Made by a program: the position numbers and the translations under genes. Positions 1-49,573 of a DNA stretch of 49,573 nucleotides are shown one piece after another. The stretch comes from an uncultured Pseudomonadota bacterium (GTDB taxonomy: Bacteria > Myxococcota_A > UBA796 > GCA-2862545), in the NCBI GenBank assembly GCA_903861005.1, contig CAIOSP010000125.1:1-49573 (forward strand). The letters run 5' to 3'. Each line of letters opens with the position of its first letter. Within the stretch, counting starts at the first letter, position 1. The notes beneath the pieces were generated by a model. That model ran no database searches. It was not told where the DNA came from and saw only the letters and a list, made by a program, of their open reading frames with translations.

Positions 1-1023
1 CGCCACCCTCGGCAGCGCCAGCGTCCGCGTGACCGGCTCGATCAGCGGCGCATCAGGTGGCCAGGCGCGCCCCACCTTCTTCGCGATCCGACGGCCCGTG
101 CGGTGCAGCGCCAGCCGGTCCGGCCCCACCGTCGACGGCTCTGCGGCGACGAGCACCGCGTGTGCGCCGGGCAGATCGCCCTTCTTCTCGCGCAGCATCG
201 CCGCACGCAGCACCGCGTCCACGCCGCCCGCGCCCCGCGCGATCAGCGCATCGACCAGCTTGAGTGCCTCGTCGAGCGCGCCCTCGCGCTCGCGCTCGCG
301 CGCGGTGAGCATCAGCCGCTCGGCCACCGCCCGACGCAGGTCCAACCGCCCCGGCGGCCACGCGGGCCAGGTCAGCACGCGCAGCGCCGTCGCCACCGTC
401 AGCTCCTCCCAGTCGTCGACCAGCGACTCCCACGCGTCCCACGCCTTGCGCGTGGGCGAGATCGCAGCTCCCCCGGTGCGCGTGTAGGCCACCGCCTTGC
501 GGATCCCGAGCCGCTCCAGCACCGGCGTCGAGCGGTCAGGGAAGGCGTCGAGCGTGGCCCACTGCTCCAGGCGACGCACCAGCGCCTTGTGCGGCAGCCG
601 AACCCAGCGCGCGTCATCCCAGTCGACCTGTTCGGCGAGGCGCTCGCGCAGCACCCCGACCGCACCCGAGCTGCGCAGGCCCAGCCGCTTGCAGCCCGCG
701 GCGAGCACGTCGCCGGTCGCCTCGTCCAGGCGCGTGTCCCAGCCGACGTCGTCCGACGCCAGACCAGCCTCCACAAGCGTGGCCAGCGCGCGCTCGCGAT
801 CGACCACGCCCGGCAGCGAAAGGTCTGGCCAACGGAACGCGCGCGGCTGACGACCGGACAGGCGCGTGTGCAGCAGCGCCGCGTCGTCGTCGAGCGCCAG
901 CATGTGCTCGACGAGGACAAGCTCGTCGGTGGTGAGCAGGTTGGCGCCGCGCTCAGCGCCCAGGCGGATCCGCTCCTCCAGGTCGCGCACCGGCAGCGCC
1001 CGCGACTCGTCCTCGTCGCTCAT
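1..1023 (-). CDS. FAN1-family VRR-NUC nuclease, N-terminal part (C-terminus outside window)
   Basis: The open frame runs from ATG at 1023 to the left edge without a stop (341 codons seen). FAN1 proteins are structure-specific nucleases acting on branched or cross-linked DNA. The order seen here matches bacterial FAN1: an N-terminal segment LLTTDELVLVEHMLAL, a winged-helix-like part with FRWPDLSLPGV (about 65-75), a SAP-like segment CKRLGLRSSGAVGVLRERL (about 112-130), then a helical TPR-like region (about 195-320) ending in DRLALHRTGRRIAKK. The catalytic VRR-NUC domain would lie beyond the edge and is not visible, so the assignment rests on the non-catalytic regions. The start overlaps the stop of the upstream EcsC-like gene (ATGA), which implies translational coupling. 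The family call is by recall of family motifs; no search was run. Confidence 0.72.
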   Translation of the reverse strand, partial: MSDEDESRALPVRDLEERIRLGAERGANLLTTDELVLVEHMLALDDDAALLHTRLSGRQPRAFRWPDLSLPGVVDRERALATLVEAGLASDDVGWDTRLDEATGDVLAAGCKRLGLRSSGAVGVLRERLAEQVDWDDARWVRLPHKALVRRLEQWATLDAFPDRSTPVLERLGIRKAVAYTRTGGAAISPTRKAWDAWESLVDDWEELTVATALRVLTWPAWPPGRLDLRRAVAERLMLTAREREREGALDEALKLVDALIARGAGGVDAVLRAAMLREKKGDLPGAHAVLVAAEPSTVGPDRLALHRTGRRIAKKVGRAWPPDAPLIEPVTRTLALPRVA

Positions 1024-1727
1024 CCGCCGCGGATCTCTTCGGCGTCGCGGATGTTCGGATCGATCGCCGCCTCGACCAGCCGCGAGAACACGGCCAACAT
1101 GCGCTCGCCTACCGCCTCGACGTCGCGCGCGTCATCCCGCGCCGCGATCCCCGACCCCACCACCGGCACCAGGCGGCCGACGTGGCTCACGGACCCTTGC
1201 AGCGACGCGCTCACCGCAGCGCGCGCCACCCGACCGGCCAGCGGCCCAGGCTGTCCGCCTCCCGGCACCAGCGCGCGAACCATCGCGCTCGCGCGGCTGT
1301 CTACGAAGCCATGATCCGGAACGTCGACGTCGAACGCCCCCGCCAGCGCCCGCAGCACCGCCGCGTGTCCGCGCGGCGTCTCCGGGTCGATGCCGTAGAC
1401 CACCGCCAGACGCTGCGACAAGCGCAGGATGGACACCAGCCGGCCCGCCATGTCCGGCGGGATCGACATCAGGCCGCCCAAGCCCGCCACCAGCCCCACC
1501 GACGACGCGCTCGTCCGCGCCCGCGCGATCACCACGCCCGCGGTGCGCGCCAGGTCGGAGTCGCTCGGACGACCGCGAGACCCCTCCTCGACGAACGGGA
1601 GGTCGCGGCCGCGCAGCCAATCTCGCGTAGCCTGGGTGCCCACACCCACACGGCGCACGATCGCGTCGATGGCGTGCCGATCGACCACGTGCAGGACGTC
1701 GCGTACGCGCTCCCCGAGTGTCGACAC
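1020..1727 (-). CDS. EcsC-like protein
   Basis: This is a 235-residue protein. The GTG start at 1727 is preceded by GGAGG 7 bases upstream. Residues 90-125 (PPDMAGRLVSILRLSQRLA, then VYGIDPETPRG) match the core of the EcsC family, whose members carry a glycine/alanine-rich amphipathic central part and are often membrane-associated. The biochemical role of the family is not established. A glycine-rich stretch SVGLVAGLGGL (about 76-86) precedes the core, and further alanine/glycine-rich helices follow (about 150-185). The stop overlaps the ATG of the FAN1-type gene, so the two are probably co-translated. The link between a DNA-repair nuclease and an EcsC protein is unexplained by known function. 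Confidence 0.68.
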   Translation of the reverse strand: MSTLGERVRDVLHVVDRHAIDAIVRRVGVGTQATRDWLRGRDLPFVEEGSRGRPSDSDLARTAGVVIARARTSASSVGLVAGLGGLMSIPPDMAGRLVSILRLSQRLAVVYGIDPETPRGHAAVLRALAGAFDVDVPDHGFVDSRASAMVRALVPGGGQPGPLAGRVARAAVSASLQGSVSHVGRLVPVVGSGIAARDDARDVEAVGERMLAVFSRLVEAAIDPNIRDAEEIRGG

Positions 1728-1820
1728 GACGTGACCTCCGCGCGCCCCTGTATCCCGTCGCGTGTGCGTGGACGTGGCCCCACGCGACCGTTACGAACGT
1801 GGCGTGTTTGGGAGGCCCGC
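1728..1820. promoter_or_regulatory. Divergent intergenic region with two inverted repeats
   Basis: This gap separates the minus-strand EcsC/FAN1 pair from the plus-strand tol operon, so promoters in both directions should lie here or just inside the genes. Two inverted repeats are visible: GCGTGG (1766-1771) with CCACGC (1780-1785), and the compact CGTT-ACG-AACG (1789-1799), which looks operator-like. No convincing -35/-10 pair was found. The Shine-Dalgarno for tolQ is GGGAGG at 1810-1815. Confidence 0.25.
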
Positions 1821-2534
1821 TTGCCGTCGTCGATCGAGGTCTACCTGACCGCCACTGCGACGGGCGCACCCTCGCTGCTGTCGCTCGTCACCGCCGCGGA
1901 TCCCATCGTGCAGTTGGATCTGCTCCTGCTGGTCGTGATGAGCATCGCGTGCTGGGCGATCATCATCCAAAAGGGCCTGCGCCTTCAAGCCGCCACCACC
2001 AGCTCGGCGCAGTTCTTGGACGCGTTCTGGAAGGCCAAGCGGTTGGACCAGATCTACGAGGCGGCACCTACCTGGGCGGCCAGCCCCGTCAGCGCTGTGT
2101 TCCAGGCTGGGTACAAGGAGCTGTCGCGCCTCAAGGCCGCGCAGCCTGCCACGCCCGGCCAGCCCGCGCCCGACCACGGCGCCAACGTCGAGCGCGCCCT
2201 GCGCCGCGCGGCCCAGGTGGAGTCCACGCAGCTCCGCCGCTTCATCACGGTGCTCGCCACCACCGGCTCCACGGCGCCGTTCATCGGCCTGTTCGGCACC
2301 GTCTGGGGCATCCTCCAGGCCTTCCTCAAGCTCGGGCAGCCCGGCACCACCGCCACCATCCAGGTGGTCGGCCCGGACATCGCGCACGCGCTGGTCGCCA
2401 CCGCGGTGGGCCTCGTCGCGGCCATCCCGGCGGTCATGGCGTACAACACCTACAACGCCTGGGTCGTGACGCTGGACACGGAGATGGACAACTTCTCCGC
2501 GGACTTCCTGAACCTCGTGAAGCGTCGGTCCTAG
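1821..2534 (+). CDS. tolQ: TolQ/ExbB-type proton channel protein
   Basis: The frame is open far upstream, but the best start is TTG at 1821, with GGGAGG ending 5 bases before it, giving 237 residues as usual for TolQ. Known role: with TolR it forms an inner-membrane proton-driven motor that energises TolA and holds the envelope together during division. Membrane segment 1 is about residues 34-51. The cytoplasmic stretch carries an Ala/Pro-rich insert (about 108-118). Segments 2 and 3 contain the family motif TGSTAPFIGLFGTVWGI (148-164) and the AHALVATAVGLVAAIPAV run (189-206). It is followed 1 base later by tolR. ExbB is the alternative; the tolB gene downstream favours TolQ. Confidence 0.9.
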   Translation: MPSSIEVYLTATATGAPSLLSLVTAADPIVQLDLLLLVVMSIACWAIIIQKGLRLQAATTSSAQFLDAFWKAKRLDQIYEAAPTWAASPVSAVFQAGYKELSRLKAAQPATPGQPAPDHGANVERALRRAAQVESTQLRRFITVLATTGSTAPFIGLFGTVWGILQAFLKLGQPGTTATIQVVGPDIAHALVATAVGLVAAIPAVMAYNTYNAWVVTLDTEMDNFSADFLNLVKRRS

Positions 2535-2535
2535 C

Positions 2536-2975
<440 letters not shown>

Positions 2976-2979
<4 letters not shown>

Positions 2980-3743
2980 ACGGCTCCCACTCCACCCTGC
3001 TTGAGACCCGCCAAGAGCGCCTGTGGCCGTTCGTGGTGGGCGCGGCGGTGGGCCACGTCGCCGTCATCGGTGGCATGATCGCGCTGTCCTTCCTGATGTC
3101 GCTGCTGTCGCCGCCGCCCGCGCCGCTGATCACGCCGGACGAGAGCATGGAGGTCGCGGTCGTCAGCATGGCCAAGTCGCAGGGCCTGCCCACGCTCGCC
3201 ATGCACGCGCCGCGCGCGTCGGGCGCGCCCACGCCGTCGGAGGTGCCGCCGCCGGTGCAGCAGTCGGATCTGGCGTTCCAGGATCCGAACAACCCGGAGC
3301 CCAAGCCGATGGGCACGCCGGACGACGACGCGCGCCGCCAGGAACTGATGGACGAGATGCGCCGTCAGGATCTGCTCGGCAGCCTCGACGGGCCGGAGGG
3401 CCCCGAGGACCGGCAGGCCACGTCGCCCGATGGCGCCGACGGCGGCAGCGGCACGGCGCTCGGCCGCAACGACCCGTACGCGGCCGCGCTCCGCAAGGCC
3501 TACGATCCGGTCTTCCAGCCGCTGCCCGCGCTGCGGGGAAAGGGCCTGGTCACCAAGGTGTTCATCCGGGCAGACGCGACGGGGCACGTGCTGGAGACCA
3601 AGCTGAAGCAGACCAGCGGCAACCCGTCCTGGGATCGCGCGGCGCTGGCCGCCGCCGAGGTGCTCACCGACATCCCCGCGCCGCCCCCGGAGCGCGTCGC
3701 CGCCGTGGCAACTGGCTTCGTGCTCGCCTTCGGAGACAACTGA
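2976..3743 (+). CDS. TolA/TonB-like periplasm-spanning energy transducer
   Basis: This is a 255-residue protein with GTG start overlapping the tolR stop (GTGA). One N-terminal membrane segment (about 18-45, rich in Val/Ala/Ile/Leu) is followed by a Pro-rich, charged and probably extended periplasmic region (about 48-155). The C-terminal domain (about 165-255) reads VTKVFIRADATGHVLETKLK and DRAALAAAEV, the pattern of TonB/TolA C-terminal domains. It lacks the long Ala-Lys-Glu helix of enterobacterial TolA. Position between tolR and tolB makes a TolA role most likely: transmitting TolQR force to the outer membrane. Its stop overlaps the tolB start by one base. Confidence 0.78.
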
Positions 3744-5047
3744 TGAACGTGTCGCGCACCCTCGTCGCCGCTTGCCTGTGCTCGGTCAGCACCGCCGCGT
3801 TCGCGACCTCGTTCGAGGTGCCGATCGCGGGCACGCAGTCGCTGTCGCTCGCGGTGGCGGCGCCTTCGCTGCCGTCGGGTGATCCCGATCACGTCGCCGG
3901 TCGCGTGCATGATCTGATCGAGCACGACCTGGACATGAGCGGCTACTTCACGATCGTGCCGACGTCCGCGCACCTGGACACGCGCAGCGGCGCCGCGCCC
4001 GGCGAGTTCTCGTTCGACGACTGGAAGCCGCTGCGTGTGGGCGCGCTGGTCAAGTTCAACGTGCTGCCCACCGGCGACCGCATCTGCGACCCGTCCGGCA
4101 AGTCGATGTGCATCGACCTGTACGTGTACGATGCGTTGGGCGGCGGCACGCTCGCCAAGAAGCGCCTGCGCGCGCCGGCCAGCAACGCGGTGGGCTTGGC
4201 GCACCAAGCGGCGAACGAGGCGCTCGTGGCGATCGTCGGCCAGCCCGGCTTCTTCGGCGCGTCGGTCCTCGCGGTCAGCGAACGCTCGGGCAACAAGGAG
4301 ATCTACCTGGTGGATCTCGACGGCGATGGCGCGCGCCCGATCACCCGCAACGGGTCGATCAACCTTTCGCCCGCCTGGTCGCTCGACCGCCGCTACGTCG
4401 CCTGGACGTCGTACAAGCGCGGCAACCCGGACCTGTTCGTGAAGGACCTGCGCTCCGGCGACGTGCGCGCGGTCTCCACGCGCCAGGGCGTGAACCTGTC
4501 GCCCGCTTGGTCGCCCGACGGCCGCTTCATCGTGCTCGCGCGCAGCGCCGGAGCGGACACGGACCTGTTCCTGATCGAGGCCAAGACCGGCCGCGACATG
4601 CGCCAGCTCACGTCGGGCGGCGGCATCGACGTGTCGCCCACCTACTCCCCCGACGGCCGCCGCGTGGCGTTCGCGTCGGAGCGCTCCGGCGGCAGCCAGA
4701 TCTACCTGGTCAACGTGGAGGGTGGCACGCCCACGCGCGTCACCCAGATCGGCGGCATGTTCAGCGACCCCACCTGGTCGCCGGACGGCTCCAAGATCGC
4801 GTTCGTCAGCAAGCAGGGCGGCGACTTCGACGTGTTCACCGTCTCGCCCGACGGCAGCGGCCTCACGCGCGTCACGCAGGGCATGGGCGACAACGAAGAC
4901 CCCACCTGGTCGCCCGACTCCAACTACCTGGTGTTCACGTCCACACGGGACGGCCGCAAGCGCATCTGGATCTCGACCGCGAACGGTCGCCACCAGGTGC
5001 CGGTCACCAAGGAAGGCGGCTGGTCGCAGCCGGTGTGGGTCGACTAG
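3743..5047 (+). CDS. tolB: TolB periplasmic beta-propeller protein
   Basis: This is a 434-residue protein with signal peptide (about 1-20, ending AFAT). The N-terminal alpha/beta domain (about 22-165) is followed by a beta-propeller of repeated units such as LSPAWSPDGRFIVLA, VSPTYSPDGRRVAFA and EDPTWSPDSNYLVF. TolB shuttles between TolA, outer-membrane porins and Pal. The length and the blade motifs match TolB. The ATG at 3743 overlaps the previous stop (TGATG). No pal gene follows; the next gene is on the opposite strand. Pal must therefore be elsewhere, or another lipoprotein takes its role. Confidence 0.93.
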   Translation: MNVSRTLVAACLCSVSTAAFATSFEVPIAGTQSLSLAVAAPSLPSGDPDHVAGRVHDLIEHDLDMSGYFTIVPTSAHLDTRSGAAPGEFSFDDWKPLRVGALVKFNVLPTGDRICDPSGKSMCIDLYVYDALGGGTLAKKRLRAPASNAVGLAHQAANEALVAIVGQPGFFGASVLAVSERSGNKEIYLVDLDGDGARPITRNGSINLSPAWSLDRRYVAWTSYKRGNPDLFVKDLRSGDVRAVSTRQGVNLSPAWSPDGRFIVLARSAGADTDLFLIEAKTGRDMRQLTSGGGIDVSPTYSPDGRRVAFASERSGGSQIYLVNVEGGTPTRVTQIGGMFSDPTWSPDGSKIAFVSKQGGDFDVFTVSPDGSGLTRVTQGMGDNEDPTWSPDSNYLVFTSTRDGRKRIWISTANGRHQVPVTKEGGWSQPVWVD

Positions 5048-5061
5048 GGTCAGGCCGCTGC

Positions 5062-5080
5062 GCTCGGCCGTGGACCGAGC
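5062..5080. terminator. Hairpin between convergent tolB and sulfatase-like genes
   Basis: GCTCGG (5062-5067) pairs with CCGAGC (5075-5080) around a 7-base loop, in the 67-base gap between two convergent genes. No T-run follows on either strand, so termination here would be hairpin-based or Rho-assisted. The assignment rests on position. Confidence 0.35.
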
Positions 5081-5114
5081 ACACGAGTCACCAAGAACCA
5101 GAGCGACGGGGCCG

Positions 5115-7223
5115 CTAGGGCACGGCGTACCCCGCCCATCGCGAGTCGGCGTGCAGGCCCGTGAGGTCCGGATCCATCGCCGCCGTAGCGCCCACGCGCG
5201 CAGGACCGCCCGCGCGTTCCAGCAGCGCGAACGCGGCGTCGGCGTCGCCCGCGAGCGCCTTGAGGCAGGCCTGATCGTAGGGCGGCTTCCAGTCGTCCGG
5301 GCGCAGCGCCTCCGCGAGCTTGTAGTAGCGATCCGCCTTGGCGACGTCGCCCAGGCGCTGCGCGGACAGGCCGGCCTGCAGCGTCGCGGCGTAGTGCGTC
5401 GGCAGCGCCGTGATCACCTTCTCGTACCAGGTGAGCGCGTCGGCGAACCGGCCGTCCAGGAACTGGAAGTCGGCCCAGAAGAGTGCGGCGTTCTGCGCGG
5501 TGGAGTCCACCTTCACCGCGCGACGCAGCCACGCCTCGGCGGCCGCCTTGTCGCCCGCCCCAAACTCCAGTGTCGCGCGGAACACCATCACCTCGACGAA
5601 GGCCGGGGACAGCTTGAGCGCGCGCTCGTAGGCCGCGCGCGCGTCGTCGAGCTTGCCCTGGCTCGCGGCGATCTGACCAAGCGCGCTGTAGACGCGCTCC
5701 TGGTCCGGCACCGTGGCGAGCGAGCGCTCGTACTCGGCGCGGGCTTGATCCAGCAGCCCCCGACGCCACAGCGACATCGCGAGGATGTTGCGGCCGGCGA
5801 CGTTGGCCGGCGCCCGCTCCAGCAACACGCGGATGGCGTCACCGGACTCACGCCACTTGCCCTGCTGCGCCAGGTGCCGCGCGGTCTCCTGCGCGTCGTA
5901 CAGGGCCAGTCCGTCCTTGGGATCCAGCGTGGACAGCGAGGAGTTCGTGCGCTGCGCGGGCAGATAGCCGAGCGCCATCAGCATCTCGCTCGTCTGGTCG
6001 TCGACCGTGGCCGCGACCGAAGGCAGCGCCCGGCGTCCGCTGTCGTCTAGGATCGCCTGCAGCGCCCGATCCAGCTTGGCGTCCAGCGCGGGGTCCTTCC
6101 CAGCCAAGTTGATCTGCTCGGTGGGATCGACCGCGAGATCGAAGCGCTCCGGGCGCGGCGCGCGCACCCACTTGTCGTCCCTCACGCGGACCGCGTGGAG
6201 CGCCGCCATGCCAAACGAGAGCTGGCTCAGCAGCGACTCGGAGTACTGCGTCCGATCCGCGGTGGGCTGACCGTGGAGCAGCGGCACCAGATCCACGCCC
6301 TGGGTGTCCGCAGACGGGAGTCCGAGGAGATGGAGCACCGTCGGCACCACGTCGACCGCGCTGGTCGGCGCCTCCACCAACGTCCGCGCGACCACGCCCG
6401 GGAAGCGCACAAGCAGTGGGACGTGCATGGTCGCCTCGTAGACGAACACGCCGTGCGTCTTCTCGCCGTGCTCGCCTAGGCTCTCGCCGTGATCGGCGGT
6501 CACGATCACCAGCGTGTCGGGCCCGACGCCTGCGGCCTGCAGCCCCTCCAGCAGGCGCCCGACCGCGCGGTCCACGCCGGTGATCTCGGCGTCGTACGGA
6601 GACGCTGAGAGCATGCGGTCCGGCGGCGCTGCCTCATGCGGTTCATGCGGATCAAACAGGTGAACCCACGTGAAGAAGGGCCGCCGCTTTCCGCCGTCGG
6701 TCCACGACTTGAGCCACGCCAACGTGCGATCCGCGGTGCGTGACGCGGGCCGATCGCGGATCATGAACAGCTTGGGCGCGTCCTCCGACCACAGCTCGTC
6801 GTCGTAGCTGTCAAAGCCCTGGTCGAGGCCGTAGCGGGAGTCGAGCACCGCGGCCGACACAAACGCGTGCGTCTCGTACCCTGCCGCTTTCAGCCGCTCG
6901 GCCAGCGTCTCCACGCCCGGCGGAACGACGTAGTCGCCGTTGTCCCGTACGCCGTGCGCGGGCGGCAGCAGGCCCGACATGATCGAGGTGTGCGCAGGCA
7001 GCGTGAGCGGCGCGACCGTGACGTGCTCGGCGAATCGCGCGCCTTGGGCGGCGAGCTGGTCGAGGTTGGGCGTGCGCGCCTGGGCGAACCCGTAGGCGCC
7101 CAGGTGATCGGCGCGGGTCGTGTCCAGCGTCACCAGCAGCACCGACGGCGGACGGGCAGGCGCGGGCACGTTCGGCCCGCCTGCACATCCAGCGAGGAAG
7201 AATGCCCACACGAAGCGCAGCAT
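5115..7223 (-). CDS. Sulfatase-fold lipoprotein with C-terminal TPR repeats
   Basis: This is 702 residues long. I choose ATG at 7223 because it opens a lipoprotein signal MLRFVWAFFLAGC (lipidated Cys13); the frame is open for 121 more codons upstream but those read as non-coding. Residues about 28-400 form an alkaline-phosphatase/sulfatase-superfamily domain: TLDTTRADHLGAYG, PLTLPAHTSIMSG, VTADHGESLGEHGEKTHG. The nucleophile position has Thr74 in place of the Cys/Ser that becomes formylglycine in true sulfatases, as in other sulfatase/TPR proteins of this kind, so a phosphatase or phosphotransferase-like activity is more likely. Residues about 470-690 are TPR repeats (AEYERSLATVPDQERVYSAL, RAAYERALKLSP). 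It is predicted to be a membrane-anchored, extracytoplasmic hydrolase of unknown substrate. Confidence 0.82.
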   Translation of the reverse strand: MLRFVWAFFLAGCAGGPNVPAPARPPSVLLVTLDTTRADHLGAYGFAQARTPNLDQLAAQGARFAEHVTVAPLTLPAHTSIMSGLLPPAHGVRDNGDYVVPPGVETLAERLKAAGYETHAFVSAAVLDSRYGLDQGFDSYDDELWSEDAPKLFMIRDRPASRTADRTLAWLKSWTDGGKRRPFFTWVHLFDPHEPHEAAPPDRMLSASPYDAEITGVDRAVGRLLEGLQAAGVGPDTLVIVTADHGESLGEHGEKTHGVFVYEATMHVPLLVRFPGVVARTLVEAPTSAVDVVPTVLHLLGLPSADTQGVDLVPLLHGQPTADRTQYSESLLSQLSFGMAALHAVRVRDDKWVRAPRPERFDLAVDPTEQINLAGKDPALDAKLDRALQAILDDSGRRALPSVAATVDDQTSEMLMALGYLPAQRTNSSLSTLDPKDGLALYDAQETARHLAQQGKWRESGDAIRVLLERAPANVAGRNILAMSLWRRGLLDQARAEYERSLATVPDQERVYSALGQIAASQGKLDDARAAYERALKLSPAFVEVMVFRATLEFGAGDKAAAEAWLRRAVKVDSTAQNAALFWADFQFLDGRFADALTWYEKVITALPTHYAATLQAGLSAQRLGDVAKADRYYKLAEALRPDDWKPPYDQACLKALAGDADAAFALLERAGGPARVGATAAMDPDLTGLHADSRWAGYAVP

Positions 7224-7398
7224 GCCCCACCCTGCCGGTCGGACGACGTAGCGCCAGCGCCCCTCGCACGCAATCCGACGCCGCTGCAGGGAGCGGCCGC
7301 GCGGTACGGCACCGCGGACGGCACCGCCAAGCTGAAACCGTGCGCCGATGTTCAGCCAAGCGGACGAGAGCGGCATAGCTCGCATGGGCGAGGTTTCC

Positions 7399-8778
7399 TT
7401 GAAGTCCGTCCTGCCCCTCCTCCTGGTGCTCGCGCCCCCCGCCGCCCTCGCATCGACGGGCTCCGTCTCGCTGGTCGACGGCAACCACTTGGCGTTCTTC
7501 TTCAACGACGACCTCACGTTCTCGACCATGACCTCCGCGTCCGGGGCGGCCTCAGACGCGACCTTCACCGCGTCCGTGTCCGCCACGACGTTGAACGGAG
7601 CGCTTGAGCCAACCCGGCTCGGCGATGCGTTCGACGGCTACAATTCGCTCATCGTCAACAGCACCTCCTACAACGGGAACGGCGCGTCTTCGTTGGAGTG
7701 CGGTGACCGGCAGCTCGTGTTCGCCACGCAGACCCTCGGCAACCTCGAGGTCAGCCGAAAGGTGTTTGTGCCCGCCGACGCCGGGTTCGCGCGCTGGATG
7801 AACGTTGTGAGGAACGTGGGTTCAGGAACCGAGACCGTCGTCGTCCGGATCCCCAGCGAGCTGGGCAGCGACGACATGACCGCGATTATGGCCACGTCCT
7901 CAGGAGACCGAGCCGTCAGCACCGTCGACGCGTGGGCCGTCACCATGGAAGCGCTCGGCGCCTCGGCGGTGCCCGGAGACGTCAGCACCGACCCGCGCCT
8001 CGCGCACGTCTGGCAGAACGACCTCGGCGCGGTGAAGGCCGACACGGCCAACCTCACCGATGGCGACGACACGCCGATGTGGCAGTACACGTTTGACCTG
8101 CCCGCCGGTCAGGCCGCCATCCTCTTAAGCTTCGTCTCCGGCGCGCCCACCTGGGCCGACGCGCGGGCGGCAGCGCAGTCGCTGGTCGACCTGCCCGTCC
8201 CGACGACCGCGTGTTTGACGGTCGAAGAGTGGGACGCCGTGGTGAACTTCGGCATCGACTGCGCCGGCCTCGCGAACGACTGCAACGAGTCGGCGTTCGA
8301 CGTCCTGATCGGCGTCTGTGTACCCACCGCCACGAACGAGGGCGGCACGTGCGACGACGGCACTGACTGCACCGTCGACGACGTCTGCACGCTCGGCACC
8401 TGCGACGGCGCGCCCGCGCCTGAGGATGTCGGCACCGAGATCGATGCCAACTGCGACGCCACCGTCGAGTGCTACGTCGACGGCGACGGCGACGGCTTCC
8501 GCACGGACGAGACTGTCGCGTCCGACGACGTGGACTGCGCCGACGCCGGCGAAGCCACCGCGGACGCCCCCACCGGCGACTGCGACGACGCCGATGCGAC
8601 CTCCTCGCCCGACGGCGTGGAGATCGCTGGCGACGGCATCGACCAGGACTGCAGCGGCGCCGACCAGGCCGCCAAGAAGGGCTGCGGCTGCGACACCCGC
8701 ACAGGACCCCAAGGCTCCGTGCTGGCGATGCTGATGGGCGCCACCGTGATCCTGCGCCGCAAGGCCCGTCGCGCCTAA
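7399..8778 (+). CDS. Secreted MopE-like metal-binding-motif protein with MYXO-CTERM-like tail
   Basis: I prefer TTG at 7399 (GCGAGG 5 bases upstream), giving MKSVLPLLLVLAPPAALA, a clean signal peptide, and 459 residues; ATG at 7384 would add five residues. The first part (about 20-270) is beta-rich without a recognised family. Residues about 290-425 are Cys/Asp-rich repeats (GGTCDDGTDCTVDDVCTLGTCDG; CYVDGDGDGFRTDETV; GDCDDADATSSPDGVEIAG; IDQDCSGAD), the pattern of MopE-type putative metal-binding motifs. The C-terminus has GCGC, then a hydrophobic segment and an RRKARR tail, matching the MYXO-CTERM sorting layout. It is probably processed in the inner membrane and displayed on the surface. 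Confidence 0.78.
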   Translation: MKSVLPLLLVLAPPAALASTGSVSLVDGNHLAFFFNDDLTFSTMTSASGAASDATFTASVSATTLNGALEPTRLGDAFDGYNSLIVNSTSYNGNGASSLECGDRQLVFATQTLGNLEVSRKVFVPADAGFARWMNVVRNVGSGTETVVVRIPSELGSDDMTAIMATSSGDRAVSTVDAWAVTMEALGASAVPGDVSTDPRLAHVWQNDLGAVKADTANLTDGDDTPMWQYTFDLPAGQAAILLSFVSGAPTWADARAAAQSLVDLPVPTTACLTVEEWDAVVNFGIDCAGLANDCNESAFDVLIGVCVPTATNEGGTCDDGTDCTVDDVCTLGTCDGAPAPEDVGTEIDANCDATVECYVDGDGDGFRTDETVASDDVDCADAGEATADAPTGDCDDADATSSPDGVEIAGDGIDQDCSGADQAAKKGCGCDTRTGPQGSVLAMLMGATVILRRKARRA

Positions 8779-8785
8779 GAAAGAA

Positions 8786-8820
8786 GCGCCGGGCGCCCGC
8801 GTGTGCGGTGCGCCCGGCGC
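8786..8820 (-). terminator. Strong intrinsic terminator between convergent genes
   Basis: GCGCCGGGCGC (8786-8796) and GCGCCCGGCGC (8810-8820) are perfect 11-base complements. Inside them CCGC (8797-8800) pairs with GCGG (8805-8808) around a GTGT loop, giving a 15-pair stem with one bulged T at 8809. Read on the minus strand the hairpin is followed by CTTCTTTCTTA, a T-rich tail, so it best serves the lectin lipoprotein gene; it can also stop plus-strand transcription. Confidence 0.75.
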
Positions 8821-8851
8821 GCTCGCCCCTCACGGGGCTAGAGCGCGTGGC

Positions 8852-10627
8852 TTACCAGGGGAGCGGCTCGCAGACGTAGGGGCGAGCGGCGGCGCAGTTC
8901 AGGTCATTGAGCAGCGCGTGCTGGCCGTTGAAGCCGCCGAACTGGACGCAGTCCTCGTTGCCCTGGTTGTTGGGCTCACCCGACGACCACGGCAGCTGGA
9001 GCGCGGCGTCGCCGGAGGAGAGGAACTCGAAGGTGCCCTCGTGGTCCAGGTCCTGGATGCCGATCCACACGTCCTGCAGGTCGTAGTTGGCGTCGGCCAC
9101 CAGCCAGCCCTGCGGGGAGGTCGGCTCCCACAGCTGGCCGCCGTGGGCGACGCAGTCGTCGGAGGCCTCGCCCCAGGTGCGGTCGACGTTGCAGCGCAGC
9201 AGCTCGGTGCCGGGCACGTTGTAGCAGTCCTCGTCGCCGAAGGGCAGCAGCGCGCGGCTGTCGCAGACGCCGTCGGCGTCCTGGTCGTCGCCGTCCTGGT
9301 TCACGTTGGGCGCGCCCAGCACGCGGCAGTCGTCGCAGCCGTCACCGTCGACGTCGGCGCAGATCCACGGGTTGGTCGGCGCGCCGTCGTCCGCGTCGAG
9401 CACGGAGTCGCCATCGTCATCCTCGTCGCAGGCGTCGCCGGCGCCGTCAATGTCGTGGTCCGCCTGGTCGGGGTTCGCCACGTTCGGGCAGTTGTCGCAC
9501 GAAGTGCCGTCCGACACCCCGTTGTCCGAGGCGACCAGCTGGGCGGCCAGGTCCGTCGGCGCCTCGCAGATCGCGTACGAGGTGTTGCCGTGCACGGTCA
9601 GCGTGCCGGTGATCTCCATGTCCGGGCGGTAGCTCCAGCGGGCCAGCGCGGGGTTGTGGTCCAGGGTCACTTCCCCGACCGAGCGCAGCGCCGGCGTGCT
9701 CCACGCAGCGAGCCGCGCGTTGTCGATCAGCGACACCGAGTCGGCCGTCTCCAGCGCGGAGAACAGCGAGTTGACGGTGACGAGCGCGTCGGCACCCTCG
9801 ATACGGACCGCATGGGCGGTGGTGATCTCGCCGATGTCGACCCAGGCCAACATCGGGGTGTGCTCGAACGCGACGCCGCCGACCGAAGTGAGCAGCGGGG
9901 CGTGGACCACGCGGAGGTCCGACGCGCCGCGCCAGGCGAAGTCGCCGCCGACGCGCGCCAGGGCCGGGAAGTTGGCGACCGTCAGGCCGCTCGCGCCCTC
10001 GGCGTGCAGGTCACCGCCGACCGACGCCAGGCCGGTCATCTCGATCGCCGTGCGGCCGGTGTTCGCGATCTGGACTTCACCCTGGATCATGTGCAGCTTG
10101 GGGGCGAAGCGCACTGGCGTCGTCGCGCCGCTCGCGTCGGGCCACAGATAGACGTTGCCGGTGATCACCACCGCCGAGTCCAGGGCCGACAGGTCGTCGT
10201 AGTTCATCAGGTAGAGGTCGCCGACCAGCGCCTGACAGCCGCGCAGCGGCTCCAGGTCGTCGGGGCTGTCGACGTACAGCGCGTTGCGGAAGCCCTGGTC
10301 CGGGAACATGTACATCGGGCAGCTGCCGGTCGCGGGGATGTCGAAGCTGGCGCCGTTCTCGCAGTCGATGTGGAAGCCGCCGTCCGGGAGCGACGTGCCG
10401 GTGCAGCCGTCGCCCTCAGCGCCCTGCTGGCCCTGCGCGCCATCGGTGCCAGCCGTGCCGTTGGCGCCGTTCTCGATCACCGCCGACGTGCCGTCGTCGC
10501 AGAGGATCTTGGTGGTGCCCCACTCAGGATCCTGCACGACGGTGCAGCCGGTGTCCGAGGCGGCCTGGGTTCCGCACGCCGTCGCGAAGACGGCGACGAG
10601 GATCGAGATGGAGGGGTTGAGGCGCAT
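8852..10627 (-). CDS. Mosaic surface lipoprotein: collagen-like, L-domain, TSP3 and C-type lectin domains
   Basis: This is 591 residues from ATG at 10627, chosen because it opens a lipoprotein signal MRLNPSISILVAVFATAC (Cys18). In order: a short Gly-X-X run GANGTAGTDGAQGQQGAEG (about 52-70); a receptor-L-domain-like region (about 105-370) with repeated ladders such as GLASVGGDLHAEG and LTVANFPALARVGGDF; a thrombospondin-type-3 calcium-binding stretch (DNCPNVANPDQADHDIDGAG, DEDDDGDSVLDADD); and a C-type-lectin fold (about 465-591) with WIGIQDLDHEG, SSGEPNNQG and NDLNCAAARPYVCE. The EPN triplet and the downstream ND are the calcium/sugar ligands of mannose-type lectins. It is predicted to bind glycans at the cell surface. 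It ends at the terminator at 8786-8820. Confidence 0.82.
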   Translation of the reverse strand: MRLNPSISILVAVFATACGTQAASDTGCTVVQDPEWGTTKILCDDGTSAVIENGANGTAGTDGAQGQQGAEGDGCTGTSLPDGGFHIDCENGASFDIPATGSCPMYMFPDQGFRNALYVDSPDDLEPLRGCQALVGDLYLMNYDDLSALDSAVVITGNVYLWPDASGATTPVRFAPKLHMIQGEVQIANTGRTAIEMTGLASVGGDLHAEGASGLTVANFPALARVGGDFAWRGASDLRVVHAPLLTSVGGVAFEHTPMLAWVDIGEITTAHAVRIEGADALVTVNSLFSALETADSVSLIDNARLAAWSTPALRSVGEVTLDHNPALARWSYRPDMEITGTLTVHGNTSYAICEAPTDLAAQLVASDNGVSDGTSCDNCPNVANPDQADHDIDGAGDACDEDDDGDSVLDADDGAPTNPWICADVDGDGCDDCRVLGAPNVNQDGDDQDADGVCDSRALLPFGDEDCYNVPGTELLRCNVDRTWGEASDDCVAHGGQLWEPTSPQGWLVADANYDLQDVWIGIQDLDHEGTFEFLSSGDAALQLPWSSGEPNNQGNEDCVQFGGFNGQHALLNDLNCAAARPYVCEPLPW

Positions 10628-10862
10628 GGTGGGCTCCGGGGCAAAAGATGAAGCGGCTTGGAGAGGTCTTCTGCGTCCGGTGGGGGAAGTCCCCGCACAC
10701 ACCCGAACGCGACAGTGCTCCAATCGCAGAAACCTCCGGACGGTTGAAGGGTGAACTTCGGCCAACCCAACTCGAACGCGCTGCTCGACGTGTCCGGCGC
10801 GGCACAACCCCACGCCAAGCGCCTTGCCCGCACGCCCCGATCGGTTACCGGGGCCCGGTCAA

Positions 10863-10938
10863 GCGGGCGTAGCTCAGCTGGTAGAGCACGAGCTTCCCAA
10901 GCTCGGTGTCGCGGGTTCGATTCCCGTCGCCCGCTCCA
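10863..10938 (+). tRNA. tRNA-Gly (anticodon CCC)
   Basis: The cloverleaf is complete: acceptor GCGGGCG/CGCCCGC, D stem GCTC/GAGC, anticodon stem CGAGC/GCTCG with loop TTCCCAA (anticodon CCC at 10896-10898), and T stem GCGGG/CCCGT with TTCGATT loop. The discriminator is T, and the CCA end is encoded (10936-10938). It reads GGG codons. It lies between the lectin lipoprotein (divergent) and accC (convergent). A short hairpin CCACGG-CAC-CCGTGG follows at 10944-10958. Confidence 0.96.
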
Positions 10939-10972
10939 ACTCCCCACGGCACCCGTGGCTCAAGTCCGCGCG

Positions 10973-12325
10973 CTACTCCTTGGGAGAGCGCGCGGCGAGC
11001 CACTCGTCGACCCAGCGCGTGTAGTGGCGGACGTCGCGGAACTCTTCCGACATCACCAGCTCACGTTGCACGGGGATCGTGGTCTTGATGCCCTCGACGA
11101 TGAACTCGTCCATGGCCCACAGCAGCTTGCGGATCGCGTGCTCGCGGTCGCGCCCGCGCACGATGAGCTTGGCGACCATGCTGTCGTAGTAGGGCGGGAT
11201 CGACGCGCCCTCGTGGGCCACACTGTCGACGCGCACGCCGGGGCCGCCGGGCTCATGGTAGCCGGTGATGCGGCCGGGCGACGGCATGAAGGTCCAGGGA
11301 TCCTCAGCGTTCACGCGGATCTCGATCGCGTGACCAACCGGCTTGATGCTCTCCTGCGGAATGTCGAGCTTCTCCCCCGCCGCGAGCTTGATCTGCAGCG
11401 CGACCAGGTCGACGCCGCTCGTCTCCTCCGTCACCGGGTGCTCGACCTGGATGCGGGGGTTGACCTCGAGGAAGAAGAAGCGGTCGTTCTCCACCAGGTA
11501 CTCGACCGTGGCGACCGTCTGGTAGCCGACGTTGCGGACCAGCCGCGCCGCCGACTCCTGGATCTCGAGCGCGAGCTTGTCGGACAGCCCCGGCGCCGGA
11601 GCCTCCTCGACGATCTTCTGGTGGCGCCGCTGCAGCGAGCAGTCACGCGTGCCCAGGTAGATCGCCCCGCCCTGCCCGTCTCCGGCCACCTGGACCTCGA
11701 CGTGGCGCGGCGTGCGCAGGTAGCGCTCGACGAACACGCGGCCTGTCCCGAACGCGGCCTTCGCCTCGGACTTGCAGAGCTCGAAGACCTTGTCGAGCGT
11801 GGCTCCGTCCTCGACGATGCGCATGCCCTTGCCGCCGCCGCCGCCCGCCGCCTTGAGGATGACCGGGAAGCCGACCAAGTCCGCCGCGGCGCGCGCCTCG
11901 GCCAGGGTCGCCGCCTCGCCGTCTGAGCCCGACAGCATGGGCAGGCCGGCCTCCTTGGCGGCGCGCTTGGCGAGCAGCTTGTCGCCGAACATGCGCAGGT
12001 GATCCACGCTCGGCCCGATGAACGCGCGACCGCTGGCGCGAACCGCCGCCGCAAACTCCGCGTTCTCCGCCAAGAAACCGTAGCCCGGATGCACCGCGTC
12101 GGCGTCCGTGACCTCCGCCGCCGCCAGCACGGACGGCTGATGCAGGTAGCTCTTCATGGCGGGCGCGGGCCCGATGCACACGGCCTCGTCGGCGAACCGG
12201 ACGTGCAGGCTGTGGCGGTCCGCCTCGGAGAAGACGGCGACCGTCTGGATCCCCAGCTCACGGCAGGAGCGGATCACCCGGAGCGCGATCTCGCCCCGGT
12301 TTGCGACGAGGATCTTCTTGAACAC
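10973..12325 (-). CDS. accC: Acetyl-CoA carboxylase, biotin carboxylase subunit
   Basis: This is 450 residues, the usual AccC length. It carboxylates the biotin on AccB using ATP and bicarbonate, the first half-reaction of malonyl-CoA synthesis for fatty acids. It opens with MFKKILVANRGEIALRVIRSC. The ATP-grasp region has the glycine-rich loop KAAGGGGGKGMRIV and ERYLRTPRHVEVQVAGDGQ. The catalytic region shows FLEVNPRIQVEHPVTEETSGVD, and RITGYHEPGGPGVRVDS marks the C-terminal domain. It starts 3 bases after the accB stop and is the last gene of the minus-strand aro/acc run. It faces tRNA-Gly with only 34 bases between them. Confidence 0.97.
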   Translation of the reverse strand: MFKKILVANRGEIALRVIRSCRELGIQTVAVFSEADRHSLHVRFADEAVCIGPAPAMKSYLHQPSVLAAAEVTDADAVHPGYGFLAENAEFAAAVRASGRAFIGPSVDHLRMFGDKLLAKRAAKEAGLPMLSGSDGEAATLAEARAAADLVGFPVILKAAGGGGGKGMRIVEDGATLDKVFELCKSEAKAAFGTGRVFVERYLRTPRHVEVQVAGDGQGGAIYLGTRDCSLQRRHQKIVEEAPAPGLSDKLALEIQESAARLVRNVGYQTVATVEYLVENDRFFFLEVNPRIQVEHPVTEETSGVDLVALQIKLAAGEKLDIPQESIKPVGHAIEIRVNAEDPWTFMPSPGRITGYHEPGGPGVRVDSVAHEGASIPPYYDSMVAKLIVRGRDREHAIRKLLWAMDEFIVEGIKTTIPVQRELVMSEEFRDVRHYTRWVDEWLAARSPKE

Positions 12326-12328
12326 GGC

Positions 12329-12760
<432 letters not shown>

Positions 12761-12851
12761 GACAACTCCCGGCGCCTCGCGCGTAACCAAGTGCGCGCTG
12801 CGAGGCCCGCCGCAGAGACCGTGCTGCGCGTGGTCTTCACGACTCTTGGTT

Positions 12852-12867
12852 GTGACCCATGGGTCAC
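12852..12867. promoter_or_regulatory. 16-base perfect palindrome upstream of accBC
   Basis: GTGACCCATGGGTCAC is a perfect palindrome 10 bases downstream of the aroQ stop and 91 bases upstream of the accB start. With no T-run and only a minimal loop possible, it looks more like a site for a dimeric regulator than a terminator. Known regulators of fatty-acid genes bind sites of this general size, but I cannot assign one. Confidence 0.4.
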
Positions 12868-12877
12868 TCGCCGTGTG

Positions 12878-13315
12878 TCAGGCGCGCAGCTTGGCGACCA
12901 AGCCGCGCAAGCCCAGCTCGTAGCCCTGCGCGCCCAGCCCGATCACCGCGCCCACCGCGACGTCCGCGAGCAGGCTCTTGTGGCGGAAAGGCTCGCGCGC
13001 GTAGACGTTGCTCACGTGCACCTCGACGAACGGGATGGCCGTGCCGAGGAACGCGTCGCGCAGCGCGATCGACGTGTGGGTGTAGGCGCCCGCGTTCACC
13101 ACCGCGCCCTTGAAGCCCTGCCGACCGGCCTCGTGGACCTGGTCGATCAGCTCGCCCTCGTGGTTGGACTGCACGTGCCACAGCACGACGCCCAGCTCTT
13201 CGGCCAGCTCGTCCAGGCGGGTGGTGACGTCCTCGAGCGTGGTCGCGCCGTAGCGCTCCGGCTCACGGGTGCCGAGCAGGTTCAGGTTGGGACCGTTGAG
13301 GACGAGGATCTTCAT
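12878..13315 (-). CDS. aroQ: 3-dehydroquinate dehydratase, type II
   Basis: This is 145 residues, typical for the type II enzyme, which forms 3-dehydroshikimate in the shikimate pathway and assembles as a dodecamer. Visible signatures are VLNGPNLNLLGTREPERYG (catalytic Tyr22 in the flexible lid), QSNHEGELID (49-58), and VNAGAYTHTSIALRDA (73-88). EVHVSNVYAREPFRHKS (98-114) contains the catalytic His100. Its ATG overlaps the stop of the TPR-type gene upstream (ATGA). It shares an operon with aroB and aroK. Confidence 0.97.
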   Translation of the reverse strand: MKILVLNGPNLNLLGTREPERYGATTLEDVTTRLDELAEELGVVLWHVQSNHEGELIDQVHEAGRQGFKGAVVNAGAYTHTSIALRDAFLGTAIPFVEVHVSNVYAREPFRHKSLLADVAVGAVIGLGAQGYELGLRGLVAKLRA

Positions 13316-13950
13316 GGTGCGGCGAACCCCGGCATGCGCGTGACGATGTCGTTGGAGCCCTCAGGCTCCTCCTGCAGCAGCATCTCCAACTTGGAGAGCA
13401 CGCTGCGTACCAGTCGATCCGCTGGGTTGGCGAACGCGACCCGCCGGGCCACGCGCACCGCACGACCCAGCTCACCCTTGGCCGCCAGCCGCTCGGCGCG
13501 GTCCAGCGTGTCGAGCGGGTCCAGGCCCGCCGTCAGCCGCTTGCCCCGCAGCTCACGCAGCAGCGCGCGCATCTCCGCGTCGCCCGGGTCCTCGACGCAG
13601 CGGCGCTCGGCTAGGGTGGCGGCCTCCGCGGTATTGCCCTCGGCGGCCAGCACGCGAACGCGCAGGCGCGCGCTCTCTCGACGGCCCGCAGCACCGATCT
13701 GATCCAGCGCCTTCATCGCGCGGTCGCCGCGGCCGGCGAGCACGGCGCCGTTGGCCAGCGCGACCATCACCAGCTCGCGCGGGGCGCCCGCGTGGATGCC
13801 GACGCGCGCGCGCTCGACGGCCTCCTTCCAGCGGTCGGCCAGCGCCAGACCTTCGACCACCGCGCAGAGCGCGTCGTCGGCGGGGTTTGCGTCCAGCCGG
13901 CGAAGCAGCGCCAGCAAGGACGCGTCCAGCGGGGCGTCGTCCGACGTCAC
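13312..13950 (-). CDS. Cytoplasmic helical-repeat (TPR-like) protein
   Basis: This is 212 residues, not recognised as a named family. It is almost all alpha-helix by composition, with degenerate TPR-like units: LRRLDANPADDALCAVVEG, LALADRWKEAVERARVGIHA, DRAERLAAKGELGRAVRVAR. There is no signal peptide or membrane segment, so it is probably cytoplasmic and likely to bind other proteins. It sits between a lipoprotein gene and aroQ, overlapping aroQ by 4 bases, hence it is co-expressed with shikimate enzymes. No enzymatic motif is visible. Confidence 0.7.
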   Translation of the reverse strand: MTSDDAPLDASLLALLRRLDANPADDALCAVVEGLALADRWKEAVERARVGIHAGAPRELVMVALANGAVLAGRGDRAMKALDQIGAAGRRESARLRVRVLAAEGNTAEAATLAERRCVEDPGDAEMRALLRELRGKRLTAGLDPLDTLDRAERLAAKGELGRAVRVARRVAFANPADRLVRSVLSKLEMLLQEEPEGSNDIVTRMPGFAAP

Positions 13951-13957
13951 GGACGCA

Positions 13958-14473
13958 TCAACGGGGCACGAGCCGCACAGTCTGCCCGGGGACCGGGGTG
14001 GCCTCGACGTGGACGCTGTGCGCCGCCGACGCGGTCACCGACACCGTCACCGCGCCGTCCGTCATGTCGGCCAGCGAGTCGACCAGGGCGAAGACACGCA
14101 CCAGGCCGTCCTCATCCGTGGTGGCGAGCCAGGGGTCCGTCGCGTCGACGTCGAGCTCGACGTACTCGTTGCGGAAGGCATCCCACGCGCAGTCCACGCA
14201 GCCCGGGTCCGCCGCGACCACCGCGTCCGCCGGGACAAACGACGCCGACTCAGACGTGACCGTGACGTCCGCGCCGACCAGCGCCTCACCCGTGAGGCTG
14301 TCGTACACCATGACGTCGAGCGGGAGGAGCGCCACGCGGCCGTCGTTCACCGCGTCATACGCGGCGTCCCACGGGAACTCCACCTCTTGCGGCACCAGCA
14401 CGGACACCGGCACGTCGTCCGTCGAACAGGCGGCGGCGAGCAGGGCGAGCGGCAGGAGGAGGCGGGTCTTCAC
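13958..14473 (-). CDS. Predicted lipoprotein of unknown function in the aro operon
   Basis: This is 171 residues from GTG at 14473, which overlaps the aroB stop (GTGA). The signal MKTRLLLPLALLAAAC ends in a lipobox with Cys16. The rest is Asp/Val/Thr-rich and beta-like: VMVYDSLTGEALVGADVTVTS and FVALVDSLADM-like strands suggest an immunoglobulin/carboxypeptidase-regulatory type of beta-sandwich. Two cysteines sit close together (DPGCVDCAWDAF) and may form a disulfide or metal site. The function is unknown, and finding it inside a shikimate operon is odd. Confidence 0.7.
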   Translation of the reverse strand: MKTRLLLPLALLAAACSTDDVPVSVLVPQEVEFPWDAAYDAVNDGRVALLPLDVMVYDSLTGEALVGADVTVTSESASFVPADAVVAADPGCVDCAWDAFRNEYVELDVDATDPWLATTDEDGLVRVFALVDSLADMTDGAVTVSVTASAAHSVHVEATPVPGQTVRLVPR

Positions 14474-15549
14474 GAGGGCAGCAGCTCCGCGGCGCGCTCT
14501 ACCGGCAGGGCGACGAGCGTCACCTCCCCCGATCGAACCGGCACCGGCACTGTGATCTTAGCACCGCGCCTCTTCTTGTCCACCCCCATGGCGGCGACCA
14601 GCGCGTCCCGATCGGTCGCGGGGACGTCGGTCGGCAGGCCCAGGCCCGCGAGCAGACGGCGCAGACGGCCGGGCAGCTCGGGCTCGACGCAGATCCCCTC
14701 GCGAACGGCCCACTCGGCCTCGGCGACCAGCCCGATCCCGACGGCCTCGCCGTGGAGCAGCACGCCGTAGCCGCCCGCCGCCTCGACCGCGTGGCCGACC
14801 GTATGACCCAGGTTGAGCACGGCGCGGCGACCCTCCTCGCGCTCGTCCTCGCCCACGACGCTGGCCTTGAGCTGCACGCAGCGCTCGACCACACCGGCCA
14901 GCGCGTCGACGTCGCCCGCGGCCAGGCGCGCGACGTCGGCCTCCATTTGGACGAGCAGGTCCGCGTCGCCGATCACCGCGGTCTTCACGACCTCGGCCAG
15001 CCCGGCACGCACCTCACGCAGCGGCAGCGTCGCGAGCGTGTCCATGGCCGCCCACACCAGCGAGGGCTGGTGGAAGGCGCCGATCAGGTTCTTGCCGCGA
15101 GAGTGGTTGAAACCAGTCTTTCCGCCGACCGAGCTGTCGACCATGGCCAGCAGGGTGGTGGGCACCTGCACGAACGTGAGGCCACGGAGCAGGCTCGCGG
15201 CCGCGAAGCCCGCCATGTCGCCCGCGACGCCGCCGCCCAGCGCCAGCACGGGCGTGCTGCGATCCACGCCTTCGGTCAGCAGCCGATCGACGATGCCCCA
15301 CCACGTCGCCTGGTGCTTGTTCGCCTCGCCGTGCGGGAACGCGATGACGATCAACGTCAGCCCCGCCAGCTCCGCGCGCAGCGCGTCCAGCCAGAGTGGC
15401 GCCACCGCGTCGTCCGTCACCACCGCCACCTTGGTCGACGACGACACCAACGCCAACGCCGCGCGCAGCCCCGCGAACGACGGGGCGATCACCACGTCGT
15501 AAGAGCGCGAGCCCAGCTTGACCCCTACTCTTCGTTCGCCAGCCGCCAT
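14470..15549 (-). CDS. aroB: 3-dehydroquinate synthase
   Basis: This is 359 residues, the normal AroB length. It is the NAD-dependent, metal-containing second enzyme of the shikimate pathway (DAHP to 3-dehydroquinate). Visible motifs are ALGGGVAGDMAGFAAASLLRG (NAD-binding glycine-rich region), FVQVPTTLLAMVDSSVGGKTGFNH, KNLIGAFHQP, and the metal-binding histidines in LNLGHTVGHAVE and LLHGEAVGIG. The start lies 25 bases inside the 3' end of aroK, so the two are tightly coupled. Its stop overlaps the GTG of the lipoprotein gene. Confidence 0.97.
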   Translation of the reverse strand: MAAGERRVGVKLGSRSYDVVIAPSFAGLRAALALVSSSTKVAVVTDDAVAPLWLDALRAELAGLTLIVIAFPHGEANKHQATWWGIVDRLLTEGVDRSTPVLALGGGVAGDMAGFAAASLLRGLTFVQVPTTLLAMVDSSVGGKTGFNHSRGKNLIGAFHQPSLVWAAMDTLATLPLREVRAGLAEVVKTAVIGDADLLVQMEADVARLAAGDVDALAGVVERCVQLKASVVGEDEREEGRRAVLNLGHTVGHAVEAAGGYGVLLHGEAVGIGLVAEAEWAVREGICVEPELPGRLRRLLAGLGLPTDVPATDRDALVAAMGVDKKRRGAKITVPVPVRSGEVTLVALPVERAAELLPS

Positions 15550-16028
15550 TGGATGATCGCCTCCACCACCTGCTCGGGCGTGTTCTCGCTGGTGTCGATC
15601 GTGAGGTCCGCGTCGGCGTAGGCGTGCTGCCGAGACTGCCAGCGCGCCTCGACCTTGGTGTCCCAGAGCGGCCGCGACGGATCCGACCCGATGCGGGCAC
15701 GAAGCACAGGCAACGGCGCGGTCAGCACGACCAAATCGGCGATCTGACGCAGCGCTTCGCGGTTCTCCGGGTCAACCCACGCGCCGCCGCCGGTGGCGAT
15801 CACCGCCACCCGCTTCACGTCGCCCAGCGCCTCGATCAGGCCCGCCTCCCGTGCGCGAAAGACCTCCTCGCCGTCCTTGGCGAACTGGTCCGCGATGGGA
15901 CCGAAGTGCGCCGCGAGGACGTCGTCGAGATCGATGAAGTCCAGGTTCAAGCGCTTGGCCAGCAGACGTCCGACCGTCGACTTGCCCGTCCCCATGAACC
16001 CGCCCAACGCGATGCCACGCTCTTCCAA
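15525..16028 (-). CDS. aroK: Shikimate kinase
   Basis: This is 167 residues from TTG at 16028, chosen because GGAGG lies 6 bases upstream and the resulting length fits the family; the frame itself stays open to 17102 by chance. It phosphorylates shikimate at O3 with ATP. The P-loop GFMGTGKST is at residues 10-18, the Walker-B-like DLDD near 32, and the shikimate-binding GGG in IATGGGAWV near 78. The lid and arginine region is SDPSRPLWDTKVEARWQSR. It is the first gene of the minus-strand aro/acc group and divergent from the YbjN-like gene, 99 bases apart. Confidence 0.93.
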   Translation of the reverse strand: MEERGIALGGFMGTGKSTVGRLLAKRLNLDFIDLDDVLAAHFGPIADQFAKDGEEVFRAREAGLIEALGDVKRVAVIATGGGAWVDPENREALRQIADLVVLTAPLPVLRARIGSDPSRPLWDTKVEARWQSRQHAYADADLTIDTSENTPEQVVEAIIQWRLANEE

Positions 16029-16093
16029 CCGCAACCTCCGCGACGCCGCGTCGTACGCGCCGTGCGCGGCCTCGATAACGACCGCGGGGCCCC

Positions 16094-16122
16094 TTGACAC
16101 ATGCCCGGTCGGCGCCAACCTT
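16094..16122 (+). promoter_or_regulatory. Sigma-70-type promoter with consensus -35 (possible leaderless start)
   Basis: TTGACA at 16094-16099 matches the -35 consensus exactly. Seventeen bases later AACCTT (16117-16122) is a weak -10. The predicted start of transcription falls at about 16128-16130, on the ATG at 16128, so the mRNA of the YbjN-like gene may be leaderless. Confidence 0.45.
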
Positions 16123-16127
16123 TGGGG

Positions 16128-16547
16128 ATGCTGCTGATCGACAACCTGGAAGCCCGCGTCGAGTCGTTCCTGGGCCTGCTTGGCCTGGAGGGCGCGTTCC
16201 GTGCGCGCGGCGTCACCGCGTTGGACGGCGGCGGCGGCGCGGTGCTGGTCACCTGCTTTGAGCAGGACGGCGACACCTGGTGCCGCATCGTCGCGGTCGC
16301 GCTGTGCGGGATCGAGCCTACCCTCGACGTGCTGCACGACCTGCTCCGCCGAAACCGCGACGTCCTGTTTGGCGCGTGGCAGCTCTTCGATGACGGCACC
16401 GTCGCGTTCTCCGTGACGCTGCCTGGCGCCACGCTGGACTCCGACGGGTTCGCCAAGGCGCTCCGCTACGCGTCCTGGGTGGCGTCGTCGGCCGCGCCGC
16501 AGATCGGCGGGGCGTGCTGCGGCGCCCGTTGGCCCCAGCCGTCCTGA
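16128..16547 (+). CDS. YbjN/CesT-like small protein
   Basis: This is 139 residues from ATG at 16128; an in-frame ATG at 16101 would add nine residues but lies inside the predicted promoter. The pattern is IDNLEARVESFLGLLGLEG, then alternating strands VLVTCFEQDGDTWCRIVAVAL, then VLHDLLRRNRDVLFGAWQLF and DGTVAFSVTLPGATL. This fits the class-I type-III-chaperone/YbjN fold. Members often act as small helper or regulatory proteins; the specific role here is unknown. There is no signal peptide. The tail has two adjacent cysteines (ACCGARW). Confidence 0.62.
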   Translation: MLLIDNLEARVESFLGLLGLEGAFRARGVTALDGGGGAVLVTCFEQDGDTWCRIVAVALCGIEPTLDVLHDLLRRNRDVLFGAWQLFDDGTVAFSVTLPGATLDSDGFAKALRYASWVASSAAPQIGGACCGARWPQPS

Positions 16548-16561
16548 ACGAGCGCGGCGCG

Positions 16562-16590
16562 TCGACTTCGAGCAGGGTACGTGCAAGACT
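16562..16590 (+). promoter_or_regulatory. Candidate promoter for the bactofilin-like gene
   Basis: TCGACT (16562-16567, 4 of 6 to TTGACA) is followed after 17 bases by AAGACT (16585-16590). It lies about 50 bases ahead of the ATG at 16641. A perfect inverted repeat CGTGGCGC-CC-GCGCCACG (16603-16620) lies in the leader. Support is limited to these matches and the position. Confidence 0.35.
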
Positions 16591-16640
16591 GTCCCCTCAC
16601 GCCGTGGCGCCCGCGCCACGCGATCGACCTCGGAGCCGCC

Positions 16641-17723
16641 ATGTCCTCCACGCCGCTCGTGCTCGCCGTAGGAGCCGAACTCATCCTCGGTCCGGGCACG
16701 CTCGTCGTCCAGCACACCGGCGACGTCATGCTGGAGACCACGCTCGGCCGCCGGCTGGTGCGCTTGGAGAGCGGCGGTGACGTGACGCTTCGCGTGCCTC
16801 GCTCCACCGGCGTGATCGTCGCCAAAGGCAGGGTGAAGGTCGAGGCCGACACCGACGCGGACGAGCTGCGCGGCGACACCGTCGAGCTCGGCGCGGTCGA
16901 GGTGAACACGCGGGTCATCGTCGCCACCAAGCGCATCGTGATCCGCGCCGGCGCGCGCGTCTCGGCCGACATCCTGGTCGCACCTGAGATCTTGATCGAC
17001 CCGAACGCCCAGGGCCGCGTCAAGCTCATGGACTGCATGAACGAACGACAGCCCACCAAGGTTCGAGGCTGCCTCTCGCTCGCCGAGTACGAGTCCGACC
17101 ACGGCGGCGTCGCCGACTTCCTGGCCCGTCGCGGCGTGACACCGATCAACGCGCTCCCCGTCAGCGCCGAAGACACCGATCGCCTGGACGCCATCCAGTC
17201 CAAGCCCGTCGATCTCGCCCCGGCGCCGGTTGAGGTCGTCCCCGCCCCCGAGCCTGCCCGCGCCCGGCAGGCCGAGCCCGCCCCGCCGGTCTACACCCCG
17301 GAGCCAGCCGTGGCGCGCGCCCCCGCAGCGCCCCCGCCCGTGACTGGGCCCGCCCCCGTCCCGGTGGTCGTGGTGACGCAGCCAGAGCCTCCGCCCCGCA
17401 GGCCGGTGGCGCCCACGCTGGTCGCGGCCGAGTCAGGCGACGTGTTCGACGACGAGCCGGCGCCGCCCACCCGCGCGGCACCACAGGCCCGCCACCAGAC
17501 GCAGCTCCGCCGCGCCTGGAGCCGCATCGAGGAGTCCTACGGGAAGAACCCGCCCGCCGCGGTCCGGCGCCTGGGCGAGCTGGTCGCGCAGTCCCCCTCG
17601 GAGCTGACGGACCACCTCGACCTGCTTTGGCGCGACACGCTCCGCGAGCACATCGCCCGCGGAACCATGCCGCCCCGGCCTGTCATCCTGGCCTTCCACG
17701 CCCTCAAGGCGCTCGCCGCTTGA
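16641..17723 (+). CDS. Bactofilin-like beta-helical protein with Pro-rich linker and C-terminal helical domain
   Basis: This is 360 residues from ATG at 16641, with CGGAG 5 bases upstream. Residues about 5-135 are short alternating hydrophobic strands with glycines (LILGPGTLVVQHTGDVMLET, VIVAKGRVKVEAD, ELGAVEVNTRVIVATKRIVI, VSADILVAPEILID), the layout of polymer-forming bactofilins, although I cannot confirm the family. After a segment with KVRGCLSLAEYESDHG comes a long Pro/Ala linker (about 195-305). A helical C-terminus follows (about 310-360, RAWSRIEESYGKNPPAAVRRLG). It could be a cytoskeletal or scaffold protein. No signal peptide is seen. Confidence 0.55.
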   Translation: MSSTPLVLAVGAELILGPGTLVVQHTGDVMLETTLGRRLVRLESGGDVTLRVPRSTGVIVAKGRVKVEADTDADELRGDTVELGAVEVNTRVIVATKRIVIRAGARVSADILVAPEILIDPNAQGRVKLMDCMNERQPTKVRGCLSLAEYESDHGGVADFLARRGVTPINALPVSAEDTDRLDAIQSKPVDLAPAPVEVVPAPEPARARQAEPAPPVYTPEPAVARAPAAPPPVTGPAPVPVVVVTQPEPPPRRPVAPTLVAAESGDVFDDEPAPPTRAAPQARHQTQLRRAWSRIEESYGKNPPAAVRRLGELVAQSPSELTDHLDLLWRDTLREHIARGTMPPRPVILAFHALKALAA

Positions 17724-17831
17724 TCTTCCACGCGCCCGTCCGGCTCCGCGCGCGCCCAGGTCAGGCGCTTGTCCAGCCGGGTGCGGGCGGCCCAAGAGCA
17801 CGGTAGAGCCCGCAACCGGGAAAGGAACTGC

Positions 17832-19130
17832 ATGACCCTGCGACCCGTCGCGTGCCTCGCGTTGACGCTGCTGGCTGGCTGCAACCCCTACAGCTACTTC
17901 CGGTTGACCGGGTACCTGCAGGAAGGTTTCTCCAACAAGGCGGACATCCTCTTCGTCATCGACAACTCCCCGTCGATGGTGGACGAGGCGGACGCCCTCG
18001 CCGTGAACTTCGACAGCTTCATCGAGACGTTCACCGCTGAGCAGCCGCCCAGCAGCACCCCCACCCTGACGGACGACGCCGAGCGGTACATCCGCTACGT
18101 GAACGACCGCACGGGCAACGTCAACTACCAGCTCGGCATCACCACCACCGACGGGTACGACGACGCCGGCCGCCTGCAGGGTAAGCCCAAGGTGTTGGGC
18201 AAGACCGACAACAACGTCCGGCAGAAGTTCGACAACAACCTGCTGTGCAACGCCGCCTGCGTCACCAGCACGCCCACGGTCGACGTCACCTGCACCACCG
18301 GCTCGCCCGGCCCCCAGAACTGCGCGAACACCATCCAGGGTTCGGCGGAAGAGGGCATCGAGGCCGTGTACATGGCCATGTGCCGCGCGGTGGACAACCC
18401 GCCCGACGCCTGCTTCCAGCCCTGGTACTTCAACACGGAGTCCGGCAGCTACGAGGCCCGCCCCCCTGGCGACACCGGCGACACCGACGCGGGCACGGTC
18501 GAGGCCCAGGACTACTTCGCCGAGGGCGACCCGGCGGACAACTCGGGCTTCCTGCGCGAAGGCAGCGTGGTCATCCCCGTCGTCATCACCGACGAAGGCG
18601 ACCAGTCTCGTCGCATCGGCGGCCGCAGCGGCGACACCTTCCCGTACCCCGCGCTGTTCAGCGAGTTCGGGCACCGCATGAGCTGGGCGGTCATCGGCCC
18701 GAACGCCGACACCTGCAACACCGCCGGCGCCGCCGACTGGGGTGTGAACCGCTACAAGAAGATGGTGAACGACTCGAACGGCGTCTACATCGACATCGCC
18801 GAGCCGGACGGCCAGAACTGCAAGACCACCGACTTTGGCGACGCGCTCACCAAGATCGGCAACCTGCTCCGCGGCCTGGCCGACACCTTCCCGCTGCGCA
18901 CCACGCCGGTCGATGGCTCGATCGTCGTGCAGGTGAATGGCAAGATGGTGGCGGAAGCGCACTGCGAGTACGACGAGAGCCTCGCGTCGAACGTGTGCGA
19001 CGACGGCTGGGTCTACGACGCCGCCAGCAACACGGTCGTCCTCAAGGGCGACGCCGTCCCCGAATTCAACGCCGACGTTCGCGTGTGGTACCTGCCGGCC
19101 TCCGGCGTCCCGCGCACGCTCCCCTTCTGA
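17832..19130 (+). CDS. von Willebrand factor A domain lipoprotein
   Basis: This is 432 residues from ATG at 17832, preceded by AAAGGAA. The signal MTLRPVACLALTLLAGC has a lipobox with Cys17. The VWA domain begins ADILFVIDNSPSM, with metal-ion-dependent adhesion residues Asp44, Ser46 and Ser48; a later ITDEGDQS segment carries further acidic MIDAS-type residues. Several cysteine pairs (NNLLCNAACV, VTCTTGSPGPQNCA) suggest disulfides and an extracellular location. VWA lipoproteins of Myxococcota include the gliding adhesin CglB, but I cannot claim orthology. It is followed closely by an outer-membrane barrel and a periplasmic TPR protein. Confidence 0.85.
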   Translation: MTLRPVACLALTLLAGCNPYSYFRLTGYLQEGFSNKADILFVIDNSPSMVDEADALAVNFDSFIETFTAEQPPSSTPTLTDDAERYIRYVNDRTGNVNYQLGITTTDGYDDAGRLQGKPKVLGKTDNNVRQKFDNNLLCNAACVTSTPTVDVTCTTGSPGPQNCANTIQGSAEEGIEAVYMAMCRAVDNPPDACFQPWYFNTESGSYEARPPGDTGDTDAGTVEAQDYFAEGDPADNSGFLREGSVVIPVVITDEGDQSRRIGGRSGDTFPYPALFSEFGHRMSWAVIGPNADTCNTAGAADWGVNRYKKMVNDSNGVYIDIAEPDGQNCKTTDFGDALTKIGNLLRGLADTFPLRTTPVDGSIVVQVNGKMVAEAHCEYDESLASNVCDDGWVYDAASNTVVLKGDAVPEFNADVRVWYLPASGVPRTLPF

Positions 19131-19147
19131 CCTCACGAGGATCGGCC

Positions 19148-19840
19148 ATGCGCTCTGTTGCCAAGTTCACCCCCGCGCTCGCCGCCGCGGTCCTGCTGTT
19201 CACGTCCTCCCTCGCGTTCGCGCAGGAGACGGTGGACGTCGGCGTGCTCAAGAACCGCGACATCTCCGTCGTGCAGAACGTGCTGTACCCCAAGGCCGGT
19301 CGCCTCGAGATCGGCGGCCACGTCGGCTGGATGGCGTTTGACCCGCTGGTCACCGCGCCCAACTTCCAGCTGTCGATCGACAAGCACTTCAGCAACCACC
19401 TTGGCTTCAGCACGCTCATCGGCGGCGGCTACGGGTTCAAGTCGCTCAAGTACGCGCAGCTCGAGGGCCCGGCCTACGGCGTCGCGCCCTACGCCTACGG
19501 CTACCTGGCCAGCGCGCTGTTCGGCGTCGAGTGGGCGCCCATCTACGGCAAGATGACGTTTGGCGGCGCCAAGGTCGTGCACTCAGACGTGTACGGCGCG
19601 CTGCGCGGCGGCGCGACGTTGGAGCGCTCCATCATCCCCGGCGGCGGCATCACGGCGGCGCCCACGGTGTCGTTGGCCGTAGGCACCCGCTTCTGGGTCA
19701 AGGAGAACCTGACGGTCCGCCTGGAGCTGCGCGACGACCTCATGGTCGAGTACCGCAAGCTCACGTCCAACTGGAACTTCAAGCAGAACGCGGGCGTCAC
19801 GCTCGGCGTGACCTGGTTCGCGCCGCGGAGCAGCCGATGA
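19148..19840 (+). CDS. Outer-membrane beta-barrel protein (OMP_myx_plus type)
   Basis: This is 230 residues. The signal peptide is about 1-25 (ends SLAFAQ). After cleavage it reads VDVGVLKNRDISVVQNVLYPKAGRLEIGGHVGWMAFDPLV, the N-terminal pattern of the myxobacterial outer-membrane barrel family, and continues as amphipathic strands (HLGFSTLIGGGYGFKSLK, YGYLASALFGVEWAP, VRLELRDDLMVEYRKL) to a terminal GVTLGVTWF strand. Family members in Myxococcus include barrels of the gliding machinery. It lies 17 bases after the VWA lipoprotein gene and overlaps the TPR gene (ATGA), implying a shared complex. Confidence 0.8.
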   Translation: MRSVAKFTPALAAAVLLFTSSLAFAQETVDVGVLKNRDISVVQNVLYPKAGRLEIGGHVGWMAFDPLVTAPNFQLSIDKHFSNHLGFSTLIGGGYGFKSLKYAQLEGPAYGVAPYAYGYLASALFGVEWAPIYGKMTFGGAKVVHSDVYGALRGGATLERSIIPGGGITAAPTVSLAVGTRFWVKENLTVRLELRDDLMVEYRKLTSNWNFKQNAGVTLGVTWFAPRSSR

Positions 19841-21387
19841 ACCCGCTCGCGACCGGCCGCGCGCGCCCCGCGCACGCCCTGGCGCTCGCGGCGCTCCTGC
19901 TGGCGTCGCCCGCCTGGGCCGCCAAGCCCGCCGCCACGCCGCCGCCTGCGCCCGCCGCACCTGCGCGCGTAGACACCACCGCGTGGTCCGACATCGACGC
20001 GCGCCTGGCCTCCAACGACTGGAAGGGCTCGGCCGAAGCCGCCGACGCCCTGATCTCGGGCAGCAAGCCCGCCCTCCACGCCGGCGCCTGGGCTCGCTTG
20101 GGCCGCGCGCTGCAGCTCGGCGGCTTTGACTACGCGGCGCTCACCGCCTACCGAGAGTCCGCCCGCTTGGACCCCAAGGCCGCCGCCGAGTTCTACGGCT
20201 TCGCCCTGGATCTCGCGGAGTCGCTGACCGAGGACGCCTGGCTGGGTCCGGTGGTCGGCGCCGACTTTGGCGTGCCCATGGACGACGCCACGCGCAGCCG
20301 CGTCGCGCTCGCCGCCGCCAAGGGTGAGTTCGCCCGCGGAAGCTGGGTGCAGACCACGTCGCTGCTCCCGCTGGTGTCGGCCGCCAGCCCCAAGCACCTC
20401 GACGCCGAGGTCCTGCGCGGCGTCGCGCTCGCCCAGAACGGCAAGTACGAGGACGCGCTCATCCCGCTCCTGACGTCCTACGAGGACGCCCGCCGCAGCA
20501 AGCGCGACCCGCACTACGTGAACACGCTCGCGCTCAACATCGCGCGCACCTTCTTCGCCGCGGGCAACTTCGCGCAGGCCATGGCCTACTACGACCAGGT
20601 CAGCCGCGACGATCCGTCCTGGCCCGAGGCCTTCTTCGAGCGCGCCTGGGCGCACTTCCGCATCGACGACATGGACGGCACCATCGCGCTGCTCATGACG
20701 CACGGGTCGCCGTTCTTCGCGAACGACTACTTCCCCGAGGCGGACCTGCTGCGCGCGCAGGCCTTCTTCCTGCTGTGCTACTTCCCGGAAGCCAAGAAGT
20801 CGATCGACTCGTTCCAGGCGCACTACACGCCGGTCCGCGACGCGCTGCGCGCCACGTTGGGCACGCTCGACGTCGCCTCCGCGCTGGCCGACGCCCGCGC
20901 CGCCGCCAAGGGCCAGGCCACCAAGCTGCCCGGCCCGCTCATGGCCCGCTACACCACCGACGACCGCCTGGCCGACACGCTCAAGGCGCTCGACCGCGCC
21001 GACGGTGAGATCGCCCGCCTGTCGGGCGGCGGCTGGGCCGACCGCGCCAAGGGCCTGCTCCAGGAGCGCCGCGACGCCCGCGCCAAGGCCGAGGGCCAGC
21101 GCGTCCTCGACATGGCGACCGACGCCCGCGACCAGCTCACCGAGATGCTCTCGGACATCGAGCTGACCCGCGTCGACCTGCTGACCTACCAGTCCGACCT
21201 CTACACGCAGGCCATCGGCACCGGCACCACGCAGATCCTGGAAGACCCGAGCGGCCGCCTGCGCGCCCTGCACAAGAAGGGCAAGGAAGTCTGGCCGTTT
21301 GAAGGCGAGTATTGGCTCGACGAGGTGGGCTACTACCACATCGACGCCGGCTCGGCGTGCCCCACCAAGCTTCAGCGCGGGCAATGA
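19837..21387 (+). CDS. Periplasmic TPR protein, GltC-like
   Basis: This is 516 residues from ATG at 19837, overlapping the barrel stop. The signal peptide (about 1-28, ALAALLLASPAWAAK) exports it. Residues about 45-330 hold TPR-like pairs (WARLGRALQLGGFDYAALTA, ARTFFAAGNFAQAMAYYDQV, FERAWAHFRIDDMDGTIALL). They are followed by long helices with charged, probably coiled-coil character (about 370-460). The C-terminus contains WPFEGEYWLDEVGYYHI and one Cys. Its place after a VWA lipoprotein and a myxobacterial barrel recalls the GltA/B/C outer-membrane platform of gliding motility; that comparison is inference from architecture. Confidence 0.75.
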   Translation: MNPLATGRARPAHALALAALLLASPAWAAKPAATPPPAPAAPARVDTTAWSDIDARLASNDWKGSAEAADALISGSKPALHAGAWARLGRALQLGGFDYAALTAYRESARLDPKAAAEFYGFALDLAESLTEDAWLGPVVGADFGVPMDDATRSRVALAAAKGEFARGSWVQTTSLLPLVSAASPKHLDAEVLRGVALAQNGKYEDALIPLLTSYEDARRSKRDPHYVNTLALNIARTFFAAGNFAQAMAYYDQVSRDDPSWPEAFFERAWAHFRIDDMDGTIALLMTHGSPFFANDYFPEADLLRAQAFFLLCYFPEAKKSIDSFQAHYTPVRDALRATLGTLDVASALADARAAAKGQATKLPGPLMARYTTDDRLADTLKALDRADGEIARLSGGGWADRAKGLLQERRDARAKAEGQRVLDMATDARDQLTEMLSDIELTRVDLLTYQSDLYTQAIGTGTTQILEDPSGRLRALHKKGKEVWPFEGEYWLDEVGYYHIDAGSACPTKLQRGQ

Positions 21388-23894
21388 CGCGGATCCACCC
21401 GGTGCGGGTCCGCCTCGGCGAGACCGGGCCGCACGTCGTCAGCGCACGCATCCCCGGTGAGGCCGCCGCCGTCTTCGTCCGCCTGTCCGCGGGTGCTGCC
21501 GACGAGCACGACCTGGAGCACGGGCTCGCACACTTCCTCGAGCACATGCTGTTCAAGGGCACCACCACGCGCGGCCTGGGCGAGTCCGCCCGCGCGATCG
21601 AGTGCCTGGGCGGCGACCTCAACGCCTGGACCAGCCACGACGAGCTGGTCGTGCACGCCACCGTCGCCGGCAACGCCTGGCGCGAGACGCTCGACGTGAT
21701 CGTCGACATGATCCGCCGCCCGATCGTCGACCTAGACGAGGTCGTACGCGAGCGGCTGGTGGTGCAGGAGGAGATCGCCTCCTACGACGACGAGCCCGAC
21801 GAGTCGCTGTCGGACGCCGTGCAGGCTGGCCTGTGGGGCGCGCACCCGTACGGTCGCGTGGTGATCGGCACGCACGACGGCGTCGGCGCGTTCACCGAGT
21901 CGGACGTCCGCCGCTTCCACGACCGCGAGTTCGGGTCGGATCGCGCGACGTTCATCGTGGTCGCCGATGCGGAGCCTGAAGAGGTCGTGCACGCGGTCAC
22001 GCTGGCGATCGAGGGCTGGCTCCCGGTCGGCGCGCGCCGCACGCCGCCCCGCTCATCCGCGCTCGATCGCCTGGATCTGGTACGCCCCAAGGGCACGTTC
22101 GACGACCGCATCGTCGAGATCGCCTGGCCGCTGCCGCCCCCCGATCACGCCGACCACGCGCCCCTCGCCGTGCTCGCCTCCATCCTGGGCTCCACCTGCG
22201 GCGACCGCATCACCGAGCGCCTGGACGAGGAGCCCAAGGCCGGCTTCGACGGCTGGGCCGACGCCTGGACCGGCCTGTTCGGGTCGAGCTTCAACCTGGG
22301 CCTTCGCCCCCTCCCCGGTCATACCGAGGACGCGATCCGCCGCGTGCGCGCCCTGCTCGACGAGTTCCGCGCATCCTGCCGCGGTCGCCTCGTCGTCCGC
22401 GCCCGCGAGACCATGCTCGCCGACCTCCAGTTCGCCGAACAAACCGTCGACGGCATCGGCGAGCTCTTGCTGCAGCAGGAGTCGATCCACGGCGACGCCA
22501 CCACGCTCGAACGCTGGCGTCAGGCGCTCGCCGCCGTGCAGTCCGACGACGTGTCGCGCGCCGCCCGCGCCTGGCTCGATCCGGATCGCGCCGTCCTGGG
22601 CGTGCTCGACGCCGACCTCTCCGACGATCGCGTGCGCGCCGCGTGGGGCGCCACCAAGGCCCGCCACAGTGCGCGCCGTGAGCGCGTCGAGACCATGATC
22701 GGCGGCACCCCGGTCATCATCCAGCAGGTGAACGTGCCGGTGGCGGCGGTGCGCATCGTCGCCCGCGGCGGCGCGCTCTCGCTCACCGACCAGCAGGCCG
22801 GCCTGGGCGCCGCGTGGGCGGGCACCGTGCATCGTGGCGCCGGCCCCTATGACGGCGAGGCGCTGCACGACGCGCTCGACGACCTGGCGTGCGAGCTGAC
22901 CCCCACCGACGGTTTGGAGTCCTGGTCACTCACCGCCACCGCGCCGTCGTCCAACGTGCTCGATCTGGCCGAGCTGCTCGGCGAGGTCGTGCTCGACGCC
23001 CACCTGTCCGAGGACGAGTGGGGCCTGGTCCGCGAGGAGCTGCTCGAGGGCGTCCGGACCCGCTTCGACCGCCCACGTCAGTTGGTCGCCGAGCGCGCGG
23101 CGGCGCTGCGCTTCCCGGGCCACCCCTGGCGCCTGCCGGGCGGCGGCACCGAGGCCAGCCTGACGCGCCTGCACGCGCGGTCGCTGTCCAAGGCGCACGA
23201 CGCGCACTTCTCTCAGGGCCGTGGCGTGGTCGTGGTGTGCGGCGGCGTGGATCCGGACGAGGCGCTCGCCAGCCTGGAGTGGCTGGCCGACATGCCCAAG
23301 GCGCCCAAGGCCGTGGCGCCCCCGGCGTGGCCCAAGCTGGTGCCCGGTGTGCACGAGGTCGCCGCCGGCACGCACCAAGCGATCGTCTCGCTGCTGGGCG
23401 ACGGCGTCCCGCTCGCGTCGGTCGATCGCCGCGGCCTGGAGCTGGCCGAGGCCGTGCTGGAAGGCCAAAGCGGCCGCCTGTTCCTTGAGCTGCGCGAGCG
23501 CATGGGCCTTGCCTACGAGCTGTGGGCGGCGTCCGAGGAGCGCAGCGGCGGCGGCCTGTTCCAGGTGGGCTTGGCGTGTGATCCGTCGCGCACCGACGAG
23601 GCGAGCGAGGCGCTGCGGGCCTGCGTGGCGTCGCTGCTCACCCACCCGCCCGACGAGGCCGAGCTGTCCCGGGCGCGCGCGATGCTCATCGGCCGCGAGA
23701 CGCTCCGCCAGCAGCGAGTCGAGTCGAGCGCCGCGCGCCTCGCCTTCACCGCGCTCTACGGGCTGGACCTGTCGCTCGCCGCCTACCGTCGCCGCCTGGA
23801 GGCGACCGGCGTGACCGAGGTGACAGGCGAGGTCACCCGCCTTCTCGCCGCGGGCTGGATCGAGGTGCGCTCGGTGCCGCGCGAGCCGCGATGA
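21384..23894 (+). CDS. M16-family zinc metalloprotease (double-domain)
   Basis: This is 836 residues from ATG at 21384 overlapping the TPR stop. The N-terminal M16 unit has the inverted zinc motif HFLEH (His50, Glu53, His54) and the distal glutamate in VVQEEIASYDDEPDE (about Glu130). The second half repeats the M16 fold from about residue 435 (GGTPVIIQQVNVPVAAVRIV) without HxxEH, as in pitrilysin-type proteins whose second half is structural. No signal peptide is seen, so the enzyme looks cytoplasmic despite its surface-protein neighbours. It could process a peptide linked to the preceding module or be a general peptidase. Its stop overlaps hemW. Confidence 0.9.
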   Translation: MTRIHPVRVRLGETGPHVVSARIPGEAAAVFVRLSAGAADEHDLEHGLAHFLEHMLFKGTTTRGLGESARAIECLGGDLNAWTSHDELVVHATVAGNAWRETLDVIVDMIRRPIVDLDEVVRERLVVQEEIASYDDEPDESLSDAVQAGLWGAHPYGRVVIGTHDGVGAFTESDVRRFHDREFGSDRATFIVVADAEPEEVVHAVTLAIEGWLPVGARRTPPRSSALDRLDLVRPKGTFDDRIVEIAWPLPPPDHADHAPLAVLASILGSTCGDRITERLDEEPKAGFDGWADAWTGLFGSSFNLGLRPLPGHTEDAIRRVRALLDEFRASCRGRLVVRARETMLADLQFAEQTVDGIGELLLQQESIHGDATTLERWRQALAAVQSDDVSRAARAWLDPDRAVLGVLDADLSDDRVRAAWGATKARHSARRERVETMIGGTPVIIQQVNVPVAAVRIVARGGALSLTDQQAGLGAAWAGTVHRGAGPYDGEALHDALDDLACELTPTDGLESWSLTATAPSSNVLDLAELLGEVVLDAHLSEDEWGLVREELLEGVRTRFDRPRQLVAERAAALRFPGHPWRLPGGGTEASLTRLHARSLSKAHDAHFSQGRGVVVVCGGVDPDEALASLEWLADMPKAPKAVAPPAWPKLVPGVHEVAAGTHQAIVSLLGDGVPLASVDRRGLELAEAVLEGQSGRLFLELRERMGLAYELWAASEERSGGGLFQVGLACDPSRTDEASEALRACVASLLTHPPDEAELSRARAMLIGRETLRQQRVESSAARLAFTALYGLDLSLAAYRRRLEATGVTEVTGEVTRLLAAGWIEVRSVPREPR

Positions 23895-25030
23895 CCGCCT
23901 GGGGCACCTACGTCCACGTCCCCTTCTGCCGGATCCGCTGTCCGTACTGCGCGTTTCACGTCGACCCGGACCACATGGCCGACCACGCGGGCTTCGTCGA
24001 CGCGGTGATCGCTGAGCACACGCGCCGACGCGCCGACTTCCCAGGCGCGCCGATCACCGTCTACCTGGGCGGCGGCACGCCCTCGCGACTGCCGGTGCCG
24101 CAGCTGACCCGCCTGCTCGACGGGCTGGGCGCGCGGGACGCCGGCGAGATCACGATGGAGGCGAACCCCGAGGATGTCAGCCCCGCCTGGATCGCCGCCG
24201 TGATGTCCGCAGGCGTGAACCGGGTCAGCCTGGGCGTGCAGACCCTGTCGCCACGCCACGCCCGTACGCTCGGCCGCGCCCGCACGCCGGTCGACGCGCG
24301 CGCCGCGGTGGCCGCGCTGCGTGAGGCGCAGATGCCCACCTGGTCGGTCGACCTGATGTTCGGCCTGCACGATCAAACCCTCGACGAGCTGTACGCCGAC
24401 ATCGACGCCATCCTCGCGCTCGACCCACCGCATATCAGCCTCTACGGCCTGACGATCGAGGACGGCACCGGGTACGCGCGCGCCCACGAGCGCGGCCGCC
24501 TCGCCCCCGCCGACGACGACCGCTGGCACGCGATGTACGGCGCGCTGGTGTCGCGACTGAAGGCCGCCGGACTACACCGCTACGAGGTGTCGAACTTCGC
24601 GCGGGAGGGCCAGCGCAGCGTGCACAACGCAGGCTACTGGCACGCGCGCCCCTACCTGGGCCTGGGCCCGTCCGCGCACGGGCTGGCGCCGGACGGCACG
24701 CGCTGGGCGAACGTGTCGGACACGGCCGGGTGGCAGCAAGATCCCGTCGGTACCGCGACCGTCGAGCATCCCGACCGCGAGGACGTCGCCGTCGAACGCC
24801 TGCTCTCCGGGATGCGCACCGTTGAGGGTGTGTCGGTGGCGGCGCTGACGGCAGACACCGGCCTGCGCCCCGACGCGCCGACGCGCGCGCGGCTCGTCGC
24901 GGGCGGCTTGCTGGTCGACGACGACATAGGCATACGCCTGACCGACGACGGGTTCTACGTCGCAGACGCGGTCGTGCGCGCCCTCGTGCACGCCTTGCAG
25001 CCGGTGGACCCGGTCGCCTTGACCCGGTAA
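23891..25030 (+). CDS. hemW: Radical-SAM HemW-type protein (coproporphyrinogen oxidase-like)
   Basis: This is 379 residues. The N-terminus YVHVPFCRIRCPYCAF has the CX3CX2C cluster ligands Cys13, Cys17 and Cys20, followed by VYLGGGTPSRLP, ITMEANPEDV and VNRVSLGVQTLS, all hallmarks of the HemN/HemW family. ISLYGLTIEDGTGYAR and HRYEVSNFAREG follow, with the C-terminal HemN domain (VAVERLLSGMRTVEGVSV). HemW proteins bind haem and act in haem insertion; true HemN has an extra N-terminal extension, lacking here. It overlaps the M16 gene by 4 bases. The downstream dnaJ starts 30 bases later. Confidence 0.92.
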   Translation: MTAWGTYVHVPFCRIRCPYCAFHVDPDHMADHAGFVDAVIAEHTRRRADFPGAPITVYLGGGTPSRLPVPQLTRLLDGLGARDAGEITMEANPEDVSPAWIAAVMSAGVNRVSLGVQTLSPRHARTLGRARTPVDARAAVAALREAQMPTWSVDLMFGLHDQTLDELYADIDAILALDPPHISLYGLTIEDGTGYARAHERGRLAPADDDRWHAMYGALVSRLKAAGLHRYEVSNFAREGQRSVHNAGYWHARPYLGLGPSAHGLAPDGTRWANVSDTAGWQQDPVGTATVEHPDREDVAVERLLSGMRTVEGVSVAALTADTGLRPDAPTRARLVAGGLLVDDDIGIRLTDDGFYVADAVVRALVHALQPVDPVALTR

Positions 25031-25060
25031 GACAGCGCACCAGACCAGCCAGGGACGGAA

Positions 25061-26125
25061 TTGGCCGACCGCGACTACTACAACGTGCTCGGCGTGCCCC
25101 GGAACGCGGGCGCGGACGAGATCAAGAAGGCGTACCGCTCGCTCGCGATGCGCTGGCACCCCGATCGCAACACCGGCGACCCGGTGGCCGAGGTCCGCTT
25201 CAAGCACGTGAACGAGGCCTACCGCGTGCTGTCGGACGCCGAAGAGCGTTCCCGTTACGACCGCATGGGCCCGCTCTTCCAGCCCGACGGCCAGCAGCCC
25301 ACGCCCGACGATGTCAGCACCGTGATGAACCGCATGTGGGACAACCTGTTCGGCCGCCGCCGCAACACCCCTGGCGATGACCTGCGCTACACGGTCTCCG
25401 TCACGCTGGAGGAGGTCGCGACCGGCGCGCAGAAGGACGTCGTCGTCCCCCGCAAGGTGCGCTGCGACGACTGCCGCGGCCTGGGCGCCTCCGCCGAAGG
25501 CCGCGAGGTCTGCCCGATCTGCCAGGGCACCGGCCGCTCCACGGGCGCGCGCCTGCTGCGGATGCGCTGCTACCACTGCGACGGCCAGGGCTTTGTCATC
25601 AAGGCGCCGTGCAAGACGTGCAGCGGAGATGGCGTCGTCGGCCGCGAAGAGTCGCTCAAGGTCAAGGTGCCGCCCGGCGTCGCGACCGGCGTGCGCCTCA
25701 AGGTCACCGGCAAGGGCAATGACCCGGTCGGCGACGGCACCACCGGCGATCTGTACGTGCTGGTCGACGTGCCCGACCACCGCCTGTTCCGCCGCCGCGG
25801 CGACGACCTGCTGGTCGAGGTCCCCGTGACCCTGCGCGACGCGGCGATCGGCGCCGACGTCGTCGTCCCCACCGTGGACGGCACCACCACCGTGCGTATC
25901 CCGGCGGGTACCCAGCACGGGCAGCAGCTCCGCCTGGCCGGGCGCGGCCTGCCCCGCTACCGCGGCGCCGGCCGGGGCGACCTGCACCTGGAGGTCCAAG
26001 TCGAGGTCCCCGCCAGCCTCACCGACGCGGAGCGCGCCCGCCTCGCCGCCTTCGTCGACAGCCTGCCCCCCGACCGTCACCCGCGCCGCGCCGCCTTCGA
26101 GCGCGCGGTCCAGGAGCGTCGATGA
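25061..26125 (+). CDS. dnaJ: DnaJ-type co-chaperone lacking a Gly/Phe linker
   Basis: This is 354 residues from TTG at 25061, with AGGGACGGA just upstream. The J domain (1-70) has the Hsp70-activating HPD (33-35) in MRWHPDRN. The usual Gly/Phe-rich linker is missing; instead there is an acidic/polar stretch ([20 protein letters not shown]). Four zinc-finger repeats follow: [24 protein letters not shown] and CKTCSGDG. Two substrate-binding beta domains (about 190-320) complete a class-I DnaJ. Its partner could be the lid-less Hsp70 at 31639. It overlaps the LpoA-like gene by 4 bases. Confidence 0.9.
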
Positions 26126-28014
26126 TCCGCAGCCGCTGGTCCATCCTGTCGCTGATCCTCGCCAGCGCCACAGCGCTCGCCGCGCCCGCGCGCACCGGCC
26201 CGCCGGACGTGGTCGTCACCGCGCTCGCCGACCAAAGCACCGCGCCCGGCGATCTGGCCAAGGGGCTGGAGGGCCGGGTCAAGGACGCCACCGGCGTCGA
26301 CCGCGCCTGGCTCATGCTCACCATCGGCGAGCTCAGGCGTCTGGGCGGCGAGCCCGACACCGCGCGCCGCTGGTACGTCGACCTGCTCTCGCAGGCCGCG
26401 GGCGACTCGTTCGACAACGCCGCGCGCCTGGGCATGGCGCTGCTCGACGCCGAGCGCGCCGGCGTGGACTCCACCACGCTGCACACGCTGATCGCCACGT
26501 CCGAGCACGACGTCCCCGACACGCAGAACGCCGACCGCTTCGGCTTCCTCGCGGTGCGCGCAGTCCTCAACGGCACCGACAGCTCGGCTCACGTTGAGCG
26601 CGCCCACAGCTACGCCGCGGGTCGGCCCGACCTGCTCGCCCGCATCGACGCGCGCGTGGCGGCCGCGAGCGCGCCCAAGCCCACGACGCCCGCCGCCACG
26701 CCCGCCCCCGTGGTCGCGATGTCCGTCGTCACCCCCGCGTCCGTCAGCGCCGACCCGCTCCGCGAGGCGCGCGACGCGCTGGCCGACGAGCACCGCGACG
26801 ACGCCCGCGCCAAGCTCGCCGCCGCCCAGGCTGGCAGCAGCACCCCCGCCGTCCAGGCGCGCGCCGCGCTCCTGCTCAAGGCGCTCGACGGCGCCCACAC
26901 CGACGCCACCCGCGTGGGCGTGTTGCTCCCCCTCACCGGCAAGTACGGCACGGCCGGCCAGCAGGTGAAGGAGGCGCTGAGCGTCGGCTGGTCGATGGGC
27001 GGCGCGATGCAGCAGCTCGTGTTCGCGGACACCGCCGGCACGCCGGACGGCGCGCTCGCCGCGCTCGACGATCTGGTCCTGTCCAAGGGCGTCGTCGGCG
27101 TGATCGGCCCGCTGCTGTCTCCGGAGCTGCTGCCGGTCGTGGAGCGCGCGGACGCCTACGGCGTGCCGCTGGTCGCGCTCAACCAGGGCCTGGATGACGC
27201 GTCCACGCGCCCCTACGTGTTCCAGGGCTGGCTCACCATTCGGCAGCAGGTGGACGCGCTGCTCGACCACACGGTCGGCAAGCTCGGCATCACCACCTAC
27301 GCCGTGCTCGAGCCCAACAACGACTACGGCCACGCCTCGGTCGACGCGTTCGTCGCCGGCGTCGCCGCGCATGGCGCGACCATCACGGTGCGCCACCTCT
27401 ACGATCCGGACGGCACCGACTACCGCGAGTCCGGCCGCGCGATCGGCCGCAAGGGCCGCGAAGACGACGTCCCGCTGATCGACTTCGGCGCCATCTTCCT
27501 GCCCGACAAGGCGCGCCGCGTCAGCCTGGTCGCCGCCGGCGTGGCGGTGGAGGACGTGCCGGTCGGCGGGTTCATCCCGCAGGGCTCGGACAAGTCGGTC
27601 CGCCTGCTCGGCTTGTCCGGGTGGAACGCCTACGATCTGCTCGCCACCGGCGGCAGCTACATGACCAGAGCCCTGTTCACCGACGTGTTCGTCCCCCCGC
27701 CCGAGCGCGCCAACCACTGGTACGTGGCCAACGGCTGGCAGGCCTTCGTCGACGACTTCCGCAGCCGCACCACGCGCACGCCCACGCCGGTCGAAGCGCT
27801 CGCGGTCGACCTTGGGAACGTCGTGTCGCAGGCCATCCGCGACGGCGCGCCCACCCGCCTGAGCTTCCGCGACGCGCTGATCGACGTGGTCGCCACCGGC
27901 ACGCTCACCGGCGCCACGCGCTTTGACCCCGTGACGCACGTACTGAACCGCAAGGTTCGTGTATTATCGGTGGAGAAGGACGGCTTCTCCACCGTGACTG
28001 GCGACGCGAACTGA
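26122..28014 (+). CDS. LpoA-like periplasmic-binding-fold protein (penicillin-binding-protein activator type)
   Basis: This is 630 residues with signal peptide (about 1-20, SATALAAP). The N-terminal third is helical and TPR-like ([20 protein letters not shown]). After an Ala/Pro linker (about 185-205), the C-terminal part is a type-I periplasmic binding fold: [71 protein letters not shown]. This two-part architecture matches LpoA-type activators of peptidoglycan synthases and some ABC-importer binding proteins. No permease genes are nearby, which favours the former. The start overlaps the dnaJ stop. Confidence 0.72.
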
Positions 28015-28028
28015 CCCACTCCACCCTC

Positions 28029-28967
28029 ATGTCCCCTGGCGTAAGCTCTCCGGCTGACGGTGAGGATCGCGTGATCGCCACGCTGCTCGCGCCCCTGCGC
28101 GCCCCCGCGAACGTGGCTGTGGGCCCGGGCGACGACGCCGCCATCCTCGCCGACGGCACCGCGCTCACGGTCGACGCGCTGGTCGAAGGCGTGCACTGGG
28201 ACGCGCGGCTCAACGCCGAGGACGTCGGGTTCAAGACGCTCGCGGTGTCGGTGAGCGATCTGGCGAGCGTGGGCGCCAAGCCCGCGTGGGCGCTGCTCAC
28301 CCTGGCGCTGCCCGACGAAGACCTCGGCTGGGTGAGCGACTTCGCGCGCGGCCTCGCGGCGGCCTGCGAGCGCTGGGGCGTGGCGTTGGTCGGCGGCGAC
28401 ACCGTGTTCACGCCCGGCCCCAAGCTGGTGTCGCTCACGCTGGGCGGGCCGTGCGTGGCGTCTCCCATGCTTCGCAGCGCCGCCAAGCCGGGGCACATCG
28501 TGTGGGCCACGGGCTCCCCGGGCCTCGCCAGCCTGGGATGGCGCCTGTCTGATCCGCCGCAGGAGGCGCTCGACGCCCTTCGGCGCCCGGATCCGCCGGT
28601 CGAGTTCGCGCTGGCGCTGGCCCGCACGGGCTGGGTGGGCGCGGCGATGGACCTGTCGGACGGCCTGGAGCGCGACCTTCCTCGCCTGTGCGCGGCGTCC
28701 GGCGTCGGCTGTGTCATCGACCCCGACCGGGTCGGCCGCCACCGCCTGCTGGTCGACGAGCACTGGGCGAACGCGGTGTCCGGCGGCGACGAGTACCAGC
28801 TGCTGTTCACCACGCCGCCCGAGCGCGCCCAGGACGTCCGCGAGCTGGCGGACTCGTTCGACGTCTGGGTCACGCCCATCGGCACCTGTGACGACTCCGG
28901 CGCCGCGCGCCTGACCGACCGCGCGTGGCCTGGCGCCTCCTTCCGCCACTTTGGCGGCCGATCGTGA
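28029..28967 (+). CDS. thiL: Thiamine-monophosphate kinase
   Basis: This is 312 residues. ThiL phosphorylates thiamine phosphate to the active diphosphate cofactor. Family motifs are VGPGDDAAILADG (ATP/Mg site), TVDALVEGVHWD, LAVSVSDLASVGAKPAWALLTL, ALVGGDTVFTPG and AAMDLSDGLERDL, with GDEYQLLFTTP near the C-terminus. ATG at 28029 is used, though its ribosome site is weak and GTG at 28071 is possible. No TPP riboswitch was seen upstream; the gene is inside an operon. Its stop overlaps the GTG of the first CNNM/CorC gene. Confidence 0.93.
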   Translation: MSPGVSSPADGEDRVIATLLAPLRAPANVAVGPGDDAAILADGTALTVDALVEGVHWDARLNAEDVGFKTLAVSVSDLASVGAKPAWALLTLALPDEDLGWVSDFARGLAAACERWGVALVGGDTVFTPGPKLVSLTLGGPCVASPMLRSAAKPGHIVWATGSPGLASLGWRLSDPPQEALDALRRPDPPVEFALALARTGWVGAAMDLSDGLERDLPRLCAASGVGCVIDPDRVGRHRLLVDEHWANAVSGGDEYQLLFTTPPERAQDVRELADSFDVWVTPIGTCDDSGAARLTDRAWPGASFRHFGGRS

Positions 28968-30274
28968 TCGCCATGGGCGCGGCCGTCGGCGGTCACCACG
29001 ACCCGCTCACCATGGCGGCGCTCTTCGTCGGGCTGTTCAGCCTGTCCTTCATGTTCTCCGGCACCGAGACGGCGTTCTTCTCCCTCCAACAGATCGACCG
29101 CCGCCGCATCGCCGAGGGCGAGACGCGCACGCACCGGCTGATCCACGCCATCCTGGAGCGCCGCACCGCGCTCATCACCACCATCCTGATGGTCAACGAG
29201 ACGGTCAACGTGGCCATCTCGGTCACGGCGGCCGGGCTGTTTGCGTCCATCGCGCCGGGGCAGCCGTGGCTGACCGTCGTGCTGGTCACGCCGTCGCTGC
29301 TGCTGTTCTCCGAGATCACACCCAAGGTGATCGCATGGCGCTTCAACCGCGCCTGGGTGGACGTGGCGATTTGGCCGTTCAGCGTGGTGTGGGTGGTGCT
29401 CTCCCCGCCCCGCTTCCTGATCGGCGGGCTGGTGAACCTGCTCGCGCGGGCGTTCGGCGTGCACGGCACCCACGCGCAGCTGGGCATGGCCGAGCAGGAG
29501 TTCATGGCGATCGTCGAGCGCAGCGCGGTCGGCGGCGCGGTGGACGAAGGCGAGCGAGAGCTGATCGAGGCGGTGTTCGACCTCGACGACATGGCTGTGT
29601 CGCGCCTGATGACGCCCGCCCCCGACATCTTCTCGCTGCCGGCGAACGTGTCCTGGTCGGCCCTGCTGGCCGCCTGCCAGGAGGCCCGCTTCAGCCGCGT
29701 GCCGATCTACGACGCCTCCCCCGACGACATCGTCGGCGTCTTGCTGGTCAAGGACCTGCTCAAGTTCCGCCGTAAGCCCTTCACCAAGCCTGAGGAGCTG
29801 CGCGCGATCCTCATCGAGCCGTCCTTCGTGCCCGCCACCAAGCCCGCACACGACATGATGCGCGAGATGCTCAAGCGCCGCATCCACATCGCGTTTGTGG
29901 TCGACGAGCACGGCACGCTGATGGGCTTGGTCAGCCTGGACGACCTGATCATCGAGCTGGTCGGCGAGATCGGCGACGAGCTCGACGACGGCAGCGAGGA
30001 GGAGGACATCGTCAAGGTCGGCGACGTGCTGCACGTGCGCGCGTCGGTCGACTTGGAGGACCTGCAAGAGGAGCGCGGCATCACCCTGCCCGACGGCGAG
30101 TACCACACGGTCGGCGGGTTTGTATTCCACGTGCTCGGGCGCATCCCCGAGGTGGGCGACGTGGTCGACGAGGGAGGCCACCGCTTCACCGTCGCCGGCA
30201 CCGAGGGCCGCCGCGCCACGCTCCTGCACATCCGGCCCATCACCGTCGACGACGCGAACGAGGGGGACGCATGA
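28964..30274 (+). CDS. CNNM/CorC-family membrane protein 1 (DUF21-CBS-CorC)
   Basis: This is 436 residues from GTG at 28964, overlapping the thiL stop (GTGA); ATG at 28973 is an alternative. The N-terminal DUF21/CNNM membrane domain (about 12-190) includes MFSGTETAFFSL and LLLFSEITPKVIAWRF. A pair of CBS domains follows (about 210-335; VSRLMTPAPDIFSLPANV, ARFSRVPIYDASPDDIVGVL). Then comes a CorC/HlyC transporter-associated domain (about 355-430; DLEEERGITLPDGEYHTVGGF-like). Family members export magnesium or related cations. The stop overlaps the start of a paralogue, so the two may form a heterodimer. Confidence 0.9.
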   Translation: MIAMGAAVGGHHDPLTMAALFVGLFSLSFMFSGTETAFFSLQQIDRRRIAEGETRTHRLIHAILERRTALITTILMVNETVNVAISVTAAGLFASIAPGQPWLTVVLVTPSLLLFSEITPKVIAWRFNRAWVDVAIWPFSVVWVVLSPPRFLIGGLVNLLARAFGVHGTHAQLGMAEQEFMAIVERSAVGGAVDEGERELIEAVFDLDDMAVSRLMTPAPDIFSLPANVSWSALLAACQEARFSRVPIYDASPDDIVGVLLVKDLLKFRRKPFTKPEELRAILIEPSFVPATKPAHDMMREMLKRRIHIAFVVDEHGTLMGLVSLDDLIIELVGEIGDELDDGSEEEDIVKVGDVLHVRASVDLEDLQEERGITLPDGEYHTVGGFVFHVLGRIPEVGDVVDEGGHRFTVAGTEGRRATLLHIRPITVDDANEGDA

Positions 30275-31515
30275 CGCCTGTCGTCGCCTTCGGGCTGCTG
30301 ACGCTGTGCGTCGGGATCCAGGCCTTCTTCTCGGGCAGCGAGATGGCGATGGTCCACGCCAACCGCAACCGGCTCCAGGTGGCCGCCGACGACGGCGACG
30401 TCCGCGCCGAGCGCGCGCTGGACCTGCTCTCCGACGAGTCCACCCTGCTCGCCACCTGCCTGATCGGCACCAACCTGTGCGTGGTCAGCGGCGCAAGCCT
30501 GTGCGCCGGCATCCTCGCCACCTGGGGCATCCAGGACGGCTGGGCGGTCACCGCCGTGTTCGCGCCGATCGCCCTGGTGTTCGGCGAGGCGCTCCCCAAG
30601 ACCGTGATGGGCTGGCACGCCGACGCCGTCGCGCCGGCGGTCGCGCGGCCGTTGCAGATCTTCCGCTCGCTCGTGGCGCCCCTGCTGGCCGTGGTCCGCG
30701 CCTGGAACCGCACGCTGTCCAAGCGGCTCGGCAGCGGCGGCGAGGGCTACCTGACCCGCCAGGAGATCCTCGACCTGCTCGACGCGCCCCAGTCCTCACC
30801 GTTCCTGCCCGAGGAGCGCGAGCTGATCCGCGGGGTGCTGTCGCTGTCGGGCGCGTCGGTCGCGGACTGCATGACCAGCCTGGTCCACGTGGTCGCCGTG
30901 CCGCGCAACACCACGGTCGGGCACGCCGCCCGCATCGCGCTCGACGAGCAGCACTCGCGCCTGCCGGTCTACCACCGCCGCATCGATCACCTCGTCGGCA
31001 TCGTGCACGTCGCCGACCTGCTCTACCTGACCGACGACTCCGCCCCGATCGCCACCTGGGTCCGGCCGGTCCGCTACGTGCCGACCAGCAAGCGCGCCGC
31101 CGAATTGCTGACAGAGATGCGCGCCCAAGGCGAGCACTTCGCCGTGGTGGTGGACGAGTACGGCGGCTGCGTCGGCATCGTCACCCTGGAGGACATGCTC
31201 GAAGAGCTGGTCGGGGACATCGAGGACGAGCGCGACACCGTCGAGCCCGACGTGATCGCGGTGTCCGAGGGCGTCTGGGAGGTCGCGGGCGACGTGGCCG
31301 TGGACGTGGTTCGCGATCGCACCGGCCTGGATTTGCCTGACGGCGACTACGTCACGGTGGCCGGCTGGGTGCTGGAGACGCTGGGGCGAATCCCCCCGGT
31401 GGGCGAGGTTGTGGCCGCGCCAAACGGCACGATCGACATCACCGGCGCCGACGAACGCCGCATCCAACGGTGCGTCCTGCGAGTACGCCCCCCACAGCCC
31501 GGCGCCGATTCGTAA
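30271..31515 (+). CDS. CNNM/CorC-family membrane protein 2 (DUF21-CBS-CorC)
   Basis: This is 414 residues, overlapping its paralogue by 4 bases. The membrane domain (about 1-175) contains FFSGSEMAMVHANRNRL and IALVFGEALPKTVMGWHAD. The CBS pair (about 200-320) contains VADCMTSLVHVVAVPRN and HFAVVVDEYGGCVGIVTLED. The C-terminal CorC domain has TGLDLPDGDYVTVAGWVLE. Compared with the first copy, GTETAFFSL is replaced by GSEMAMVHA, so the membrane site has diverged. The role is probably divalent-cation transport or resistance. It is followed by a 123-base gap with a promoter for the Hsp70 gene. Confidence 0.9.
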   Translation: MTPVVAFGLLTLCVGIQAFFSGSEMAMVHANRNRLQVAADDGDVRAERALDLLSDESTLLATCLIGTNLCVVSGASLCAGILATWGIQDGWAVTAVFAPIALVFGEALPKTVMGWHADAVAPAVARPLQIFRSLVAPLLAVVRAWNRTLSKRLGSGGEGYLTRQEILDLLDAPQSSPFLPEERELIRGVLSLSGASVADCMTSLVHVVAVPRNTTVGHAARIALDEQHSRLPVYHRRIDHLVGIVHVADLLYLTDDSAPIATWVRPVRYVPTSKRAAELLTEMRAQGEHFAVVVDEYGGCVGIVTLEDMLEELVGDIEDERDTVEPDVIAVSEGVWEVAGDVAVDVVRDRTGLDLPDGDYVTVAGWVLETLGRIPPVGEVVAAPNGTIDITGADERRIQRCVLRVRPPQPGADS

Positions 31516-31535
31516 ACAACGGGTCCACAGACGCC

Positions 31536-31564
31536 TTGGACGCGTTGCGCCAGTGTGCTATGCG
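31536..31564 (+). promoter_or_regulatory. Promoter candidate for the Hsp70-like gene
   Basis: TTGGAC (31536-31541) and TATGCG (31559-31564) are separated by 17 bases, with TGC directly before the -10 (extended -10 type). The leader to the ATG at 31639 would be about 68 bases. No CIRCE-type inverted repeat was found. Confidence 0.45.
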
Positions 31565-31638
31565 ATACCGTCTTTCATGGCGTCACGGGGGTCTCAACCG
31601 CCCACGCGCCGTCCACCCTTCCGAACCGAGCGAGACGA

Positions 31639-33570
31639 ATGGGACGTGCGATCGGCATCGACCTCGGGACCACGAACTCGTGTGCCGCCGTCGTCGAAGA
31701 TGGTGTGCCGCGGGTCCTGACGTACCCGAACGGCGCCAAGACCATCCCTTCGGTCTTCGCGATCGACAAGACGGGCAACCGTCTGATCGGTGAAGAAGCA
31801 CGTGAGCAGGCCGCCCTCAACCCGCTCAACACGATCGCCGCCTCCAAGCGTCTGATCGGCCGGTCGTTCGCGTCCAAGGCCGTCGAGCGGATGCAGCAGA
31901 TCTTCACCTACGAGCTGCTCGAAGGTGAAGACTCCGAGGTCCTGATCAAGGTCGCGGACCAGGTCCTGACCCTGGAGCAGATCTCCGCCGCCATCCTCAC
32001 CCGCGTCCGCGACAACGCGGAGGCTGTGCTCGGTGAAGAGGTCGACCAGGCCGTCATCACCGTCCCGGCCTACTTCAACGACCGCCAGCGCCAGGCTGTC
32101 CGCGCCGCGGGCAAGCTCGCCGGCCTGCAGGTCCTGCGCGTCCTCAACGAGCCCACCGCCGCGGCGCTCGCTTACGGCCTGGGCCGCACGCTCGACCAGC
32201 GCGTCGCCATCTACGATCTCGGCGGCGGCACGTTCGACATCTCGATCATCGACATCAAGGACAAGGTGTTCGAGGTCGTGGCCACCGGCGGCGACACGTT
32301 CCTCGGCGGCGTGGACTTCGACGATCGCGTCATGCAGTGGGTCTTGAAGGAATTCCTGATCGAGCACGACGTCGACCTCTCCTACGACCGCACGGCCATC
32401 ACGCGCCTGCGCGACGCGTCCGAGAACGCCAAGATCCGGCTGTCCAAGGACGACGCCTACGTCATGCACGTGGACAACATCGCCAAGAGCGATGACGGCA
32501 AGATGCTCGACCTCCACATGGAGATGACGCGCGCCAAGCTGGAAGAGCTCACGGGTGACCTGGTCATCCGCAGCGTCCAGACCGTCGAGCGAATCTTCCA
32601 GGAGGCCGGCACCGACCGCCACCAGATCGACGAGCTGCTGCTGGTCGGTGGCCAGTCCAAGATGCCCATGGTCCGCGCCCACCTCGAGACCTTCCTCGGT
32701 CGTCCGCCCTCCCAGGGCGTGCACCCGGATGAAGCCGTCGCCATGGGCGCCGCCATCATGGCCAAGTCGCTGTCCGCGAAGTCCGGCGGCCCGCGCGACG
32801 TCACCCTGTTCGACGTCCTCCCGATGCCCATCGGCATCGCCAAGCCTGACGGCTTCATGTCGGTGCTGTTCGAGCGCAACCTGCCGCTCCCCGCGCGCCG
32901 TCAGCGTCGCCTGAAGACCAGCAAGGAAGACCAGAAGACCCTCGTGCTGCGCCTGTACCAGGGCGAGTCCGACAAGGTCGACGACAACGAGATGCTCGGG
33001 TCGTTCGTGTTCTACGGCCTGCGCAAGGGCCCCAAGGGCGACGTCCGTCTGCTGGTCGACTTCCACATCGACTCCGAGGGCATCCTCAACCTGTCCGCGC
33101 GCGACGAGGACACCGGCGAGGTCGTCCAGTCCAAGATCAAGCTGGATCAGGAGTCGGACCGCCCCAAGAAGAAGGCCAAGGCCAAGGCGAAGACCAAGTC
33201 GCCGGGCAAGGGCTCTGCGCCCGCCGCGCTGGACATGCCGCTCGCGTCCATCTCCCCGGACGACGACGGCTCACCCCTGTCCGACCTCGACCTGGAGCCG
33301 GTCGAGGTGGTCACGCCGCCCGAGCCGGTCCGCAGGTCGGATCCGCGCCGCGGCGAGCCGCGCCGCCCCGAGACGCCGCGCTTCGAGATGCCGAAGGAAG
33401 AGGTGCAGCCCGAGCGCACCGGCATCGACTCGCTCCGCAGCCAGGGCCGTCGGCCCGTGATGGACATCGACGACGCCGACGACAAGGCCAAGGGCATCGT
33501 GGGCTGGTTCAAGGGCCTGTTCGGCGGCGGCTCCAAGGCCGCGTCCAAGTCCAAGCCCAAGAAGCGGTAG
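31639..33570 (+). CDS. DnaK-type Hsp70 lacking the helical lid, with a basic tail
   Basis: This is 643 residues from ATG at 31639. The ATPase domain (about 1-375) is complete: IGIDLGTTNSCAAV, VITVPAYFNDRQRQAV, AIYDLGGGTFDISI and LLVGGQSKMPMVR. The beta-sandwich substrate domain (about 390-515) includes DVTLFDVLPMPIGI and LNLSARDEDTGE. The usual alpha-helical lid and EEVD-type end are absent. Instead there is a Lys/Ala-rich stretch KKKAKAKAKTK, an acidic/Pro segment, many Arg/Pro residues, and a C-terminal GWFKGLFGGGSK that looks amphipathic, then a Lys-rich end. The tail could attach it to membrane or nucleic acid. Myxococcus has specialised DnaK homologues (for example SglK); orthology is not shown. 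Confidence 0.9.
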   Translation: MGRAIGIDLGTTNSCAAVVEDGVPRVLTYPNGAKTIPSVFAIDKTGNRLIGEEAREQAALNPLNTIAASKRLIGRSFASKAVERMQQIFTYELLEGEDSEVLIKVADQVLTLEQISAAILTRVRDNAEAVLGEEVDQAVITVPAYFNDRQRQAVRAAGKLAGLQVLRVLNEPTAAALAYGLGRTLDQRVAIYDLGGGTFDISIIDIKDKVFEVVATGGDTFLGGVDFDDRVMQWVLKEFLIEHDVDLSYDRTAITRLRDASENAKIRLSKDDAYVMHVDNIAKSDDGKMLDLHMEMTRAKLEELTGDLVIRSVQTVERIFQEAGTDRHQIDELLLVGGQSKMPMVRAHLETFLGRPPSQGVHPDEAVAMGAAIMAKSLSAKSGGPRDVTLFDVLPMPIGIAKPDGFMSVLFERNLPLPARRQRRLKTSKEDQKTLVLRLYQGESDKVDDNEMLGSFVFYGLRKGPKGDVRLLVDFHIDSEGILNLSARDEDTGEVVQSKIKLDQESDRPKKKAKAKAKTKSPGKGSAPAALDMPLASISPDDDGSPLSDLDLEPVEVVTPPEPVRRSDPRRGEPRRPETPRFEMPKEEVQPERTGIDSLRSQGRRPVMDIDDADDKAKGIVGWFKGLFGGGSKAASKSKPKKR

Positions 33571-33588
33571 CTCGCCGGAAGGGATCCC

Positions 33589-34431
33589 GTGTCCACTGAC
33601 CCTGAGATCCACCGCGCCCGGCTCGCCCAGGACGTGGTGTTCGTGCTGGTCTCGCCCCAGACGTCCGCCAACGTCGGGGCCGTCGCCCGCGCCATGCGGA
33701 ACATGGGCCTGGAGCGGCTGATCATCGCCGACCCTTCCCCCTCGTTCGATCCGCAGCGCGCGCGGTGGATGGCCAAGGGCGCGGTCGATCTGATCGACGG
33801 CATGAAGATCGTCGCCACGTTGGACGAGGCGCTCGAGGGCGCGCACCGCGTGGTCGCCAGCACCGCCCGCCACCGCCGCGACGGCCAGCCGGTGGTCGAG
33901 CCGGACGCCCTGGCTGAGCAGATCCTGGACGACGCGCCGGGCCTGGTCACGGCGATCCTGTTCGGCCGTGAGGACACCGGCCTCACGCGTGAGGAGGTCC
34001 ACCGCTGCGAGAGCCTGCTGCGCATCGCCACCGACGAGCACGCCAGCCTCAACCTGGGCCAGGCCGCCCTGCTCATCGGCCACGACCTGTTCCAGGCCGC
34101 CCGACGTCGTGGCATGGTCGCCACCGGCCGTACGCTGGGCGGACTCAAGGGCACCAAGCAGACCGCGGCACTCCAGGCCCCCAAGGCCGACGACGCCATC
34201 GCCACCGTGACCGAGCTGGAGCCCGCCGTCACCGACCTGCTCGCGCTGCTCGATCGCATTGGCTACACGCGCTCGCACACGCCCGAGAAGGTCACGATGA
34301 CGCTGCGCGGCGCGTTGCAGCACGGTCGGGTGGCGCGGAAGAACGTGCACACGCTGCGTGGGATGGTGGCGCGGGTGCAGTTCGCGCTGGATCACCCGGG
34401 CGAGGACTGGCGGAAGAAGTCGGGTTCGTAG
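33589..34431 (+). CDS. SpoU-family RNA methyltransferase (TrmJ-like)
   Basis: This is 280 residues from GTG at 33589, with GGAAGG upstream. The SPOUT signature is clear: VFVLVSPQTSANVGAVARAMRNMG near the N-terminus, TAILFGREDTGLTREEV in the middle, and ASLNLGQAALLIGHDLF in the knot region. This arrangement is that of TrmJ-type 2'-O-methyltransferases, which modify tRNA position 32. The C-terminal extension (about 175-280) is helical and ends in MVARVQFALDHPGEDWRKK. It follows the Hsp70 gene by 18 bases and precedes murA. Confidence 0.88.
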   Translation: MSTDPEIHRARLAQDVVFVLVSPQTSANVGAVARAMRNMGLERLIIADPSPSFDPQRARWMAKGAVDLIDGMKIVATLDEALEGAHRVVASTARHRRDGQPVVEPDALAEQILDDAPGLVTAILFGREDTGLTREEVHRCESLLRIATDEHASLNLGQAALLIGHDLFQAARRRGMVATGRTLGGLKGTKQTAALQAPKADDAIATVTELEPAVTDLLALLDRIGYTRSHTPEKVTMTLRGALQHGRVARKNVHTLRGMVARVQFALDHPGEDWRKKSGS

Positions 34432-34533
34432 CGCGAGCCGCGGTCGATCGTCGTCCCGCGGACACCCAGGCGCGAGAGCCGCATGGTTCCCCGCCCCCGC
34501 CTGCGCTATGAGCCGCGCCATTCCGGGGCGAAC

Positions 34534-35832
34534 ATGGAAAAGCTGATCATCGACGGTGGCCACCCCCTGCACGGAACCGTCCGCGCGTCTGGCGCCAAGA
34601 ACGCCGCGCTCCCCATCCTGATGGCCACGCTGCTGGCGCCGGGCGAGCACCGCCTGACCAACGTGCCCAAGCTGGCCGACGTGGACTCGTCGCTGTCGCT
34701 GCTGGGCCGCATCGGCTGCCCGTCGCTTGAGGGCGACCCCATCCGCCTGGACACCAGCCGCATCGCCTACCACGAGGCCCCGTACGACGTGGTCCGCAAG
34801 ATGCGCGCGAGCGTGCTCGTGCTGGGTCCGCTGCTGGCGCGGCACGGCGAGGCCAAGGTGTCGCTGCCGGGCGGCTGCGCCATCGGCGTGCGCCCGATCG
34901 ACCAGCACCTCAAGGGTCTGGAGGCGCTCGGCGCCACCTTCAACCTGGAGAACGGCACCATCCACGGCCGCTGCGGCCAGCTGCGCGGCGCTGAGATCCA
35001 GCTCGACATGCCCACGGTCACGGGCACCGAGAACATCCTGATGGCGGCGGTGCTGGCGGACGGCACGTCGGTCATCCACAACGCGGCCCGTGAGCCCGAG
35101 ATCGTGGACCTCGGCCGCTTCCTGATCACGCTCGGCGCCAAGATCGAGGGCCTGGGCAGCTCGGACATCGTCGTGCACGGCGTGCCCAGCCTGGCGCCCG
35201 GCGCGCGTCCCTACGCGGTCTGCCCGGATCGCATCGAGACCGGCACCTTCCTGTGCGCGGCGGCCCTCACCGGCGGCGACATCGAGGTCACGCACACCGA
35301 CCCGAGCATGCTCCAGGCCGTGCTCGCCAAGCTGACCGAGGCCGGCTGCACGGTCACGACCACGCCGACGACCATCCGCGTGAAGGGCCCGGAGCGCCTC
35401 AAGTCCTTCCGCCTGCGCACCGAGCCCTTCCCCGGCTTCCCCACCGACATGCAGGCGCAGCTCATGGTGGTGGCCGCCCTCGCCGACGGCACGTCGACCA
35501 TCCACGAGAACATCTTCGAGAACCGCTTCCTGCACGCGGCCGAGCTGCTGCGCATGGGCGCGCGCATCGAGACCAGCGGCAACGCGGCCACCGTGCACGG
35601 CCAGACTCGCATGACCGGCAGCCCCGTGATGGCGAGCGACCTGCGCGCCTCGGCGGCGCTGGTGCTGGCGGGCTTGGCGGCGCAGGGCGTCACCGAGATC
35701 CACCGCATCTACCACCTGGATCGCGGCTACGAAGATCTGGTCGCCAAGCTGCGCGGCGTCGGCGCTCGCATCGCGCGCGTGTCCGACGGCATGAACGATT
35801 CGGAGCAGATGTCCGCGGCGATGTCTGCGTAG
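34534..35832 (+). CDS. murA: UDP-N-acetylglucosamine 1-carboxyvinyltransferase
   Basis: This is 432 residues from ATG at 34534; the open frame begins at 34483 but the family N-terminus starts here ([23 protein letters not shown]). MurA transfers enolpyruvate to UDP-GlcNAc, the first committed step of peptidoglycan synthesis. Lys22 and Asn23 are the conserved substrate residues. The catalytic cysteine is Cys115 in [11 protein letters not shown], exactly at the standard position, so the enzyme should be fosfomycin-sensitive. It lies 102 bases after the RNA methyltransferase gene and is probably its own unit or read through. Confidence 0.97.
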
Positions 35833-35854
35833 GAAGGCTAGACTGTCGCACCGC

Positions 35855-35873
35855 GGCGGGCCCCTCGCCCGCC
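35855..35873 (+). terminator. Hairpin after murA
   Basis: GGCGGGC (35855-35861) pairs with GCCCGCC (35867-35873) around CCCTC, in the 63-base gap before the RCC1 lipoprotein gene. There is no T-run. A -10-like TAGACT (35839-35844) lies just before it, so the hairpin may instead be in the 5' leader of the next gene. Confidence 0.35.
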
Positions 35874-35895
35874 CAAGCCCGACAGGATCGCCCGA

Positions 35896-37530
35896 ATGCG
35901 TCTGCAGCTCCTCGTCCCCGTCCTGGCGCTCGTCACTGCGTGCAACGGGGGCAAGGACGGCCCCGCAGACCGCCCGACGATCACCGCGCGCACCATGCCC
36001 GCGGACCTCGCGTCGGGCGCTGAGCACACCTGCCTGCTGGTCGACGGTGAGGCCCGCTGCTGGGGCCACAACGGCCTGGGCGAGGCGGTGTCGAGCGACG
36101 GCCCCTTCGCGCGGATCAGCGTCGGCTCGCAGTTCAACTGCGGCCTGGACGACGGCGGCGCCGCCACCTGCTGGGGCGTGTCGGGCGACGAGCGCCTGCT
36201 GGTGCCGTCCGGCGTCACCTTCTCCGAGCTGGACGTCGGCACCGCGCACGGCTGCGGCTTGGACACTGAGGGCGCCATCCGCTGCTGGGGCCGCGGCGCC
36301 GGCACCGACATCCGCCCGCCCGACACCGGCACCTTCCTCGACCTGGACTCCGGCAACGACGTCACCTGCGCGGTCGACACCACCGGCCTGCCGGTCTGCT
36401 TCGGCACCAGCGACGGCATCAAGGACGCGCCGGACGGCGCCTACGACGTGATCCGAGTCGGCACCACGGAGGCCTGCGCGCTCACCCCGGACGGCGAGCT
36501 GGCCTGCTGGGGTGGCGGCGCCGTCAGCTTTGACGCGCCGAGCAGCGGCACCTTCGCCGACGTCGCCGTGGGCGACAGCGTCGCCTGCGCCATCTCTGAC
36601 GACGACGGCTCCGTCAGCTGCTGGGGCGGCGCGGGCCCGGGCTTCGGCTCGGAGATCGTGTCGGGCGTGCCCACGGGCTCGTTCACCCAGGTGTCGGTCG
36701 GCACCGGCCACGCCTGCGCGCTCGGCGACGCCGGCCCCGTGTGCTGGGGTGCGGACTCCTACGGCGCGGCCTCCGTGCCCACCGTGGGCTTCACGGGCGT
36801 GGTCGCCGCCACCAGCGCCGCCTGCGGCGTGAACGACGACAGCAGCGTCTCCTGCTTCGGCCTGCACGGCGCGTTCGCCACCCTCAGCGGCCACAAGTGG
36901 CGCTCGATCGAGCTGCACAGCGCCGACGCCTGCGCGGTCAGCGACGCCGGCGCCGCCACCTGCGGCCTGGGCAACGTCCGCACGTTTGAGTTCGACGGCA
37001 CCCTCTGGGCGGACGCGGTCGACTACGGCAACGTTGGCTTCTGCGGCCTGACCACGTCGGGCGTGGTGGCCTGCTTCGCGCGCAACAAGACCGAACTGCC
37101 GGGCCTGGAGGGCACCTACCAGGACATCGCGACCGGGCACGACGGCATCTGTGGCCTGTCGAGCGACGGCGCCCTCGCCTGCATCGGCGACGCCGACCTC
37201 ACCAAGCCCACGGGCACCTTCGACGCGCTCGCGATGGGCGGCTTCGCCTGCGCGCTCGACGCGGACGGCGCGATCGCCTGCTGGGGCGCCGACGCGCCCG
37301 CCACCGGCCAGCCCGACGGCACGTTCAGCCAGGTCACGGTCGGCGGCACGTTCGCCTGCGCGCTCACCACGGTGGGCGGCGAGCTGGTCTGCTGGGGAGA
37401 CGACGGCCTGGTCGTGCCCGCGGGCCGCACCTACCAGTCGATCGACGCCGACGGCGGCACGGTGTGCGGCGCGAGCGCGTCGGGCAAGATCGAGTGCTTC
37501 GGCGACATGACGCGCGTCTCGCTGCAGTAG
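35896..37530 (+). CDS. RCC1-repeat lipoprotein
   Basis: This is 544 residues. The signal MRLQLLVPVLALVTAC gives lipidated Cys16. The rest consists of about a dozen RCC1-type repeats with paired cysteines, for example GAEHTCLLVDGEARCWG, GSQFNCGLDDGGAATCWG, TTEACALTPDGELACWG and GTFACALTTVGGELVCWG. These would fold as a beta-propeller with one disulfide per blade. Bacterial secreted RCC1-repeat lipoproteins are common in Myxococcota; function unknown, probably surface binding. It converges on the second VWA lipoprotein gene, 10 bases away. Confidence 0.87.
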   Translation: MRLQLLVPVLALVTACNGGKDGPADRPTITARTMPADLASGAEHTCLLVDGEARCWGHNGLGEAVSSDGPFARISVGSQFNCGLDDGGAATCWGVSGDERLLVPSGVTFSELDVGTAHGCGLDTEGAIRCWGRGAGTDIRPPDTGTFLDLDSGNDVTCAVDTTGLPVCFGTSDGIKDAPDGAYDVIRVGTTEACALTPDGELACWGGGAVSFDAPSSGTFADVAVGDSVACAISDDDGSVSCWGGAGPGFGSEIVSGVPTGSFTQVSVGTGHACALGDAGPVCWGADSYGAASVPTVGFTGVVAATSAACGVNDDSSVSCFGLHGAFATLSGHKWRSIELHSADACAVSDAGAATCGLGNVRTFEFDGTLWADAVDYGNVGFCGLTTSGVVACFARNKTELPGLEGTYQDIATGHDGICGLSSDGALACIGDADLTKPTGTFDALAMGGFACALDADGAIACWGADAPATGQPDGTFSQVTVGGTFACALTTVGGELVCWGDDGLVVPAGRTYQSIDADGGTVCGASASGKIECFGDMTRVSLQ

Positions 37531-37547
37531 CGAGCGCGGCCTACTGC
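37524..37547. terminator. Inverted repeat containing both stop codons of convergent genes
   Basis: GCAGTAG (37524-37530) and CTACTGC (37541-37547) are perfect complements around a 10-base GC-rich loop. Each arm contains the TAG stop of one convergent gene, so both genes end in CAGTAG. The hairpin may serve as a shared 3' end; no T-run is present. Confidence 0.4.
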
Positions 37548-38614
37548 GGCGTCTCGGCCTCAGGCTGCTGATCCGCCAGCGACTCGTACTCGATCGTCAC
37601 CTTGGCGAACGGGTCGGGCACCCAGCTGTTGAGCGACACCGAGTTGCGCTCGACCGTGTAGGTGAACGGGAACGGGCTGGTGCAGTCGTCGCGCTGCGCG
37701 CAGACGTCCTCGAGGGTGCTGCCGGCGGGGATGTCGTCGACGTTCACGCCCACGCGCTCAGCGCCCTGCTCCTTCACGCGCACCTTGACCGAGCCCGGCA
37801 CCGGCAGCTGCGTGAGGAAGAACTCGTCGCGCAGGCCGGCCGCCTGCATGGCGAGCAGCTGGAGCGCGTCGGTGTAGTCGTTGTCGTTGATCGGCCAGAC
37901 CACGCCGCCCACGGCGTTGGAGACGGCCATGTAGTTGTCGCCGACGCTGCCGCCGTTGTCCAAGCAGGGGTCACCGCGGTGGCAGACGATCGCCGAGAAG
38001 GTCACCGCGTCCGGATCCTGCGGGAGGGTCTGGAGGTAGCTGATGAACTCGGTGCGGGTGATCGGGTTGCCGCCGCTCTGGTCGTCCTCGTCGGACATCA
38101 CGACCACGTGCAGGCCCGCGCCAGGACGCAGGAAGTTTGCCGCCGTGTCGTTGAGCGCCATGAACGTGGTGGCGATGCCGGACTCGTTGTTGGCGGCGCC
38201 CGGGCTGCGGGGGATCTGCTGCGCCATGTTCACGAATTCGCCGGTCGGATCCGCCGAGCTCGGCGTGATGAAGTCCTCACCGGCCGCCGAGTACAGCTTG
38301 CCTGCGCGCACCTTGTTCGTGCTCGTCACGCCGACGCGGAAGTCGAGCCCGGTCTGGAGCAGGAAGTCCATCATGACGGGGAAGTTGCGGAACAGGTTGG
38401 CCTGGTCGTCGTCCATGGTGGGCGAGTTGTCGATCACGAACAGGATGTCCGCCTGCGACTCCGGCGTCTGCACCAGCTTGTCGGTCACGATCGGCGTCGC
38501 CAGCGACGGCGCGTCGCCCGATCCGGCTAGGGCGGGATCACCCGAGATGGTGAACTCCGGCGCGCACCCGGACAGAGCCACCACGCAGAGGATCGCACGC
38601 ACGGGACGAGGCAT
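37541..38614 (-). CDS. von Willebrand factor A domain lipoprotein (second)
   Basis: This is 357 residues from ATG at 38614 with GGAG upstream. The signal MPRPVRAILCVVALSGC gives Cys17. The VWA domain starts ADILFVIDNSPTM with MIDAS residues Asp62, Ser64 and Thr66, and continues VVVMSDEDDQSGGNP. The sequence then has ICHRGDPCLDNGG-type cysteines and a C-terminal beta region (SVKVRVKEQGAERVGVNVDD, FTYTVERNSVSLNSW). It resembles the lipoprotein at 17832 (DNSPSM versus DNSPTM and the same ADILFVID opening), so these are paralogues of an expanded surface family. Function unknown, perhaps adhesion. Confidence 0.85.
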   Translation of the reverse strand: MPRPVRAILCVVALSGCAPEFTISGDPALAGSGDAPSLATPIVTDKLVQTPESQADILFVIDNSPTMDDDQANLFRNFPVMMDFLLQTGLDFRVGVTSTNKVRAGKLYSAAGEDFITPSSADPTGEFVNMAQQIPRSPGAANNESGIATTFMALNDTAANFLRPGAGLHVVVMSDEDDQSGGNPITRTEFISYLQTLPQDPDAVTFSAIVCHRGDPCLDNGGSVGDNYMAVSNAVGGVVWPINDNDYTDALQLLAMQAAGLRDEFFLTQLPVPGSVKVRVKEQGAERVGVNVDDIPAGSTLEDVCAQRDDCTSPFPFTYTVERNSVSLNSWVPDPFAKVTIEYESLADQQPEAETPQ

Positions 38615-38712
38615 GAAGGCTCCAAGACAACAAGGGGCGGAGAGTACAGGAAAGGTGCCGTTCGCGCAACGCATTCCGCGCCACAGCAGAGAGACGCCAC
38701 GCGGTCCAACGG

Positions 38713-40068
38713 TCACGGCGCGGCCGACCAAGGCGCCGACGTCAGCGTCAGCCGCGCGCCCTCGACCACCGGGTTGCGCCAGCCCGAGCTCTGCACGCCC
38801 GCAAAGCGGATCACCCGTCCGTCGAGGATCCAGGTTGGCGGCCCAACTCGCGACGTAAAGGTGTCGCCTGCGACCGTCACACGACCGCCGACGTCCACGC
38901 CCAGCACCACCGCGCCCGGCTCGGTGGCGAGCGCCACCAGCAGCGCGGCCTGCCGCGATCCGGCCAGGGTCGCGTCCGCGTACAGCGCGGGGACCACGGT
39001 CACACCCGGCAGTCGGTTGGCGCCCGCGACCACGCGCAGCGCGCCATTCCACCACGCGTCCGGATCCTGCGACCCGGCCACCGTCCACTCGCCCGCGCGA
39101 TCGGCCTCTCGGTCGTCGCCGAGCAGCGTCGTGTTCACCCAGGGTTCGACGGCCTCAAGGGGTGCCGTCGCGGGCACGCCGTCCGGTCGCGACACCACCG
39201 GGTCCCGCTGCGCCAGATCCACCGTGTAGCCGCTCGTGAGGTGCCACAGCGTCAGCGCGTCGGCGCCTACAGCGTCTGGACGCAGCACGGTGAGCGCGCC
39301 CTGCCCTGCCACCTCGGCCGTGCCGTCCTCCCACACCAGCAGCGCCGTCTGCCCGTCGATGCCCAGGCCCTGCGCGGTCGGGTCGCGCTCGGCGGCGGCC
39401 TGCGTGAACCGCACCAAGCGCCCGAGCCGCGCGCGGTAGGCCAGGTCGGTGTCGATCACGGCGCCCGACACCGCGCCGATCGGGCCCGCCTTCAGCGTGA
39501 ACGGGTCACCCGCGAGCGCCTGCCAGCTCTCCAGGCCGTCGCCGTCTGGCACCGCCACCAGCGCGCCCAGGTAGGCCGCCCCCGCTGCCGTGCCGCCGAT
39601 CGGCGCCCCGCGCGCCACGGCGTCGCGCAGGCCGGCCTCCACCGCCGTGCCCGTCCACGCGGCGAGCATCCCCTTGAGGTCGCCGCCGCGCAGGTAGACG
39701 GCGTCCGCGCTGGCCAGCGACGCGGCGACCGTGTCGGCGTTGGCCTCGTCGGGGGTGGTGGGGTTGAGCGTCACCGCGTCAGACGCGCCGTTGCGCACCC
39801 ACCACGCGTCGTACTCGCCCAGGTCCGGGTCGGACGGATCGGTAGCACCCAACGTGACCACCCGCCCACCGTGCGCGCCGTTCACAAACCGCGTGGAGCT
39901 GCGGGCGTCGGCGTAGCTGCCGCCGTGCAGCATGAAGCGCAGCGGCTGGGCGTCGGGCGGGACCACCACGGCCACGTCGGTGTCGGCGTCCGAGTCGGTG
40001 TCGCCCACGTCCGTCGCGGCCGACTGGCAGCCCGTCAGGCACAGCAGCGCCAAGAGGATCGCTCGCAC
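38713..40068 (-). CDS. S51/cyanophycinase-like lipoprotein without the nucleophile serine
   Basis: This is 451 residues with signal MRAILLALLCLTGC (Cys14) and an Asp/Thr-rich linker (DTDSDADTD). Residues about 40-270 resemble the peptidase S51/cyanophycinase fold: RFMLHGGSYAD, AVYLRGGDLKGMLAAWTGT, then APIGGTAAGAAYLGALV. In active family members that last motif is GGTSAGA with the nucleophile serine; here it is Ala161 (codon GCA). The catalytic activity is therefore probably lost and the protein may be a binding or structural relative. The C-terminal third (about 330-451) is a beta-rich region (VVLGVDVGGRVTVAGDTF). Family call by motif; moderate certainty. Confidence 0.7.
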   Translation of the reverse strand: MRAILLALLCLTGCQSAATDVGDTDSDADTDVAVVVPPDAQPLRFMLHGGSYADARSSTRFVNGAHGGRVVTLGATDPSDPDLGEYDAWWVRNGASDAVTLNPTTPDEANADTVAASLASADAVYLRGGDLKGMLAAWTGTAVEAGLRDAVARGAPIGGTAAGAAYLGALVAVPDGDGLESWQALAGDPFTLKAGPIGAVSGAVIDTDLAYRARLGRLVRFTQAAAERDPTAQGLGIDGQTALLVWEDGTAEVAGQGALTVLRPDAVGADALTLWHLTSGYTVDLAQRDPVVSRPDGVPATAPLEAVEPWVNTTLLGDDREADRAGEWTVAGSQDPDAWWNGALRVVAGANRLPGVTVVPALYADATLAGSRQAALLVALATEPGAVVLGVDVGGRVTVAGDTFTSRVGPPTWILDGRVIRFAGVQSSGWRNPVVEGARLTLTSAPWSAAP

Positions 40069-40129
40069 CCTGCCCCCCGTTCATGTCCCCTGTCTCCCGG
40101 CGCGCGCGCGCCCGCCACCGCATGAAGGG

Positions 40130-40157
40130 TTGACGCGGGAGACGGTCGGGTGAGAGT
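40130..40157 (+). promoter_or_regulatory. Sigma-70-type promoter for the membrane-protein pair
   Basis: TTGACG (40130-40135, 5 of 6 to consensus) and GAGAGT (40152-40157) are 16 bases apart, about 45 bases before the ATG at 40202. The position suits the operon of the two membrane proteins. Confidence 0.45.
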
Positions 40158-40161
40158 GTCG

Positions 40162-40201
40162 CCACGCCACGGGGGCGCGCGGCCCCCACACGGAGGCGTG
40201 G
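40162..40201 (+). promoter_or_regulatory. Nested leader hairpins over the ribosome binding site
   Basis: CCACGCC (40162-40168) pairs with GGCGTGG (40195-40201), directly before the ATG at 40202. Inside, GGGGGC (40171-40176) pairs with GCCCCC (40182-40187). The Shine-Dalgarno GGAGG (40192-40196) overlaps the outer arm, so folding would hide it. Whether anything opens this structure is unknown. Confidence 0.45.
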
Positions 40202-41200
40202 ATGATCGGGGCGCTCGATCGCGCGCACACGACGCTGTGGGACGGCGCGCGCCAGACGGCGGCGGGGCGGGCTCTGTGGGCGTCCCCGGCCACGCGCGCG
40301 GCCTGGGCCGCGATCGTTGGCGCGGCGCTCGCGCTGACGGCGGTGGCGGCCGCGCCCACCTGGGTGCTCCTGCTGTCACCCCTGTTGCTGGGCGCCCCGC
40401 ACCTGGCGTCGGACGTGCGCTGGCTGGTCCTGTCGCCGCCCACGCCCAACGCGCGTGGCCTGGGGTGGTGGCTGCTGGGGACGCTCGGCGCGATGACGAT
40501 CGTGCGTCAGACCGGGCTCGTGGGCGCTGAGCTCAAGCCTGCGGTCGAGCTGTCCTTGGGCCTGGTCACGACGGCCGGCGCGCTGCTGGCGGCACGCTCG
40601 CCCCGCGCTGCGCTCGGGCTCGTGGCGCTGGTCGGGTTGGGCGCGTGGGGCTTGCGCGACGCGTCGTGGACGGCGGTGCTGATCGGCCACCTGCACAACC
40701 TCATCGCGATCACGTTCTTCGTCGTCTGGCTGCGCCCGCGCGCGCCGCTGGGTCTGGCGTCCGTGGTGACGGCGCTAGTCGGCGCGGGGCTGATCCTGGC
40801 GGGCGGCTTGGACTTCGCGCTCGCCGCGGCCCCGGCGGGCGGGCTGACGCTGGACGGCGTGGTGCGCACGCTGGCGCCGGGTGTGCCGGGGCCGTGGGCG
40901 GGCCGCCTCGTGCTGCTCTTCGCGTACGCCCAGCTGCTCCACTACGTGATGTGGCTCGACGCGATCCCGGCCGTGCTGGGCGAGGAGACCACGCCGCGGC
41001 GGCCGTCTGAGTCGTGGTCGCGCTGGTGGCGTGATCTGGGCGCGCCGCTCGCGGTGGTCGTGGTCGCGGCGAGCCTGCTGCTCCCGTTGGTGGCGCTGCG
41101 CGACCCGGCGTCGGTGCGGGCGACCTACCTGTCGCTGGCGCTCTTTCATGGCTGGCTGGAGATCGCGGTCGGCGCCCACCGCGCGGCGCGCGCCGCATGA
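40202..41200 (+). CDS. Polytopic membrane protein with conserved-looking histidines
   Basis: This is 332 residues, about eight to nine membrane segments, with no family I can name firmly. Histidines sit in or near membrane segments: LLLGAPHLASDVRW (about 60-73), LIGHLHNLIAITFF (about 160-173), YAQLLHYVMWLDAIP (about 240-255) and ALFHGWLEIAVGAHR (near the C-terminus). The PHxxxD and LHYxxW pattern recalls the Brp/Blh carotene-oxygenase type of His-rich membrane enzymes, but this is only a resemblance. The next gene overlaps by 4 bases and encodes another small membrane protein. It may be a metal-dependent membrane oxidase. Confidence 0.72.
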   Translation: MIGALDRAHTTLWDGARQTAAGRALWASPATRAAWAAIVGAALALTAVAAAPTWVLLLSPLLLGAPHLASDVRWLVLSPPTPNARGLGWWLLGTLGAMTIVRQTGLVGAELKPAVELSLGLVTTAGALLAARSPRAALGLVALVGLGAWGLRDASWTAVLIGHLHNLIAITFFVVWLRPRAPLGLASVVTALVGAGLILAGGLDFALAAAPAGGLTLDGVVRTLAPGVPGPWAGRLVLLFAYAQLLHYVMWLDAIPAVLGEETTPRRPSESWSRWWRDLGAPLAVVVVAASLLLPLVALRDPASVRATYLSLALFHGWLEIAVGAHRAARAA

Positions 41201-41553
41201 GCTACCCGATCGACATGTGGGCGAAGGCCTTTGTGGAGACGTGTCTGATCGAGGGCGCGATCCACGCGGTCATGCTGCGCCGCCTGATCACGCCGTGGTG
41301 GAAGCTGGCGCTGGTGTCGGTGCTGCTCAACCTGTCGACCCACCCTGCCCTCTGGTACGTCGTCCCCCGCTTTGAGCCCTACCTGACCTGGGTGGCGGTG
41401 GCGGAGACCGGCGTGTGGCTGGTGGAGGGCGCGCTGCTCACCGCTCTGCTGCGCCGCGACGACCCGACATGGCGGGCGGCCGCGCGCGGCTTTGGGATCA
41501 CGCTGCTCGCGAACGCGGTGAGCACGCTCTACGGGCTGCTCGGCCTGGGCTGA
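41197..41553 (+). CDS. Small membrane protein coupled to the His-rich membrane protein
   Basis: This is 118 residues with four predicted membrane segments, starting in the stop of the previous gene (ATGA). Striking residues include ETCLIEGAIHAVML (acidic plus His in segment 1), LLNLSTHPALWYVV (segment 2) and VAETGVWLVEGALLTALL (segment 3). The repeated Glu and His in membrane segments suggest metal or proton handling together with the preceding protein. No named family is recognised. Confidence 0.68.
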   Translation: MSYPIDMWAKAFVETCLIEGAIHAVMLRRLITPWWKLALVSVLLNLSTHPALWYVVPRFEPYLTWVAVAETGVWLVEGALLTALLRRDDPTWRAAARGFGITLLANAVSTLYGLLGLG

Positions 41554-41661
41554 TCGACGCGCGTGGCGTGGGCGGGACACCGCCGTTTCACGGTCGCGAC
41601 GCGCAAGCGCGCCGGGAGCGATCGAGGTACCCGAACCCACCCCTGCACCTCTGGAGCGCCC

Positions 41662-42492
41662 ATGTCGTCCCTCGCCGGAAAGACCCTCTTTGTGACCGGA
41701 GGCAGCCGCGGGATCGGCCTCGCCATCGCCCTGCGCGCCGCCCGTGACGGCGCCAACGTGGTGATCGCCGCCAAGACCAGCGACCCCAACCCCAAGCTGC
41801 CCGGCACCATCCACTCGGCCGCGGCGGAGATCGAGGCCGCGGGCGGCAAGGCGCTCGCCATCCAGACCGACATCCGCTTTGAGGAGCAGGTGCAGGCCGC
41901 CGTCGACGCCGCCGTCGCGCGCTTTGGCGGGATCGACATCCTGATCAACAACGCCAGCGCCATCTCGCTGACGCCCACGCTCATGACCGACATGAAGCGC
42001 TACGACCTCATGCACGGCATCAACACCCGCGGCACGTTCCTGACGTCCAAGGTGTGCATCCCGCAGCTCCTCAAGGCGTCCAACCCGCACGTGCTCAACC
42101 TGGCGCCGCCCTTCCCGCTGCAGGCCCGCTGGTTCGCGCCGCACGTCGCCTACACCATGGCCAAGTACGGCATGTCGCTGTGCGTGCTGGGCATGGCCGA
42201 GGAGTTCAAGGAGCAGGGCATCGCGTTCAACGCGCTGTGGCCTCGCACCACCATCGCCACCGCCGCGGTCCACAACCTGCTCGGCGGCGACGCGCTGATG
42301 CGCACCTCGCGCACGCCCGAGATCATGGCCGACGCCGCGCACTCGATCCTGACGAAGCCGTCGCGCAGCTGCACCGGCAACTTCTTCATCGACGAGGACA
42401 TGCTGCGCGCTGAGGGCGTGACGGACTTCGAGCGCTACCGCGCGGACCCGGCCTACACGGGCGAGCTCACGGAAGACTTCTTCCTGCCGTAG
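41662..42492 (+). CDS. HSDL2-like short-chain dehydrogenase
   Basis: This is 276 residues from ATG at 41662 with TGGAG upstream. The cofactor motif TGGSRGIG (12-19) and INNASA (95-100) mark a Rossmann-fold SDR. Further motifs TSDPNPKLPGTIHSAAAEI, HVAYTMAKYGMSLCVLGMAEE, and NALWPRTTIATAAV are characteristic of the HSDL2 (hydroxysteroid dehydrogenase-like 2) branch. The catalytic Tyr164 and Lys168 (YTMAK) are present. In the LNLAPP segment (145-150), where I recall HSDL2 relatives having serine, there is Ala148, so the triad may be incomplete. The substrate is unknown, perhaps acyl or steroid-like lipids. No SCP2 domain is attached. Confidence 0.9.
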   Translation: MSSLAGKTLFVTGGSRGIGLAIALRAARDGANVVIAAKTSDPNPKLPGTIHSAAAEIEAAGGKALAIQTDIRFEEQVQAAVDAAVARFGGIDILINNASAISLTPTLMTDMKRYDLMHGINTRGTFLTSKVCIPQLLKASNPHVLNLAPPFPLQARWFAPHVAYTMAKYGMSLCVLGMAEEFKEQGIAFNALWPRTTIATAAVHNLLGGDALMRTSRTPEIMADAAHSILTKPSRSCTGNFFIDEDMLRAEGVTDFERYRADPAYTGELTEDFFLP

Positions 42493-42557
42493 CGTCGGCA
42501 CGCGCGCCGAGTGCGCGACGAACCGGCGGTGCGTCGCGCGAGATGCGGTGCGCGCGG

Positions 42558-42582
42558 GGGCGTCGCCACGAGCGCGACGCCC
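42558..42582. terminator. Terminator hairpin between convergent SDR and radical-SAM genes
   Basis: GGGCGTCGC (42558-42566) and GCGACGCCC (42574-42582) are perfect 9-base complements with a 7-base loop, in the 96-base gap between two convergent genes. No T-run on either strand. Confidence 0.5.
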
Positions 42583-42588
42583 GCCCTA

Positions 42589-44610
42589 CTACCAGGTCGG
42601 GAACGGCCGCCCCGCGGTGGCCGCGCCGCCCGTCCAGCCCGCGCCCTTCACCAGCTCGTCGGCCCACGCGTCGACCGAGCCCGCTGCGTGGACGCGCAGC
42701 GCACCCGCCGCCAAGCGACGCAGCTTGGGCTCGTCGCCGCACAGGCGATGCAGGGTCTCGGCGATCGACGACATGGCCTCGCCGCGCGCAGGCGCCAGGC
42801 CCGTCACCTCGTGGCGAACCAGGTCCTCCACGCCCATCGCGCGGTTCGTCACCACCGGTCGACCACACGACTGCGCGAACGCGACCCACGCCAGGTCGCG
42901 CGCGTGCGCGGCGGTGGCGTCCTTGCCCACGCGACGCGCCGGGAAGAGCACCGCGCGCGACGTGAGGATCGCGTCGGCGATCGTCGCGTCGTCCAGATCG
43001 CGATGCACGCGCCAACGCGGCGAATCCGGCACCTCCACACCCGCCGACACGATCACGTGCATCGGCGGCAGCCCCTCGCGGCCCGCCAGCTCGCGCGCCA
43101 GCTGCGCCCAGTCCGCGGTGTCGCCCAGCGCGACCACCGGCCCCTGCGTGCTGTACGGCGCGTCGCGCAGCGCCGGCCCGACCGGGTACGGCTTCCACGT
43201 CACGCGACCGAGCGCGACGCCTGCGGCGACGTAGGCGTCGACGCGACCGGGCGCGTGCGCGCGAACCTCCACGCCGTCGAGCGCCGCCAGGCCCTGACCC
43301 AGACCCAGGTCGAGCGCGATCACGCGCTGTCCCGCCGCGCGATCTGCGCGCGCCACGACCTGCGCCGCGGCCGCCGCGTCTCCCGCGATCACCAGCGCCG
43401 CGCTCGCCACGCGCGCGTCGTCCGCCGTGACCACCGCCGCGTCCACGCCACGCGCGCCCAGCGCCGCCGCCAGCGCGGGCAGCGTGCGCGCCGCGTCCAC
43501 GCTCGACGCACCCGCCACGATCGCCACAGAGCCCGCCAGCGGCGCCCAGCCGGGCCGCGGCGCCAACACACCCACGCCCAGCTTCGACAGCTTCTTGGGC
43601 AGGCCCGCGCAGGCCGCGCGCGCCGGGCATGCCTCGCAGTCCGGCCCCCACGTGGCGTCCGCAGCCCACGCGTCGACGGTGCGCGTCAAGCCGCCCACAC
43701 ACGGCGGCGCGTCCAGCAGCGGCGCGCCGCGCGCGGCCAGCTCCAGGCCCGCCGCGGCCAGACCGCCCGCCGACTCACAGAGCGCGGAGAAGTCCTTGCC
43801 CATGCTCTCGTCGTCGAGGATGGTGAAGCCGCGCTGCGCGTGCTCCAGCCACACGCGCCGACGCAGCAGGCGCAGCGCCGACGTGTCGGCCTGCGACGGC
43901 CCACGCTGCGGCTCGAGCGTCATGTCGACCGTGTCGTCAAAGCCGACCAGGTCGTACGCGATCACCTCCTCCTTGGCGTAGAACCACAGGCCCGACGCCA
44001 AGCGCAGCGACGTGGCGAGCGGCAGCTCCAGGCTCGCGTAGAGCGGGCGATCCACCGCCAGCTTGCCGAGCGGCTCCACCGCGCGCAGCTGGAAGCCCTT
44101 GATGCCCGCCATGGTGCCCATGTGCATCAGGTGCTCGATCTCGCCCTCGTTCGCCTTGTTGAGCACCGTGTACATCCACGCCTTCACCGGCGTGCGCGTC
44201 AGGAAGCGCAGGCCCGCGAGGCCCTCGACCCAGGCGTTGGTCTTGGCGGCGAGCGCGTCGTGCGTGCTGCGGCGGCCGGAGTGCACCGACACGTGCACCT
44301 CGTCCAAGCCCGCGGACACCAGCATCTGCGCGACCTTCTCGGACTGCACGATGCGCGCGTTCGTCGTCATGGAGACATACAGGCCCTTGGCCTTGGCGTA
44401 GCGGATCGCGCCCAGCAGGTGCTTGGCCTGCGTGGGCTCGCCGCCCGACAAGAGCACGGACGTGGCACCCGCGGCGACGGCAGCGTCGATGTCGGCCTGG
44501 ATGGTCTCCAGCGGCACGACCGCGCCGTCGAGCGCCGGGCCGTCCGAGCAGAACACACACGCGTTCTGGCAGGCCCGAGAGACGCGGATCCAGGCGGGTT
44601 CGGTGCTCAC
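42589..44610 (-). CDS. Radical-SAM protein fused to a GT-B-like domain
   Basis: This is 673 residues from GTG at 44610, which overlaps the ceramidase-like stop (GTGA). The radical-SAM domain (about 1-230) has CX3CX2C ligands Cys14, Cys18 and Cys21 (SRACQNACVFCSDG), the SAM-binding GGEP (56-59) and MTTNARIV. A second cysteine set, Cys304, Cys325, Cys328 and Cys334 (CVGG and CEACPARAAC), may hold an auxiliary cluster. Residues about 360-655 look like two Rossmann halves; the last contains PVVALGDTADW, AVLFPARR and GRPVVTNRAMGVEDLVRHEVTGL, the C-terminal pattern of GT-B glycosyltransferases (GT4-like). The usual first acidic residue of the donor-site EX7E motif is not obvious. Substrate unknown. 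Confidence 0.8.
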   Translation of the reverse strand: MSTEPAWIRVSRACQNACVFCSDGPALDGAVVPLETIQADIDAAVAAGATSVLLSGGEPTQAKHLLGAIRYAKAKGLYVSMTTNARIVQSEKVAQMLVSAGLDEVHVSVHSGRRSTHDALAAKTNAWVEGLAGLRFLTRTPVKAWMYTVLNKANEGEIEHLMHMGTMAGIKGFQLRAVEPLGKLAVDRPLYASLELPLATSLRLASGLWFYAKEEVIAYDLVGFDDTVDMTLEPQRGPSQADTSALRLLRRRVWLEHAQRGFTILDDESMGKDFSALCESAGGLAAAGLELAARGAPLLDAPPCVGGLTRTVDAWAADATWGPDCEACPARAACAGLPKKLSKLGVGVLAPRPGWAPLAGSVAIVAGASSVDAARTLPALAAALGARGVDAAVVTADDARVASAALVIAGDAAAAAQVVARADRAAGQRVIALDLGLGQGLAALDGVEVRAHAPGRVDAYVAAGVALGRVTWKPYPVGPALRDAPYSTQGPVVALGDTADWAQLARELAGREGLPPMHVIVSAGVEVPDSPRWRVHRDLDDATIADAILTSRAVLFPARRVGKDATAAHARDLAWVAFAQSCGRPVVTNRAMGVEDLVRHEVTGLAPARGEAMSSIAETLHRLCGDEPKLRRLAAGALRVHAAGSVDAWADELVKGAGWTGGAATAGRPFPTW

Positions 44611-46532
44611 TTCGAGGCCTCCCAGCGCGCGTTCAGACGCGCCCAGGTCGCCTGATAGACCGTGCCAAAGTCCCAGGCGACCGTCACGGTGTCCTCGTAG
44701 TGATCGCCGTCGCGCGAGCTCAGCAGCGACACCTGATGGTTCACGCTCGACTCCGGCAGGATGTACGACAGGTAGGTCGACGTCATCGACATCGCCGCCT
44801 TGTACTTGGTGTCCACCGACGCGAGCGTGGGCTGCGTGCTTGGGTCGAGCGAGAGGGTGTAGGGCCACGCGTGCAGCGTGAGGCAGTCGCAGTCGCCCAC
44901 CATGAACGGGTCACCCACGTCACGGCACTGGTCGAACGTGACGTTGTCGCAGTCGTGGTCGTGCTGCGGGAAGTAGCGGGATCCGGGGCCGCGCTGGGTC
45001 GGGTCGGCCGCCTCCGCCACCCACTTGGGGTCGTCGGTCGGCAGGCCCCAGGCCAGCTCAGGCAGCAGCTCGCCGGGCGCGGTCGCAAACGTCACGTCGC
45101 CCAGCTGCATGCGGTAGACGCGGATCGGCAGGCAGCCGAGCTCGGTCTGGAGCGCGCCGGGGCACAGAGACTCGTCGCGCGTGCCCTGGTCCAGGCCCAT
45201 GTCGAAGATGCCCTGCGGGCCGAGCAGGTTGTAGGCGACGTTGCGCACGGGCACCCAGCCCGGCTCGACCATCACCTTGAGCGGCGCGCCCGACATGTCC
45301 TCGCCCGCGTCCAGCGCGTCGGCGGCGGCGTTGGCGATCGCGTAGCCGTGGCTGCGCACGAAGTCCCAGGAGTCCTCCTCCGCCCACACCGGCACCACCA
45401 TCCCGTCCGCAGAGCCCCCGACGTAGGTCTTGGCGTCGCCCTCGGCCTTGCCCGCGCAGCCCTCGACGTCCGCCGAGATGTCCTCCGCGGAGCAAGTCTC
45501 GACTACCGGCGCGCCGTTGTCGTCCACGAGCGGGATGTCGCCGCCGAGCGCGGACTGCATGCCGCCCAGGCACTCCGGGAAGTGGATCGCCGTGCCGCCA
45601 AAGCGCGACTCCAGCACCTGCCGCTCCACGCCCACCCAGTCCGCGGAGATGCCGTTGTTGTCGCCGCCGCGCACCTCCGGGTGGCCCGACCAGTTGGTGA
45701 GCGTGAACACCACGCCCGCGTCGTCCTTGGCCTGGATGGCGAGCAGCTGGTTGGACGCGATCACCGGATCGCGGATGTCGTGGATCATGCCGTGCATCGT
45801 GTCGGTCGGGTTCACGCCGCCGAACACCGACCCGTTGTAATACGGGCTCACGTCCTCCATCTTCACCGCGCCGACGCGCAGCGTGACGGGCCTGGCCGCC
45901 GCGGCCGCCTCGCGCACCGCCTGCGCGATCGCGTTCGCCACGCGGTCCTGGTAGGCCGGGTCAAAGCCCGACAGCCCGTTGAGCGGGTCGCCCCACAGGC
46001 CCATGGTGTCGGGGCCCTGGTGGTTGTGCGTGCTGGCGACGATCAGGCGGTCCGGGTCAAAGCCGTCGACCTCGTGCAGCATGGCCGCGGCCGCGTTGAT
46101 GCGCGGGTGCGCCAGGCCGACAAAGTCGAGCGCGACCATCGCGACGTACTCGCCGCCGTCCTCGATCACGACGGCGCGCGCGGTGATCGGATCGTGGATG
46201 TCCTGCGCGGGGCGGCCGGGGCCGTAGCCTCCGATGAACACCGCGTCGAAGTGGCCGTCGCCGTCCGCGTCGTCAAAGCCCTCGGTGCAGACCGCGGTGA
46301 TCATCGGGCTGTCGTAGCAGCCGTTGAACTCGGCGTTGCCGTTCACGTCGGTGAAGGTCTCGGTGATCACCGGCGTCAGGTCGACCACCGCGATGCCCGC
46401 GACCGTCTGGCCGGCGGCCGTGCGCGGCAGGCCGAGCGGCAGCGCCTCGGGGCTGTCGGTGTCGCCGTCCGGCGTCCCCGAGCTGCAAGCGACGAGCGCG
46501 ACCACGGTGGTCAGGAGGAGTTGCGAGCGCAT
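44607..46532 (-). CDS. Neutral-ceramidase-like lipoprotein
   Basis: This is 641 residues from ATG at 46532 with GAGG upstream. The signal MRSQLLLTTVVALVAC gives Cys16, followed by a short Asp/Thr linker (DGDTDSPE). Neutral ceramidases cleave the amide bond of ceramide; this relative has the zinc-ligand motif VASTHNHQGPDTMG, RAVVIEDGGEYVAMVALDFVG, FTLTNWSGHPEVRG, and a late domain with LGDVTFATAPGELLPEL. It contains an Asp-rich insert (FDDADGDGHFDAVF) that may bind calcium. Predicted to be anchored outside the cytoplasm. It is divergent from a lipase-maturation-factor-like gene and overlaps the radical-SAM fusion gene. Confidence 0.85.
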   Translation of the reverse strand: MRSQLLLTTVVALVACSSGTPDGDTDSPEALPLGLPRTAAGQTVAGIAVVDLTPVITETFTDVNGNAEFNGCYDSPMITAVCTEGFDDADGDGHFDAVFIGGYGPGRPAQDIHDPITARAVVIEDGGEYVAMVALDFVGLAHPRINAAAAMLHEVDGFDPDRLIVASTHNHQGPDTMGLWGDPLNGLSGFDPAYQDRVANAIAQAVREAAAAARPVTLRVGAVKMEDVSPYYNGSVFGGVNPTDTMHGMIHDIRDPVIASNQLLAIQAKDDAGVVFTLTNWSGHPEVRGGDNNGISADWVGVERQVLESRFGGTAIHFPECLGGMQSALGGDIPLVDDNGAPVVETCSAEDISADVEGCAGKAEGDAKTYVGGSADGMVVPVWAEEDSWDFVRSHGYAIANAAADALDAGEDMSGAPLKVMVEPGWVPVRNVAYNLLGPQGIFDMGLDQGTRDESLCPGALQTELGCLPIRVYRMQLGDVTFATAPGELLPELAWGLPTDDPKWVAEAADPTQRGPGSRYFPQHDHDCDNVTFDQCRDVGDPFMVGDCDCLTLHAWPYTLSLDPSTQPTLASVDTKYKAAMSMTSTYLSYILPESSVNHQVSLLSSRDGDHYEDTVTVAWDFGTVYQATWARLNARWEASK

Positions 46533-46569
46533 GGCGACCTCAAGCTGGCGCGCAAGGATACCCCTGTGG

Positions 46570-46587
46570 CGGTCGCTCGCGCGACCG
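46570..46587. promoter_or_regulatory. Inverted repeat between divergent ceramidase-like and LMF-like genes
   Basis: CGGTCGC-TCGC-GCGACCG is a perfect 7-base inverted repeat (46570-46576 and 46581-46587) in the 67-base shared upstream region. It lies just before GGAG, the ribosome site of the LMF-like gene. It could be an operator controlling both directions, or a leader hairpin. Confidence 0.4.
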
Positions 46588-46599
46588 TTGGAGCGCACA

Positions 46600-48129
46600 A
46601 TGGCGACGCCCCGCAAGAAGGCAGGAACCAAGACTCGTCCTGCCGCCCCCGCTCCGAGCGGATCGACCGCCGAGGGCGTACGGCGCCTCTACCTGGCCGC
46701 GCTCGGGCTGACGGCGGCCGTCGCGTTCGCGTCGCTGGCGGTGCAGATCGACGGGCTGATCGGCGTGCACGGCATCCTGCCGGTGCAGCACACCCTGCAC
46801 GCCGAGGCCGCCGCGCGCGGCTGGACCGGCGTGCAGAAGTGGCTCCACCTGCCCACGCTCATGTGGATCCTGCCGTGGTCGTGGGGGCCCGCGCTGCTCT
46901 GCGCCGTGGGCTTCTTCGCGTCGCTCGCGGTGGCCACGGGCCGCTACGCCGCGCCTGCGCTGCTGGTCGCCTACCTGTCCTACCTGTCGCTGTGCACGGT
47001 CGGCTCCCCGTTCCTGGACTTTCAGTGGGACGCGCTGCTGTGCGAGGTGCTGGTCGCGTCCGTCCTGGTGGCGCCATGGGGCGCCAATCCGCGGCACCCC
47101 GCGCCCGCCGCTGGCTGGTGGCTGCTGCGCTGGATCCTGTTTCGACTGGTGTTCTTTGGCGGCCTAGTCAAGCTGACCAGCGGCGATGCGACCTGGCGGG
47201 ACCTCTCCGCCCTCGGCTTTCACTTCTGGACCCAGCCGCTGCCCAACCCGGTCAGCCTGTGGGCCGCGACGCTGCCCGCGTGGGTGGGCATGATCGGCGT
47301 GGCGCTCACGTTCGTCGTCGAGTTGGTCCTGGTGTTCGGCGTGTTCGCTGGGCGCATCGGTCGCCGCGTGGCGTTTGGGTCGATCGCCCTGCTGATGGCG
47401 GGGCTGGCCGCCACCGGCAACTACGGCTTCTTCCAGCTGCTCACCGTGGTGCTGGCGCTGTCGATGCTCGACGACGCCGACCTGGCGCGCGTCCGCCTGC
47501 GCGTCCCGGCCCCGCCCACCGCCGCGATGACCCAGCCCAAGGTGGTGGCCGCCTGGGCGCTGGCCGCCCTGCCGATGGCCGCGAGCCTGGCGTGGATCCC
47601 CGCGTGGTACGGCCCGCGCAGCGTCCACTCGCCCGCGCCCGTGCTCGACGCGCTGCGCCGCGAGGCGCCCTTTCAAGTGGTGAACCGCTACGGCCTGTTC
47701 GCCACCATGACCACGTCGCGCCCGCTGCCCATGCTGGAGGCCAAGTGGGGCGACGGCGACTGGGTGGAGCTGACCTGGCGCTGGCAGACGAGCGACCTGG
47801 GCGCCCGCCCGGCCCAGGCCGCGCCCCACATGCCGCGCCTGGACTGGCAGCTGTGGTTCGCGGGCCTGTCCACCTGCGACGACAACCCCTGGCTGGTGCG
47901 CCTGGAGGACGCCGTGCTGCGCGGCGACAAGCCCGTCGATGCATTGATCGGCGACATGCGCTTGCTGACCGGCGCGCCGCCCGACGCGGTCCGTCTGACC
48001 CTGGTCGACGTTCGTCCTGCATCCAACGCCGATCCCTCGCGAGCGCGCTGGACGCGCACCGTCGTCGGGGCCTACTGCCCCGCGCGGACACGCGCCGAAG
48101 TCGTTGACGCGGCAGCCGAGACAAGGTAA
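46600..48129 (+). CDS. Lipase maturation factor (LMF) family membrane protein
   Basis: This is 509 residues from ATG at 46600. A Lys/Arg/Pro-rich N-terminus precedes about eight membrane segments (about 25-365). Family patterns are GVHGILPVQHTLH, PFLDFQWDALLCEVLV, GFHFWTQPLPNPVSLWAATLP and, after the membrane part, VVNRYGLFATMTTSRP, PHMPRLDWQLWFAGLSTCDDNPW. In animals LMF1 helps lipases fold in the ER; bacterial members are uncharacterised. Its gene is divergent from a ceramidase-like enzyme, so it may help exported lipid hydrolases. The last bases overlap a candidate promoter for tRNA-Asn. Confidence 0.88.
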   Translation: MATPRKKAGTKTRPAAPAPSGSTAEGVRRLYLAALGLTAAVAFASLAVQIDGLIGVHGILPVQHTLHAEAAARGWTGVQKWLHLPTLMWILPWSWGPALLCAVGFFASLAVATGRYAAPALLVAYLSYLSLCTVGSPFLDFQWDALLCEVLVASVLVAPWGANPRHPAPAAGWWLLRWILFRLVFFGGLVKLTSGDATWRDLSALGFHFWTQPLPNPVSLWAATLPAWVGMIGVALTFVVELVLVFGVFAGRIGRRVAFGSIALLMAGLAATGNYGFFQLLTVVLALSMLDDADLARVRLRVPAPPTAAMTQPKVVAAWALAALPMAASLAWIPAWYGPRSVHSPAPVLDALRREAPFQVVNRYGLFATMTTSRPLPMLEAKWGDGDWVELTWRWQTSDLGARPAQAAPHMPRLDWQLWFAGLSTCDDNPWLVRLEDAVLRGDKPVDALIGDMRLLTGAPPDAVRLTLVDVRPASNADPSRARWTRTVVGAYCPARTRAEVVDAAAETR

Positions 48130-48132
48130 TGG
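48104..48132 (+). promoter_or_regulatory. Candidate promoter for tRNA-Asn inside the LMF gene end
   Basis: TTGACG (48104-48109, 5 of 6) and TAATGG (48127-48132) are 17 bases apart. The -10 contains the TAA stop of the LMF-like gene. Transcription would begin near 48139, about 29 bases before the tRNA. Confidence 0.4.
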
Positions 48133-48167
48133 GCGGCGGCCGATCGCAAGTCGGTGTGTGTGTGCGA

Positions 48168-48244
48168 GCCTGCGTAGCTCAGTTGGTTAGAGCGACGGAC
48201 TGTTAATCCGTAGGTCACCGGTTCGAATCCAGTCGCAGGCGCCA
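48168..48244 (+). tRNA. tRNA-Asn (anticodon GTT)
   Basis: The cloverleaf is complete: acceptor GCCTGCG/CGCAGGC, D stem GCTC/GAGC, anticodon stem ACGGA/TCCGT with loop CTGTTAA (anticodon GTT at 48202-48204), and T stem ACCGG/CCAGT (one C-A mismatch) with TTCGAAT loop. The discriminator is G and CCA is encoded (48242-48244). A GT-repeat stretch precedes it. Confidence 0.96.
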
Positions 48245-48336
48245 CACACCCCCTCAAGCCTCCCCCCAAGTCGTCCGATGCTGCCACGGGGCAAGCCAGA
48301 CGACGCCGCGCTAGAGCGCACCGGGACGGAGGGGTG

Positions 48337-49077
48337 ATGAGCAAGGTTGGTCGGAACGACGCGTGCCCGTGCGGCAGCGAGCTGAAGTACAAGCAGTGCT
48401 GCGCGCTGCGCGTCGACACCCTGACGGCGGACAAGGAGCGCGTCAGCCGCCTCAAGGGCCGCGACGTCGACCTGATCAAGGAGATGCTCGCGTGGGCCCC
48501 AGGGAACGTCGCCGGCTTCTCGGTGTACGCCAACGCCCCCATCCCCTGGACCAGCTACTCGAACGCCGCGGCGTCCATCCTGCTGCCGTGGGCGATCTTC
48601 CACAGCCGCCCCCTCGGCGGCGGCACCGTGGCCGAGGCCTACTTCGCCTCCGAGCCGCGCCCGCTCACCGCCATCGAGCGCACCGCCCTCGACATCCAGC
48701 GCCGAGCCTGGCTGGGCGCGTGGGCCATCGAGGCCAAGGGCCCCGGTCCGTGGCTGCACGTGCGCTGCGCGCTGACCGGTCAGCGCAAGGCCGTACTGGA
48801 CACCATCGCCTCGCAGACCGTGCAGGTGGGCGACGTGCTGCTGGCCCGCGTGGTCGAGCTGCCGGACCTGGCGACGTTCGCGGGCATGTTCCCGCGCGTG
48901 CTGACGGCCGGCGACATGGACCGGATCGTGGCGGTCGCGCGCGAGGTGACGCGGACGGCGACGGGGGCGATCGCGCCGGCTGCGCTGCGCGACGACGCGA
49001 CGGTGAGCGCGTTGATTCGCGAAGCGGACGCGGTGTGTGCGGCGGCGGATGCGGAGCAGGACGCGCCGAGCGCTTGA
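48337..49077 (+). CDS. SEC-C motif protein of unknown function
   Basis: This is 246 residues from ATG at 48337, preceded by GGAGG; GTG at 48334 is also possible. The N-terminus has a SEC-C zinc-binding motif NDACPCGSELKYKQCC (8-22), as found at the C-terminus of SecA and in many small proteins that contact ribosomes or secretion factors. The rest (about 40-246) has no recognised domain: a mixed alpha/beta region with RCALTGQRKAVLDTI and VQVGDVLLARVVEL, the latter resembling a short OB-like strand set. No signal peptide or membrane segment. It stands alone between tRNA-Asn and the sigma-54 promoter. Confidence 0.82.
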   Translation: MSKVGRNDACPCGSELKYKQCCALRVDTLTADKERVSRLKGRDVDLIKEMLAWAPGNVAGFSVYANAPIPWTSYSNAAASILLPWAIFHSRPLGGGTVAEAYFASEPRPLTAIERTALDIQRRAWLGAWAIEAKGPGPWLHVRCALTGQRKAVLDTIASQTVQVGDVLLARVVELPDLATFAGMFPRVLTAGDMDRIVAVAREVTRTATGAIAPAALRDDATVSALIREADAVCAAADAEQDAPSA

Positions 49078-49138
49078 TCGGGCGGGCCCGTACGGGCGCC
49101 AAAGGGCGCGGAGCGCGGGCAGTGCGACACGGCGCGGG

Positions 49139-49154
49139 CGGCACGACGCTTGCT
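49139..49154 (+). promoter_or_regulatory. Sigma-54 (-24/-12) promoter
   Basis: CGGCACGACGCTTGCT matches the sigma-54 consensus TGGCACG-N4-TTGCW at every defined position except the first T. The invariant GG (49140-49141) and GC (49152-49153) are 10 bases apart as required. The expected start of transcription, near 49165, lies just before the strong ribosome site GAGGAGG (49167-49173). An enhancer-binding protein site further upstream would be needed; none could be assigned. Confidence 0.7.
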
Positions 49155-49178
49155 TCCACGTGGTCCGAGGAGGCCGCG

Positions 49179-49343
49179 ATGCGCCCAGCAATCTCGTGCT
49201 CCCGGATCCTGATCCGCGACGACCTCGCACGTCACAACCTGATCGCCGCGCGCGTGGCGGATCCGACCGCGGCGGATGTCGGCGTGGCGCGCACGCACGC
49301 CGGTTCCCTCACCGTCGAGACGTCGGGCAGGACACGCCAATGA
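49179..49343 (+). CDS. Small 54-residue protein coupled to a lipoprotein
   Basis: This is an ATG-started ORF of 54 codons plus stop, with a near-perfect GAGGAGG 5 bases upstream and a sigma-54 promoter before it. The product starts MRPAISCSRILIRDDLARHN, is mostly polar, has no membrane segment, and resembles nothing I recognise. Its TGA overlaps the ATG of the lipoprotein gene (ATGA), so it may be a small regulatory or leader protein, or simply a device for translation of the lipoprotein. Coding status rests on the ribosome site, promoter and coupling. Confidence 0.5.
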   Translation: MRPAISCSRILIRDDLARHNLIAARVADPTAADVGVARTHAGSLTVETSGRTRQ

Positions 49344-49573
49344 CCACACGTGGACTCACCGCGTCGATCGCGCTCGCTCTGGTGCTCCTCGCCGGAGGGT
49401 GCAAGGGTGGGACTAAGCCGCCCACCGACACGGACGTCGTCGTCGACACGGACACGGACACGGACACGGACACGGACACGGACACGGACACGGACACGGA
49501 CACGGACACGGACACGGACACGGACACGGACACGGACACGGACACGGACACGGACACGGACACGTCTGACACC
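49340..49573 (+). CDS. Lipoprotein with Asp-Thr repeat linker, N-terminal part (cut by window edge)
   Basis: ATG at 49340 opens MTTRGLTASIALALVLLAGGC, a lipoprotein signal with lipidated Cys21, then KGGTKPPTDTDVVV and twenty Asp-Thr pairs. The sequence runs off the right edge after a further SDT. In this genome other lipoproteins have short forms of the same linker (at 38713 and 44607), so the repeat is probably an extended acidic spacer that holds a downstream domain away from the membrane. That domain is outside the window. It is coupled to the small ORF upstream. Confidence 0.75.
   Translation, partial: MTTRGLTASIALALVLLAGGCKGGTKPPTDTDVVVDTDTDTDTDTDTDTDTDTDTDTDTDTDTDTDTDTDTDTDTSDT
49445..49564 (+). 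repeat. Hexanucleotide tandem repeat (GACACG)20
   Basis: Twenty perfect copies of GACACG, 120 bases, encode (Asp-Thr)20 in the lipoprotein. Because the unit is six bases, gain or loss of copies changes linker length without shifting the frame. Identical DNA units, not just identical amino acids, point to recent expansion by slippage or strong constraint. Confidence 0.95.

Follow-up and report, generated by a model that had tools for sequence, protein, structure and literature searches.

What a radical-SAM enzyme fused to a glycosyltransferase-like domain does, and whether it works with the ceramidase-like lipoprotein whose gene it overlaps, is the question raised by one locus in the 49,573 nt of contig CAIOSP010000125.1 (the whole stretch of DNA analysed here, hereafter the window). 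The initial annotation had suggested that both proteins belong to a pathway modifying a lipid, peptide or glycan at the envelope. The features concerned are the following.

44607..46532 (−): neutral-ceramidase-like lipoprotein gene, 641 aa, lipobox LVAC, PF04734
44618..44623 (−): GGGAGG, Shine-Dalgarno-like, 7 nt ahead of the fusion-gene GTG
42589..44610 (−): radical-SAM/GT-B fusion gene, 673 aa, GTG start
44122..44586 (−): radical SAM core, PF04055, residues 9-163, Z of about 21 to NifB, viperin and SkfB
44548..44571 (−): CX3CX2C (C14, C18, C21), predicted ligands of a SAM-binding [4Fe-4S] cluster
44434..44445 (−): GGEP motif, residues 56-59
43609..43701 (−): C304-X20-C325-X2-C328-X5-C334, possible auxiliary cluster motif (PPCxGGLxR...CxxCx5CxGxP)
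42637..43536 (−): GT-B domain, residues 359-658, GT4-like with a degenerate donor site, from structural alignment and family profile matches
42796..42864 (−): GRPVVTNRAMGVEDLVRHEVTGL segment, residues 583-605; the EX7E positions upstream carry no glutamate
41662..42492 (+): convergent SDR gene, conserved beside the radical-SAM gene in two related genomes (G006 and G002)

We are highly confident in this anatomy of radical-SAM core, four-cysteine set and GT-B domain, since Cys14/18/21, GGEP at 56-59, Cys304/325/328/334 and GRPVVTNRAMGVEDLVRHEVTGL are all located in the 673-residue ORF as first described. The protein carries CX3CX2C, scores over the PF04055 Radical_SAM cut-off (E 1.3e-16; 61.7 bits, cut-off 29.5) and shows a partial TIM-barrel fold, as expected for the radical SAM superfamily. 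CX3CX2C and GGEP are kept in one paralogue of the same genome (C46a), and CX3CX2C is also conserved in the G006 orthologue. The second four-cysteine set is found in the window protein (P0001) and in the G006 orthologue; its CX2CX5C spacing is one that we take to resemble SPASM motifs, in a region modelled at low confidence. GC3 runs at 0.88-0.99 in each 75-codon block along the whole length of the gene, so both halves are coding. The GTG start shares GTGA (4 bp) with the TGA stop of the ceramidase-like gene, confirming the overlap noticed initially, and this overlap together with GGGAGG 7 nt ahead makes both the GTG start and co-translation of the two genes likely. A generic scan of the fusion-gene region returned no promoter or terminator.

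An AlphaFold2 model of the window protein, built with 14 family rows, reached a mean pLDDT of 79.5 and a pTM of 0.79, with pLDDT below 50 at residues 310-336, where three of the four second-set cysteines lie. In VIA-align 2 comparisons of this predicted model, the N-terminal part matches NifB (Z 21.0), viperin (20.6) and SkfB (20.4), and residues 359-658 match the GT-B structure of BshA (2jjm, Z 19.2 over 284 residues), so that the GT-B fold suggested for residues 360-673 by the initial annotation holds up in the prediction. The likeness to GT4 enzymes (BshA, MshA, PglA) lies in this fold over residues 359-658, with Z of 18-19 to BshA and PglA. Unlike them, the fusion family has no EX7E glutamates and the window protein stays under the Pfam cut-offs, with 20.4 bits for PF13692 Glyco_trans_1_4 (cut-off 27) and 17.6 bits for PF00534 (cut-off 26.4). 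Glycosyltransferase Pfam cut-offs are passed by paralogues C204, C112, C91 and C43 and by a G006 family member (G006_C129). SenB (8fbx) also shares the GT-B fold (Z 19.0 over 274 residues, 18% identity), but it is a stand-alone UDP-sugar enzyme of selenoneine synthesis, a Se-glycosyltransferase with key residues N20, T23, K158 and E231 (PMC10891094).

On the radical-SAM side, the best PDB sequence match is BlsE (E 5.6e-13, residues 7-179), which also comes out on top in Foldseek, where DesII is matched as well; the RiPP maturases SkfB and SuiB, and viperin, have fold scores as good as that of BlsE. BlsE is a radical SAM cytosylglucuronic acid decarboxylase (PMC3715490) and DesII acts on a TDP-sugar (PMC11434129). 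BlsE has the radical-SAM core in common with the window protein but is a single-domain enzyme, 28% identical over the core only, and its NCBIfam profile gives the window protein 59.6 bits, far below the cut-off of 400.

The observation that the glycosyltransferase-like part lacks an acidic donor-site residue is borne out, and the loss is wider than had been described. In alignments to MshA and 6kih, GT4 enzymes that the GT-B domain family matches by profile, both EX7E glutamates are absent across the whole family; the roles of the two glutamates in a GT4 enzyme are described in PMC13104830. NCBIfam matches of the family to EpsE and MshA are all far under cut-off. The window protein has also lost the arginine of the family's R-D-W step. 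Loss of EX7E alone is no proof of inactivity, because paralogues with better glycosyltransferase scores share it.

The window protein is one of a family. Its own genome holds seven genes with the same GT-B domain, six of them fusions (the window gene included) and one stand-alone: C204 (738 aa), C112 (659), C46a (661), C46b (611) and C91 (590) are the other fusions, and the stand-alone copy, C43 (392 aa), shares 1 bp with a GT2 gene. Domain order is the same in the fusion paralogues of this genome and in G006, a genome from the same family and another genus, which has an orthologue of C204 with an ankyrin-repeat gene adjoining it in both genomes. G001 (same genus) has an orthologue of C46b that is truncated at the edge of its contig, and G012 encodes a protein of 1081 aa in which the GT-B domain occurs twice in more distant form (L089:6047-9289 (−)), adjoining RmlA-, RmlB- and RmlC-like and carbamoyltransferase genes.

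Outside this genome, relatives of the GT-B family turned up in just three genomes, all from the same taxonomic family. Among 379 genomes sampled from the phylum, many of them incomplete, only two others match at E 1e-20, with shorter and weaker alignments. The radical-SAM half matches three genes at E 1e-183 to 1e-142, followed by a steep fall. In the GTDB contig collection the window protein by itself matched no relative, and the C204/G006 pair matched the G006 contig and no other; plasmid records gave only generic radical-SAM matches, one annotated blsE. In a radical-SAM tree with long branches, support for placing the family on one side is weak (53/44). A literature search that was far from complete found no description of a radical-SAM/glycosyltransferase fusion. 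At locus L055:6513-8489 (+), C112 has no CX3CX2C yet carries a cysteine set (276, 291, 294, 298) resembling the second one of the window protein. A 70-aa Pro/Gly-rich ORF without a Pfam match (L057:6723-6935 (+)) overlaps the start of C91. Six radical-SAM profile matches lie within about 10 kb at G000:C93:25707-36202 (−).

It looks, from the motifs and profile scores, as if most fusion members keep only one half in working order. CX3CX2C and GGEP are present in the window protein and C46a, with PF13692 scores of 20.4 and 15.9 bits (cut-off 27), and absent from C204 (41.5), G006_C129 (39.4), C112 (56.9), C46b (26.0) and C91 (30.3). Likewise, the window protein and C46a have lost the R-D-W/G step of the GT-B domain, which the other fusions retain. 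Across the seven fusions the rank correlation between radical-SAM and glycosyltransferase scores is not significant (rho −0.41, permutation p 0.19), and we therefore present the contrast as categorical only. In the GT-B tree the window protein clusters with C46a (94/90, with a long-branch warning), so their shared state may go back to a single event. Cysteine-free N-termini still resemble the fold: C204 scores 36.7 bits as Radical_SAM, and Foldseek with a model of C46b returns SkfB (E 4e-5) and BlsE (2.3e-4), presumably through its cysteine-free N-terminus, although the alignment behind that model held live rows, a possible bias. The GT-B part of the C46b model reaches Z 25. C46a and C46b form a live/dead pair, encoded on the same strand, the stop of one gene lying 1 bp from the start of the next. 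This spacing suggests that a once bifunctional fusion was duplicated and divided its duties, with live-SAM/dead-GT and dead-SAM/live-GT members acting as heteromeric pairs, a reading that we hold to be quite improbable.

The upstream lipoprotein matches PF04734 Ceramidase_alk at 33.3 bits, marginally over the cut-off of 32.1. Like neutral ceramidases (2zws, 4wgk) it aligns through the HxH...GP region, its HxHxGPD falling on that of 2zws; unlike them it reaches 18.6 bits on NF041649, the NCBIfam equivalog profile for neutral ceramidase, whose cut-off is 1200. Among its orthologues GHPE, GGMQS, PGELLPE and Y590 show full or near-full conservation, and together with HxHxGPD these may correspond to the known zinc ligands and catalytic serine. 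Divergent from this gene lies a lipase maturation factor homologue (46600-48129 (+); PF06762 E 3.5e-45, PF25179 E 4e-22).

Conservation of the neighbourhood speaks to the proposed pathway, in which the fusion protein and the lipoprotein would together modify an envelope lipid or sphingolipid. That the lipoprotein belongs to the neutral ceramidase fold family fits this idea, and the 4-bp overlap, together with a good ribosome-binding site, makes co-translation very probable in the window genome. Against it, a ceramidase-like protein is matched in 42 of 58 relatives, and gene calls from a simple codon-usage script around nine of the best of these loci (40-58% identical over the alignment; about 1.5 kb each side, less at contig ends) show no radical-SAM neighbour. 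Conversely, in G006 and G002 (the latter 97% complete), where the radical-SAM gene is syntenic, no ceramidase-like protein is matched at E 1e-10, and no other fusion-family member adjoins a ceramidase-like gene. The expected co-occurrence of radical-SAM homologues with a ceramidase-like gene is thus not seen at these loci, and the lipid pathway drawn from the pairing becomes very unlikely; the syntenic neighbour is the SDR gene, other SDR loci examined having no such radical-SAM gene. The ceramidase-like gene, although co-translated with the fusion here, has probably come to lie beside it recently and incidentally. That the window gene belongs to a small, lineage-restricted radical-SAM/GT-B fusion family whose ceramidase pairing is not conserved is a conclusion we consider well founded.

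The same two orthologues bear on the role of the GT-B domain, which both do without: the G006 protein (370 aa) ends past the cysteine motif and the G002 protein (296 aa) ends earlier, with no clear GT-B remnant in the gap of 0.5 kb that follows the G002 gene when translated by eye in three frames. The fusion paralogues suggest that GT-B was lost in G006 and G002; alternatively, it may have been gained in the window gene. Given that G006 and G002 lack it, the radical-SAM function does not depend on the GT-B domain. One could go further and see in the window protein an ordinary radical-SAM enzyme like these orthologues, trailing a functionless GT-B leftover in decay, as the early stops in the orthologues, the loss of EX7E and of the R-D-W arginine and the score under the Pfam cut-off would have it. 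The frame is nevertheless open across 320 codons at a GC3 of about 0.9 and the predicted GT-B fold is complete and mostly of high confidence, and we regard a mere leftover as somewhat unlikely.

Our preferred reading, to which we give a probability of roughly 0.4, is a radical-SAM enzyme acting on a substrate held by a degenerate GT-B domain. It would comprise an N-terminal radical-SAM part, probably catalytically live judging from its sequence, with a possible auxiliary iron-sulphur cluster, and a GT4-derived C-terminal GT-B part without canonical donor-site residues. The vestigial GT-B part would hold either a glycosylated acceptor or a sugar nucleotide, and the N-terminal part would generate the 5'-deoxyadenosyl radical that takes hydrogen from the held sugar or aglycone; the outcome could be oxidation, epimerisation, dehydration or decarboxylation, as with BlsE or DesII. 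The transferases would be those paralogues whose radical-SAM half is dead and whose GT-B half is in better shape. We lean towards sugars because of the BlsE and DesII matches and the glycan-type neighbours of two family members, and the sugar-directed mechanism itself is put forward tentatively: the BlsE likeness is confined to the core, the family members sit at scattered loci with no common biosynthetic cluster, and nothing within the window indicates a substrate, donor or product, all of which count against it.

The substrate of the window protein could instead be a peptide or something else. Among the top fold matches are the SPASM/twitch-like SkfB and SuiB, the CX2CX5C spacing presumably resembles SPASM motifs, and a 70-aa Pro/Gly-rich ORF overlaps C91; these points are consistent with a RiPP-maturase-like enzyme that modifies a peptide or protein, its GT-B domain being a glycosyltransferase relic or a peptide-glycan binding module. 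Yet no precursor-like small gene adjoins the window gene in the gene calls and the Pfam scan finds no PqqD-like recognition domain, so we consider this unlikely. For the preferred enzyme with a substrate-holding GT-B domain, the wider interest lies in its relatives: a fusion family whose paralogues keep either half would offer a natural experiment on substrate sharing between a radical enzyme and a sugar transferase, and its cysteine-free pseudo-radical-SAM domains, still resembling the fold, would form a set testable as binding modules.
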